Shown: piece after piece, positions 1 to 64,000 of the stretch
Layout: every line of letters begins with the position of its first letter
How positions within the stretch are numbered: the stretch's first letter is position 1
Assembly: GCA_020543525.1 (NCBI GenBank)
Contig: JAHYIO010000004.1
Span: 558,001 to 622,000 of the forward strand
Source of the DNA: Coriolopsis trogii
Lineage: Eukaryota; Basidiomycota; Agaricomycetes; Polyporales; Polyporaceae
Reading direction: 5' to 3'
DNA: 64,000 nt
Notes under the pieces: generated by a model
Seen by the model: only the letters and a program-made list of their open reading frames with translations
What the model was told of the DNA's origin: nothing
Database searches by the model: none
Program-made: the position numbers and the translations under genes

Positions 1-1469
1 GGATGATTATGTGGAACGGATCAAAAGTTCCCTAGCTTTGCAAAGTGAACGCCTATTGAATCTACCTACAAACGATCTGGTGCTCTACTCGTTCGGCGTC
101 GGTGCGACGTCAGCGTTGGTCGCGCGCAGTTTGCACGTGCGATACCTCCGCCGTATACCGAACGCTGGGTGGGTCAACCCGAACATGCTTGAGAGGAGGA
201 GGTGGATCAAGGGATACGTGACAAGGTGCTCGCTCAACTTCCGCATACGTCCGCTGGTGTCTGACGCCATGGGCGCAATTGCACGCAACGGGCAGCGTCG
301 GTGATGCGGACGGCTTCAGGCTCTATCACACTCCAGGACCTTTCTGGCGGTGGCCGTTGAAGTTCAGAGAGGTACCCGAGAAGCGGGGTGAGTGCCTGGT
401 TACCTCCGATCCATACAGTGAAACAAGGGGTCCTGGGGTACACCCATTCGTAGCACGAGTCGGTATATCCTGAACGCGCGGCGCTCTAGTCAACAAATCT
501 CGTGCATTGATGATAGGCCTTAGATTGTGCACGCCAGAGTCTGCTTGTTGCTACGATGTTGCACGGAGAAGTGACATTCTGGATGTGCGACGCTTGTGCT
601 ATTTTCGCACCAAGTGCCCGCCAATGTAGCTGCGGTGCCATCCGTATGTTATGTGTTCCAACCCCTGGCACGAGTTATACAGTACTGTGGGAGCTGAAGC
701 CTGAGTCATACTTTGCGTGATGAATTGACTGTGTATTCGGCTGTAACGCAGGCGAGCTCAAGGACGAAACCATACCCATTCGTATGGCTGGTGTGGATGC
801 ACCTGAGGCAAGTTATGCTGTTGATATCACTCCCGCTCGTACTAACTCTTCTTCCTGCGATGTGTGTTAATCCCAGGGTGATCACTTTGGCCGTATTGCC
901 CAACCTTTTTACGAGCAAAGCAAGGCGTGGCTCAAGGATCAAATCGAAGGGAAGTTTGTATACTGTCAACTTGTGGCAAAAGACCAGTACGGACGCGTAG
1001 TGAGTATCTATCTAGCCGCCTTTGTGCTCAACGCAAACGTTATACCGTTCGCAGATAGCCGTGCCACATCTTCGGCCAAAGTTGCTGCCCGGTTGGCTGG
1101 CAAGAGGGAAGAATCTCTCTATGGAGATGTTGCGCGCCGGATGGGCTGAGGTCTATACGCAGAAGGGTGCGCAGTATGGGGCCCATGGGTTGGATACATA
1201 CAAGCGCATCGAGGAGGAGGCGAAGTACGTGTTTAAACCTTATGCGATATTGTTTCAATTGGTACTAATGCTTGAGGCATAGGACTGCACGAAGAGGTAT
1301 TTGGGCATATGGCGACGTCCGTGAATCTGCTGCAGAATATAAGCGACGGCATCGTGAAGGGGAAGCGTCGGAAATGGAGAAGGCAGCACCTTCCACAGAC
1401 ACGGGCACCGCTACTTCTAAACAAGGAGGCTTCTTGTCAAGAATATTTGGGCTGGGCCGGCGACCCTGA
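1..1469 (+). CDS. LCL3: LCL3-like membrane-anchored SNase-fold endonuclease, 5' partial
   Basis: Staphylococcal-nuclease-like protein of the fungal LCL3 family, expected in a membrane and probably mitochondrial. The reading frame is already open at base 2 and no ATG lies in frame before the membrane segment, so the start is probably upstream of the window. A hydrophobic stretch around LVLYSFGVGATSALVARSL is followed by RRIPNAGWV and WIKGYVT, the usual LCL3 entry to the nuclease fold. The pieces VGDADGFRLYHTPG, IPIRMAGVDAPEA, AKDQYGRV and MEMLRAGWAEVY lie on successive exons separated by short introns (for example about 828-882). It ends FLSRIFGLGRRP-stop at 1467-1469. The family cleaves nucleic acid through a Ca-dependent Arg/Glu/Arg site; I see the surrounding motifs but did not verify every catalytic residue. 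Confidence 0.85.
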
Positions 1470-2005
1470 TCTCTACACCCATCTCTCGAACGGATTTAGT
1501 AGACTTGACAGGCATCGGCACATTTGTACCAGTAATATACCAACATCATCTGGAAAATGTATGACCACCTGGGTTACGCAGGAAATCCCTGGATTGGCGT
1601 GCCAAAGTGCTAACCAATTGTTACATGCGAGTGAGGGTGCCGGGTAAGACACTCCATACTCTAATACATAGTTTGAATAGCCTATGTTCAAAAGCCTGAG
1701 CTCAGGTCCCGGATTCACCATACCAATACTGGCGAGCGGCGACGGCCCTCGGGTGCTTGCAGTTCGGCATGGTAAGGCCTATAGTGTGAGCCAACTAGCT
1801 CTTCTTGCTCAATCATACTGATGCGGCTTCATGAATTGCTTTCGAGAGCTAGAGTATGCCCACCAAATGGAATGGTATTACTTGGCTCGTATCGGCTTAC
1901 GTCAGGTTAGCCATTTTGAGTCGACGGGTGGGGCGCGCACCGTCGACCACCGCACCGCGTCGCGTCGCGTCGGGCGCTCAGCGCTCAGCTTTCCTCTGCA
2001 CCACC
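1470..2005. other. Intergenic, same-direction genes
   Basis: No ORF with family resemblance. It should hold the 3' end of the LCL3-like gene and the promoter of the SNF2 gene. No repeat or RNA gene was seen. Confidence 0.5.
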
Positions 2006-5000
2006 ATGTCGTCGGAAACCCCACCGCCCCCGACGACACAGCGCAAGTCTCGCGTCCTCGCCGCACTAGACAACCCTTCCTTCCTGGCCCTAAATCCGCC
2101 GATAACGACACCCTTGCCACCAGCGGCTGCTCTGCCGCTCGCGTCCTCGGGTATCTTGCAGACACCCATAAAGCAGCGTTACGAAACTCCTGCGCCGGCT
2201 TTCAACAATGCTACCATACTCGGACTCGCGGGTATTGGCTACAGTCAGAAGAGGAAGTATGCAGGACCGGAGAACGACTTCGACTATGCGGGAGGAAGTT
2301 ACCCCTCGCCCGCTCGAGCCACACCAGGCAGGGGCTCAGCCCTGAGGCCCGACTTCGGTCTGTACTACGATGATGAGAGCGTGGTGAAGTCCATCGACAG
2401 AGGAGGCGACGACCAGGCACTCAAGTACGTTCCTTCGTTAAAGTACTCGTGTGTGGTTTTCTCACCGCATTTCGTTTGGCAATACTACTTGTTAGACTGG
2501 CCGAGTTCGTGTCCCAAGGCATAGACAATGCCGCGCATGGCTTGACCAATGATAAAGCTATGGAGAAACTAGGACTGACCGAGTGAGTGTTTTGTGTAGA
2601 TATGCATGCGTTACAAGTATGAGACCGTTTTCATGGAACGCACGCGTGCAACTCCTGAATCAACGAGTACCTCCAACAATATATACCTTGTAACTGACCA
2701 AATACTAGTCCGAAAGATCTTATTGCAGGGATGGAAGTTCGTCTTCTGCCCCATCAACTCATTGGCGTGGCTTGGATGCTCGACCAAGAGCGTGTGAGCA
2801 CTCATAAGGGAGGCATCCTTGCCGACGACATGGGCCTCGGGAAGACGGTGCAGATGATCGGGACGATGGTCCTCAACCAGCCTAAAGTTGAAGACGAAGA
2901 CCGATGCACACTCATTGTCGTCCCGGCGGCCTTACTCCTACAGTGGAAAGAAGAGCTCATGACGAAGACAAACGACATGTTCGAAGTGCATATACAGCAT
3001 GGAAAGGAAAAGATCAAGAATGTTGATCGCCTGAGAGAGAAAGACGTTCGTATTCGTAACCAGCCTTCCTACTGCGTGCTCGCTCATCACATATCATTCC
3101 AGGTTGTCATCACGACTTATCATACTCTCAACCTTGACTTCAACATACCTAGCGACCTCGACAGCTCGGATGAACTCGACTGGTTGAAGAAGAATGGGTT
3201 CGTTGATGTCTTCTGTATCTGTATTACCCCTTCATACTAACGAGCATATAGCGGGCCCATGTCGCGAATCAAGTGGTACCGAGTGATCCTAGACGAGGCT
3301 CAATTTGTCCGCAATCGTTCTACGCGTTGCAGCAAGGCAGTCGCCATGCTCCGGGCCAAGTATCGCTGGTGTCTGACTGGAACTCCGGTGACAAACACAC
3401 TGTATGTCGGCACCGTATCCAAGCGTACTGTTGCACTGATGGACACTGCTCAGCGCGGACCTCTACGGCTTCCTGCGCTTCGGCCGTTTCAGACCCTTCA
3501 AGTGCGTCTTGATCTCGAGGAACTTGCTTTCCGAACTAACGCCTGTTTTAGCGATTGGGAGACTTTCAACGAAGAGATCGCGAAGGTTCAACTCCGAGAC
3601 GCTCAGTTGGCCGGTATGTTTGATCTGATGATTCACTTAACGTCTTAGAATATTCATGGCCATCTTCAGGTGATAGGGCGCGAGTGTTGCTCAAGCCTCT
3701 GTTGCTTCGACGAACCAAGGACGCCAAACTGGTGGGTCCCTGTTTGCTTTGTCACCTTACTGCCCGGCATAATCGCCCAATTTTTCGATAGGAGAATGGC
3801 CAGCCTATTCTTGAGCTCCCCCGGAAAGACGTGGAACTTGTGCGGCTCGAGTTCTCGCAGGATGAACGTGATGTGCGTCTTCATACTCTCGCAAACATCC
3901 CCGCTTGTGAAGTTGACGAAATCATCTATTCATCGAACTAGCTATACAACCAGTTCGAGAAGCGGGCGCAGATTCAGATCAACAGGTTCATCAGGAACAA
4001 TACTCTTGTCAAGAAGTGCGTCATCATTTATCCAGATAGTCATGCTCCTTGGCCTGAACATGCTCACGCACAGCCATCAATTAATCCTTGTGCTGATCCT
4101 CCGTCTCCGCCAAGTTTGTACGCATCCGTACCTCGTTCTGGTGCGTACAACTGGCTGGGGAGTACTTCCTTGCGCTCACCCACGTTCCAGGCCGATGCGG
4201 ACGGCTTCGCAGACCCCACCACCCTCATGACTGCTACCGCTGACGACAAGGAGCTCGTACGCGCCACTAAGGCCATGGGTGCGACATGGGTAGCCAAAGT
4301 GCGTTCTTCCTCATTTTACGCTGGAGACCTCCTTCGTGATGTCGTGACCGGTCACCAGATCAAGAAGCAATTCCTCGATCGTGCAAAGGCTGTCGAGCTC
4401 TCCAACGATGACGAAATGGACGAGCAACCTGTTTGCCCCAAGTGCGAAGACTGTGCGTCGCATATTCTGAGTTATGTTGCTTTTACTCACGTACCTCTAG
4501 TCTTGTTCGAAGGAAACGGACGCGTCCTGACGTGCGGGCATGCCCTTTGTCGTGGTGCGTAGAAACGATGCGACTTGTCCGTGTCTCTCGGATTGACCCT
4601 GTCTTGAAGACTGTTTGGAGGCACTAGCAACGGAGCCGATCGAACACAATGGAGTGTTGTGAGTTATCATAGTCTTCACTGGCAGACGTGGTCTGTGGAT
4701 GCTTACATGCCCCCCCCTCTCCTAAGTGGCAACAACGACGAGCAAACGAACCTTCGGATCGAGAAGGAGTTCGAGGCAGCGGCTGCGAAAGGTCTCCGTC
4801 CATGTACGTATTTCAGGGTGATCTCTGTCATACGACCACAAACACCCGTTTCTACCTCTCTCCAGGTCCTACCTGCAAGAAACTGCAGGACCTCCGGCCG
4901 AACACTGTATTCCAATTAGCAGCGTTCATGCCTACCCAAGACGAAGTGCACGCTGCTTGCCGTGCGGCCAAGAGTCGGCCCCCTCGCGCCCGCAGCCCCC

Positions 5001-6305
5001 CGGCGAAAAAGCGGAAGATTGAAATTATCGATCTCGACTCTGCAAGCGATGACTCAGACTCGGACGACGATATGCCGGACTTGGCGACGTTGCTACGGAG
5101 CTCGCCGAAGGACCTGAAGGACCAGAAGGCCAATGCGGACGCCAAGAAGCCGTCAAATGGCAGGAAGGGCGGTAAGGGCAAAGGCAAGGAGGACGAGAGC
5201 GATAGCGATGAAGACATGGACAGCAGCGACTCCGACGTGGAGAGCAAGGGGCGGAAGGCGAGGCGAGGCAAGGCGAAGTCGAAGAACGATGCGGACGATG
5301 ACCGCGACATCTCCGAGCCTCCGCCACCGGACATGGACCAGTACAAGATGTGGCAGCAGGGCGGGAGCAACGTCGAGGCGAGCGCGAAGATGTTGCAGAT
5401 GATCGCGTACCTGAAGGAGTGGGAGTCGTTGGGCGACAAGACGATTGTCTTCTCGCAATGTGTGTGGAGTCGCCTGTCGCGTGTGTCACTCTGTCGTGGT
5501 GTGGATTCTGACCGTTGTGGATGGTGCAGGGACGTCGATGCTGGATTTGTGCGAGCAGATCTTTGCGCGCCATGGGATTAGGAGCTTGCGCTATGACGGG
5601 CAGATGAACAGGGAGGCCCGGGAGTACTGTCTGGCCGAGTTTAGGAGGCAGGGTGGGCCGCGTGTTGTCCTCGTCAGGTGCGTCGTCCTGCCACTTTGAA
5701 GCGGTTTCCACACTTATTCCTTGCTTAGTATCAAGTGCGGTGGCGTTGGGCTCAACCTTGTGGCTGCCAACCGTGTTATCAAGTGAGTTTCCAGTCAGTA
5801 TATGCGGCTGGCTTTGTTGTGACATACAAGTCACCAGCTTGGATCTGTCGTGGAACTATGCTACGGAGTCGCAGGCTTACGATCGAGTCCATCGGCTTGG
5901 GCAAGAGAAGGAGGTCTTCGTGAAGCGCCTCGTGGTCCGCGATACCATCGAGGACCGGTAAGCCATACTTCGATGTCTACCTTGATTAACTCCTGCTGAC
6001 AAGTTTGCATTGTACAGTATGCTGAAACTACAAGAGACCAAGCTCGGTACGTTCCTTCTGTAGTCTGTCTCAATCTCGCATGCTCATTCTGGGGAATGTT
6101 ATCTTCACAAGGTCTATCAGACGCCGCGCTGGGAGAAGGAACCATGGGCAAGAGGTTGGAACGGCTGAGCGTTAAGCAGATCAAAGATGTATGTGACGTC
6201 CCGCAATCGCGCGGAGGTTTTGACTAACTTCTTTCATTCTAGCTGTTCGGCATGAATCGCGCTAAGGAGCAGGAGCAGAGCCATAACCAAGCCCAGAACC
6301 AGTGA
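2006..6305 (+). CDS. SNF2-family DNA translocase with RING finger (RAD5/RAD16/ULS1 class)
   Basis: Nuclear Snf2-type ATPase. The ATG at 2006 (ccaccATG) starts MSSETPPPP, followed by a low-complexity N-terminus and many exons. Visible helicase motifs are ADDMGLGKTVQ (Walker A, about 2820), DEAQFVRN (Walker B, about 3290), LTGTPVTN (motif III), KCGGVGLNLVAANRV (motif V, split by an intron near 5730) and YDRVHRLGQ (motif VI, about 5878). Between the lobes lie CPKCED, then CGHALC (about 4432-4555) and CPTCK (about 4865), which fit a RING finger as in RAD5/RAD16/ULS1 proteins that combine translocation with ubiquitin or SUMO ligase activity. After the RING comes an acidic, Ser/Asp- and Lys-rich linker of about 120 residues (about 5020-5320). 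The last exon encodes LFGMNRAKEQEQ and stops at 6303-6305. The exact orthology (RAD16, ULS1 or other) is unresolved. Confidence 0.85.
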
Positions 6306-7232
6306 TTTGGTCTTTACGACAGATCATGACCGCCTTGTCATGCATGCTTGTCGACCATCTTCGCGCCTTTTCCGTACTTTATTCGTTATTCGTTATTCTG
6401 CCGTACTACATTTCTCGCCCCGATAGATGGATTGCTAAGTCACACCTTCCAGCGTAATTCTCTACCTACTCCAGGCGAGCATCTGCACATCATTCGGTGC
6501 AATGTCGTCGATCGTATACCTCTTCCATTATATAGTGACGCTCTACATTCGCTCCACTAATCTACAATACGACCCTTTGCTTTTCGATTATGCTACGTTC
6601 GCAGTAGTTGTATATGTTGATTACTTACCTACTAGTCATACATGAGCTCGGTAGTCGTATTTCCTCATACAGTGACTATACTCCGTTCGGAATAATCTCA
6701 ACCGACTTATGTTTCTTGGTTACCTACCCAAGTAGTGGCGGTGCGCGTAGAGGTTGTAAGCATTCAGCTCGATGATAGACATCTTCAGGAGTTGTTTGTT
6801 CCTGTTTTTCCGTGCCTGATGGGCGTCTCGTTTACCAAAACTGGTCAGTGTTCGGCTTTCTTCCAGAGGGCGACAACAGACGTATTGGAAGGTCATATGG
6901 TGCCCTTCATGTTGCTTAGACCCGCACTGCGGTACTGAGTACATTTAAAGTCTTGTGATCTGTGGACTTAAGCGAAGTGCGTTAGCTTCTTTTCACCGCC
7001 TCTATTGCATCCATTTGAATTTACTTACGAGACTAGTGACACCGCAGCCGTCGTGCGATGCAGATGATCATTGATGACCAAAATCACCTCCTGTCGCTCC
7101 CTATCGCTCTGCTGCTTCTCCCCTGTCACTCTCTATCCCAGAAGCCGTGGGACTGTGAGACGGCTTGTGTCGCGCTGTGCTGAGTGGGACTGACCAACGT
7201 TTCGCCGTAGTAACTGCCATACTGGGGTCAAC
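6306..7232. other. Intergenic region upstream of HET-1
   Basis: About 0.9 kb between the SNF2 stop and the first candidate HET-1 exon. Only short random ORFs. No repeat, tRNA-like arm or transposon end was recognised. Confidence 0.5.
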
Positions 7233-7859
7233 ATGTCTGGGAGTCAAGCCGAGCGTGATATTTGCGACACACAGGCTCCTGCTACGCCTCTATACGATAT
7301 GACATCTGTGAACCTCTCCGCGGCGCTCGGAGGCCCCTCTGACGGAGTGCAAGATAGCTCGGAAGACCTACCTCAATTCCTTCATGTACGTTGTAACCAT
7401 CGTCAGTCTCGCGTTGCCGATCCTGATGATGTTATAGATGGTTGACTCCGCGGAGGAAGTGCAATGGAAACGGCTCGGTGTGACAAGGACGTATCTAGGC
7501 TTTGTAAGCCAGAAGGACACCCCCGGCCATGCGAAATCAATGGAGGCAGGTTCAGTCACAGGGCGTTCCGGAGATGTGCTTTTCAGCAAGAGGTCTTATG
7601 ACTCAGGTCATACTTCATTTGCACCTTCTCTCGGGGCTCGCGTATGCTCACATTGTAATTCTTGTAGACTCGGAAGAACCTGCTCTGAAACGTTCATCTG
7701 AAGAGTCAAAAGGTGCTCCAGACGTCCGGCCAGAAGCTCCTGCGGTACACTCAGCATCCCCCCTCGCACATTTCCCCAGACTCATGCTCGCTATACAGGC
7801 TCCTGCCAGACAGGACTCAGAGCCGCCTCATGCGGTTTGGACAACGTACAGCCAACCTA
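7233..7859 (+). other. Probable 5' exons of the HET-1 gene
   Basis: An ATG at 7233 starts a 51-codon acidic exon (MSGSQAERDI...) ending at a GTACGT donor at 7386. The next exon (7438-7503) encodes MVDSAEEVQWKRLGVTRT before a GTAAGC donor. Further short open pieces reach 7859, where a phase-1 GTCAGT donor can join the acceptor at 7922-7924 directly before the HET-1 ATG. The join creates an Asn codon, as does the equivalent junction in HET-2. I could not make every internal junction phase-compatible, so the middle exons are tentative. It may instead be a separate small gene. Confidence 0.4.
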
Positions 7860-7926
7860 GTCAGTGTCCGGATCTTCGCACTACACATGCATTTCGAACA
7901 CTTAACATTCCTACTACGAAGCAGAC

Positions 7927-10350
7927 ATGGAGAACTTCAAGATGCCTACAGCATCTGAACTCGATAAAGTCGGCCAGGTGGATGGAGAACCCGAGCGAGT
8001 CGTTGGCAACGCAACCTTCGACATACCCTGCCCCCTGAATGTGCCCTGGTTCAAGGACCCGATCCCTCACGATGGGAAAGACCCTGCCTCTAATTTCCAC
8101 AGGCACTTCAACTACGTCAAGTACTTGCAGCTACTTCCTCGACTACTAAGTCTCGCCTTTCACGGACACCAGATCCATCAGGGTGGCTTCATAGGCGCTA
8201 TGGGGACCATCATAGACGGCTACACCTTTGGTCTCTTCGAAGCTGTGACAGCCGTGCCCGTACCAGAAGAGACTCTTCTGGTATTGCCTGGAACTCCAGG
8301 GGAAGAGGAGCCAACGGTCGTCTCTGGACTTCGATCTGTACGGCTCATGCGCCAATGGCGCGACTACATGCGGGACTATACCTGGCCAGATGCGAAGACC
8401 CGCTTGTCACGGGGACGACAGGTGGCCCAACTTCTGACCGCCGCCTTACAAGTGTTCGATATGACGGACGAAGAGGCCCTCTTTTGGTATCGCTCGCATG
8501 TCCTTACCACTGCAGGAGCCACGATCGAGATGACGAATGTACTCTCGAGCTTGGCGCTTTTCATCCTCGCTCTCTGCGGTGTCTCCTGGGCCATCTGGCA
8601 GGATATCCCGGAGATGCACGCTCTGAGGGACAGGCTCGACAAGTTCCATACGTGGAGCTTTGTCAAGCTTATGCAGTTCGCCTGTCACGACTCTATGGTA
8701 CGTTCGGGATGGTGCGAATATACCATATCGTTCACCCGTTGGGGGATCGACTTCCAACCCACGCCGCGCATCATCTCCATCCTCTGCCATTTGCGACCAT
8801 ACTTCCGGGGTAGCGAGCTGGAGCACAAGAATTGCACTGGTTCTTCGTGCGTCTTCTACACCATTGACAACCCGAACGAATACGTCACCCGCCACGACGA
8901 GCCGTCGTGCTCCTGCGCTCTCATCAAGCCTCCAGAGGACGACGTCCGACGTATTCTTCGCGACGGCCACATTCCCGTAGTCATCCTCGATACATCCGGG
9001 GACGTACCCTTTTTGCACGTGCAGCCGTCTACCGACGATCCCTACATTGCTATCTCGCACGTGTGGGCAGATGGCATGGGCAGCACAACAGAGGTCGGCC
9101 TTCCGACGTGCCAGGTCTCCCGCATCGCCACCTACGCTCGGGAGCTCCTACCCGAATCGAGAGCCTTCTGGATCGACTCTCTTTGCATACCGGGGGAGGG
9201 AGGCTTCCGAAAGGGAGCAATTCAGCAAATGGGCCGGACGTACAAGGAAGCGGCGGCGGTCCTCGTTCTGGACGCCAGCATGCGCGCGATGTGCACGAAG
9301 GCGCTTGTTGACGCGGACACACAGGAGTCGACGGAGGAGATCTTCCTCCGTCTGGCGCTGTCGGGCTGGATGCGACGGGTCTGGACGCTTCAAGAGGCGA
9401 TGTTGGCACAGCGGCTCTTCTTCGAGTTCGCGGACACCCTCTGGGGTTTCACTTCGACCCTCAACTCCTTCACCACGAGATTGACCCCGGGTTTAATCGG
9501 AGCGGAGAGAGACATTGTGGCGTCGAACTTGGTGTCCGTGACTCCGGCCTTCAGTCGAAATACTCTGGAAGAGGTTCCTCTCGGTGCCGCGATCGGCCTC
9601 CTGAGAGGGAGGAACACCTCGAAGCTTGAAGACGAGATTGTAGCGGTGTCTAGTCTTCTGCCGCTCAACGTCTCCGCGCTTCTCTCCATCCAAGGCCCCA
9701 ATGCAGCCGAAGAACGCATGCGAGAAGCTCTCATCCAGCTGGGCAGGATCCACAGGCTACTCCCGATGACAGTAGGCGCAAAGCTCAGCTTGCCTAACTT
9801 CCGCTGGGCCCCGCGGTCGTTGGCCGCAATCGGGGCGCCGGTATTCATGCAAGGTTGCTTCCCGGACACCGCGGTCTGTACGAAAGACGGTCTGTGGGAC
9901 TGGTATAACGTCGTGCCGCTGGAGCCGGCCATTCCCAATATTGCTGCATGCTTCAACAGAGCGGACTCGGAGAGAACTAGTGCCACTGGCGGCCTGGGCG
10001 AAGGCTACTTTATTCTAGCCGATACGATGACGCATTTCCGACGCACGGTCCATATGCGTTTGCCACGAGAGCTTCTCAGCAGCAGCGAAAACAAAGGAAT
10101 GCACGCCGTCGATTACTTGATGTTCCCTCCTGATGAAACACTGAGAACAACGGTACCCTGCCTTCTGGCACGCCGACTGCCGCGTGGTTCCTCAGGCTCG
10201 GCGGATTCAGATGGGAGAGGAGGCAATGCAACATTGCATTGTGATTATGTTGCAGGTGCCCGATTGTTAGCGGGTGAATGGCCCCAGGTGGCTGTCGAAG
10301 TTGGTTTCAGGGAGGAACAGATCACGAAGCAGTATGTGCGTTTGATGTAG
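7927..10350 (+). CDS. HET-domain protein, paralog 1
   Basis: Uninterrupted 807-codon ORF of the fungal heterokaryon-incompatibility (HET) family, whose members can trigger cell death after fusion of unlike individuals. The HET core begins near residue 372 with YIAISHVWADGMGSTTE, continues through FWIDSLCIPGEG and TYKEAAAVLVLDAS and reaches WMRRVWTLQEAMLA near residue 480. The N-terminal half (FDIPCPLNVPWF, FGLFEAVTAVPVPEETLL, VRLMRQWRDYMRDYTWP) and the C-terminus (EEQITKQYVRLM) are shared with two other copies in this window (HET-2, HET-3), so the three form one local paralog family. The exon opens at acceptor 7922-7924, and the ATG lies two bases inside it, so the true start may be in the exons at 7233-7859. 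No partner gene of the NLR type is adjacent. Confidence 0.85.
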   Translation: MENFKMPTASELDKVGQVDGEPERVVGNATFDIPCPLNVPWFKDPIPHDGKDPASNFHRHFNYVKYLQLLPRLLSLAFHGHQIHQGGFIGAMGTIIDGYTFGLFEAVTAVPVPEETLLVLPGTPGEEEPTVVSGLRSVRLMRQWRDYMRDYTWPDAKTRLSRGRQVAQLLTAALQVFDMTDEEALFWYRSHVLTTAGATIEMTNVLSSLALFILALCGVSWAIWQDIPEMHALRDRLDKFHTWSFVKLMQFACHDSMVRSGWCEYTISFTRWGIDFQPTPRIISILCHLRPYFRGSELEHKNCTGSSCVFYTIDNPNEYVTRHDEPSCSCALIKPPEDDVRRILRDGHIPVVILDTSGDVPFLHVQPSTDDPYIAISHVWADGMGSTTEVGLPTCQVSRIATYARELLPESRAFWIDSLCIPGEGGFRKGAIQQMGRTYKEAAAVLVLDASMRAMCTKALVDADTQESTEEIFLRLALSGWMRRVWTLQEAMLAQRLFFEFADTLWGFTSTLNSFTTRLTPGLIGAERDIVASNLVSVTPAFSRNTLEEVPLGAAIGLLRGRNTSKLEDEIVAVSSLLPLNVSALLSIQGPNAAEERMREALIQLGRIHRLLPMTVGAKLSLPNFRWAPRSLAAIGAPVFMQGCFPDTAVCTKDGLWDWYNVVPLEPAIPNIAACFNRADSERTSATGGLGEGYFILADTMTHFRRTVHMRLPRELLSSSENKGMHAVDYLMFPPDETLRTTVPCLLARRLPRGSSGSADSDGRGGNATLHCDYVAGARLLAGEWPQVAVEVGFREEQITKQYVRLM

Positions 10351-11669
10351 ATGAGGAATGTTTGACGGAGTATATGTATGTTAGTTATAAATGAGAGGTT
10401 TCGTTTGAAGCTCGCGGGACGCATGTGGCGGCATGAGTGCCGGTAGTGCATGATATGGTCGACGACTGAAAACTGCAGGATTGCTTGGTTGGCCGCGGCG
10501 AGAGATCTCTTCTCAGACGCCGCGGCCCGGCACCCGAAATTGGCAAGCGTAACGCCCGTATTGGCGCCTATCTCCTCCCGATCCCAATTTCGCCTTGCGC
10601 CGACTCGTCACATCAACTTCATCTCCTATGTCGTCCTCCACATTCTCTCGGGAGTATTACTTGAAATGATACTTGCTCAACAGAGATAGCGCGCATGCCT
10701 TCGTGTACAAGTCCAGGTCGCATGGAAGGCTGCAAGTTAAGTTACGGTCTGGTGGAGATCGGCACGGGCGCAGAATGGTACTCAAGCTGAAGGCATCCTT
10801 GTGATAGCACAGTCGTATGTATATGTTTTTGATTAATACTATTGCATACACCTTCTGATTGGCAGATAGTACAGGATTCAATCCATAACGGCACAGAACA
10901 CGCCATCGTGCCTCTCCTCCCTACTCCCCACTTGCTCCCCCAAGACCCACTGTGACAACTTTATAGTACATATGGCGCAGATTAGAGTAGGCCTTGAATA
11001 CTAGCTGCGTGAGATACTTGGTTTTGAGTTGCTCTGACTCGTTCTCGAGGCCATGTTTAGTGGTAGCTACGGTGAGGTTATGTCTTCGGCTATGGTTATT
11101 GTGTACTGACGTAACGCGCTCTCAAATTTGGCAGATGGGTGGGAGTTTCGTGTTAACTGTTTACTCATATGTGATTAAGGCGGCCGCCGGAAAGTATGGA
11201 ATGCAGTCGCTAATGTTGAAGGTGACGCAGCAGGGTGCGAAACCCATGTCCCACATAGTCAACGCCGCACGCGTAAGACTGTAACGCGGCCTTTCGGCAT
11301 GGTGCGTAGCTTCTTACTTCCGTACGAGACTATTCATTCTGAAGTTTTCTTTCGCATTTAGCAGCTTTGCACTTGGCAGCGGCGCGGAAAATACCCCCGC
11401 AACTATCCCACTTAGTAAAAACTGTGCTCGTCATACAGGACGTGGCCCCCCGGCGGACATACTTGCGTGCCAACCTCCGATCGGCCAACACCCTGCTCTC
11501 TTCACATGCAGTTGTAGTTTGCATTGGGGCAGGCTACCGCAGATCCGTGGGTACAACTCACGCAGCAGACTCCTGGTACCGTATAAATATGAGCAGGGGC
11601 ACGGTAGTTAGCTGCATACAAACTCTTGATCCATAACTCTACCTTCACCGACAGTGACAACTAAACAAC
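10351..11669. other. Intergenic region between HET-1 and aldo-keto reductase 1
   Basis: 1.3 kb without a gene I can support. Only short ORFs lacking family features; a TATA box for the downstream reductase sits at its end. Confidence 0.5.
11582..11589 (+). promoter_or_regulatory. TATA box of aldo-keto reductase 1
   Basis: TATAAATA, 81 bases before the ATG at 11670. The other two reductase paralogs have a TATA box at a similar distance, which suggests a shared, strongly inducible promoter type. Confidence 0.6.
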
Positions 11670-13457
<1,788 letters not shown>

Positions 13458-14144
13458 AGGCAGAACACTGACAGCTGTTAGATAGCTGCAGCCGGAAAGG
13501 CGATGTGTACAGATTAGGCAATGGCGGAATGATAGCCTGAGGATGAGTACGGATAGGTCGAACGCCGCTAAGTAGCGGACAATATATGTTCTGCATTATC
13601 CATAGCAAGATGACAATGGTGCTGAAGCTGGTCGCTTTCGTCCAACGCATACTTCCCCTCAATTTTTCTTCTATCCGTGTCACACAACTCGACGCTGTGC
13701 CACGTCGGGGCCCCTTGCCGACAGCGAGACGTGCTTTGGCGTATCATTTTGACTTCCGCCATGCGACAAGCGGTATCCACCGGGATGTGTAACTCGATTC
13801 CAGACTACGTAACTGCTACGACGGTGGAGACTCAATCTAGTAGACCGCCACCAGCGATACTACGTCTGAGACACTGGAAAGGAAGTCAAGTGCGAGTGCC
13901 CCGGTTTGACTAGTGCAACGGAGTAGACGTAACACGTAGTAAGTAGATGTATGATATGGAATTTTGACAGTGCGAGAGCGGAGTGTGCGAATGCGCGAGA
14001 GGAGCGGGGTGTATGCATTATGCGTGGGGCATTAGCGCGACAGCAAAGAATACGTGTTGTAGTAGCAGTAGCACCAATAGCAGGACTGTGGTGTGGTAGC
14101 ATCAACAGCAGGAAGACAACAGTTGGACAAGACGAGAACAGATA
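13458..14144. other. Intergenic region between convergent genes
   Basis: About 0.7 kb between the ends of the reductase and the kinase. It should contain both 3' UTRs. No other feature seen. Confidence 0.5.
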
Positions 14145-15636
14145 TCAGGCAAAATCAATGATGTTCTGCATCCATGGATGCGTCAGGAGCTGCGCTGCGG
14201 ACCATCGCTCCCGGGGGTCAATAGTCAACGCCCGCCCGAGAAAGTCGACAGCAGCCTCCAGCTCGTTTGGAGGATGGCCACCTCTAGACATGAGTTCTAG
14301 GAGGGTGATGCTATAGGGGCCTCCTACCAGGAGATTACCTGGTGTGACAAGACCGCATTAGTGTGCATTGCATACAAAAGTGCCGACAGGGACTTCACTC
14401 ACCATCCTCGTTGAAGTATGTTGACGATCTTTCCCCTTGCGCGATGAACGCCTTGGGAAATTCCCCAAGGAGACCGACCATCTGCGCCAGATGCGTCTGT
14501 GCGTGGTCCATTCCCGTCTCAGCGTTTTGCCATGCGGGGTCGAAGAGTGCCGCGCCTCGGGCGAGTTCGTACATCTAGGTAAGGAGAGCACGGTCAAGAC
14601 TCCTGCCAGGTAAAGAGATGGAACAGAGAGCGTACTAAGCAGCCAAAGTTCCAGATATCAACCTGCGTGTTCCATGGAGCACCGATGATGATTTCGGGGG
14701 CACGGAGAGCGAGAGGCTGGATGACGGCGGCCCACTGTCGGGACAGTGTGTTCGCTGTATCCTCTTAGAGATCAAAGCTGGGAGTCTCGACTATACATCG
14801 TGCGTACCAGATCCAAAGTCTGTCAGTTTGTATGTTGTACGGAATAGGTCTGCGATGTCGAGCTCCATCGTTGACTGGCCTTCTGGAAATCCGGCCCCGG
14901 TCATCATGATATTGTCTGCCTTGATGTCTGTATGTGCGAACATATTTGTATCATAAACCGAAGGCTAGTACGTTCAGTTGGACATGTACTGACCCGTGTG
15001 AATCACGCCGCAGTCGTGTATGTACTGCAGGCCGAGGAGGACGTGCTTCGCGATGCGTTGCACGACGATCAGAGGGAGCGAGAGCGGAAAGCTCATATAT
15101 ACATCAAAGACACTCAAACCCAGGGGCTCTAGAACAAGACAGAGGTGGCCACCATTAGGTACCTGGTGAACAAAGGAGTGGAGGAGCTGAGGTATGTGCT
15201 TTTTCCCGGTGGAAGACTGCGGATGTCCATCGAGCAAGGTAGACATGATACCTAGCTCATCCGGCCCACAGGTATTATGCGTCAAAGATGACGCCATAAC
15301 CTTCATAGCTGCCGTTTCCTCTGTCCTGTAGAGAGCATGCATGTTAGTAGGCAGTACTGAGACAGAGTACCGGCACGCTACCGACCTTATGTCACGTACC
15401 AGCCATACTGTGGAGTACAATCCTCGTCCGAGGTATCTTAGGGCCTCATATCGACCACCAAGTACTTCGCCTTCGGCCACTGGGTACAGTTCGCCTTCAT
15501 TTGAGTTCGGCGGAAGAGGCGTGGAAGTGCGTTTGATTGTGATTTTATTTGAGGACGAGCTCACGGACCGTGTCGCAGGGAGAATACGACTTAAACGGCG
15601 GGCTGTACCGCCAAAAGAAAAGAGTTCGCGAAGCAT
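14145..15636 (-). CDS. SRPK-like serine/threonine protein kinase
   Basis: CMGC-group kinase related to SR-protein kinases, a family often expanded in basidiomycetes. It starts MLRELFSFGGTARRL at 15636, with an Arg/Ser-rich possibly mitochondrial-like N-terminus. Kinase signatures follow in order: glycine loop YLGRGLYSTVWLVRD, VAIK-like Lys in ETAAMKVMA, CLVLEPLGLSVFDVY, catalytic loop CGVIHT joined by an intron to DIKADNIM, DFG in LTDFGSA, and APE in LRAPEIIIG with PWNTQVDIWNFGCL. The last exons give YSITLLELMSRGG and RALTIDPRERWSA, ending HPWMQNIIDFA-stop at 14145-14147. It lacks the long spacer insert of animal SRPKs as far as I can see. The target is unknown. Confidence 0.85.
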
Positions 15637-16477
15637 CCAAGTCTCACCAAGATAGTTGGGGATGAGCTCCCATGTACAACAGAATAAAGACCAAAGGTAG
15701 TGGTTCAAGTTGAGGGCAAGTCCGTGACGTGCACTTGGGCCTAGAATGGCAAGCGAAACGCCCGGAAACACCCGAGGCCTCGGGCCGTGCGCGACGATGC
15801 TACTGAGTCCGCTCACCACTAATCTTCTTCCCTCCGCTTGCCCTTCATCGTTTCATAAGCCTCCTCCTGCTTTCGTTGCAACAGATTGTTGGGGAACACT
15901 AATGCATGAAAGCATCTTCTTATATCAACTCCCCCATCATCGCGTTCTATGTAGACGCCGCGTGTCGGGTCTGGTGCCCACTCAGCAAAGCATCAGGCAA
16001 TTGGGTCCTTTGCGCATTTCCACAGAAGCGAAGAGTGTTCTAGTAGCCTTTTACACGGTAAGATGATGGAAATGTCGGAGCGCGACGGTCCGTCTGGCAG
16101 ATCACATACAACTCGACTTCGTGGATTCGCGCGCGTTCTCAGCACATGCCAGTGGAAGCAAACACAATGATGGTCCGACTATCGCTTGCACCCGGGCCTC
16201 AACGGCGGTTCACAGGTGCGTAGCTGGACATCGTGACCTTCTATCCGTCTTCTCCCTGTTGGTCTCAGGACTGCAAGCGCTCCCGACAAAGGCTAACAGA
16301 GCGGCGAAGGCCGGCGATGTCTGCTGGGCTGATGGAACATTGCAATCACGAATCTAGATGGTCAGAACCACAAGCACGCAGCGACGACGGGGTAATCCCG
16401 GCTCCTCTCTGTGCATCTTGCACATTCCCTCCGGTTACCCAAGCCACGCGACACGAGCCATGCGCTGCATCCTGGGC
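15637..16477. other. Divergent intergenic region, kinase and GH43 gene
   Basis: About 0.84 kb between two divergently transcribed genes. No supported ORF; presumably carries both promoters. Confidence 0.5.
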
Positions 16478-16486
16478 AAATAAATA
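16478..16486 (+). promoter_or_regulatory. TATA-like element of the GH43 gene
   Basis: AAATAAATA about 50 bases before the ATG at 16537. This placement supports the downstream Met, directly before the signal peptide, over an in-frame Met 48 bases upstream. Confidence 0.4.
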
Positions 16487-16536
16487 CCATGCACGCCCGG
16501 ACAACCCCCGCTCAAGCCCGCTCGTGGCTTGTCGTC

Positions 16537-18504
16537 ATGAAACTGCTCAGCGCCCTTGCCGTTGTCATGCTCTCTGTGCGTGTCGCCTCCGCCGCGAGCT
16601 GGATTGCCCCCGGCGCGGTCTGGTACGACAGCGCGGGCGCGAAGATCGATGCGCACGGCGGTATGATAATCAAGCCTGGCGACATTTACTATTGGGTGCG
16701 TCGTGATACCGCGTGCAACTGTCTTTAGGCTCACTCTCAAGCGCTAGGTTGGCCAATCTTGGGATAGCAGTACCTCCCCCCGGATATACTCCTCCAAAGA
16801 CCTCATCAACTGGGACAACCGTGGCCTTGCCAACTCTGTTCAGTGGCTCTACCGCCCGAAGTTCTTCGTCTCCGGGGGCCGGTACCATGTTAGTGATACA
16901 ATGCCTTCGAACCTTCAGAATCTCACCCAAGTTTGCGTGAGTGTAGATTTGGGGACAGGTCAATCGTCTTACACAAGGGATGTCCTCGACGAACATTGCG
17001 GGCGGTTACAGCCTGTACGGCTCGCCCATGTCGATCCCGCCCAGTAACTACACTTTCAGCGACTGTGGCGTTTTTGCCGATACGGATGGTTCGTTTGCAT
17101 TCCTGACTCTCCCCACTTATGTCGCAATGACTCGCTTTTACAGGTAATACGTACTGGGTCACGAGCGCAGACCATAACATCATTGCTATAAACCATATCA
17201 ATGGCGGAACAACGGCGACGGTGGGCGACAGGGTTGCATACCTCTGTGAGGATTTCTGACGTTTGTCCTCTTCGGTTGTGATTCGTATCTTACGTCGTTG
17301 TGATAGCTCTCGGCGCGTACGAAGCCCCGGCACTCTTCAAAGTTGGCAGTGAGTAACTTCCTCGCTGCCAAATCGGCGTTGGTGAAACTCACCTTCCGCC
17401 TTGTACTGTTACCAGGCGTCTACTTCCTGATAGTCTCCGCGAAGACCGGCTATCGCCCGAACCCCGACAAGGTCTTCTGGGCTACGAACCTTGCTGGGCC
17501 CTGTATGTGACCACCTGCTCATCCCACATGTGGCGCATATACTTATAGGAACATGCACTGACGTGATCGCGTAGGGTCTGGTGGCACTGACATTGCCCCC
17601 GAGTCGACGAACACTTACAACTCGCAGTCGACGTTTGTACTCACGATCGCGGGCAGCTCGCAAACGACGTACATGTTCATGGGTGACGCGTGGGATGCGA
17701 AGGGCACGAGCGCGTCCAACTACATGTGGCTCCCGCTGAGCGTGTCCACGTCGTCGCACACTGCGACGCTCCAGAACTACGCATACTGGAAGGTGAACCC
17801 CTCGACTGGTGAGCACTTCCTTCCTCGCTCAATGTCGAAGGAGGTGCTGAGAGGTTGATGCGCAGGTGTTGTCACGACTTCGTCCACGGGCAAGCGGTAT
17901 GAGGCTGAAGACGCGACGATCACTGGCAGGGCGGGTACGTCCATATTACTGCTTGTCTTCACTCTTACTTTAGGATCACTGAAGCCGACCTGGCCTCGAT
18001 AGCCGTGACGGCTTGTGCAAGCTGCCTCACGAAGCGCTCCGTTCACAATAGTGAGTCCTAACTACTACATCCACCTCTTAGCATACTAACAGAGTCATTT
18101 ACGCCTTCGTATCTGCTTCGACAGTCGATGCTAGCAGCAACGTGACGTTCACAAACGTCAAGGGCTTGGGTAACGGAGAGCGCCAGTGGATGTCGCTTCA
18201 CTACACCGTGACCAACGCGACTGGTACGTCGTCTGTCCCTGTGTCCTGTTGAGACCGCAAGTTCGTATTGACTTGTATTACTGTAGGTGGAGACGCGTTT
18301 GTGCACATCAATGGCGAGAAGCTGCGCGTGCGGGATCACAACGTCCGTGCCGGGTTGCACCACGTAGTGCCAATTTCGGTCGTTCTCCGGGACACGAACA
18401 CCATCACTTTCTCGGTCGAGGCGGAGGATGAGGGCTTTGAGGCACATTTGGAGGGTATTGAGGTTCTCGATGGCACCGAAGAGGAGATCGAGGTCCAACT
18501 CTAG
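16537..18504 (+). CDS. Secreted glycoside hydrolase family 43 with C-terminal CBM35-like domain
   Basis: Extracellular polysaccharide-degrading enzyme resembling fungal exo-beta-1,3-galactanases (GH43 subfamily 24 with CBM35). The signal peptide MKLLSALAVVMLSVRVASA is followed by the five-blade propeller start: VWYDSAGAKIDAHGG, DIYYWVGQSWDS, YSSKDLINWDNRGLA. Other GH43 pieces are YRPKFFVSGG, SDCGVFADTDGNTYWV, EAPALFKVG, VYFLIVSAKTGYRPNP and TYMFMGDAWDAKG. After about residue 400, KRYEAEDATITG and ACASCLTKRSV begin a CBM35-like module, ending FVHINGEKLR and AHLEGIEVLDG; the stop is at 18502-18504. Many small introns interrupt it. The AHGG motif is preceded by Asp, whereas related galactanases often have Gln there (family recollection), so activity type is uncertain. 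Confidence 0.8.
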
Positions 18505-18916
18505 GCTCTAGTCGGGACGCACTGGCAGCCTGGTCGGATATCACAACTTACGCTTTGGAGTCTAGTGAGGTGTAGAGTGTATCAGAAAGCGAATATGACG
18601 GTGGAATGTTTCCTTGTTAGCTGAGCTTCAATGCGTACGTCCCCACCACAGCGGTCAAGCAACCGAAGCCTAATGGCGACATTTGCGACGAACACGATGA
18701 GCGCTGCGAGTCCCGCCCTGCTCCTTTTATGGAATGGCGGGAGCCACGTGGACGCTTCTACTGCTGACAAAGCCAGCGACATTTTGCAGAGAATATGAGC
18801 GCCTAACAACTTGTGCGCTGGAGGGATCTTTGCTGGTCTTTCCCCTCAAAAACTCCTTCGTCGCCGCCGTCGACGACGTTCATCTCCTTCGTTGATTTCT
18901 AGGCTCTCTGCCCATC
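18505..18916. other. Intergenic region before RPO41
   Basis: 412 bp between same-strand genes; holds the GH43 3' end and the RPO41 promoter. Nothing else seen. Confidence 0.5.
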
Positions 18917-21900
18917 ATGATTCCGCTTACGCGCAGGAACGCAACCCGGGGAGCTAGCTTGCTGTCGTACACCCGCCAGAGTCTTCCTCGACCGGCTCGT
19001 CTCTACTCGACGCCGACCAAGAAGCTCAATGCCCAGGAGGCCCCTTCACTGTCGGGTTCCTCACCTTTGCCTGGGCAAGACTATCCCCCATATATGCCCC
19101 CAGGCTCGTCGACACAAAACATGAACGGCTTCCTACAAACCCGACCGGCGTACACGATCCTCCCAGCTCCCCTCCCGGACGACGTCGCAGGAAGCAGCCA
19201 ACAATACATATTTGGGGACTCGGCAACAACAGACATCGTTGCCGCCATGGATGCGTGTCTCCACGGCCTGCACGACGTCCCTCGCGCAAAGGAGTTCTTC
19301 GAGCGGTTGCGCCAGACTCGTCCCGGTGACCCTGTGCTGTCGTCACGACTGTACAACCTCTTCCTGGAAGTGTACCTCGAACTCGCCACTTCCCGGGAGG
19401 AGGCGAATCGGAGCAACTGGCTGGAAGACGCATGGGCACTGTATAACGACATGGAGAGCGGACGGGACAAGGCCGTGCCCACACCGACCACGTACGCGGT
19501 CATGCTCCTCGCCTGGCTTCGTTTCAACCCCGACTCGTCTACCCCAGTCCACATCTCCGGCGCAGAGATTCACGACCCGGTCTCGCTCTTGCGGAACATC
19601 GTCAGCAGGGAGATTGCACCCTCGCTCGTCGTGTCGGACCACGTCTTCACTAACGACGAGGAGGCTACGGCGGCCATCAAGGCGTTGTCGAGAGCCGCGG
19701 TGCAGATGAACTTGACGAGCGTCGTGTCGGAGCTGGGTCTGGCGGAGGCCTTGGGCAGGCATATTGAAGACCCGCTTGCGGACGTTCCGGAGGTCGTTCC
19801 TGTCATTAAGTCGAGCAAGGTATGTTCTGAGGATGAAGACTCTTCTAGACATGCGCTGGATGTCCGGAAGGTCAATTATGACCGACAAGTCACGCAGACG
19901 TGCCCTATTACTCCTATTCAGAATACTGATGGAACGCTTTGCAGGGTGATTCAGTCGACATCGCACAGAGAGAAGACGGGACAATCACGCATGTACTCCC
20001 CCAGAAGGACATACCTGAAGGCGAGATCCCGTTCAACTTGGAGACGCTCCGACGGCACCTGTCCCAGGTAGTCCTCGCGCGGCGGGTATTGGCTGAAGAC
20101 GTCGCACTCCGTCAGCGGCTATTGGAGCAGTCCGTGTATAATGTCGCGGTCGAGCGCATGAAGCACCACGCTGAAAAGCTGGACGCCCTCGGGTTGGGAG
20201 CCAAGGGCCTGAACTCGAACGACCTGAGGGCTTGGATGTGGGAGTGGCATCAGAAGCTCGAGGTGCGGATAAAAGCTGAGATTGAGAACCTCGTAACGGA
20301 GGAGCGGATCCTTGGTGCGTATTTGGTGCTCGGTTATCGGGTTTATGCGCTCTCGCTGACATCGGCGCAGCGCGCATGCGAGCGAGCAGTCATTTTCACA
20401 GGAAGAGAGAAGACCTCAACCTGAGTCCTTTCTTGCGCCTGCTCTCTCCCGAGAAGCTGTCACTTATCACGATCATGGAAGTCATGAATCTTCATGGCTC
20501 CGGGGGTGTGAACGACGGGATGAAGACTGCGCGTGCGCTGCTCTCAGTCGGGCGGGCGGTCGAGGCCGAATACAAGGCGGAGGTGTGCAAGAAGAACAAG
20601 ATACAGGTGCCCATCCCGACTGCTTCGCCCCCACGTAACGGTGAAAGCGTCTTCACGCACGATGGGTATCGCGAATTGTATGCGCGTCGAGTCGCCGCTC
20701 GCAAGTACATGGAAGAGGCGGAGGAGTGGACGTCCGAGTGGTCGCAGTTGATCCGCGTGAAGGTCGGCAGCTTCCTCGTTGACTGGCTCATGGACGTTGC
20801 GACTGTTCGTCGGACCATGGTCGACCCCACCACAGGCGAGAGAATGTGAGCCAAAGCCACCATTTTAACTTCCCATACTGATGAACATGTTGGATCAGAT
20901 CGGAAGAGCAGCCCGCATTCTCGCACTCGTACGAATATCTTCGTGGTCAGAGGCTCGGCGTGATCAAGTTCAACCCCGCTGTCGCGGAACGCATGTCCAA
21001 AGACCCGATCGCAGAGACACTGCATCCCCGTCATTTGCCTATGCTCGTCAAGCCCAAGCCGTGGCTCAGCGCCAACAACGGAGGATACATATACAACAGT
21101 TCGTCAGCGATGCGTTTCAAGGAGTCGCGCGAGCAAGAGATCTACCTCCGGCATGCGTCCGACGCGGGGCGGCTCGAGCTCGTGTTCGCCGGCCTGGACG
21201 TACTCGGGAGCACGCCGTGGCGGATTAACCGTCGTGTCTTCGACGTCGTCTTGCAGGTATGGAACTCTGGAGAGAAGTTCGCGAAGATCCCGCCTGCCGT
21301 ACCCGACGAACCTGAGCCGGAAAGGCCAGAGAACATGGAGTTTGACAACAAGGCGAAGACAATCTACCTCGAACGGCAAAGGACGTGGCAACAGGCGAAG
21401 GCGGCGAACCACTCGGAGCGTTGCAGTGTCAACTACAAGGTCGAGATTGCTCGTGCTGTGAGTGTAGCGTGCTTGTTTAGCTTGCGTCAATGTCTGACTG
21501 CGTTTGTGGGCAGTTCCTCGGGGACACGTTCTACTTCCCGCACAACGTGGACTTCCGTGGGCGTGCGTACCCGATTCCGCCGCATTTGAGTCACATCGGT
21601 GACGATCTCAGTCGCGGTCTGCTCCTCTTCGACGAGACGAAGCCGCTCGGGGCGCGGGGCCTGCGATGGCTCAAGATCCATCTTGCGAACTTGTACGGGT
21701 ACGACAAGGCGAACTTTGATGAGCGCGTCGAGTTCGTGCACGAGCACCTGGCGGACATCCGGGACAGCGCGGAGAACCCGCTCGACGGACGGCGGTGGTG
21801 GACGAAGGCGGACGACCCTTGGCAGTGTTTGGCGACGTGCATGGAGCTCACTGCCGCGCTGAACATGCCGAACCCGGAGGAGTACGAGTGCGGACTGCCC

Positions 21901-23334
21901 GTGCACCAGGACGGGACGTGTAACGGATTGCAGCACTATGCCGCGCTCGGCGGTGACGCGGAGGGCGCGGCGCAAGTGAACCTTGCTGCGGCCGATCGGC
22001 CGTCGGACGTGTACACCTACGTAGCGCAGATGGTCGAGGCCGCGATGGAAGCCGACCTTCAGAAAGGCGACGAGTATGCAAAGGCCCTCGCGGGCAAAGT
22101 GTCGCGTAAGGTCGTCAAGCAGACGGTGAGTTTGTCGAGTCTGATCTCGGACGTTCGTTGCCCGCGCCAGGCCCCAGAGCTGATGTTTCGTCGGGTGCAG
22201 GTCATGACCACCGTGTATGGCGTAACGTACATCGGGGCCCGAGAGCAGATCGAGAGGCAGTTGAGGGATCGTGGTGACATTGCGCCCGAGTTGTGCTGGC
22301 TCGGGGCGGCGTATCTGACGAAGAAGGTGCTCGCATCCATCGGAGATCTCTTCAAGGGCGCGAAAGAGATCCAGAACTGGCTCAACATGTGCGCACGGCT
22401 GATCGCGAAGGCGATCCCGCAAGACCGGCTGGTGCAATCGTTGACCGAGACACCGGCGACGAAGCGAGGGAAGCCGGTTAAGAAGACTATGCGCTGGAAG
22501 AAGGAACAGATGACGTCCGTTGTTTGGACGACGCCTCTTGGGCTGCCCATTGTGCAGCCTTACCGGGCGATCAAGCGGAAGCAGGTCATGACTGCGATGC
22601 AGTCCGTGTTTATCTCGGACCCGAGCGTGCCCTCGACGGTGAACTCGCAAAAGCAGGCGTCGGCGTTCCCGCCCAACTTCATCCACTCTCTCGATGCTAC
22701 ACACATGATGCTCACCGCGCTCGAGTGTCGCGCGCAGGGCTTGGCATTTGCATCGGTTCACGACTCGTACTGGACGCACCCTTGCGACATCGACCAGATG
22801 TCGACGATCATCCGTGAGACCTTCATCGCGCTCCACTCCTCGAACGTCCTCAAGGCGCTTCTGGATGAGGTGAGTCGTGTGCTGTTATATGCCGATGCTG
22901 GCGCTGACCGTCTGTTATGTACTTAGTTCAAGGAGCGGTATGCCGACTACAAGGTTCCTCTTGTCGCCCTCCGGGGCGCGGCGTTCAAGAAGCTGAACAT
23001 CGACGCGGAGTCGCTCGGCATTGCGAAACAGGACATAGAGCTCCTTGAAAACGCTCCTGCGGAAGACGATGCCCTTGACTCCGACGCCGACGCCGCGCTC
23101 GAGGACGAGGATGGTGTCGCTCTCGCCGACGAGGCCGATACGGAGGCGAAGCCCAAGAAGAAGAAGCGGGCCGTACCCAAGCGAGGCCCGCTCGGGAAGG
23201 GTCACACAGAACAAGACGTTGAGGAGCGACTTGCTAACCAATTCGTGCAGCTTGTTGACCTCCTACCGCCGCTACCCGAGAAGGGCCACTTCGACGTGCA
23301 GACGATTAAGAACTCGCTGTACTTCTTCTCGTGA
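18917..23334 (+). CDS. RPO41: Mitochondrial DNA-directed RNA polymerase (T7-like)
   Basis: Single-subunit RNA polymerase that transcribes mitochondrial DNA. The ATG at 18917 begins MIPLTRRNATRGASLLSYT, an Arg/Ser-rich matrix targeting sequence without acidic residues. The N-terminal extension is followed by the T7-type catalytic half: DTFYFPHNVDFRGRAYPIPP, HQDGTCNGLQHYAALGGD (motif A, catalytic Asp), RKVVKQT joined to VMTTVYGVTYIGAR (motif B, Lys and Tyr) and FASVHDSYWTH (motif C, second catalytic Asp). A lysine-rich acidic insert lies near 23040-23170, and it ends IKNSLYFFS-stop at 23332-23334. About six introns are clear, for example 19820-19944 and the one in which a split ATA codon joins exons near 20847 and 20899. 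Length of about 1,300 residues fits the family. Confidence 0.95.
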
Positions 23335-23732
23335 GGCCTCCTGACGATCTCCGCCATGGCGTCGCTCTCGTTCCGTCCACTCTCTGCTTGGATCTATGTT
23401 TGGTAATCCCAGGTTGTTCGTATCGCATCGCTGTGTCATCTGTCGTTCATTTGTCGCACCTCACGCAAAAGTCCTATGCCTCGCTTCACTGTCACGCTCA
23501 TCATCCATCCCGGCATCCTTGCACCCTGGTTCGTCTTGTTTATACATAGCATTGTCAGTCCATCGATCATCGGTGGCAATGTACCTTATGCGCATTATAG
23601 TCACGTACACTCATACACACTACCTAGATTTCTGCACGAATGCATCACCCTCTGCTCTGCTTTCATATCTCAATTTACGCTTCACTCCAGGATCCAAGGT
23701 ACTTCTGGTGAATGCCACGCATTCCTCGCTTC
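23335..23732. other. Intergenic region, convergent RPO41 and reductase 2
   Basis: 398 bp between two gene ends; 3' UTRs expected, no other signal. Confidence 0.5.
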
Positions 23733-25528
<1,796 letters not shown>

Positions 25529-25618
25529 CGTACTAGTATGAAGGTCTCGCGAGAGGAGATGGTGGTAGACTTCAAGCCCAAGCTCACTCGCAGGAGCCGA
25601 TGCCTTCCCGATAGCCGT

Positions 25619-25626
25619 TATTTATA
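25619..25626 (-). promoter_or_regulatory. TATA box of aldo-keto reductase 2
   Basis: TATAAATA on the minus strand, 91 bases upstream of the ATG at 25528; identical core to the box of paralog 1. Confidence 0.55.
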
Positions 25627-25933
25627 ACATGAATGTAGCGCTCGTGGCGATAACCCAAGGTCTGAGGCTCGGACCCCGTGGTCACAGCATATCCGCAAGT
25701 TCTCTCACCATTCAGTGTCGGCCATAGGACATGCGTTTGTGATTGGGTGTGATATCGAGATATCATGAATGACAACAACAAAAGGTGGCACGCTGCTCGT
25801 TGAACTCACGGCCCGGGCTTCCACGGCAGGCTGAAGAACGTCGTGAAAGAATCGTCTCGCGTGCCTCCCGGTACAGAGTATAGAGCACTCATGCTCCTAC
25901 TTCCGTGGTCATGTCACCCCGCTGCCAGTATCC

Positions 25934-27687
<1,754 letters not shown>

Positions 27688-28939
27688 CGTGATGTTTATG
27701 TTTCAACAGGGATTTCAGGATGTGGTGAAGGCATAACCACTTTCCCTTGGCGCGTATATATACGGAGTCGTGCTTTGGACTGCCGATACGCGCCGAGATT
27801 GACCCACCCCAATGCCGAGAGGGGTGCACCGATTTCGCATTGACCGACCGGAGTGCGCACCATGCATCAACAGTGGATACCGAGAGACCGATCGGTGCGG
27901 GTAAGGGTACATACCCACGGCCACGGTCCTTCCCATGCACGAGTGTAAGCTGCCGAGTCTCTGTGCATAGCACAACGTTAGATTGGTGCATACCGCCTGC
28001 CAGCGTGGTTTGGATGCGAACTACGTAGGCCTCCTGTTTGCTATTGTCGGGTGCAAACCGCCCGTCCATATCGTCGTCCGAACATCTGGAGGCCGACTCA
28101 CTGCATAGCCGTCTTACACCACGGGCAGAGTACTTGTGTTAGCATTCGACGTAGAGCGCGTAGTAGCATGGCTTGTGAACCACACTCACATTCGAAGGCA
28201 TGAGCTGTGTAGCCCCATAACGTGATGTGTAACGGGGCCTGGTGCTTCTCTGCACCTCATCTGCGCCCGCGAAAGCCGTCTCACGCGTTGTAGAAATGCT
28301 CCTTCAGACAACTCGTTTCCGCACGAACTTGCTCCTAGTGATTGTCGGGCCCACGCGGGCTGGCCAGAGAATCCATACGCATTTCGACGATGCAAGACAC
28401 TGCGCCAAGCTTCTCCAGTAGGAGAGCAGCTCCTTGCAGGTACGTCGACGTGCCATTCATAAGCGCCTTACTGAACTTGCTCTCACTCTCGATGTACCGA
28501 GGATGTACGTCATGAGGCGTGCCATAGCCCGGGGTAACATGAAACGTTGACGCGGTTGAGCCTGCAAGCACTGACTTGCGTTGCTATACGTACGCGACAC
28601 GCTCTTGTGCGCAAGCCATGATGGACACCGTGCGTGGATCGAGAAACAAGAGCACACGAAGTGGATGTCCTTGTCCGCGGCGCGTGCATCTCTGTGGCAA
28701 TGGAACGTGTAGTGACATATATGCGCGCTTTGGCCAAGATGGAGAGGCTTCAGATGTTACTTCTTCATAAGGATGCATCGATGCAAAGCGTGGCTACTGA
28801 TACACAGAGCTCGTAAGCAGGATGTACTGTCAATCCCACAATTACGGTCCACAGATGAGGGATTAGTGACCACGCAAACTCAAGCCCGGCATCCGCTCAC
28901 CTGTGGTTGTCTATCCATCACGACTCTGCCGAGCGCACC
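27688..28939. other. Intergenic region between reductase 3 and IF1
   Basis: 1.25 kb with no supportable gene. The reductase promoter occupies the left end. Short ORFs on both strands have no family features. No transposon ends found. Confidence 0.5.
27755..27762 (-). promoter_or_regulatory. TATA box of aldo-keto reductase 3
   Basis: TATATATA, 68 bases upstream of the ATG at 27687, consistent with the TATA boxes of the two sister genes. Confidence 0.5.
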
Positions 28940-29426
28940 TCACGCCTTCTTAGGCGCATTCTGGTCAAGCTTGTCGTGCTCCTTCTGCAGTGCCTCCTAC
29001 AGTAGGAGTTGAGAGACGCAGTCGAGCAGATGCAGGTAACAAAAAACGCACGAGCTCAGCCTTCTTGTCCGCAATCTGCCCGGGGTGACTGCGTCAGCGT
29101 ATACCTCCAGGCATTGAATGCACGAAAGGCGACGTACCTGCTTCCTCAACTTCTCAATCTGCTCCTTCTCGTGCTGGCGGGCGTACTGATCTGCACCGCA
29201 CAGTCAAACCTCAGGCGTCTAGAGAGCTGCATGGGTGTTCTCAAACCTTCGTGAGCCTTCTCCTTCTTGCTGTTTGGCGAAGGCCGATACGTGAGCACTT
29301 TGCGTGCGCCAGCGCAAATGCACACACTCACTTGAACGCGTTTTCGGAGTAGAACCGTGCTGCGACGGGGGTCATGGCAGCGCGGGGCGCACGAGCAACA
29401 GACCGAGCAGCAATCCTGGCAAGCAT
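28940..29426 (-). CDS. INH1: Mitochondrial F1F0-ATPase inhibitor protein (IF1)
   Basis: Small matrix protein that blocks ATP hydrolysis by the F1 motor when the proton gradient collapses. Five exons give 83 residues. Exon 1 starts at 29426 with MLARIAARSVARAPRAAMTP and VAARFYSENAF, a clear Arg/Ala-rich mitochondrial presequence with a typical RFYS cleavage context. The inhibitory region follows: NKKEKAHE, DQYARQHEKEQIEKLRKQ, IADKKAEL and a coiled-coil tail EALQKEHDKLDQN ending APKKA-stop at 28940-28942. The junctions are phase-consistent (phases 2, 1, 0, 0). The ATG is 221 bp from the divergently oriented ATG of ATP synthase subunit h, so both are probably driven by one bidirectional promoter. 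Confidence 0.9.
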
Positions 29427-29647
29427 GATGATAGTGAAGTTGGTCAAAAGTGGTGGTGGTGGGGAGAAATGGAGTGCGAGCAGGTTGGACAGGACTTATG
29501 TACGGCAGTGACGCGCGGGCGTTGGGCGAGACCAGACAGGCGCCGGAATGGCTCGCGTCTGGCCGGCAGACCCGTACCGAGACCTACCGAGGCCACTGGG
29601 TCACACCCGCGCTGTCACGTCACGCCCAACACTCTTCTGCATCGACC
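29427..29647. promoter_or_regulatory. Putative bidirectional promoter, IF1 / ATP synthase subunit h
   Basis: 221 bp separating the start codons of two divergent genes that act on the same enzyme. No canonical TATA box was noticed in either direction. Shared control is inference from the spacing. Confidence 0.5.
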
Positions 29648-30289
29648 ATGTCGTCCGCTGTCCTCAGGCAGGCCTCTATTGCCGTGCGTCTCTCCTCCTC
29701 CTCCTGCCGTTTTGATCTGGGGTCAACGAGATGGATGCTCATGTGCTGACGATGGCGTCGTGAACAGGCTCGTGCGGTCTCGCGTTCGTGCGCGTTCTCG
29801 ACCTCTGCGGTCGCACGGAAAGGTGCGTGCAGTTGAGATATGACGACTGCGTGGCAGGTCTGACCTACCTTTCTCTCGCCCTACCGTGGTGGTTTGGTCG
29901 GAACAGACCTCGTTCAGGACCTCTACCTCAAGGAACTGAAGGCGTACAAGCCCCCACCGCCGGTACGTGTTCCGTCTTCGGCCGAAGCAACCGCGACCCA
30001 AGCCCTCCCTCCACCATTTGTGGCTGTTTCCTGATATTCGCGTGTCTTGCAACAGCCCAAGGACGCACACGTCGGTGTCGTCAAGTCCTACTCCCTCCCC
30101 CCTGCGCCCCAGGCCCCGACCCTCCCCGCCGACCTCGCAGGAGAGCTCTCCGCATGGGACGCTGCTGAACCGACTTTTGCTGCCTCGTCGACCCCTGCCG
30201 CTGAGGGCGAGTCGGCTGCTCCGACTGGCGCGGACCAGTTCCTCGCTTTCCTCGAGGCGGACGAGCCCAAGGCCGAGGCGCACCACTAG
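29648..30289 (+). CDS. ATP14: Mitochondrial ATP synthase subunit h
   Basis: Peripheral-stalk (F6-like) subunit of F1F0-ATP synthase. Four exons give about 126 residues: MSSAVLRQASIA at 29648; ARAVSRSCAFSTSAVARK after the first intron, completing a mitochondrial presequence; DLVQDLYLKELKAYKPPPP, the conserved subunit-h core; and PKDAHVGVVKSYSLPP with an Ala/Pro-rich acidic C-terminus ending EADEPKAEAHH-stop at 30287-30289. All junctions are phase-consistent GT-AG introns. The DLYLKELK motif is the main family evidence; the C-terminal half is low complexity as in other fungal members. Confidence 0.85.
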
Positions 30290-30452
30290 ATGTAGCTTTT
30301 AGAGTGGGGAAGGAGAAGAAAATGTTCGCTAGCGGAATGGAGACGGTGTAATACATTCCCTGGTTCTTCCCATCGTCGTCTTTGCTGCAGGTTTCCGACA
30401 AGGTATGATACATGGTAAGTACAACAGTTATCACAGGATATGCGGTCGACGA

Positions 30453-31494
30453 CTATGTACCGTTCCTCTGGTCCCAAGACGCAATGCTTTCCGCCATGGC
30501 TTCGGGGGTCGGTTTTGCGGCCACGACATCCACTCGCATCCCCATCTCCGACTCCAGAAACGAAGCCGTCGTCGGCCCGATGGCCGCGAAACGACAACGC
30601 CGCCGCTGGCCTGCTCCTTCCATCACTGTAGCAACCTCCTGCCCCTCGTCCGCCTTCACAGGAATGTCAAAGTGCTGAGCCAAGATGGGAAGGACGTGCC
30701 TCGCCGAGCTCGGTGCAAAGTGCACGATCCACCAGTCTTCGTCTGTCTCGGACCGTGAGGGTCCCTCTCCATCGTGCGCACGCACTTGAAGCGCGTGCTC
30801 GAGGTCCTCTGCGACTCGCGAAGAGCCCTGCGTCGCATACACCTGCAGGCTCTCGAGCTCTATCCCGCCCTCGCGCAGGATGGCGGGGAGCGTGTCGCGG
30901 TTCTTGTCGCCTGTGAGATAGAGCAGTGTCTTGCCGCTCCCCCCAGTCGCGGACTCATCCGTGGCCGCGCTCGAGTCGCGCGCGAGGTCGGCGAGGATGA
31001 ACCGGGCGAGCTTGTCGCTCGTGCCGGACTCTGCGCCGCCGCGGATGTCGAGCGGCGTGTGTCGTGAGGGCGGGATGGATGCGAGCGCGGTCGCGGTCGC
31101 GGCACCGACGGCGTAGAAGGGCACCGTGGACCAACCTGAGACGGCCGCTTTCATGTGAGAACAAGGGTGCCAGATGGGTTGTATGCGCACCGGTCTCTCC
31201 CTTTGCGTTCAGAGACTCCGCCCGTGGGTCGTTGACCTGTCCGACGGCGGCGCGCCACGCCTCGCACGCACGGCCGCTCGTGACGACCACCCCGGCGTAG
31301 AGTCCGCGAGGGCCGCGGTGGACGAACTCGGCGAGTTGCTGGACGTTCGTGAGGACCGTCTCGAGCACGGGGATCGAGAGTGCTTGGTAGCTCCGCGCTC
31401 GGAAGGCTGCTCCGTATTTGTCGGGGCCGCTGCTACCGCTGGCGTCGTCGCTGGGCGAGCGGAGGAGGAGGAGGACGGGGGATCCGGGTGGCAT
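30453..31494 (-). CDS. HEM4: Uroporphyrinogen-III synthase
   Basis: Heme-pathway enzyme that cyclises hydroxymethylbilane to uroporphyrinogen III. It starts MPPGSPVLLLLRSPSDD at 31494, a typical HemD opening, followed by SIPVLETVLTNVQQL and GVVVTSGRACEAW. One phase-1 intron (about 31150-31190) splits domain 1 from AAVSGWSTVPFYAVGAATA. Domain 2 continues LLYLTGDKNRDTLPAILREGG, the conserved lysine/Arg segment, then IVHFAPSSARHVLPIL and RFAAIGPTTASFLESEMG, and VVAAKPTPEAMAESI near the stop at 30453. About 330 residues, slightly long for the family. Convergent with ATP14 (163 bp apart) and divergent from the citrate carrier. Confidence 0.9.
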
Positions 31495-31916
31495 AGACTC
31501 GATGAGTGGATTGACAGGTCTAAGGGCGGTGAGTTTGTAGTCTGCAGCGGTGTTTTCGGCCTCAGAGAATACGGCCGGCGCTGTCGTCGTCGTCGCGGAG
31601 GCCTGGGCGGTGGACGAGAGGGTGGTGGTCCATCGTGTACAAGCGCATGCAGGTGCGGGGAGAAGGTTTTGGGCGACGTCGTGAGCGCGAGAGCGGAGGC
31701 CCGGACGCGTGGGAGGCGGATGAGATCATCGTCGCGAATCGCGTGCCCAGCGCCGAGCGCGTCTTCGTGTTCACCGCGTTCGCGTCCGTAGTGACTCCTG
31801 ACCTCGTGTTTCGATACAGACTCAGGTCAGACGATCCGCTGTTGCACCTGGACGCGTAGTCTCGCTGCCCTCGTCTTGGTTGTCTTTCGTCTCTCCCAAG
31901 CCCTCCTCACTCAAAG
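31495..31916. promoter_or_regulatory. Divergent intergenic region, HEM4 / citrate carrier
   Basis: 422 bp between opposite start codons. A minus-strand ORF inside it (31562-31774) has no recognisable features. Promoters of both genes are expected here. Confidence 0.45.
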
Positions 31917-33416
31917 ATGTCGAAAAAGGAAAACCCGGTGCACTCGCTCATCGCGGGGACCACCGCCGGTGCGGTCGAAGCGTCGGTGCTCGCATCCTCA
32001 GATATGCGGGTCGGACGGCTCACGAGTGCTCCCCCTCCAGCTTCATCACGTACCCGACCGAGTTCGTGAAGACCCGGTCGCAATTTGGCGGGAAGGCGAG
32101 TCTTGCTCTCCCCCGCGCGGGTCCATGTGCATTGTGCCGACTTCTCACACGGGAGCCACCACCGACGACAGAGAGAGAGCCCGCTTGCGATCATAAAGAC
32201 AACCTTGCAGACAAAGGGCGTGTCGGGACTGTACTCGGGATGCATGGCGTTGGTCATCGGTACGTCCTCCCAGTTATCACTATGCTATCCTCGGCCTTCA
32301 TATGACCCCCTACCCTCTCTCTCTCCAAGGCAACTCCGTCAAAGCAGGCGTCCGGTTCGTGTCCTACGACCACTTCAAGCACGCACTCGCAGACGCCGAG
32401 GTGAGCCCGTCCGCCCGCCCCGCCCCGCCCCGCCCCCGCAGAAACGCCAGAGCTGACGACGCGCGCCGACGTGGATGAGGGCAAAGTCTCCCCGCCAAGA
32501 AGCCTCCTTGCCGGCCTCGGTGCGGGCATGATGGAGGCCGTCTTCGCCGTGACGCCCTCAGAGACGATCAAGTGCGTGCATGGAGCCCGCTCTCGTGCGC
32601 ACCGGGGCGGCTGATCGAGTCGTCGTCGTCGTCACTCGCAGAACGAAACTGATCGACGACGCGAAGAGCCCGAACCCGCGGTTCCGGGGGCTCGTGCACG
32701 GCACCGCGTGCATCGTTCGCGAAGAGGGTCTGCGTGGTGTCTACCGCGGTCTCTTCCCCGTCGTACGTCTGTCTTCGCTCGTGGTCTGCGACTCCTTGTC
32801 TTTCTGACCCCATGCATTCGGGCGTCGGCCCCTCCCAGATGATGCGACAAGGTCTGCGTACCCTAACTCCGAACCCAGTCTAGCACCCGTCTGACCGTAG
32901 AGCCCAGGCGCGAACTCGGCGGTGCGCTTCACCACATACACCACCCTCAAGCAGCTCGTCCAGGGCCACTCCCGTGGCGGCCAGCCGCCCTCGAGCCTCA
33001 TGACGTTCGGCATCGGCGCCGTCGCCGGGCTCGTCACCGTATACACGACGATGCCCCTAGAGTGCGTCCCGCCCCCTCGCTCCTCCGGCTTGCCCCACTC
33101 ATCCTCCGTGTGAACCAAATCGACAGCGTCATCAAAACGCGCATGCAGAGCCTGGAGGCCCGTCAGGCGTACCGCAACTCGTTCCACTGCGCGTACAGGA
33201 TCTTCACAGAAGAGGGCCTCCTGCGATTCTGGACGGGGACGACCCCGCGGCTGGCGCGGCTGGTGGTACGTGGGCGTTCCTCTACCCGTCGGTCGTCCCT
33301 GCTCTTCTCCTTCCAGTGCTCACGGCGATTCCGTGTCCTGACAGCTGAGCGGGGGGATCGTGTTCACTGTCTACGAGAACGTCATCAAACTCATCGGCAG
33401 CGGCCGCGCAGCATGA
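31917..33416 (+). CDS. CTP1: Mitochondrial tricarboxylate (citrate) carrier
   Basis: Inner-membrane exchanger of the mitochondrial carrier family. It starts MSKKENPVHSLIAGTTAGAVEA at 31917 and ends VYENVIKLIGSGRAA-stop at 33414-33416. All three tripartite repeats show the carrier signature: FITYPTEFVKTRSQFGG, AVTPSETIKTKLIDDAK and TMPLDVIKTRMQSLEA; the second and third are split by introns (the Asp codon of the third is built across the junction). GVSGLYSGCMALVIG, EGLRGVYRGLFPV and EGLLRFWTGTTPRL are the matching second parts of the repeats. The tricarboxylate type is suggested by NSVKAGVRFVSYDHFK and by NSAVRFTTYTTLKQ. About 300 residues, normal for the family. Confidence 0.9.
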
Positions 33417-33971
33417 GGTGCAGATGGATGGATAGGCTTAGACGCAACTACTACTCACATTGCCCGGGATGCGCACGACGAGAAGAATTGAGTGTGAGCA
33501 CGGGCGGAGTCGATCTTGGCGAGGAGTTTGGTGGGAACGTGCAGGCCGTCCGAGGATCCGAGTCGACTTTGGACTCGGGACTGCAGTGCTTGTAACTCAT
33601 ACGAACTGTTTCGACTCTCGAGCGAGCGAGGAGCGCAATTCCATGCGCGCGAGCATGTGTGCACGTAGACCAAAGGCTACGAGAGAACGTGCGTGTGCTA
33701 TGAACAAAGCGCTGGCTACTACAGTTCGGTGGATACGTTATGAAGTCGTAAAGTGTCTCTCGTGAGCGAACGAGAAAAAAAAGAGCATCAGAGCGCATGA
33801 ACGTCAACGTTCACAGCGGACCCAAAGCCCGCGTGTGGAGGGAAAGAACGGACGGAATCGGCCTCGAGAGTCAACGAGACGGGCGTCCACGGCCCACACG
33901 ATGTACGAGAAGCGGCCTCTCCGTCGCCGGACTCGTCAATCGCTCTCTAGGTGTGGCGGCGGCTCTCGCGC
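33417..33971. other. Intergenic region, convergent carrier and PalI-like gene
   Basis: 555 bp of 3' flanks. No gene, repeat or RNA recognised. Confidence 0.5.
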
Positions 33972-34936
33972 TCAGTAGCGGTTCCGCCGGAAGGTGTCCT
34001 TCCAGGAGTAGCTGGTGGCGCCGGCGAGGCGGTCGCGCCTCCGGCCGAAGCAGACGGTGCAGCCTGCGAAGCAGAGGAGGAGGAAGGCGACGAACGTCAT
34101 CCAGAATCCTGCGGGGAGCGTCAGCATGCTGTCTTTGGCGAGTAGACGCGGACGAGTGTAGAGACAGTGCCGGGTCACCACGGTCTGGATGCTGGGCCGA
34201 ACGGGTGGGATTCCTTGGAGCGGAGAAGGAAGAAAGGAAGAGGACTGACCGGGTGCGGTGTCGGTGTTGGAGCCGACGTTGCTGAGCTTGCCCATCTGGT
34301 GTTTGACGTACGCGTAGAGGGCGATGTCGACGGCGAAGGCGATGAGGGTGAGGACGGCGGCGAGGAAGGAGGCGAGGGAGGCGAGGAGGGTGAAGGTGAC
34401 GTGGGTAGAGAGGGAGAGGAGGAACGCGATGAACGTCACACCCGTGGCTGTATGCAGGGGTATTGTCAGTGGCCGAGAGAGGCTGGGGCGAAGAGCGGGG
34501 GACAGACCGACTGCGTGGATGGCGAGGCCGCGTGTCCAGGAGGGGCCGATGGTGACGAAGCCCTGTCGTTGGGAGTCGTAGAGGGTGGTCGAGTAGGCGT
34601 TGTGGGCGGAGGTGCAGAGGCGGTTTCCGGTGTTTTCGTACGAGCATGAGGCCCTGCGCGAGGTCAGGGATGGTGAGTGCTCGACGATGTAGAGACATAC
34701 CAGCTGCCGAACTGGATAGAGAGTCAGTGCCAGACTGAGAGAGGCTGGAAGAATGCGCTCACTCTTATTTCGCTGATCGCGTTGGTGTCTGCGCCGACGG
34801 TGGGGCTGCCATTCTTGAAGTGGACGCGGGCGATGTCGATGGCGGTGATGTAGGGGAGAGAGATGGAGACGAGGAAGAGGAGGACGAAGGCGGAGAAGAG
34901 GAAGATGACGCCTGGGATGTGGAAGACGCGAGGCAT
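33972..34936 (-). CDS. PalI/SUR7-family four-helix membrane protein
   Basis: Plasma-membrane protein of the claudin-like SUR7/PalI family; relatives act in ambient-pH sensing (PalI/Rim9) or eisosome-associated membrane organisation. It starts MPRVFHIPGVIFLFSAFVLL at 34936 (first membrane helix, with VSISLPYITAIDIARVHF). The extracellular loop carries CSYENTGNRLC, the Cys pair typical of the fold, and QGFVTIGPSWTRGLAIH. Helices 2 and 3 are in VTFIAFLLSLSTHVTFTLLA and FLAAVLTLIAFAVDIALYAY; helix 4 is FWMTFVAFLLLCFAGCTVC. A short basic tail RRRDRLAGATSYSWKD ends FRRNRY-stop at 33972-33974. About four introns. Pathway assignment is family inference. Confidence 0.75.
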
Positions 34937-35255
34937 GGTGGGCACCGATGGAGATCGTCGAGGGCTATCTCCACGCGTGACGGGGCTTATGAGGACGGAC
35001 GGACGGTGCACGCGACGGCGGTGACGAGTGTGCGTGTCGACGTCCAGCGCGCGACGACCTCGCCTCGCGTGATGCCCCACTCGCACCTGAGCTGAGCTTG
35101 GCCATGACGCGCAGACACGCCCCACGTGATCGTCCCCTTGTTGAGAGATCGGATCGTGTCACACACTCGTCCTTGTCCTCGACCGCCATCTCCTCCCGCG
35201 CGTCTCCCACCCAAGCGGCCTCCACACGCGTCCTCCAACAGCCCCCACGCGTACC
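34937..35255. promoter_or_regulatory. Divergent promoter region, PalI-like gene / H2A.Z
   Basis: 319 bp between two start codons on opposite strands. No specific motif identified. Confidence 0.4.
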
Positions 35256-35917
35256 ATGCCGTCCCCCAAGAAGACCGGGGGCAAGTCCAAGGCCGCCCCT
35301 GCAGCAGCGCCAGACACCCCCGCCGCCCCCACACAGCGCACGCTCCAGACGCGTAGCCAGAAAGCCGGTCTCCAGGTATGTCCTCCTCTCCCCGCGTCCG
35401 TCTCTCGCCGTTCCCTCAAACTCCCCTGTGATGCACTGCTCACGCTCCCACCATCCCCCCGCGCCCCACAGTTCCCCGTCGGCCGTATCCACAGGTACCT
35501 CAAGCAGCGCACGCAGCACAACGTCCGCATAGGCGCAAAAGCAGCCGTCTACACCTCCGCCATCCTCGAGTACCTCACCGCCGAGGTCCTCGAGCTCGCC
35601 GGTGCGCCATTCCCTCTCTCACCCCAGCGCTCTGTGTGCGGTAATCCGAGGCTGATCGGCGACACCCCTGACATGCAGGTAACGCGTCAAAGGACCTGCG
35701 CGTGAAGCGCATCACCCCCCGCCATCTCCAGCTTGCCATCCGCGGCGACGAGGAGCTCGACACCCTCGTCCGCGCCACCATCGCCGGTGGAGGTACGTCC
35801 TACTCTCGCCCCGAGTCTCCCCTCACGTGCCCACTCGCAATCACAGGTGTCCTGCCGTTCATCCACAAGAGTCTTACGCAGGGAAAGCAAAAGAAGGGAG
35901 AGCAGCCTGCGCAATGA
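35256..35917 (+). CDS. HTZ1: Histone H2A variant H2A.Z
   Basis: Chromatin protein replacing H2A in nucleosomes near promoters. It starts [19 protein letters not shown] at 35256 with a Lys/Ala/Pro tail. The histone fold is in four exons: RSQKAGLQ joined to [15 protein letters not shown] and [41 protein letters not shown] with [18 protein letters not shown]; and [17 protein letters not shown], stopping at 35915-35917. Assignment to H2A.Z rather than canonical H2A rests on [20 protein letters not shown] and [12 protein letters not shown] in place of the canonical NDEELN and GGVLPNI motifs. About 144 residues. It has introns, unlike many replication-type histone genes, fitting a replacement variant. 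Confidence 0.92.
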
Positions 35918-36288
35918 GCAAACGTATCTTCTCTTCCCGTGTTCGCACTTCTTGTTATTGGAAGACTACTGCTTGCTTCCTTTCCCCTCCGGACGCCGCT
36001 TTCTTGTGTGTTTGTCCCCCTGTATTATATGCCATGTATGTGTGCGATGTACACCGATGTTTCGATGACGAGATTTCCGCTGGCCGACACCGCTAAGACC
36101 GGCAGACAGTGAGTGGCGGAATGCATACAATCTACTGACGTTGTCGCAAAAGGATCTCGCCCCGAGTTCACGAGCATATGATACAGTCCATTAACGGTGT
36201 GTGCTACTGATACAACTATCGTCCCTTCTTGCTTTGATGCTGACCTCCCCTCGACTGAGGCAAACTAGCACGACCCTAGCGCAAACAC
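35918..36288. other. Intergenic region, convergent H2A.Z and CsbD-like gene
   Basis: 371 bp of 3' flanks; nothing else recognised. Confidence 0.5.
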
Positions 36289-37623
36289 TCAGTCGTGCGG
36301 GGCACGCGCCTGGCCCTGCACGGCCATCTTCCCTCCCGCCTCGCGCAGCTCGCCCTTTTCATGCATCTCAGGCTTGCTCATCAGCTTCCCCGCGACCTGC
36401 ACCAACGCCACCCAGCGTCAGCGATATTCGCGAGCCCTCGACCCGCTCAACGAAAACGCACCTTCTGAGTCTTCCCAATCATCTTGTCCGTCATCTTCGC
36501 ATGGCCTTCAGGCAAGTTCGGGTTCCCGCCAACGGCGACGCCGCCTGTTCACCCCCCGAAAAGAAACCAACGTCAGCGTCCCATCCCGCTCGCCCGTGGT
36601 ACGTTCAAACTCTGAGACGACACGCACTACGGTGGCGGGAATAACTCCTCGGGCGGTTAATAACCATGTTATTAACCTGAGGCAGGATCCCCCCGAGTTA
36701 GTAACGGGTTAATAACAGTTAATAACATGGGCGCTTATGCTATCAGGCTAAGCTGGTATGGCTGAGGCGCAGGCTGCTTTCCCTAGAATCCTCAACCTCC
36801 ATCTGAAGCAGTGATCAATGACCAGTGTATCAATCTGACTGTAGCTCTATATTTGCAGAAATTTTACAGCTGGGTTGATGAAGTTTGGCTCTCTAATTGT
36901 TGCGCGAGCGACCCGGGAGTCTGGGCAATCTAGTCGGCGCTCAGGGTGACCCATAGTCTGACGGTGTTTTGAGAAGGACGTCGTACCTGAGCTTGAGTTC
37001 CCTCGCAATCTACTAGAAAACAGGTGTCACCCGCTGCCAATTGTGGACTGACTATCACAAGATGACTGGCAGCACAGACGAATCATTCGAGCCTGGTAGT
37101 GTGCAAGCGCCTGTAGAAGCGCTAAGTTAGTAACGGGTGCAAAACCCGGACCGAGTTATTAACGTGTTATTAACGCATGTTAATAACGTTGTTATTAACA
37201 TTTGTTAAGAACTAGGCAGTTATTCCCGCCACCGTAACACGCACCCTGCTCGGTCGGCTCGACGCCCATCGGCCTCTCCTCATTGAACGCCGTCCTCCCC
37301 TGCCCCTGTCCCTGCCCGCGCGCCCCGCCGTCAGCCCAATCCTGGTGAGGCTCGGGGCCCGTCGAGGCGTGCTGCCCGCCCGCGACGACGGCGCGCGTGT
37401 CCGTGCCCGCGCCGTACGCGCGCTCGTTCCGGCTCGCGTTCTTCGCGTCCCACACGCGCGGGTCCTCGGTCACGTCCGTGCTGTAGTCTGTCGATGCTTG
37501 GGAGGCGGCGCCGCGCGCGCCGGGGAGGACGTCCGAGGATCTGTGGACGTGGTGCGTCGGTGGGGGCTGGGTCGTGAAGGTGGTGGCGGCTGAGGGAGGG
37601 TTGGAGGATGGGGATTGCGACAT
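36289..37623 (-). CDS. CsbD-like stress-response protein with transposon-bearing intron
   Basis: Small hydrophilic protein with a CsbD-like C-terminus. Exon 1 (37623-37245) starts MSQSPSSNPPSAATTF and is Gly/Gln/Asp-rich and probably disordered. Exon 2 (36544-36462) gives GGVAVGGNPNLPEGH and MTDKMIGKTQK. Exon 3 (36396-36289) gives VAGKLMSKPEMHEKGELREA and ends QGQARAPHD-stop. Phases agree at both junctions (1 and 0); total 189 residues. Intron 1 is 700 bp because a 609-bp MITE sits 8 bases after its 5' splice site; without the MITE and one target-site copy it would be 83 bp. CsbD proteins accumulate under stress; function in fungi is not established. Whether the long intron still splices efficiently is open. 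Confidence 0.75.
36628..37236. mobile_element. hAT-type MITE, 609 bp
   Basis: Non-autonomous DNA transposon. Perfect 19-bp terminal inverted repeats TACGGTGGCGGGAATAACT (36628-36646 and its reverse complement 37218-37236). An 8-bp target-site duplication ACACGCAC flanks it exactly (36620-36627, 37237-37244); 8 bp is the hAT length. Near each end lie four exact copies of the 9-mer GTTAATAAC or its complement, plus GTTAGTAAC variants, as expected of subterminal transposase-binding sites. No transposase ORF. It lies wholly in intron 1 of the CsbD-like gene. Confidence 0.9.
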
Positions 37624-39170
37624 GGTGCGTGGTTGGTGTCCGGGAGTTGGTGGGTGGTGGGTTGGTGTCTGTGCGTGTGGGTGAAGGTGGGTTGGTTGGT
37701 TTCTGTGAGGGGTTGTAGGACGAGCCTCGAGGGGTTTATATGCATCCTGGGTGGCGACGAAGGGAGTGGGAGGGAGTGGGGGTGACGTCAGGTCCCTAGA
37801 GTCGGCGCGCCGCTCGCTGCGGGCGAGTGGAACTGGGTGGGGTGGCGGTCGTAACGACGTCGTCTCGTGTGTTGGGAACAGGTGGGTAGCCTTTGCTGGC
37901 GTCTCGCTCAGAGTTTGTGTGTCCCAGTCGCTCAGGGCTGGTTACGTCATCATCGACGGGTGGCGGTGCTGCTCGTTCTTTCTTACTGACACTGACAACC
38001 CATTATTACTGTAGCCACGTAGCCAGGACACAACGGGTGGCATTCGCCCGTACCACCCCACAGATATGCCCGGAATATGGCCATAGCTGGTCGTCGTCTC
38101 CAGTCACCATCATATTCCGGACCAGCATATCCCGGGGCCCTTTCGTCATTACCCACTAACGCTTCTGAGCACAGAGTACGAAGGCACCAAGCCTCGATAA
38201 TCGGGTCGTCTCGTGCCCATATTTCCGTCCGGAATATGGTAATAATACGTGACCACCATGAGCATATTTCGGACGTGTCCTGCTCGGCGGTACGGGCCAA
38301 TCCCCATCTTGGCTCAGGCTGCAGCCAGGGATCGTTGGGCTATGAACCGAAGATGCTACAGTCAATGCCTGAGCATGCCCTTAGTCCTTCTGTCTCTACT
38401 CGACTGATCCCCGTATTCTCAGGCATCGCAGTAGAGCACCCAAAAGCCGGGCTGAAGGCTCTACTTCTTGAGAGGTGACCGCGACGCCTGCGGGGTCAAT
38501 GTCAATCCCTCCTTGCGACCATACGCGTGTGTGGCCGGTGAGCCCTCTGGTCAGTGCTGCCGCTCATGTAAAATGATCATCGACGATGACTGTATGTCCG
38601 ACGTTCAGCCCTGCTCCCCACCACGCCAGGCGTCACCGGATCGATTGATGGCTCTTCAGTACGTATGACTCGACCCGGCACCGGGAGCCGTTCGTGGTGC
38701 GCAACATCAGAAGTCGGGGTCGGTCCCTCTAAGCGCCTCCGTACGTCCGACGGGGTTGACCAAGCATACGTGATGCGACCTGACCGTGGCGTGAAGTGGG
38801 TTGGTATTGGATTGCACAGCATCCAAGATGCTGGACAGGTGCATAACCGTGATCGCTGTCGCACACAGACGCACACATCACAGAACGACGCAGATCTTCG
38901 CGAGTCGCCGTCGGCCTCGCGGTGACTCACATTACGGTATTTGCCTAACCGCCAGCGACTTCACCCCGCCCGAGGCGCGCGATTCGGAGCTGCCCTTGGG
39001 CCTCAGAAGCAGCAACGGGTTCACGCCCAGCGAAAGAGCCTCAGAAGCCGTGACCAGTCAGCATATCGTATTCGGATACCCCGGTATCGGACATTGGAGA
39101 CAACGCACGAGAGCGCAACTCGAGCTCGAGGACGTTGAGGGACTCTGGCGGAGTCCGCCTTCGCCATGAG
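37624..39170. other. Intergenic region, CsbD-like gene / MDR oxidoreductase
   Basis: 1.5 kb between divergent genes. Around 38060-38290 the motif CCGGAATATG and near-matches recur at least five times in both orientations; two copies (about 38070 and 38108) can pair as a stem with a loop of about 30 nt. No gene supported. Left end: promoter of the CsbD-like gene with GT-rich sequence. Confidence 0.45.
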
Positions 39171-39177
39171 TATTTAA
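39171..39177 (+). promoter_or_regulatory. TATA box of the MDR oxidoreductase gene
   Basis: TATTTAA about 108 bases before the ATG at 39285. Confidence 0.45.
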
Positions 39178-39284
39178 GGGGCCCCTCAGACGGAACCCAC
39201 TCGCCAGCTACTCACCGTCCAACACCGACACCGACAGCGACCCCACCGTCCAACACCAACATCGCCACCTCAGACACTACCCAC

Positions 39285-40718
39285 ATGTCGACCATGCAGA
39301 AAGCCCTCGTCAAGCCCACCTCGGACGCCCCGCCCGAAGTCCGGCTGGTGCCCATCCCGGAGCCCGCCGCGGACCAGGTGCTCGTGAAGCTCGTCACGAC
39401 CGCGCTCATGCCCGCGGACTGGAAGATCCCCGCGTTCGGGATATACCCGGCGGACGAGTACCCGATCGTGTTCGGGTACGACGGGGCGGGCGTCGTCGAG
39501 CGCGTCGGGGACCAGGTCGACCCGGGGGCGTTCAAGAAGGGAGATCGTGTGTGAGTGTCGGGCTCGGAGACTCGAGGCTCAAGGATCAGAGCCCGACGGC
39601 TGCTAACGGGTGTGTGACCGAGCGCAGCATCGTCCAAGGATGGGACGTGGACGGCAACTGGGGCAAGAAGACGCACGGCACGTTCCAAGAGTACCTCGCC
39701 GCCCCTGCAGACGTCGTAGCCAAGGTGAGCGGCGTCCGACCCGCCTACCACCGCCGGTGCTCACTCCCTCCCTCTGCTGCAGATCCCGGACTTTATCACG
39801 TTCGAGGAAGGCGCGACGCTCTTCTCGGGCATCGCCACGATCGCAAACTCGCTCTACGCCCACATGCCCGGCACCGAGTCCCTCCAGTTCCCGCCGCCCT
39901 GGGAGGCCGGCGGCGTCGGCGCATGCGCCGGCAAGTCCTTCCTCGTCGTCGGCGGGTCGTCCCAGATCGGCCAATTCGGTGAGTGTCATCCCTCCATCCC
40001 AGTGAGTCTCCACCCACAGACAGATCGCTGACGCCGCGGCCTCTTGCGACGCCCCTTCGACGTCAACAGCGATCCAGTTCGCGAACCTCTCCGGGTTCAA
40101 CCCGATCATCGCCACCGCCTCCCCGCGGCACACCCAAACGCTGACCGAGCTCGGGGCGACGCACGTCCTCGACCGCTCCCTCCCCCCCGCCCAGATCCTC
40201 GCCCAAGTGCACGCGATCCTCGGCCCGAGCGGGAAGAGCAACGCTAGCAGCGGCGGCACGGGGGTCGACGTCGCCTACGACGCCATCACGGACCGCGACA
40301 CGCTCGCGCTCGCCGTCTCCGCCCTCAAGCCGGGCGCGGAAGGCGGCCGGCTCGTGTTCGTCCTCGACGCGGCTGCGATCGTCGCGGACCTGCCCGAGGC
40401 GCGTGACAAGGGCCTATTGGACACTGCGGTGAGGGCGCGCGGGCTGCAGTCGTTGCAGATGAACCGGGGGGCGCTCGCCGGGCTTTGGGCCAAGCTGGGC
40501 GAGTTTTTGGAGAAGGGCTGGATCAAGGTGAGTGTGGCTGTGCATGGGTGGTGGGGTGGTGAATGAGTGTCTCATGCCGTGCGTGTTTGGCTTTGTAGCC
40601 GACCAAGTACGAGATCCTCCCGGGAGGACTGCGCGGGATCCCGGGCGGGCTGGAGCGGCTGCGGAAGAACGAGGTTAGCGGCGTCAAGCTTGTCGCTCGT
40701 CTTGCGGATACCGCTTGA
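39285..40718 (+). CDS. Medium-chain dehydrogenase/reductase, quinone-oxidoreductase / enoyl-reductase type
   Basis: NAD(P)H-dependent oxidoreductase of the MDR superfamily. It starts MSTMQKALVKPTSDAPPEVR at 39285. The GroES-like half shows PEPAADQVLVKL, LMPADWKIP and FGYDGAGVVERVGDQV, and GTFQEYLAAPADVVAK after the first intron. The Rossmann half begins KSFLVVGGSSQIGQF (dinucleotide motif), then AIQFANLSGFNPIIATASP, LGATHVLDRS and VDVAYDAITD. The end is PTKYEILPGGLRGIPGGLE and LVARLADTA-stop at 40716-40718. About 390 residues, four introns. The catalytic and structural zinc cysteines are absent, so it is of the zinc-free class often annotated as zinc-binding dehydrogenase or trans-enoyl reductase. 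No biosynthetic cluster surrounds it. Confidence 0.8.
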
Positions 40719-41085
40719 TGAGTCGGCATGGGCTATCCTGCGAATGGTAGAGACGGAAGTAGAGGCGGAGGAGGAGAGAAGAAGATGAGATCATGGTAAT
40801 CTAGAATGGTGCTTCCGTACTGAAACCCTGTTGGACACAGCAATTGGACGTAGAGTGTTTCGCTGCACCACCATACACTCGTACGGAGTGCGAGCTCAGG
40901 CGAAGACATCGTCGCTAGTCACATTCATCGTGATGCTTGGTCCTTCACACAAAGCTGTTTTTCTCGTCCAATGGCTCTTCAGACAGGCGGAACAAGTTGC
41001 AAACACCGACGAAATTCGTATACGTGACGTCCTTCAAGCGACCAAGTACATGTGCAATCCAAGAAACAACGGGGTACTGTTACAA
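40719..41085. other. Intergenic region, convergent MDR and HET-2
   Basis: 367 bp between two gene ends. Nothing recognised. Confidence 0.5.
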
Positions 41086-44000
41086 TCACGTCAGGTGCAC
41101 GTATTCCTGCTGAACCTGTCCTGCATCGTAGTATATGACGTTCCGACTGTCAAGATCCTCAGCGCGTAAGTCCCCGGCATCGAAAGGAATGGTTTTAGCA
41201 CCAGCAACAAACGAACAACGCAGAGACACAGGAATGTCCTCCTCATCACATTCAGCCTGCGGCTGTTGGAGGCCAATGATGCAAGGGCCGCCATCCTCCA
41301 ACGGACGGCCTCCGCCTAGTAGCAGACAGTCAGCCACATACTGGGACCCGGGAGACTGATCGGGAGACGATGTGACTTCTGGTGGATCAGGTATGACCAC
41401 ATAGAGATAGCGTTCTGACGTCGCGCTCGCCACGGTGGGGTCCTTTAGGATGAATGCAGCCAACTTTTGAGAGCGGCCACCCTCGGTTAGCATACTCCGG
41501 TATGGAGCTGGCGAATCGTCGAGCTCCTTGCGATATGAGGCAAAGTCGACAAGGTAGGGTTGTCGCAACGGGACAACAACATACCAGCCTCTAAGACCAT
41601 CCATCGTACAGATTGCGGGGTTGTCGTCGTTGAGGGGGATCTCTGTCAGTATTCCCTCTGCCAGGGAGTGCGGTGCCCATCGGAAGTGCGGCAAGCTGAG
41701 GGTCCTGCATCCAGAGCTGACGAGCGTGAGGTTCCTGGGTATCCTCCCCAGCTGCACAAGACACTCCCGCATCCGTCTTTCGGCTACGTATTTGCTTGCC
41801 TCGGACTCGTCATCGACTCCATGGGGTTTTTGGATTGCGATTAATGGGGAGATCTTGAGCGGCAAGAGACTAGACACTGCAATGATTTCGTCCTCGGGAT
41901 GTGAGGTCTGCCTCCCGCACAGCGACTCAATGACGTATGGCAAGGTATAGTGCGTTGACTTGGGGTCGGTGTGAACGTCGCGAATGAGGCGGGAGAACAG
42001 TGGGAAGACCGAGACCAATTGGTCCACGGCAAACCAGGCAATATCATCGACTCCAGGATGACCTGCAAACCCCATGGCTTCCGGTGTCAGAGGGCTCAGG
42101 TTGGTGTAGGCAGTGAAGTCAAAGAGAGTGTCAGAGAACTCGAACACCAGCCTCTCTGCCAACATGGCCTCCTGCAGCGTCCACACACGTCGCATCCAGG
42201 GCGACAGATAGATCCGGAGGAAGATCTCCTGCAGCGACTCGACGGTGCGCGAGTCGATCAGCCTCTTCGCGCACATCGCGCGCACACTTGCGTCAATGAC
42301 CAGGACAGTGTCAGCCTCTTTGTAAGTCTGACCCATGAGTTTGATCGCTTTCGTTCGAAGGGCTTTCTCTCGTGGGATGCAGATGGAGTCAAGCCAGAAC
42401 GCCCCGTTCGGTACCAATTTGCATGCGTATGCGGCAATACGCGCGACCTGGCACACCGGTAGCCCCTCCTCCGATGTACTGCCCAATCCATCCGACCACA
42501 CGTGAGAGATCGCAATGTACGGACCCCTCGGTCGACCGACGTACACGCAGAACTGGCGCGTATCCCGAAGTGTCGAGGACGACCACAGGGATGCCACCTG
42601 TTTGAAGGATAAACCGGATGGGGCCCATCGGTGGCCTGATGGCGTTCACAGCGCCGCAACGGCAAGGTGGTGGGTAATGACGGGGAGGATATGGTTTGGA
42701 GTTATCAATGGTAGACAAGGTGCATATTGAGTTGGTACAGGCCTTGTGCTCGTCAACGTGATTCTGAATGTATGGTGGAAGTTGGGAGAATATGGATTGG
42801 ATGCGGGGGTTTTCGTTGAATGGAAAGGGTCGATAGAGGGAGTATGTGCACCACCCTGAACGCACCATATTGGCTTGAATCCAGCCTGGAAGGATCTTGG
42901 AGCAGAGGGGCCCCTGGAGGAGGTCTGACGAATGGAGAAGCTCCATCAGGCTCTTCATCTCGTCAACGTCCGGCCAAACTGAGCATGAAACCCCACAAAC
43001 AGCGAAGATGAAGAACAACAAGCAGCAAGAGATATCCCCAACTGGAACATGGAGCGATACACTCCGGTCGCCTCGCAGTTTGCGATGGCGGGGGGTGAGG
43101 TAGTGTGCGAAACCCATGTCCATCTCGAAAACCCCTAGAGCATCCCGCAAGACGCTCGCCACCTGGCGTCCACGGGATAAGCGTGTCTCCTCGTCCGGCC
43201 AGGAATAGGTTCGCATATAGTCTCGCCATATGCGCATGAGCCGTACCGCATGGAGGCCCGACACTACTAAATTCCGTCCGCAGATTGGTCGGGCGGGCGT
43301 GATCAGGAGGGTCTCCTCTGGTATATGGACGCCTGTGACCGCCTCGAGGAGACCGAAAGTGCCGCAGCTGGTGAATTCTCCAAGGCGGAATCTTTCCTGG
43401 CGCATAGGTGACGCATGAGGGGAGCGATTACGTCGGAGGTCGGAGTAGGATTTGAAATCGGAGCTGACGGCAAAGCCGTCATGGGGATGATTAAACCAGG
43501 GAACGTCGAATGGGCGGGGTATGTCGAACATGGAAGGGCCCACTAGACGTTCGGGCTGGCCATCCTGGCCGACTTTCTCGAGCTCTAGCTTCGTGGGCAC
43601 CTTGAAACCCGACGTATCTGTGTCAACGCAACGCTTTCAGTAGTTATAGCAGTGACAAGAATAGGATGGAGTCTTACTTGGAAGGACAGACTCCTCCTTC
43701 CGATACGCCCTTTTCCTCCGATGACGCCGTGGCACAACGGATAAAATAGCGAACAGGGTCATGATGGATAGCGGGAGTATGGTGGACAATGGGGGTATGG
43801 TGAACAACGGGAGTATGGTGGACAATGGGAGTATAGTGGATAACTTGACCGGGAGTAAGGTAGACAACGGGAATATGGCGGACAATGGGAGCACGATGGA
43901 GAACAAGTACTCGATAGATAACAACAGGGCCAAGAAGATCATGAGCAGATTAGGCCGTCGTCTCTTTGTTGCCGTGTTACGCGAGACCTGCATGTCGTCG

Positions 44001-44253
44001 GCGGTTGGTAGTTACTGGTTAGCGAACAACAGTGAATAGGCTGAATCCGAAGTAACAAACACACCAAAGAAGCTGCTATATCGGCATGTTGGGTGTTCGG
44101 TGCTCTCTCAACCACATCCTTCATCCAATTTCCTCCACCAGCTACATTGGAGGCCCATGCAATGTCCTCGGATTGTTGAGCAACAGCGATGGGTGTCGAG
44201 ACCGTGGCAGCATCCCCAGCGTCGTGCTCTTCAGTACGTTCGCCATCGGGCAT
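41086..44253 (-). pseudogene. HET-domain protein, paralog 2, membrane-anchored and frameshifted
   Basis: Paralog of the HET genes at 7.9 and 47 kb. Exons by splice signals: 44253-44065 (MPDGERTEEHDAGDA..., acidic), 43987-43678 (membrane region) and 43617-41086. Phases fit (0 and 1). Exon 2 encodes RRRPNLLMIFLALLLSIEYL, a long hydrophobic run and then PRRHRRKRAYRK, so this copy should be membrane-tethered. Exon 3 has FDIPRPFDVPWF, LLEAVTGVHIPEETLLI, MRIWRDYMRTYSWP, then PVLRVRRSTEG. There the frame breaks: GPYIAISHVWSDGLGSTSEE resumes in another frame, with one extra G in a GGGG run (plus-strand CCCC 42524-42527). Downstream FWLDSICIPREK and MRRVWTLQEAMLAERL are intact to the stop at 41086-41088. 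It is a young pseudogene, or the base is a sequence error. Confidence 0.75.
43771..43905. repeat. 18-bp coding minisatellite in HET-2 membrane exon
   Basis: About seven imperfect copies of an 18-base unit (plus-strand consensus GGGAGTATGGTGGACAAT), with a small interruption after the fourth. On the minus strand each unit encodes about six residues of the type LSTILP, making most of the hydrophobic segment. Length change would alter the membrane domain in steps of six residues without breaking the frame. Confidence 0.7.
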
Positions 44254-44970
44254 TGTGGCTTCTATGAGGTTGTAGGAATGGATGGATTCTAACAGCTTTA
44301 GGGGCGTGTTGGTTTATGAGAAGCGCGAGGAGAGACAGGTCTCACCGTCAGTTGTAGTGAGCGAGGATGAGGCAAAAAGTTGGAGAGAGTGGTCTTTAGC
44401 TCTTGCTCGGACCGGCGGTGTACTGAAACTACTAAATTCACCATGCGGCATCAGCCTGATCGCAAAGGTCTCATGATACGGCACGTACCTCGCAGGATAG
44501 AGACGAAATGTCTAAAAGACTGAACCAGATCATCAGGTGCTTTGGAGGCGCCGGGGGTGGCAGGAGACTGCTTCGATAAAACGAGCAGCTGGAGTAAAAA
44601 GGCAAGTCCCTGACTTCATGAGGAAGCAATACTCTCATGGTGGACGCAAAATGGCGTAAGACGTGCTGAAATCGTCCACAACGTGTTGTATGCGCATGCC
44701 CGACGTTTGTCACAATCTGAATGGGTCGCAAGGCTAGAACACGATCTCTCACATCCGCAGGTGGGTCGTTGCCAAAAGCGAATGGGGAGTGAGGATGTGT
44801 GGTACTATCACTTGCCAGGCACTGCGGTCGCCCCCAGTGCGGAGTACCGACTCGGGGCATGACAATACCGTAAAACGTGTGCGGCTTCGGGCGTTATCAC
44901 TTGACAAGGCGTGTTCCCACTTTCTCGTAAAGCATAGCAGCTGTACGTGCGAGGACAAAGCGGTGATATA
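44254..44970. other. Intergenic region upstream of HET-2
   Basis: About 0.7 kb; presumably the HET-2 promoter at the left. Short ORFs only. Its right edge is the first copy of the LINE target-site duplication. Confidence 0.45.
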
Positions 44971-44984
44971 ACGGACCTGTCCAC

Positions 44985-45776
44985 TACCTCCTGGCTTGCC
45001 CCACCTACTCGCTGCACCGTGCCATCCACTACCGCCCGCTCGGCTTCTCTGGCCGCAAACTCTCAACGCTTCTCAACTCAGCAGCCGGCCTCAAGCCTCT
45101 TTTTGGTTTCATCAACGCGACAGGGCGATTCCGACAGACCTTCGGAGCGCTATCCGCTGACTCGCTGGATGGCGATGACACCTAGGGCTTTCGCTATATG
45201 ACAGGATTTATGCTGATGCTGCTCTCCCCTCCAGGCTCCTCGCATTCCGGGACTTGTTTGCCTCGGCTATGTTCGCTAAGACACCCCGACTGTAACTTTG
45301 GTAGAGTACGGCTACGGCGCGCATGACCCTCACGCCACGGGAGGAGGGGAGTTCTGACAGGGGTCGGAGGACCGGCTCCTGTACTCCTGCGTGCTAAGAG
45401 GTTTTTCGCCCAGCAGTTATCTACTGCCAGCCATTGTAGCGCGTGCACGCAGGTTTAGATCCTCTTCCCAAGCCATTCAATTGGCCGGTGGCGGCGGGGT
45501 TTGTGCGTGGCGGGGTGGCCCAGTGTACAAACCTCCCTTCTATAGCTTTCTAGTTCTGACGTCTCGGTTCTACACTACGCACCCCCCCCTAATGGCATGG
45601 CCGTGTTGCCTCGGCTCCCCCCTTTTCACCTTCCTACCCCCCTGCCTACGTCTAGTGTACCCCCCCTTCATCGCCGCTTGTAGACCTGCTGCTTGTACCG
45701 TAGAGTATTGCCTACCATAGGGCGCGGCCCTGCCGGGCAATAAACGAGGATCCCAAAAAAAAAAAAAAAAAAAAAA
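44985..45776 (+). mobile_element. 5'-truncated non-LTR retrotransposon (Tad1-like LINE) fragment
   Basis: Roughly 0.8-kb insertion ending in AATAAA and a run of 22 A (45755-45776). A target-site duplication ACGGACCTGTCCAC flanks it (44971-44984 and 45776-45789; the first A of the right copy may belong to the tail). The 5' part has an open frame on + from the junction to TAG at 45183-45185 containing LACPTYSLHRA, LLNSAAGLKPLFGFINATGR and FRQTFGALSADSL, which resembles the C-terminal end of the RNase H region of fungal Tad1-like LINEs. The remainder, pyrimidine-rich, is the 3' UTR. Intact duplication suggests a recent insertion. Confidence 0.75.
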
Positions 45777-45789
45777 CGGACCTGTCCAC

Positions 45790-46179
45790 AATACGTTATC
45801 GTATCTGCGATCGTAGCAAAACGGGCCTGACACCAAAAACTCACCTCACTGTCCTGCGTTTTTGTCCACCTTCTTGGACTAATATGCGATTCTATCTCAG
45901 CACGTTCTCATATCCCTGTCTTCAGACACACGACACATGCATACATAGACAACTCGACTGACGTGCGATATACCCCCAATGGCAGAGCCGCGGCGGGCCT
46001 GCCGGGGGCGGCGGAGGGCCCAATGATAGATTCAAGTTATCGAACCTCCACGTTTTGAATTGAGCGCTGTAGTCTGTAGATGGAGACTGATACCTCATGC
46101 AGCATGCACTCAGTAAAGCTTTGTAGAAGACAATGCAGGCCAAGTTCAGTTCATTTCCTATTGAACAATGAAAATCGAA
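45790..46179. other. Intergenic region
   Basis: 390 bp between the LINE insertion and the duplicated segment. No feature seen. Confidence 0.4.
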
Positions 46180-47034
46180 TGGGCATGATCGTAGTCTTTC
46201 TCACGGACTCGGCGTTCTCCGGCGTTACATTGCCCAGGCGTCGTGCATGCCGTTTTCGCTCATCACATTATGGCCAACGGCCGAACCCTATCCCAGCATG
46301 CTATGGCTCTGATTGACGACCGTGCATTCGAGACATCTCACGAGTGATATGAGGAGACTGTATCGGACTGGAGACGCGGCCATCGAATTCCGACTCTCGT
46401 CATGATTCGTGCCAGTGCATCATGGCCGGGTTAGACGGCATAATACAGGCCACTATATGAAAACCCGTAGACCTGGAATGGGTACACATGCCAAGTATCC
46501 GCGTTAGGTATATGCGGATGGGTGCGCGTCTGCCGGCTGGTTGTGTCCCCACACATGCGGATTCGGGAGGTGATGGCTGAGTATGGGCAGTGCACGGCGG
46601 CGCTGTTTTGCGTACGAGACCGAATACGCTCTTCGATGCGGTGACAGGTTTGCGATAATGGCGAGGCATGATAGCGGAAGGGCAGTGCCCTGTGGAGTGA
46701 ACCTGAACCAAGACTCACTAGAGAAAGGATAGAGCCCAGGGCGAGGCGGAGCCTCAGTGCCTGCGCCTCGTCGTCGACGCGATAGTGATCAACATGCATT
46801 GGCTGGGGATAGCGAGGAGATAGAGTGAGCACAAACGACAAGACAAGCGGGAGTGACAATACGCACCATAGATTGATATATGTCTTGTGTAGTGGCAATA
46901 GATATACAACGCCCTGCAGAGGACCGAGTCTAACGAATAGATAGAGTATCCGAGTGGGAAGGGGGAGACGGAATGAATGCGCAGTGTCGTGAGTGGTGAA
47001 ATGAGAGCTGACAGGAAGTGGAGAGGGAAACAGT
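46180..47034. repeat. Duplicated segment, copy A (decayed)
   Basis: Similar to 50795-52330. Shared stretches include AGTCTTTCTCACGG near 46194 and 50802, GCAGAGGACCGAGTCTAACG near 46916 and 52212, and the 5' part of a small gene. Copy A has lost sequence inside the gene. It abuts the HET-3 stop codon. Confidence 0.7.
46430..46869 (-). pseudogene. Decayed copy of the small gene at 51525-52165
   Basis: Same opening as the intact copy: ATG at 46869 followed at once by a GTGCGT donor, then the exon MHVDHYRVDDEAQALRLRLA and LGSILS ending at GTGAGT. After that the copy keeps pieces equivalent to MHCPHSAI and HNQPADVHAH but lacks roughly 100 bp between them and the conserved C-terminal ALIHGSW-type end. 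Frames disagree, so no full product is expected. Confidence 0.65.
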
Positions 47035-49509
47035 TCATGTCAGAAGGATGTACTCCTGGCGCACATCTTCTTCCCTGATGAACACCTCGGTGACCTCTAC
47101 TCCACCTGCGCTCCCACCACTGCCGGAGCCGCCCTCAGGGTACTCCTCAGCAAAGAGCATAGCCGATGCGACGAATTCACAATGCAGACTCGACACGCCC
47201 GGACCCTCTGGCGGAGCAGCCGCCAATTCCGACTCGTCCGAGTCCACAACCTCGAGCGCCGCCTCGGACTGTTCCCGAGGGCGCCGGAGCGCGACGATGC
47301 AGAACGTCGTCTGCGCCCATTCGTCCGAGGCGAACAGTAGGCAGTCGAACGGCCGCGGGGTGCCTGTCCGTAGCGCGAGCGACACCGGCTCTGGTTCCAG
47401 CATGAGGACGTGGCTCGTGCGCTTTTCTGCGTCGAGCACCATGAAACCTGCCGCAACATCGTCCTCCTCTCCCTCGTCCTCTTGATGCCAGACGCACGAG
47501 GCAACGTCGTCAACGCGCCGGTCCAGAGGCACAAAGCCATACCAGCCCCTCAGACCGTCCCGGGTGCACACCGCGTGCTTATCGTCCCTGTACCACACCG
47601 GGACGTGCGTGTCGATGCTGCCGTCCGCGAGGGAGCGCGGCGCCCACCCAAAGTTCGGCAGCGTCAGCTTGCCGCTCCGCGTCATCGGCAGCTGCCGGGG
47701 GATCTTGCGGAGCTGCAGCAGACACTCGCGCATGCGCTCTTCGACCGCGTTCGGGCCCGTGATCGCGAGCAGCGCGCTCACGTCGAGGGAGAGGAGGCTG
47801 GACACCGCCACGGTCTCGTCTTCCGCCTTCGTCGTCGTCCGCCCGGCGAGCCAGCCCATGGCCGCCTTCAGGGGCACCTCCTTCTCGACGCCGTACAGGC
47901 TGAACGTGGGGACCATCGTGTACAGGCTGTACCCGCGCTTGAAGGCGGCCTCGGACTCCCGCATGCCCTGCGTGAGCATCCAGACGGCGAGCGTGTAGTT
48001 GTAGAGCATGTCCGCGAACTCAAAGTACACCCACCGTGCCAGACGGGCCTCTTGCAGCGTCCAGACACGGCGCATCCAGGGAGAGAGCGCGATGCGGAGG
48101 AAGACCTCCTGCTTCGACTCGGCGGTGCCTCTCTCCACGAGCGCGCGCGAGCACGTCCCGCGCACGGACGCGTCCATGACCACGACGGCCTCGGCTTCTT
48201 TATACGTCCGGGCCATGAGCTTGATCGCGCTCTTGCGCAGGGAGCCCTGGCCAGGGATGCAGAGGGAGTCATTCCAGAACGCGCCTCCTCCCAGCTGTCG
48301 CTGCAATATCTCCTGCGCGTGCGCGGCGATACGTGAGACCTGACACGCCGGCAGGCCCTCCTCTGTTGTGCTGCCCATGCCGTCCGCCCACACGTGCGAG
48401 ATGGCGATGTATGGGCCGTCGGTCGATCGTCGGACGCGGAGGATCGGTGTCCCCGCGGAGGTACAAAGAGCTTCAATGACGGGGATGTTGCCCTCGGCGA
48501 GGATCCGCTGGACTTCGTCATCCGGCGGTCTAATGAATGCACAAGTGCACGAAGGCGGGTCGTGGCGAGGACGGTATTCGTCAGGATCGGCGATGGTGTA
48601 GAAGACGCACGAAGAGTCTGTACAGTCCTTGTGCTCGTCAGCGCTGTCCCGGATGTATGGAGGAAGATGGCAGAGGAAGGACAGCGTGTTTGGGGATTTT
48701 GTGAAAGTCCACGGCGACTGCCGGATAAGGGTGTACGGGCACCATCCCGAACGCAGCATCGAAGCACGACAGGCCCTGATGATCAGCAGCTGGCATTCCG
48801 ACAAGCCGAGCTCGTTCAGCCTCAGCTTGTTCTGCAATGCGCGCATTTCCGGGAGGTCCTCCCAGACCGCGCACGAGAGGCCGGACAGGGTGAGGACGAA
48901 CAACGCCAAGCTACCCTTGACGTCCACGTGGTCCATGGGGTATCCAGCAAAGTCGAGCTTCAGTGTCCAATGCGTCATCCATCGTGATGTAAGCTCGTTG
49001 TCCCCGTTGAAGGCGTCCAATGCGGCCTCTATGATGTATGCCACTTGACGTCCTCGGACCAGACGGCTCGCTTCGTCCGGCCAGGCGTAGTCCTGCATAT
49101 AGTCCCTCCACATACGCATGAGTCGTACCGCCCGGAGCCCCGACACCGCCACGGTTGTATCCGACCCCGTCTTACTCGGATGTGAAGGGGCCGTCATGAG
49201 CAGCGTCTCCTGGGGTATACGGACGACCATCACAGCCTCCAGGAGACCAAAGGTGAGCGCGCTGATCAGGCCTTCCATGGCGGCTTTGTCTCCCGAGAGG
49301 GAGGATCGGTCGACCCAGCGACCACGGAGTCTCAGATAGGTGTCAAAATCGGGGGAGATTTCGTATCCGTCGTGGGGGAAGCCAAACCAGGGGACATCAA
49401 GTGGGCGGGGTATGTCGAACTCCGTGTCCCCCACTGGGCGCTCGGGATCGCCGCCTTCCTGGCCGGTATTGTCGAGCTCTGAGGGTGTGGGCACCCTGAA
49501 CTGCGACAT
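47035..49509 (-). CDS. HET-domain protein, paralog 3
   Basis: Intact HET family protein of 824 residues from the ATG at 49509 (MSQFRVPTPSELDNTGQEG). The frame is also open upstream to 49677, so a longer N-terminus is possible. The paralog-specific N-terminal domain is clear: FDIPRPLDVPWFGFPHDG, FGLLEAVMVVRIPQETLL, LRAVRLMRMWRDYMQDYAWP. The HET core starts near residue 365: YIAISHVWADGMGSTTEEGL, AFWNDSLCIPGQG, TYKEAEAVVVMDAS, WMRRVWTLQEARLA. It ends EEDVRQEYILLT-stop at 47035-47037. One difference is FWNDS where the sisters have FW(I/L)DS. Of the three it is the best candidate for a functional single-exon gene. Role in allorecognition is family inference. Confidence 0.88.
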   Translation of the reverse strand: MSQFRVPTPSELDNTGQEGGDPERPVGDTEFDIPRPLDVPWFGFPHDGYEISPDFDTYLRLRGRWVDRSSLSGDKAAMEGLISALTFGLLEAVMVVRIPQETLLMTAPSHPSKTGSDTTVAVSGLRAVRLMRMWRDYMQDYAWPDEASRLVRGRQVAYIIEAALDAFNGDNELTSRWMTHWTLKLDFAGYPMDHVDVKGSLALFVLTLSGLSCAVWEDLPEMRALQNKLRLNELGLSECQLLIIRACRASMLRSGWCPYTLIRQSPWTFTKSPNTLSFLCHLPPYIRDSADEHKDCTDSSCVFYTIADPDEYRPRHDPPSCTCAFIRPPDDEVQRILAEGNIPVIEALCTSAGTPILRVRRSTDGPYIAISHVWADGMGSTTEEGLPACQVSRIAAHAQEILQRQLGGGAFWNDSLCIPGQGSLRKSAIKLMARTYKEAEAVVVMDASVRGTCSRALVERGTAESKQEVFLRIALSPWMRRVWTLQEARLARWVYFEFADMLYNYTLAVWMLTQGMRESEAAFKRGYSLYTMVPTFSLYGVEKEVPLKAAMGWLAGRTTTKAEDETVAVSSLLSLDVSALLAITGPNAVEERMRECLLQLRKIPRQLPMTRSGKLTLPNFGWAPRSLADGSIDTHVPVWYRDDKHAVCTRDGLRGWYGFVPLDRRVDDVASCVWHQEDEGEEDDVAAGFMVLDAEKRTSHVLMLEPEPVSLALRTGTPRPFDCLLFASDEWAQTTFCIVALRRPREQSEAALEVVDSDESELAAAPPEGPGVSSLHCEFVASAMLFAEEYPEGGSGSGGSAGGVEVTEVFIREEDVRQEYILLT

Positions 49510-49677
49510 ATCTGTTGTGAGAGAGCAGTATTGAGTTGCGGAACACGCGACTTCAGATTCAAGTCCAACCTGGCAGAGAAAGCCCTGTTCGCTGCATGGC
49601 AGAAAGGAATGCTGTAAGAAATGCTGCATATAGGCTTTTGTATCGTCACTTGGTTCGGTGATACGCCAGTCCGACAT

Positions 49678-49920
49678 GTGAACTTGGGCGGCCTCGGGCG
49701 GCGTTACTCAACGAGGTGTGTTCGCTCTATGCGGTATGTCATGACAGTCATATGGACGAGAACACAGGCGTATGGCGATGAACCTTTCCAGAGGACGTTA
49801 TCAGATTGCAATCACTGCATATAGGGTAAGAACTCATCCTGCTTTTACGTTGATATGACACACCGTTCAGCGAACCCCAATTTCTCTGTCGGCAGCGGTC
49901 ACTCAAATGCGTAGGGAATA
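49678..49920. other. HET-3 upstream flank
   Basis: Promoter-side sequence of HET-3; no motif identified. Confidence 0.4.
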
Positions 49921-50589
49921 TGACGCATCAGGAAACAGCGCCCACTCCGGAAGGAGACGGGTCTCCTTTTGATCCGAAGGGAGATTGACATCTCCGATGG
50001 CCCCATCAGGGAGGGTCGAACTCCTACAGGAGTATAATCTCCTGCAGGAGCTCGTTGGAGATGTGTATCCTGCAGGAGAGTCATATCTCCATGATACTCT
50101 CCGCCATAGCCAGAGACTTGGACATGCTGCCATGTACACAGTCAAGTATACACTGGTGCTCCTGTGGTTGGTAGTAAATTGTTGCAATGTCACCATAAAT
50201 AGTCTGCCATTCTACAGGCGGAGGTTGGTGTTGACAGGGTGCTGCTCGAGGCCGGAGGGGTGGACAGGTACACTCTGTCTGTAGAAATGAGTACAAACAT
50301 CGTCACAATGGTGTATCAGTCACTGTTACCTGATATCTGTTGCGGATAGACTCTAGTTATGTATGTGCCACTATCTAGCTCTCAAGAGATGTCACAAAGC
50401 TCACAATAGTACAACTGTGATTGCATACATCGCAAGGAGAACTCCATCTCCTGCAGGATCCACCCATCTCCTGTCGAGGACCCGGCAGGAGATGCAGGAT
50501 CAAGATGGATCGGAAATCTCCGGAGCTCCTCCGGCTCCGTCAGGAGCCTGATGGAGCCAAAAGAGATATCTGCGTTTCCTGATGCGTCA
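49921..50589. mobile_element. 669-bp terminal-inverted-repeat element with palindromic subterminal repeats
   Basis: Perfect 16-bp inverted ends TGACGCATCAGGAAAC (49921-49936 and complement 50574-50589). Both subterminal regions (about 49948-50095 and 50440-50560) are packed with GGAGAT/ATCTCC and palindromes such as CTCCTGCAGGAG. No target-site duplication could be identified and there is no transposase. It looks like a MITE of unknown superfamily; a foldback regulatory element is possible. Confidence 0.65.
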
Positions 50590-50794
50590 GAACATTGGAT
50601 GGTGGCAAGTAACTGTACTAAATGCATGCGTTTGGTCTCATGCCCGGGTGCGTCCCGTAACGGCTTCCAATCTCTCCATAACTCTCCGAGTGAGCCGTGA
50701 GTTGTCTGCAATGAAATCTGGAGGAGTGTGAGAAGGCTGCGTAATAGCTTATCAGGATGTGAGCACTGAGAGAACGCAGAACCACGCAGGGGCG
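50590..50794. other. Short unique spacer
   Basis: Between the TIR element and duplicated copy B. A minus-strand ORF (50382-50852) crosses it and the element but shows no family feature, so I do not call it a gene. Confidence 0.35.
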
Positions 50795-52330
50795 CATCCA
50801 GAGTCTTTCTCACGGGTTCGGCATTCGCCGCCGTTGCACTGCCCTGGTGCATGCCGCCTGCATACTTACTACTTCAACTTCCTCATCATGGCCATTCGCT
50901 CTCATCGATCCACAATGCTGGGAGCGACGCCCATGCATTAGGGGTGGAACATACCAACCAGTGACACAAGGTAACAGTCCCGAACCTAGAGACATCAGCT
51001 CAAAAGATGCAGCCCCGGCCATCGACTACCGTTGAACATTGAACGATTCACGTTACGCTTCGTCCACGGTCATATGGGGTTAAATTCGAATGAGACAGGC
51101 CAGGAGCCAAGGTAGTAAAGGTGGTATACCGACGATATGACTGGCGGGCGCCCCTGCAGATGCGGCGGACCAGCTTTGAGTACTGAGTCGCCGACTGTCT
51201 GACCGCATACAGGCCACTATATACACTGTTCAGTGACTGGGTATGCTAAAAGATCACAGATCTGACGGAGCTGGGGGAGGGGAATACGACGGTAATAGGG
51301 TAGTGAGTAGGGAGTGAGACAGAAACGACAGACCGCACTCGCAACGGGAGGCACACGCCTGCGGTAGTAAGTCTTCATCACTGGCACAATAACATGCACG
51401 AGGCGGGGTAAGATACGAGAATCACCGTACCGCGTCCAGGCCTCTAATGGTACATATACATCTAACACCTCAACCTCAAGACCACACGGCGACCGAGGGA
51501 GAGAATGCAAGGCAAGGCAGTACCTTACACCCACGAGCCGTGGATGAGCGCATCCCACGACTTTGACTTGGACTGGAGCGCCTCGACAAAGTGCGCACGG
51601 CTGTTCGGCGTGCTGCTCCCCGACGTCGGCGCGGTAGGGACAGAAGCCGCGACGGCGTCAGGAATGTGGGGGTGCGACTCGGCCATCGCGTGCGCGTGCA
51701 CGTCTGCCGGCTGGTTGTGAGCCCGAACATGCGGGTGCGCGAGGTGCGAGTGGGCGGCGTGAGGCGCAGGGGACATCGGATGCGCATGCGCGGGGTGCGC
51801 GCCAGAGTTGGAGTGCGACGGGGAGAGGGGGATGGCCGAGTGTGGGCAGTGCATGGCGGGGCTGGCGGTGCCCGAGGTGGTGGAGGAGCGGGTGATCTGG
51901 GGACGTTTCTGCGTGCGAGGTCAAGGACGCTCTCCGGTGCGGTGACACGTTCGCGATGGGAGTGTGGAGGCATTGCGGTGGGAGTGCAGTGCCTTGTGAA
52001 GTGAAACAGAACCAAGACTTACTGGAGAAAGGATAGAGCCCAGGGCGAGGCGGAGACTCAGTACGTGGGCCTCGTCGTTGGCGCGGTGGTGATCGTCGTG
52101 CATCGGCTGGAGAGATCGGGTGAGCACAAACGACAGGACAACGCGGGAGCGCCGATGCGCACCATAATGGATATATGTCTTGTCTAGGTGGAATAGATAT
52201 ACAACGCTCTGCAGAGGACCGAGTCTAACGAATAGATAGAGGGTGTCGGAGTGTGCAGAGGGAGACGGAACGAATGCTGCAGCGTCGCGAGAGCGAGATG
52301 AGAGCTGAGAGGAGGTGGGGAGGGGAAGGA
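50795..52330. repeat. Duplicated segment, copy B
   Basis: Homologous to 46180-47034 and longer, since it contains unique sequence at about 50960-51500. Carries the intact small gene and its 5' flank. The two copies bracket HET-3. Confidence 0.65.
51525..52165 (-). CDS. Conserved small hypothetical protein, 152 residues
   Basis: Three exons: the ATG alone (52165-52163) followed directly by a GT donor; 52106-52023 (PMHDDHHRANDEAHVLSLRL and ALGSILSP); 51896-51525 (ITRSSTTSGTASPAMHCPHS, a His/Ala/Pro-rich centre, and the end SRAHFVEALQSKSKSWDALI with HGSWV-stop). Both junctions are phase 0. No signal peptide or known domain. The C-terminal ALIHGSW-like end resembles conserved basidiomycete proteins of unknown function, by memory only. 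The ATG-GT arrangement is preserved in the decayed copy at 46.4 kb, supporting the model. His-rich centre could bind metal, but that is speculation. Confidence 0.6.
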
Positions 52331-53219
52331 GGCGGGAGGCAGGCGTCGTTTATATCATCTGGCCCCACGGGAGTGGCCCCGTGCTGGCTGCGTTAGAGGG
52401 ATAGGAGAGAGCCGGGACAGGCCTCGTCTGCTGTTCACACCAGAGCCAGGTGCCGACCCCACACTCGCCCCGCCGGCTCATCCTCGGCAATCACCTCTCT
52501 GTGGGGAAACCCGGGGCGGCCAATCCCCTTCGTCCTCTTCCCAGATCGCCTCCGCCAATCATCTCTCTCGCCCAACTGGTCCTCCAAATACATTTCCTGG
52601 CAATACGTCGGCCACTAAACTGTCTCGGCCTCACTCCTGGAGAATGTCGAGCGAAGATCAGGTCTCTCGAATGCTGCGTGACCTGCTCCAGAGTGCATCT
52701 AGCTCGCTACAGCCCCGGCATAACGTACGCCTCTTTGAAGACGACCAACACGATGTCAGCGTACCTCACATGCGTATGGGATTGTTGAATCAAATCTCCC
52801 ACTGGTAGGTTCTCCAAATGGAACAACCTCCGCCGTATAAACCAAATCAACACCACGTACCTGTCGTAGAAGTAAACTCAACGAACGCGTGGGACCGGCA
52901 ATGACTCGGAACGACCGAGTCTCATGCATTGCATACCTGGTCTCGCAGAAAACAGCTATATCACCGCGATGTCGATGACCACTCACTGTATTGATGTGTA
53001 TGTCAAACAGAACGTTGTCGCTCGAATCGGGCAAGAGAACCCTCTCCGACAATGTCGAAAGATATACGATACCTGAAGCGCTCATAGCCTGAGGAGGCTC
53101 GTTCGTGCGCGTCGAGACTCGTTGTCGCACACCATCGTCGAAATATATCCCAAGGCAGGAGCCACTTGAGTAAAGACTGCACACTGACGTCTTCAGAGGA
53201 GGACAGTTACCGATCTGGG
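52331..53219. other. Intergenic region before the micro-exon locus
   Basis: About 0.9 kb; short ORFs on both strands without recognisable features. No repeat ends seen. Confidence 0.4.
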
Positions 53220-54027
53220 CCCAGTAAGACGACGAGCTCGCGACGTCACGGTCAGCCTCCGACTATGTCCTTTTCGAGGACGAGGCTGACATAGAGGCGG
53301 GGGCTCCGAGGAGGGCTGATAACCCAGTCGAGCGACGCCCACTGGGTCTCCCTCATCTTTTCCGCGTTCTACCCCCTTCTCCCGCATTCTCGTACGTGCT
53401 GAAACGGTGCGTGTTTCTCTGCGCGGGCCACGCGGCGCACGTTGGCTGACTCCTTGCGGATAGGCTGCAGGTCATCCGAGGTGTGTCGTCGCTTGTCTGT
53501 GCGCGCTGACGTTGTGGCAGGTCCACGGAGGGCGCTGGCGCTCGACGAGCAAGGTTCAGAGAGGTGCGTGGTTCGCTGCCGTGTCTGCTCGCTGACTGGG
53601 TTGCGGGTAGGTGTGGATTGGTGGAGAGGAAGGTGAGTGGTGTGTTTGAGCGGAAAGGTGAGTCGTTTGTTTTTCTGGAAGGTGAGTCGTTTGTTTTTCT
53701 GGAAGGTGAGTCGTTTCTTTTCGAGAGAAGGTGAGTCGTTCCGTTTTGTTTTCTGGGAAGGTGAGTCGTTTCGTTTTGTTTGTGGGAGGAAGGTGAGTCG
53801 TTTCTTTGTTTCGGCTGGAAGGTGAGTCGTTTATTTGTGGTTTGGTATGAGAAAGGTGAGTCGTTTCGTTTCGTTTTCTGGGAAGGTGAGTCGTTTCTTT
53901 GTGGTTTGATATGAGACAGGTGAGTCGTTTCTTTTTGTTTTCTGAGAAGGTGAGTCGTTTCTCTTTGTTTTCTGGGAAGGTGAGTCGTTTCGCTTCGTTT
54001 GTGGGAGGAAGGTGAGTCGAGGCAAAG
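53220..54027 (+). other. Unit 1: short exons and a tandem array of 5' splice sites
   Basis: The left part (53220-53630) has GGTCAGCCTCC, the complement of the GGAGGCTGACC promoter motif of units 2 and 3, then plausible small exons such as GTCATCCGAG bounded by AG and GTGTGT. From 53631 to 54036 the sequence GGTGAGT, mostly preceded by AA and followed by CGTT, occurs 15 times with 16-35 base spacing and T/G-rich spacers. No acceptor-like AG after a polypyrimidine tract separates most of them. The array runs into conserved element copy 1. Probably a degenerate or amplified relative of units 2 and 3. No coding frame on +. Confidence 0.5.
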
Positions 54028-54160
54028 GTGAGTGTTTCCTACCCTGAGGGAGGGACTCCGGTCCTGGCGCATACCTTTTCGTGGTCCTCGGGATAAGTAC
54101 CTGCCTGCGCACTGCTCGCAACCCATCAGGCGATGCGCAGACAGGGAAACCAAAATGCGT
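54028..54160 (+). ncRNA. Conserved 130-nt structured element, copy 1
   Basis: One of three copies (also 56383, 60110). It opens GGTGAGTGTTTCC. Possible pairs: outer stem GTTTCC with GGAAAC; CCTGAGGG with TCCTCGGG (two G-U pairs); hairpin GGAC-TCCG-GTCC; and CCTG-CTGCGCA with TGCGCAG-CAGG topped by TCGC/GCGA. Relative to the other copies it lacks one base in the first line and has TGA in the frame open elsewhere, which argues against coding here. Confidence 0.45.
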
Positions 54161-54297
54161 TATTGAGTTCTTCTCCTGTGCGTATGGGATTCAGCATGGT
54201 TCTCCGCAATTCCCGGTTGTAGCCTACTATCTATAAGTGAGCCAGTGATATCAAAGAGCATTTGAGTGAGCGAAACCGATCACCGTAGGCACCATAA
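54161..54297. other. Spacer between unit 1 and foldback element
   Basis: 137 bp, no feature besides the left TAA target-site copy at 54295-54297. Confidence 0.4.
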
Positions 54298-54733
54298 CAC
54301 GGCGGGCAAAACCCCCTGAAAAGCGCGTGGAAACAGCGCATGGAATTAGGTTGCAATCTAAACATTCCGGTAAAATCCACGCTTGTTTCCAGATCAGGAC
54401 AGGTCGCCTATCCCGCCAAATCCTCACGAAGTTCCTCGCCGGTGAAATGAGGGTAAGCTGTCAAACACAATGGAATATGAGAGAAAGAGCTATGAAAGTT
54501 CACAATTCCAAGAAAAACCTGAGTTTCATAGCTCTTTCTCTTCCATAACATCGTCATTGACACCTTATCTGCCTTTGTACCCACTTCACCGGCGAGGAAA
54601 TTCATGCGAATATGGTGGGACAGGCAACCTGTCCTGATCTGGAAACGAGTGTGGGTTTCGCCGGAATGTTTAGATTTCTACCTAATTCTATGCGCTGTTT
54701 CCGTGCACTTTTCAGGGAGCTTTGCCCGCCGTG
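54298..54733. mobile_element. Foldback MITE, 436 bp
   Basis: Nearly the whole element is a long imperfect inverted repeat: each arm is about 200 bp and begins CACGGCGGGCAAA, with GGAAACAGCGCAT, ATCTAAACATTCCGG, TTTCCAGATCAGGACAGG and CTCGCCGGTGAA in both arms. The arms meet in AGAGAAAGAGCTATGAAA and its complement. TAA flanks both ends (54295-54297, 54734-54736), a 3-bp duplication of the kind made by PIF/Harbinger elements. No ORF with transposase features. Confidence 0.8.
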
Positions 54734-54736
54734 TAA

Positions 54737-55459
54737 CAGTCAGCCTCACCGTCCGCATGCGTGTCGGCTTATCGCTCAATGTGCGCGGCTGGTAAACCGA
54801 CCGTCAAACACCGACCTTTTCCTCGTCGTACGAGACGACCCGAAGGACCGCACGCATACACGCCCAGCGTAGCCCGCAGGAACCTGTTCGGAAACCAGAG
54901 CTGGCCATGACGCTCGATACCGGCGTCCAGTTCTAGTCGGCCGACAGGACTCTCGGAACGTCCAGGACAGCGCACACTTCTCTGGTCGTCGTGGACCGCG
55001 AGTGCCCACGCGAGAAGAATCGACCGTCGGCCACCACGCTACACAGCCTCGCCGTCGCACGGTGCAGCTCTGTCGGCTCAAGTCGGGAGAAGCCCTGTCA
55101 GCCTCAGGCTTCGCAAACGTCACGGTCTGTGCGCGCCTCTCGCAGACTGAGACGTGCGTCCGCATGTTCATCGGCGCAAAAATGTGAACGTGTGCGCTCC
55201 GAGGCCAGCTTCGAATGCGTGAACCCGGGCGGTCAATCGGGGATCCTCACTTGGGAGATGACGTCGGTGGCCAGCCGCGACACACTGCCAGCCTGAGTGG
55301 GACGAGCGCACGGCGAGCGACAGGCTCTCTTCACCGTGAAAGGGCTCCCCAACCGGGCGAGTCCGAACGTCAGCCAACGAGCGTCATTCGGAGGCTGGTC
55401 GTCTCTGAGCTTGAGCGGTGGCGGGAGGCTGACCGCCGCAGTGCGAGTCTGGAGACGTG
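54737..55459. promoter_or_regulatory. Upstream region of unit 2
   Basis: 0.7 kb resembling the region before unit 3. Shared blocks include GACGTCGGTGGCCAGCCGC (unit 3 has GACGTCGATAGCCAGCCGC), ACGAGCGTCAT and GGGAGGCTGACCG. Homologous promoters for repeated transcription units are the simplest reading. Confidence 0.5.
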
Positions 55460-55467
55460 CATATAAG
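55460..55467 (+). promoter_or_regulatory. TATA box of unit 2
   Basis: CATATAAG, with a homologous TATA-like box in unit 3 at the same distance from GGAGGCTGACCG. Confidence 0.5.
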
Positions 55468-55489
55468 ACGCGAGGCGAGGGCCAGGACG

Positions 55490-56382
55490 CCCTCATCATC
55501 TTGTCGACTCACCACCGCAGTGTCTCGCCGGGCTGTGACTTGGGGCGTGCGCCAGTGCGTCGTTCCTCTCTCCGACGTGATGCTGACTTGGCCTTTCTAC
55601 TGCAGGGAGGCACGAAGGTGAGTCTCCTTGCGTACTGTGTTGAGCACTTGCTGACTGTTACGTTTGTGGTAGGGACCGGCCACTTGCAGGTATGTGTCTT
55701 CTATGACTCTGGCTATCCCGGACGCGCAGCTAACTCGTCTTGACTACAGGAAGACACCGAAGGTAAGTCGTTTCCTTACTAATGTGGAGGGTGGTCACTG
55801 ACATATGTGTATGCGTAGGGACGGGCTAGGTAAGTGTCTCTTTCTGTGCTTGGGTGTGCTTGACGTTCGACAGGTTATGGGCGGCGCCGAGTGGGGTCTT
55901 GGCAAGGTACGTGGTTGTTTGTTTTATGGGCCGTAGACTGAATTTTTCCACAGCAGCGACGCGGGCCTAAAAGGTGAGTATCTTCCATTCCGAGAGGATA
56001 TCCTCAATGCTAACTCGACTTGTACAGGACGGGAAGAAGGTAAGTCGTTTACTAGCTTGACGTGTTGGATAGGAACTGACATACTTTGACGCAGTAGGGA
56101 CTGGCTAGGTAAGTGTCTTGATATGTACGTGGGTATACTTGACGTTCGACAGGTACTGGCTGTGCTGTATGTTGTCTCGAGGTGCGTGGATTACTTCATA
56201 TTCTAGGGCGAGAGCTAACCTTGTCTTCAGACGCGGATTCGGTAGGCGAGTGTTCTGTTTCTGTTTTGGCACGGGTAAGTGGCTTCTGCTGTACAGGGAG
56301 GTAAGCCAACGGCAAGAGCAAGAGCAAGAGCGAGGCGAGGCAAGGCAAGGCAAGAACGATAGCAAGCCAAGTCGATGAACAG
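55490..56382 (+). ncRNA. Unit 2: tandem micro-exon transcript, probably non-coding
   Basis: Series of very short exons between consensus GT-AG introns of about 45-70 nt with CTGAC/CTAAC branch sites. Examples: GGAGGCACGAAG; GGACCGGCCACTTGCAG; GAAGACACCGAAG; the 11-nt GGACGGGCTAG (55819-55829); a 33-nt exon; GACGGGAAGAAG; and GGACTGGCTAG (56098-56108). Most introns after the AAG exons start GTAAGTCGTTT, those after the 11-nt exon start GTAAGTGTCTT. The array ends at conserved element copy 2. Exon 1 has no ATG before the first donor. One frame reads R-x-R-R-D-G/W-L-G per module, but it meets a stop in a later exon. Splicing is predicted, not shown. Confidence 0.5.
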
Positions 56383-56515
56383 GTAAGTAGTTTCCTACCC
56401 CGAGGAAGGGACTCCGGTCCTGGCGCATACCTCTTCGTGGTCCTCGGGACAAGTACCCGTCTGCGCGCCCCCTCGCATTAGGGACCGCGCGCCGGCGGGG
56501 AAACCAAAATGCGTT
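56383..56515 (+). ncRNA. Conserved 130-nt structured element, copy 2
   Basis: Opens GGTAAGTAGTTTCCTACC directly after ...GAACA. Pairing as in the other copies: CCCGAGGA with TCCTCGGG; GGAC-TCCG-GTCC; CCCG...GCGCGC with GCGCGC...CGGG. The CCCG/CGGG pair replaces CCTG/CAGG of copy 1, a compensatory change. Also open as a reading frame up to TAG at about 56478-56480. Confidence 0.45.
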
Positions 56516-56590
56516 TTCTTTTTCACAACATGTAGCTCGGGTCTTCTCATTCGTCGAGATTGTTTGTCAGCAGACACTGCGACCTGAGTC

Positions 56591-58196
56591 CCAGTGACAA
56601 TCGACAAAGTTTGTAGATGTTTCCAGCCGTTTGTAGCCGCGGTACGGCTGGGAAACGCTAGGAAACGAGGCAAAGCGCTGCGCACGTCTACAAACATGAG
56701 TTTGAACGTGCGTCTAAATTCCCCTCCCGTTTGTGTCCGTTCGTGGCCGTTTGTGTCGTTTCGGGTCGGTTTGTGTCGGTAGCTCCTGTCAAACACGTCA
56801 GAACACGTCACGCGCGGCTGCAAACCGATGGGAAACGCTCCAAAACGATGGAATAGGCTGGGAACCGCTACAAACAGCTACAGGACCGGGTATGCTAGTA
56901 CAGGCGCCCTCCCTCCCTCCCTCTCGCCCGCCTCGTCCCACCTGCACGCCCGGATCCCAGACTCAGCACGTGCACAAAGTGGGACCCGTGCTGGGGGCGC
57001 GACCCTGTAACATGACATACAAGCATATGCGTGAGCTTCATATGAGTAGTAAGTAGATCAATGACGTACTGCGGATTTCACTTCGCCCAGTCATCAGAAC
57101 ACCCCCCCCCCCTCAGCATTGCGATGTTTCTATATTCACGTTAGCACGAGATTGCTGCATAGAATATACAAAACTTATGCGGCGATCACGAGTGTTTCCC
57201 CCCGCAGTATACCATGCATCTAAATGCTGACTGCCGCCGGCGTGGAGAGAACAGCACAGGCAGGCGACCTGTACCTGTCGATAAGTGTGTCAATGAAGTA
57301 CAAGTAGTTCAAATATGGCGACCGCACCTTTTGGTAGCTCTGGCGATGTCGTTCAATGCCTGCCATCCAGACCAACCTCGGAGAACAATGTGGTCAGATC
57401 CTTCGGACCACCTGTGGATCTGTGAATCGGAGCCCAGGAAGGCCACTCGTAGAGGTCCTGCATACAAGACGATGAGAGGTGATGCGAGTAGGAGTACGTC
57501 TGAGAGCAGTAAGAAGCATGTTGTCGCAAATCTCCTTGCGGCGAGGGACATTCTCGAATACCTCGGATCTCGGAAAGGCGTACGCACGAAGAATGGAGCG
57601 CATATATGCGCTTCTTTGGCGTAGTACTCAGTTCTAGCAGCTAGCGGGAGGAGTGCACTTGTTAGCAAGCGTGAGGCAGATGAAAGCGAGAGGACGAGAG
57701 ACCAATAGAGCGAGAGAGTAGTCTAAGTGCGAGACTGCGAGAGACTGCGAGAGACTGCGAGAGACTGCGAGAGCAAGAGGGCCAGAAAGCAAGAGAGCAA
57801 GAGAGCAAGAGAGCAAGAGAGCAAAAAAAGCAAGAGAGGGGGAAAGAAGTCCCTGTCGCAGCCTCGCATGGGGTTGCGACGAGTCTGACGTCACGCGATG
57901 GTGCTACCACATGACTTGTGGACGATGCGAACGGGAGCACGGCGGCACAAGCGCCTGGACGAATGGGCAAGGGATGTACGGACAGACAGTGCGGCAAGGT
58001 GCAGGAACTGTACACTGTACAGTGTACAGCGTACAGATGCGGACGGTGTCAGTGTCGTCGACAGCACCTGTTCGCACCAGATTGACAGGGCCCGTTGTCG
58101 TGGCTATGCTTATCAAGCGCGCGTCGCCGCTGCAAAACGACCGTCTATGCTGCAAAACGCTACAAACGGCTGCAAACATTGTCGGTTTTCACTGGG
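56591..58196. mobile_element. Non-autonomous hAT element, about 1.6 kb
   Basis: 8-bp target-site duplication CCTGAGTC (56583-56590 and 58197-58204). Imperfect ends: left CCAGTGACAATCGACAAAG, right complement CCCAGTGAAAACCGACAATG, followed in both by TTTG...CAGCCGTTTGTAGC; CAGTG is a common hAT terminus. Subterminal regions repeat GTTTGTAGC, GTTTGTGTC and GGGAAACG. The interior has no transposase; the longest ORF (57214-57624) is unrecognised. It separates unit 2 from unit 3. Confidence 0.75.
57731..57840. repeat. Simple tandem repeats inside the hAT element
   Basis: Four perfect copies of the 10-mer GAGACTGCGA (57731-57770), then a GCAAGAGA octamer run to about 57838. Purine-rich on the + strand. 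Confidence 0.8.
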
Positions 58197-58204
58197 CCTG
58201 AGTC

Positions 58205-58597
58205 ACGGGTCAGTCGTGCCAGAGTGTCGGGGTACGATGTATTTACGCACATAGGAGATCGCATGCCACCATTGATTTTGGGAGACGGGAGAGCACTTGT
58301 TCGGCAACATGGACATCTCCGCAAGCGCTTGGATACGGAAAACAAACCGACGAACACGTGCGCTCCCAGCGTAGAAAGGCCTGAACGTTGAACAGCGATC
58401 CACCGGCACTCGCACTCGGAGGTGACGTCGATAGCCAGCCGCCGAATGGGCTAATTAGGTCCGTCCAAGACCTTCACAGGGCTGCCGTGTCGGTCCCGTC
58501 CGAACAAGGGCCCACGAGCGTCATAGGGAGGGAGACGAATTTGAGGCTGACCGTGGAGGGAGGCTGACCGGCACACTTCGAGCTTGGCTAGAATCTG
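58205..58597. promoter_or_regulatory. Upstream region of unit 3
   Basis: About 0.4 kb homologous to the unit 2 upstream region, with GGAGGCTGACCG-like motifs twice (near 58540 and 58558). No gene. Confidence 0.5.
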
Positions 58598-58605
58598 CAT
58601 AAAAG
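58598..58605 (+). promoter_or_regulatory. TATA-like box of unit 3
   Basis: CATAAAAG at the position homologous to the TATA box of unit 2. Confidence 0.45.
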
Positions 58606-58619
58606 GCTCGATACGAGAG

Positions 58620-60109
58620 CGGGGACTCCCTCGTCGCCTTCCCCGCCTACTACCGTCGCGACTCGACTGGCTTTGACTCGGGTTTGTGCTCGTACGTAGA
58701 GGTTCTTCGGGCTCCCACTGCCCAGCTGACTTGTCTCTGCTCTAGTGCGGGAAGAAAGTCGTCCGCTCGCGTACTGTATGGGATACTCACCGACTACGTG
58801 TATGTGATAGGGACAAGTACGTGTCTTCTTGACTGTCTCTGACGCGAGGCTGACCAGTCTCTTCCCTAGGAGGCAGAAGGTAAGTCGTCTCCTCGTATTG
58901 CATGTTGGATAGGAACTGACATACTGGTGCGGTAGGGACTGGTTAGGTATGTGTCTCTTTGTGTTCATGGGTATGCTTGACGTTGAACAGGTCCTGGCGA
59001 TCCTGAGCGCTGGTACGATGAGAACTGCAGAGAAGGTGAGTCGTTTCCTCGTACGGAGTGTGGGATGACTACTCACTGTCATGCACGCGATACGAACTAG
59101 CCGGTACGTATCTCCGACTCGCTCTCCTTCGGACGTGCAGCTAACTCGTGTTGTTCACAGGAAGGAAAGGAGGTAAGTCGTCTCTTTGCGTAACGTGGGT
59201 GATGAGAATACTGACATACGTGCATAGATTGGGACGGGCTAGGTAAGTGTCTCTTTACGTTCTTGGGTATCCTTGACGCCCAACAGGTACCGGCGACGCT
59301 GAGCATGTCCGCGAATGCAGGAAAGGTGAGTCGTGTCTTTTCTGACTCGCACGGTGTCGCGCGTGCGGCTTACTGCTGTCTACCACAGGAAGGCAAAGGT
59401 AAGTCATTTCCTCGCATCGCGTGTGGGGCACTTACTGACATACGTATTCACGGTAGGGACTGGCTAGGTATGTGTCTCTTCATGTCCGTGGGTATCATTG
59501 ATGTTCGCAGGCACTGTTAATGGGAAGACGATATGATACGGACGAGCGAGTGGGAGGTACGTGTCTTCATAACCGCGGCGTCCAGTGTCTCAGGGAGCTG
59601 ACTTGCCTCGAATACAGGTCTGCAAGAAGGTAAGTCGTTTCCTCGTATAGCGTGTGGGGTGTTTACTGACATAAGTGTGCGCGGTAGGGACTGGCTAGGT
59701 ACGTGTCTCTTTATATCTATAGGTATGCTTGACGTTCGCAGGTCCTACCGTTGGGAAGAGGATGTGGTACGAGGATGTGGTACGGACAAGCCAGTGGCAG
59801 GTATGTCTTCACGACCGCGGCTTCCAGTGTTCCAGACGTGATGCTGACTCGCATTGACTACAGAAACACGAAAGGTAAGTCGTTTCCTTGCATAGCGTGG
59901 TGGATAGGAACTGACATACATGGCGCGGTAGGGACTGGCTAGGTACGTGTTTCTCTCTGTCTGTGGAGTTGCTTGACGTTGGACAGGTCCGGTGAGTGCC
60001 GAGAGCCATCAAGGTGTGTGACCTCTTGCTTCCCAGATCGATAGCTGAGGGGAAACTCGTTTAAACAGCAATGAAGGTTGAGCGAGCAAGAAGGTCATTC
60101 GACGGCAAG
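58620..60109 (+). ncRNA. Unit 3: tandem micro-exon transcript, probably non-coding
   Basis: Five tandem modules spaced 225-296 bp. Each has a 10-13 nt exon ending AAG or GAG, an intron starting GTAAGTC with ACTGACATA near its 3' end, the 11-nt exon GGACTGG(C/T)TAG (58936, 59457, 59688, 59932; variant with a 4-nt extension at 59232), an intron starting GTAAGTG/GTATGTG/GTACGTG and ending CTTGACGTTC..CAG, then an exon of about 27-60 nt and a third intron. In one frame modules read RRDWLG then diverse residues; module 3 has TGA where module 4 has TGG, and the first exon has no ATG. The last exons keep this frame open into conserved element copy 3. I favour a non-coding or decayed micro-exon gene. 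Confidence 0.5.
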
Positions 60110-60241
60110 GTAAGTCGTTTCCTACCCCGAGGAAGGGACTCCGGTCCTGGCGCATACCTCTCCGTGGTCCTCGGGACGAGTACTCGCCTGCGCACCGCCT
60201 CACCTTTGGTGACGGCGCGCAGACGGGGAAACCAAATGCGC
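60110..60241 (+). ncRNA. Conserved 130-nt structured element, copy 3
   Basis: Opens GGTAAGTCGTTTCCTACC after GACGGCAA. Stems as in the other copies, with the third hairpin longest: CTGCGC/GCGCAG, GCC/GGC and TCACC/GGTGA; the lower part is CTCG with CGGG (one G-U). A frame open through it ends at TAG 60317-60319; against copy 2 three of five early differences in that frame are silent, so coding is not excluded. Confidence 0.45.
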
Positions 60242-60319
60242 TTTTCTCTTCTTGTTCTATGTCTTAGGATGTACCAGGTCTTCTCATGTACTAATATGCA
60301 AGTGCAAGGCGTCGAATAG

Positions 60320-60643
60320 AACTGACTTGCAGGATCCGTCCGACGTTACCTACGCCCGATGGGCACATGCTGTGCAAACTTAGTGTTTACATCACCAACA
60401 GATCAGGTACATACTCACCTAGGATAGGCAACCGAATCGTCCGACAGCAGAATTATGGACACGTTGCAGGCGAGGCAATCGAAAATGCACACCCTTGCAC
60501 GGGAGTACTGCAACAACCAAGACAGCATCGTCTATTGAATACCTTTACAATACTTTGAGTTCAGCTTTTCTTCTACGCTCGCAACGTTTTGATAGACCAC
60601 TCCCGAACGAGGGGCGGCACCACAAGGGCAGCGAGACCAAACT
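60320..60643. other. Intergenic region before adenylosuccinate lyase
   Basis: 324 bp between unit 3 and the lyase stop codon. Nothing recognised. Confidence 0.45.
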
Positions 60644-62605
60644 TCAGACGTTCAGCTCGGCCTTGCCCGCCTTTCCAAGCGCGACCTGCAGCTCCTGGTC
60701 GGCCAGGGCAGGCTCCACCCAATCCTTGAGGAACTTGTCGACCTGCTGGGGTGCGCGCCCGATGAAGCTCTGAGGATCCAACAGAACGTCGAGCTGGCCC
60801 TTGATGGGGTCGAAGTACGGGTCGTTCTTCACGCGTTCGATCAGGTCGTTCTCTAGCCCGAGTTGCTTGACCTGGTGCCCAGCTTCATGCGAGAGTACCT
60901 GATGAACAGGAAGTCAGCCCGAGGAACCTCAAGCGCGAGGAGTCTTTGGGGATACAAGTGACGTACCCTGATCTTCTCGTGGGCCTCTTGCCTGTCACCA
61001 CCAGCCTTCACGATCGCCATGATGATGTTCTCCGTGGCCATGAAAGGAAGCTCCTGAGCGATCCGTCGCGCGATCACCTTTGGATAGACCACGAGCCCCT
61101 CTGAGACGTTTTGCAACGTCGTCAGGATGATGTCCGCTGTGAGGAACGCCTCGGGCAGCGTGATGCGGCGATTCGCGCTGTCGTCGAGCGTGCGCTCGAA
61201 CCATTGCACGCTAGCGGTGTTGAGGGCATTCTGTTGGAGCACCATGAGGTGACGAGAAAGACTGCAGATGCGCTCGGACCGCATGGGGTTGCGCTTGTAG
61301 GCCATCGCGGAGGAGCCTATTTGGGTGGATTCGAAAGGCTCTTCCACTTCCTATATTGAGGGCGTGAGCCCTAGTATACTATCACGCATGAAAAACAGCA
61401 AACCTTGAGGTTCGCGAGGAGGCGCAGGTCAGTCGCGAGCTTGTGTGCAGTCGCACCAAAACTGGCAAGAGGCGCGAGTACATCGATGTCGATTTTGCGG
61501 GAGTAGGTCTGAGACGTGACAGGGTAGGCATAGCCAAAGCCAGAAAGCTCAGTGACGCGGCGGTCAAGCTCTTCAACCTGTGAGATCGCTGAGTACCAGA
61601 TGGCAGAGTGATTGTAGCAGTCTGCCCACCTTGTCATGGTCACCATCGAAGAGCGCCAAGAAGCTAGCTTGAGTGCCTGTAGTACCTTTCACGCCACGGA
61701 AGCCGAGGTCATCCCTTGCGCGCTTGATGTTGCGTAGGTCCCATAACAGCTCCTGGTAAGAAGGCAATCACCATTAGCACGACATGACGGTATCAGAAAC
61801 AAGACATCAACCTGCAGCCAGAGCGTTGTGCGCTTCCCAACAGTGGTCAATTGTGCTGGTTGGAAATGTGTGAATCCTAGAGTCGGGAGATCTCGGTACT
61901 GTTTTGCGAAGGTGGCAAAGCGTTCGATGACCACCGCGAGCTTTTGGTGGAGAATGGTGAGGGCTTCGCGGATGAAGATCAAGTCCGCATTGCTATATGC
62001 ATAGTCAGACTGTCGAAGACTAGGAGGAGGTCGTAAAGTACGCACTCAGTAACATAGCAAGACGTTGCTCCTAAGCTGCATCCGCAAATATGAGGGATGA
62101 AATATGTATACGACAACTGGAGGAGCGCACTGGATAATGCCGGCTGCGGCAGGGGCGACTTGCCCGAAGGTATGGACATGGGCCATGACATCATGACGTC
62201 TCTTCTTCTCTTCTGCAGCGGCGATATCAAACTGCTTAACATCCAGATGCTGTTCGACGGAGTCGACAGCCTAATGAAGCGAACGCGCATGCATTGGGGA
62301 GCTGGACGTACGAGGTTGCTCTTCATCTGCTCGATGGCCTCATCAGAGATGGGCAGACCCAGTTCTTTCTCTGCAATCGCGAGGTTCAACCACAGCTTCC
62401 TCCACGTGTGGAACCGGTTCTATGAACACGCGTGAATGTTAGGAGACTGAACGGGCACGCGGAGATCGTACAGCAGGAGAAAAGAGATGGGCCATCTCTT
62501 TGCTCGCGTAACGGCTGGGTCGACATTAGGATGTCGCATCGCACACAGATGAACTCTGAACAGGAACCTTGAAAGCGGCGTCTGGTACGTGTCATAGGCT
62601 TCCAT
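60644..62605 (-). CDS. ADE13: Adenylosuccinate lyase
   Basis: Purine-synthesis enzyme that releases fumarate from SAICAR and from adenylosuccinate. The ATG at 62605 ([12 protein letters not shown]) matches the family start; an upstream in-frame ATG at 62653 is less likely. Exons then give [55 protein letters not shown] (catalytic-region His), [14 protein letters not shown] helices, [20 protein letters not shown] (second conserved His), [19 protein letters not shown] and [17 protein letters not shown]. The fumarase/lyase signature is [19 protein letters not shown] with the mobile-loop serine. It ends [14 protein letters not shown] at 60644-60646. Length of about 480 residues and all blocks fit; about seven introns. 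Confidence 0.95.
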
Positions 62606-63222
62606 CGCGGCAGAGAAGGTGAGGACAGGAAGACTGCGGGTGGTGGAGGTCAAGATGAAAACTCCGGAATTATCTAGCCGATCGGTCGCCTAAAGCGCCC
62701 CTGAGATGTGACGCTCGTCACACTTCGTCAGGCAAAGTCCATGAGCGGGCATTGGCAAATATGATCAGTTCTTCAGCCTTCTTGAGAATGAAAACGAGTC
62801 ACAGCGAAGACGTGCCACTTGAAGCCTTAGATTTGAGGACCTCGAGGCTATGATTCGCAAAATGGCAGTTCATCATGGTAGGTTCATTCCCTCAGCGACT
62901 TGATTCTTCCTGCAGACCCTTCGACATTTTGTGCTCGGAACAAGATAGCATTGAGTATGGTAGCAATATGTACCGGCATCTCTTGAAACAGACGCATACA
63001 TACTGAGCCTTTTCACGGGCCCAGATAAGTTACGGGCGCTTGTACGAGTGACTAACGAACCATATATGGCAATGACGTTGATAGAGTGTGACCCAAGAGT
63101 CACATACGTGACGCGGCTGGTGGGAACGCCAGAATCGGAGATGAATCGGGCGCCACACTGGTTGACTTCTGACCAACAACTCGAACTTGTCCTCGTCCCA
63201 GCCTCCTCCTTCGCCCCGCGCC
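62606..63222. promoter_or_regulatory. Divergent region, ADE13 / E2 gene
   Basis: 617 bp between opposite start codons. A minus-strand ORF extending here from the right (63030-63746) is a shadow of the E2 gene. Specific elements not identified. Confidence 0.4.
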
Positions 63223-64000
63223 ATGGTATGTTCGCATACTTTGTCAATGTTCGCAGCATGTTGTCGGACTGACTCCTCACTCAGTCTGTTCCTCCCCAAG
63301 TTCTCCGCCGTCTCATGCGTGAGCTCACCGAGCTTCGGTCGAATCCTCCGGACGGCATTCGCGTTGTGGTGAACGAAGACAATATGCTCGACGTGACAGG
63401 CATAGTCGAAGGCCCAGGTGCGCATCCTGCGAGTACTTTGGATACTTTTGACACGCTGTTGACGCGTCTCATTGCAGAGGGCACGCCCTATGCGGGTGGC
63501 TACTTTAGGGTTAGGTTCAACTTCACACCAGAGTTCCCTGCAGCACCACCAAAATGTATGTATGAACTTCGGTTGCATTGACTCAAACTGCATCGTACTC
63601 ATTCTGACCTTAGGCTGGTTCGCCACCAAGATATTCCACCCCAATGTCTCGACCGCAGGGGATATCTGCGTCAACACGCTCAAGAAGGACTGGAAGTCAT
63701 CGTATGGGATTGGCCATATTTTGGTCACGGTGAAGTGTCTGCTCATCTATCCCAATGCCGAGTCTGCACTGGACGAGGAGGCTGGGAAGCTGTTGTTGGA
63801 GGACTACAATAGCTATTGCGAGCGCGCTAAGCTCCTAACCAGCATACATGCAACGCCGAAGGTGCGTGACAGATTTGTCAGCTTCATTGCCCCTATTAAC
63901 CTACTCAACAATCAGGTACGGCCTGTCGAGTTCAACACGCCTTCCAAGTCGGAACCTACGTCCGAACCATCTACATCCGCATCTGCCCCTACTTCTACAC
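63223..64000 (+). CDS. Ubiquitin-conjugating enzyme E2, UBE2S-like, 3' partial
   Basis: E2 that in animals (UBE2S) extends Lys11 ubiquitin chains with the anaphase-promoting complex. The start is an ATG at 63223 followed directly by a GTATGT donor; the intron ends at 63284 and exon 2 opens [20 protein letters not shown]. Then [13 protein letters not shown] and [49 protein letters not shown] (active-site Cys) and [20 protein letters not shown] with [20 protein letters not shown], all close to the UBE2S pattern. After the core, [19 protein letters not shown] begins a Pro/Ser/Thr-rich tail that runs off the window. UBE2S uses its C-terminal tail to bind the APC; here it cannot be judged. Confidence 0.88.

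Follow-up and report, generated by a model that had tools for sequence, protein, structure and literature searches.

HDV-like self-cleaving ribozymes are the closest described relatives of the elements reported here. About 230 of them are recorded for fungi; in the available portion of Li & Breaker 2017 (PMC5640933) the genes that they accompany vary widely and no function is settled, and variants from Penicillium chrysogenum and Aspergillus niger are shown there to cleave. The predicted ribozymes of Coriolopsis trogii resemble these fungal variants in the double pseudoknot, the C-G pair at the cut, the extra nucleotide between P2 and P3, the loop-E in P4 and the fungal host (PMC5640933). By contrast to the variable associations of that account, the C. 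trogii copies stand at the 3' ends of related units; many lie just behind a 5' splice site, and they also carry a hairpin in J1/2. In drz-Agam-2-1, which is of mosquito origin, a P1.2 helix in J1/2 speeds cleavage (Webb et al. 2016, PMC4908430). The C. trogii copies share a stable P1-P2 hairpin with this and other large HDV-like ribozymes, but carry both a C-G cut pair and a loop E, neither of which is described for drz-Agam-2-1 in the available part of that source.

Two further systems bear on the setting of these elements. The CPEB3 ribozyme is HDV-like and lies in an intron of a mammalian Pol II gene (PMC8233481). The C. trogii copies would likewise lie in the splicing context of Pol II genes, but whereas the CPEB3 gene is protein-coding, they stand directly behind the final 5' splice site of units that are probably non-coding and have no evident downstream exon. 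For MUSHER and other plant long non-coding RNAs, U1 snRNP binding is reported to retain the RNA on chromatin (PMC12354759). The C. trogii units similarly present a candidate U1 snRNP-binding site but, unlike MUSHER, a plant RNA for which the available text of that report mentions no ribozyme, they end in a predicted ribozyme.

The DNA analysed (hereafter, the window) is a stretch of 64,000 nt from the wood-decay mushroom C. trogii (GCA_020543525.1, contig JAHYIO010000004.1, positions 558,001-622,000, forward strand), and genome searches were made in the 38.8 Mb of the same assembly. Three units (U0, U1 and U2) were delimited (Table 1). Our main reading, to which we give a probability of roughly one half, is that these units belong to a genome-wide family of Pol II units, of which most are probably non-coding; the units would be spliced, end in an HDV-like ribozyme that replaces or precedes a poly(A) site, and carry an orphan 5' splice site as a binding site for U1 snRNP.

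Table 1. Layout of units U0, U1 and U2 in window coordinates, with the parts of each predicted ribozyme.
Feature	Position	Strand	Details
Unit U0	53240-54160	+	body followed by predicted ribozyme
U0 body	53240..54042	+	GTCAGCCTCC motif at 53251-53260
U0 intron-like stretches (n = 3)	53392-53463, 53481-53520, 53564-53610	+	
U0 array of 5'-splice-site motif AAGGTGAGTCGTTT	53627 to ~54000	+	spacing 24-34 nt
U0 terminal 5' splice site GTGAGT	54028..54033	+	G 15 nt upstream of predicted cut
U0 predicted ribozyme	54043..54160	+	P1a 54043-54049, P2a 54066-54071, P3 54073-54075/54083-54085, P1b 54086-54092, AGUA 54096-54099, J4/2 54148-54155, P2b 54156-54160; predicted cut 54042/54043
Unit U1	55460-56514	+	tandem modules
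U1 start, TATA-like CATATAAG	55460	+	
U1 body	55460..56398	+	nine rule-defined introns, 44-64 nt
U1 11-nt exons (n = 2)	55819-55829, 56098-56108	+	
U1 terminal 5' splice site	56383	+	last exon purine-rich
U1 predicted ribozyme	56399..56514	+	P1a 56399-56405, J1/2 hairpin 56406-56421, P2a 56422-56427, extra nt 56428, P3a 56429-56431, L3 56432-56438, P3b 56439-56441, P1b 56442-56448, AGUA 56452-56455, J4/2 56502-56509, P2b 56510-56514; predicted cut 56398/56399
Unit U2	58598-60241	+	tandem modules
U2 start, TATA-like CATAAAAGG	58598	+	
U2 body	58598..60125	+	14 rule-defined introns, 43-63 nt
U2 11-nt exons (n = 5)	58936, 59232, 59457, 59688, 59932	+	
U2 complete module (example)	59618..59800	+	exon a 59618-59629, exon b GGACTGGCTAG 59688-59698, exon c 59742-59800; introns between
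U2 terminal 5' splice site GTAAGT	60110	+	
U2 predicted ribozyme	60126..60241	+	P1a 60126-60132, J1/2 hairpin 60133-60148, P2a 60149-60154, extra nt 60155, P3a 60156-60158, L3 60159-60165, P3b 60166-60168, P1b 60169-60175, AGUA 60179-60182, J4/2 60230-60236, P2b 60237-60241; predicted cut 60125/60126

Anatomy of the predicted ribozyme

In its sequence, the terminal element shared by the three units is organised like the fungal variants of HDV-like self-cleaving ribozymes (Li & Breaker 2017), with a nested double pseudoknot, a C-G pair at the predicted cut, an extra nucleotide between P2 and P3, an AGUA/GAA loop-E signature below P4 and a hairpin in J1/2. At least 22 copies were found in the genome, distributed over seven contigs. 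Eighteen of the 22 were read, four type C copies lying outside the read set, and the fold was kept in 17 of these 18; in the remaining copy (C7:669848) P1 is degenerate, and this copy was excluded from the 17 intact ones. Three of the 17 places returned by one genome search (C1:2050550, C1:3483391 and C8:991699) showed no fold by eye and were rejected as copies.

All 17 intact read copies retain P1, P2, P3, the J1/2 hairpin and the P4 hairpin in the pseudoknot order P1-P2-P3-P3'-P1'-P4-P2', and their broken pairs amount to one in P1 of copy C6b and one in P3 of one copy. When the double-pseudoknot model was scored over the 10 first-found copies, 97% of cells were paired, compared to at most 45.3% for slid versions of the model, and nine pairs had changed on both sides, a number reached by none of 500 shuffles. 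Compensatory changes were seen in P1, P3 and P4, and no two-sided change was detected in P2 among the 10 first-found copies. The 3-bp P3 reads ACC/GGU in 12 of the intact copies, GCC/GGC in four and GCC/GGA in one, and is closed by a 7-nt L3 whose first nucleotide is U and whose sixth is G in all 17. J4/2 is ACCAA or GCYAA in 16 of 17 and ACCGA in the other (C-N-A-A type), and its C presumably corresponds to the catalytic C of HDV. For P1.1 (L3 with J1/4, columns 69-70 versus 86-88), no consistent two-pair helix was found.

AGUA stands opposite GAA at the base of P4 in all 17 intact copies; the extraction pattern demanded AGTAC and GGAA, which excluded none of the intact copies. We take this pairing to match the loop-E consensus. 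The pair at the cut is C-G in 17 of 17 copies, which departs from the general R-Y rule of HDV ribozymes (PMC5640933); because C-G is typical of the cleavage site in the fungal variants (PMC5640933), the copies were filed under that subclass. An extra nucleotide between P2 and P3 is likewise present in 17 of 17 (U in nine, A in one, G in seven), although the extra U of the nine type A copies can pair with A or G, so that an unpaired extra nucleotide is seen only in the C28 copy and in types B and C; in the published fungal variants this nucleotide is usually C (PMC5640933). All three marks given for the fungal variants in the available part of that report are present in the copies, the loop-E signature being judged by the general consensus of that motif.

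For the J1/2 and P4 hairpins of single copies, up to 23 and 28 of 200 shuffles, respectively, were equally stable. A descriptor of the complete fold, tuned on the family with tight junction intervals and recovering nine of the 18 read copies, matched the three window elements, gave no match on the minus strand and matched shuffled sequence four times in 113 Mb. Comparison of 53-61 kb of the window, the U2 element and the C1c element to 4227 Rfam models, the HDV family presumably among them, gave matches at permissive thresholds that were all far below the gathering score. A 31-base pattern of the ribozyme core had no exact match among the viral contigs of IMG/VR.

Micro-exon modules and splice signals

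The initial annotation had described two same-strand units with at least seven copies of a repeated 11-nt exon in modules spaced 225-296 bp apart. By our count, GGACTGGCTAG or a one-base variant occurs seven times at no more than one mismatch, always on the plus strand and within units U1 and U2, and adjacent copies inside one unit are 279, 296, 225, 231 and 244 bp apart, as had been claimed. In six of the seven copies TAG immediately precedes the exon; at 59232 the preceding triplet is TTG, and the nearest TAG stands four bases farther upstream. The bare 11-mer is not rare (15 window matches at no more than two mismatches, compared to 18.8 expected). By contrast, TAG plus the 11-mer plus GTRNGTG, again with up to two mismatches, was found seven times in the 38.8-Mb genome, all in units U1 and U2, and its reversed control was not found. 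A TATA-like box, homology upstream (a related stretch of 62 bp at 71% identity) and a common terminal element were all recovered as annotated. The two-unit layout itself was incomplete, in that units U1 and U2 are real but U0, which shares their end element and has 5'-splice-site motifs in an array, had been overlooked; in addition, the region as drawn took in about 56.5-58.5 kb, which lies between units U1 and U2 and outside either.

Introns were defined by rule as GTRNGT followed by CTRAY or TTGACG and then YAG, within 38-75 nt. By this approach, 9, 14 and 3 introns were counted in units U1, U2 and U0, respectively, compared to shuffle means of 0.29, 0.57 and 0.09, and in each unit the observed number was matched by none of 1000 shuffles. 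The minus strand of the units yielded no such intron, 1500-base tiles of the rest of the window yielded at most five each, and the rule-scan found none between the AAGGTGAGTCGTTT copies of the U0 array. Across units U1 and U2 the rule-defined introns span 43-64 nt. Module-to-module identity is 90-100% for the splice signals and 96% for the 11-mer, compared to 71-79% for intron interiors and 66% for exon c, and in both units the conservation of branch sites and 3' splice sites is as strict as that of 5' sites. This excess of conservation in the signals over intron interiors and exon c indicates selection on the splice signals.

Micro-exon genes of schistosomes are chains of very short exons that encode secreted proteins. 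Units U1 and U2 have similarly short exon chains but, unlike the schistosome genes, contain stops in all frames: when their exons were joined, no frame was open throughout either unit, and ATG-started frames reached at most about 31 codons (by eye, with some exon borders doubtful). This frame test used an intron list made by hand, in which several borders are doubtful or misplaced, whereas the intron counts above use the rule. Nothing pointed to a family of protein-coding micro-exon genes, in agreement with the earlier remark that the exon set looks unfit for an ordinary protein, and no tRNA or tmRNA was found within the window. The intron-count statistics, the stricter conservation of splice signals than of intron interiors and the lack of an open frame support putative micro-exon transcription units that are probably non-coding. 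The same three lines of evidence favour the annotated micro-exon reading as far as it goes, but the mark of the family is the terminal element, found at 22 or more places, and not the 11-nt exon. We suggest that the predicted ribozyme, which many copies combine with a closely preceding 5' splice site, defines the family and that the micro-exons are a local elaboration.

Flanks, terminal 5' splice site and the proposed 3' end

Among 14 copies compared, upstream flanks were related within the groups U1-U2, C1a/b/c-C6a, U0-C6a-C6b and C4x-C4y, and four copies (C3, C28, C7 and C34) had no upstream match to any other. Downstream flanks were common to one pair only, over an 80-bp stretch. Thus, with upstream flanks related within groups and downstream flanks not, the ribozyme marks 3' ends. 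Copy C28 lies behind an open frame of 277 aa, for which no relatives were found at E <= 0.001 among 2047 candidates; this copy may stand at the end of an mRNA rather than of a non-coding RNA. Seven neighbouring frames were compared to Pfam, of which three matched (glyoxal oxidase, WD40 and adenylosuccinate lyase) and four did not, with no common theme. The adenylosuccinate lyase gene is the downstream neighbour of unit U2 and runs in the opposite direction.

All but one of the 12 intact type A/B copies have GTRNGT 6-23 nt upstream of P1, and so of the predicted cut, compared to a chance of about 6% for such an interval at the window rate; most type A copies are closely related, so their 5' splice sites do not count as ten independent cases. 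In the window copies the predicted cut falls 15-16 nt past the last exon. A genome search for the extended site AAGGTGAGTCGTTTC at no more than one mismatch gave 28 places, and 21 of these fall within family units. By contrast to types A and B, no 5' splice site was seen in the 13-28 nt that immediately precede P1 in any of the five type C copies read.

The transcription, splicing, self-cleavage, U1 snRNP binding and nuclear role that we infer for the units would proceed as follows. Transcription would begin near the TATA-like box and the transcript would be spliced, which in units U1 and U2 would join the tandemly duplicated micro-exon modules. The last exon would be followed by a 5' splice site without an evident partner, and the ribozyme, folding right behind this site, would cut at the base of P1 to leave an upstream product with a 2',3'-cyclic phosphate and a free U1 snRNP-binding site at its end. 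The terminal site would most likely bind U1 snRNP; the bound particle would take over from a poly(A) signal in defining the last exon, and would tether the RNA in the nucleus. The case for this role is strengthened by the arrays of the same site in units U0, U1 and U2 and in two units of contig C6. More tentatively, the at least 22 loci of this one polypore genome may form a class of spliced Pol II genes whose RNAs are finished by a built-in HDV-like ribozyme and not by polyadenylation; in many of these an orphan 5' splice site would replace the poly(A) signal for the last exon and hold U1 snRNP, and in some members the tandem growth of both micro-exons and 5' splice sites would adjust how many U1 snRNPs are bound. 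If confirmed, a ribozyme cut, often shortly beyond a splice site that goes unused, would be an uncommon means of finishing an RNA, and the consistent location of the ribozyme at the 3' ends of related units would give fungal HDV-like ribozymes a concrete, testable role, that of providing a spliced RNA with a non-polyadenylated 3' end at which a U1 snRNP site is left. The family would also offer a natural test of last-exon definition without a poly(A) signal, and of the splicing of 11-nt exons between introns of 43-64 nt.

The 5' splice site upstream of so many type A/B copies would also be expected if the ribozyme occupied the start of an ordinary intron and cut before the downstream exon joins, such that cleavage competes with splicing. 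The intronic CPEB3 ribozyme of mammals is a precedent, and a pyrimidine run and AG follow some copies (by eye). We consider such an intron switch unlikely, though with an appreciable chance, as no branch-site-like motif was seen by eye between the ribozyme and the downstream AGs, downstream flanks are unrelated among copies whose upstream flanks are related, the orientation of the gene after U2 is opposed, and the five read type C copies lack the site directly before P1.

AGGTRNGT is present 17, 10 and 16 times on the plus strand of units U0, U1 and U2, respectively, and never on the minus strand, compared to shuffle means of 0.27-0.44 (0.30 for U0). Such numbers, together with the U0 array devoid of rule-defined introns, may instead reflect units that titrate or sequester U1 snRNP with many 5' splice sites, the micro-exons being too short for efficient splicing and the RNA a splicing sink. 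We give this only a small chance: a pure 5'-site decoy has no need of the branch and 3' splice sites that are so strictly conserved in units U1 and U2, each of eleven other counted family units has only 1-5 AGGTRNGT, and U1 snRNP is usually abundant.

HDV-like ribozymes occur in R2 and L1Tc/ingi elements. The dispersal of the copies on seven contigs would fit remains of retroelements for which the units are chance hosts, and the available parts of two reports tie HDV-like ribozymes of other eukaryotes to retrotransposons (PMC4035085, PMC3774820). The chance of this is slim, since a ribozyme from the 5' end of a retroelement would share a downstream body whereas here the shared flank is upstream, Pfam gave no reverse transcriptase match for any of the seven neighbouring frames, four of them being without any match, and diverged copies keep their structure through compensatory change. 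A non-transcribed tandem repeat, in which duplication of modules copied each motif and the splice-site pattern is a by-product, is highly improbable given the identities of splice signals and 11-mer relative to intron interiors and exon c and the RNA-level base pairs preserved in the end element.

The joined exons of one module resemble J1/2-P2 of the three window ribozymes (0, 2 and 5 of 500 shuffles as good) and would fit a descent of the micro-exon modules from ribozyme copies, whereas the six other modules gave weak scores in comparison to the U2 ribozyme, with 10 to 402 of 500 shuffles scoring equally well. Two exact matches to the promoter motif GTCAGCCTCCNTRGGC (L027 and L028) showed no ribozyme by eye and were rejected as further family units. 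At no more than one mismatch, this motif was found at 22 genome places, compared to nine for its reversed control, and four of the 22 are at family units.

Copies of the end element and their place in the units

Units U1 and U2 had been annotated initially as ending in the same conserved element; both were found to be closed by it, as was a third + strand unit of the window, U0. The whole genome (38.8 Mb, 39 contigs) was searched by DNA similarity, which gave 10 copies, and with a core pattern allowing up to three mismatches, which gave an eleventh. With further copies from patterns on the 3' part and on variant cores, the genome holds at least 22. Type A comprises 10 copies (three in the window, three on contig C1, two on C6 and one each on C3 and C28), type B three (a pair on C7, of which one is degenerate, and another on C34) and type C nine, every one on C4. 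Sequence was read for 18 of the 22, of which 17 are intact; the other four are known from the core match alone. A single contig carries 12 of the 22 copies, and three type C copies are spaced about 950 bp apart.

Flanks of 14 copies were compared on the same strand (E ≤ 0.001). On the upstream side U1 aligns with U2, and the three C1 units with one another and with C6a; U0 matches both C6 units (C6a and C6b) through the arrays of 5' splice sites, and two C4 units (C4x and C4y) are 77% identical over 846 bp; the C3, C28, C7 and C34 copies match no other copy of the 14. Downstream, C6a and C6b alone match, over 80 bp located some 270-345 bp past the ribozyme. Upstream flanks thus match in groups and downstream flanks nearly never, so that, judged by alignment, what related units have in common ends with the predicted ribozyme. 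The TATA-like boxes reported before U1 and U2 were recognized again by eye and are also seen before the C1 units, C6a, C3, C34 and the two C4 units read at length; none is evident by eye before U0. The motif GTCAGCCTCC, or a near match, was also seen by eye before U0, the three C1 units (C1a, C1b and C1c), C6a and C28, and as its reverse complement before U1 and U2; it is perhaps the site of a common regulator. A longer form occurs at 22 places in the genome, four of them at these units (reversed control, nine places).

Coordinates of units and features (L016 and L017 are stretches read from the genome)
Feature	Sequence	Position	Strand	Basis
Unit U0	window	53240-54160	+	
Unit U1	window	55460-56514	+	
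Unit U2	window	58598-60241	+	
11-nt exon with no TAG directly 5' (one of seven)	window	59232		
First U2 module	window	58870-59035		
Fold-back element	window	54300-54740		by eye (ends)
Purine-rich simple repeat	window	57680-57830		
Type C predicted ribozymes	C4	1150648, 1174442, 1210648, 1566968, 1595972, 1606689, 1607621, 1608600, 1909289		pattern match; five also read
74-bp tandem repeat in the unit on C3	L016	863-1240		
277-aa open frame on C28	L017	229-1181		

Fold and class of the end element

A model of P1, hairpin, P2, P3 and P4 accounts for pairing in 97.0% of the 300 cells of the first ten copies; sliding the partners by 1-3 columns lowers pairing in these copies to at most 45.3%. Nine pairs are changed on both sides (seven in P4, two in P1) versus 2.0 in shuffles, and none of 500 shuffles reaches nine. 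P2 is nearly invariant and therefore rests on complementarity, not covariation. In the 17 intact copies P3 is ACC/GGU (12), GCC/GGC (four) or GCC/GGA (one); P4 varies widely in sequence and length yet forms a hairpin in all 17, as does the P1-P2 spacer of 16 to 68 nt. The stability of a single hairpin was matched by 0-23 (J1/2) and 0-28 (P4) of 200 shuffles, so support for these two comes from recurrence among copies. The C6b copy, with one P1 pair broken and L3 and its splice site altered, may be decaying. A fold descriptor found three places in the window, all of them the end elements of U0, U1 and U2, and four matches in 113 Mb of dinucleotide-shuffled window. Nine of the 18 read copies are recovered and the others missed. 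Because it was tuned on the family, the descriptor tests against chance only.

The helix order is HDV-like, with a 3-bp P3 bearing a 7-nt loop and a J4/2 of C-N-A-A, a residue-level match (J4/2, P3/L3) that we take to place the element with HDV-like ribozymes. It is not recognized by Rfam. By anatomy it is filed under the fungal variant HDV-like class and hence as a predicted ribozyme. Li and Breaker give 230 fungal representatives from 26 species, which depart from the HDV consensus in three ways: C-G at the cut, a loop E in place of part of P4, and an extra nucleotide between P2 and P3 (PMC5640933). All three are also present here, with the caveats that the extra U is pairable in nine type A copies and that the AGUA/GAA signature is taken as loop E. 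The J1/2 hairpin resembles the J1/2 helix that speeds cleavage in the large HDV-like ribozymes of Webb et al. (PMC4908430).

Splice modules and the orphan 5' splice site

The seven 11-nt exons annotated in U1 and U2 were found at the annotated places by pattern search of the window. With their flanks they are confined to these two units genome-wide (≤2 mismatches); the bare 11-mer is unremarkable, with 15 matches in the window versus 18.8 expected (≤2 mismatches). By a simple rule, the + strand holds nine introns in U1, 14 in U2 and three in U0, counts reached by none of 1000 shuffles for any unit, and the - strand of all three holds none. Identity between the seven modules, taken from their alignment, averages 0.98 for the first 5' splice site and 1.00 for the branch site of that intron; the 11-nt exon stands at 0.96. 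For the second intron the values are 0.90 (5' splice site with extension), 0.98 (branch site) and 0.97 (CAG). All exceed the intron interiors (0.73, 0.71 and 0.79) and the third exon (0.66). The modules therefore look to be under selection for splicing and the 11-mer, the third exon not. As the description of a stop-rich exon set would have it, no frame is open through U1 or U2 when exons are joined in silico. For the first U2 module, the exons once joined are similar to the ribozyme J1/2-P2 region (0-5 of 500 shuffles as good), a hint that modules may derive from ribozyme copies; the remaining modules show no clear resemblance.

Of the 12 intact copies of types A and B, 11 carry a 5' splice site, GTRNGT, 6-23 nt upstream of P1; C6b, the exception, reads GTAACT. 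The predicted cut falls exactly behind GTACGT in C7 and GTAAGT in C34, and in the C7, C34 and C28 leaders this site is, by eye, the sole feature common with other leaders. In the five type C copies that were read, the 13-28 nt directly ahead of P1 contain no 5' splice site. Counts of AGGTRNGT are 17 in U0, 10 in U1 and 16 in U2, and range from one to five in eleven further units; the - strand of these 14 has none, and the background over the first 53 kb of the window is 0.34 per kb. With at most one mismatch, the extended site AAGGTGAGTCGTTTC is found 28 times genome-wide, 21 times in units of the ribozyme-ended family and seven times elsewhere.

A last exon is normally defined by a poly(A) signal. 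We propose a transcript, spliced and mostly non-coding, that would be cut at its 3' end by its own predicted ribozyme, severing from downstream sequence an orphan 5' splice site with no evident acceptor. The splicing factor U1 (not the unit of that name), bound at this site, could plausibly define the last exon in the role of the poly(A) signal and might also keep the RNA nuclear, for this fungus by analogy. In plants, non-coding RNAs are documented to be retained on chromatin through U1, and the same source cites this for animals (PMC12354759). An intron switch would be an unlikely account of the same arrangement and a decoy for U1 somewhat less likely again; we doubt still more that the units are relics of a retroelement. 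That they are an inert repeat is very improbable. No fungal HDV-like ribozyme ending spliced non-coding genes, or lying behind an orphan 5' splice site, was found in searches of the open-licence literature, which is not proof of absence.

Surroundings of single copies

The C3 copy adjoins a glyoxal oxidase frame whose best named relatives are in Cerioporus squamosus (81%) and Polyporus arcularius (79%), with others in Daedaleopsis, Cubamyces and Trametes; one Rickenella protein ranks among them. Judged by these relatives, the host is very probably a white-rot polypore of the Polyporaceae. Ahead of the ribozyme, the unit on C3 includes a tandem repeat of 74 bp in 5.1 copies (95% matches). Repeats were also seen by eye ahead of the C7 and C34 ribozymes; for C7 a tandem repeat finder reports none. 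The C28 unit has a 277-aa open frame with two introns upstream of the ribozyme, which may thus end an mRNA; the frame has no detectable relatives. A fold-back palindrome some 430 bp long, probably a MITE-like repeat, follows the U0 ribozyme and recurs within the C1a unit (stretch L013, - strand); by eye, its ends match (GGGCAAA..CTCCCTGAAA ... TTTTCAGGGAGCTTTGCCCGCC). Between U1 and U2 lies a purine-rich simple repeat with units GAGAGACTGC and AGAGAGCA.
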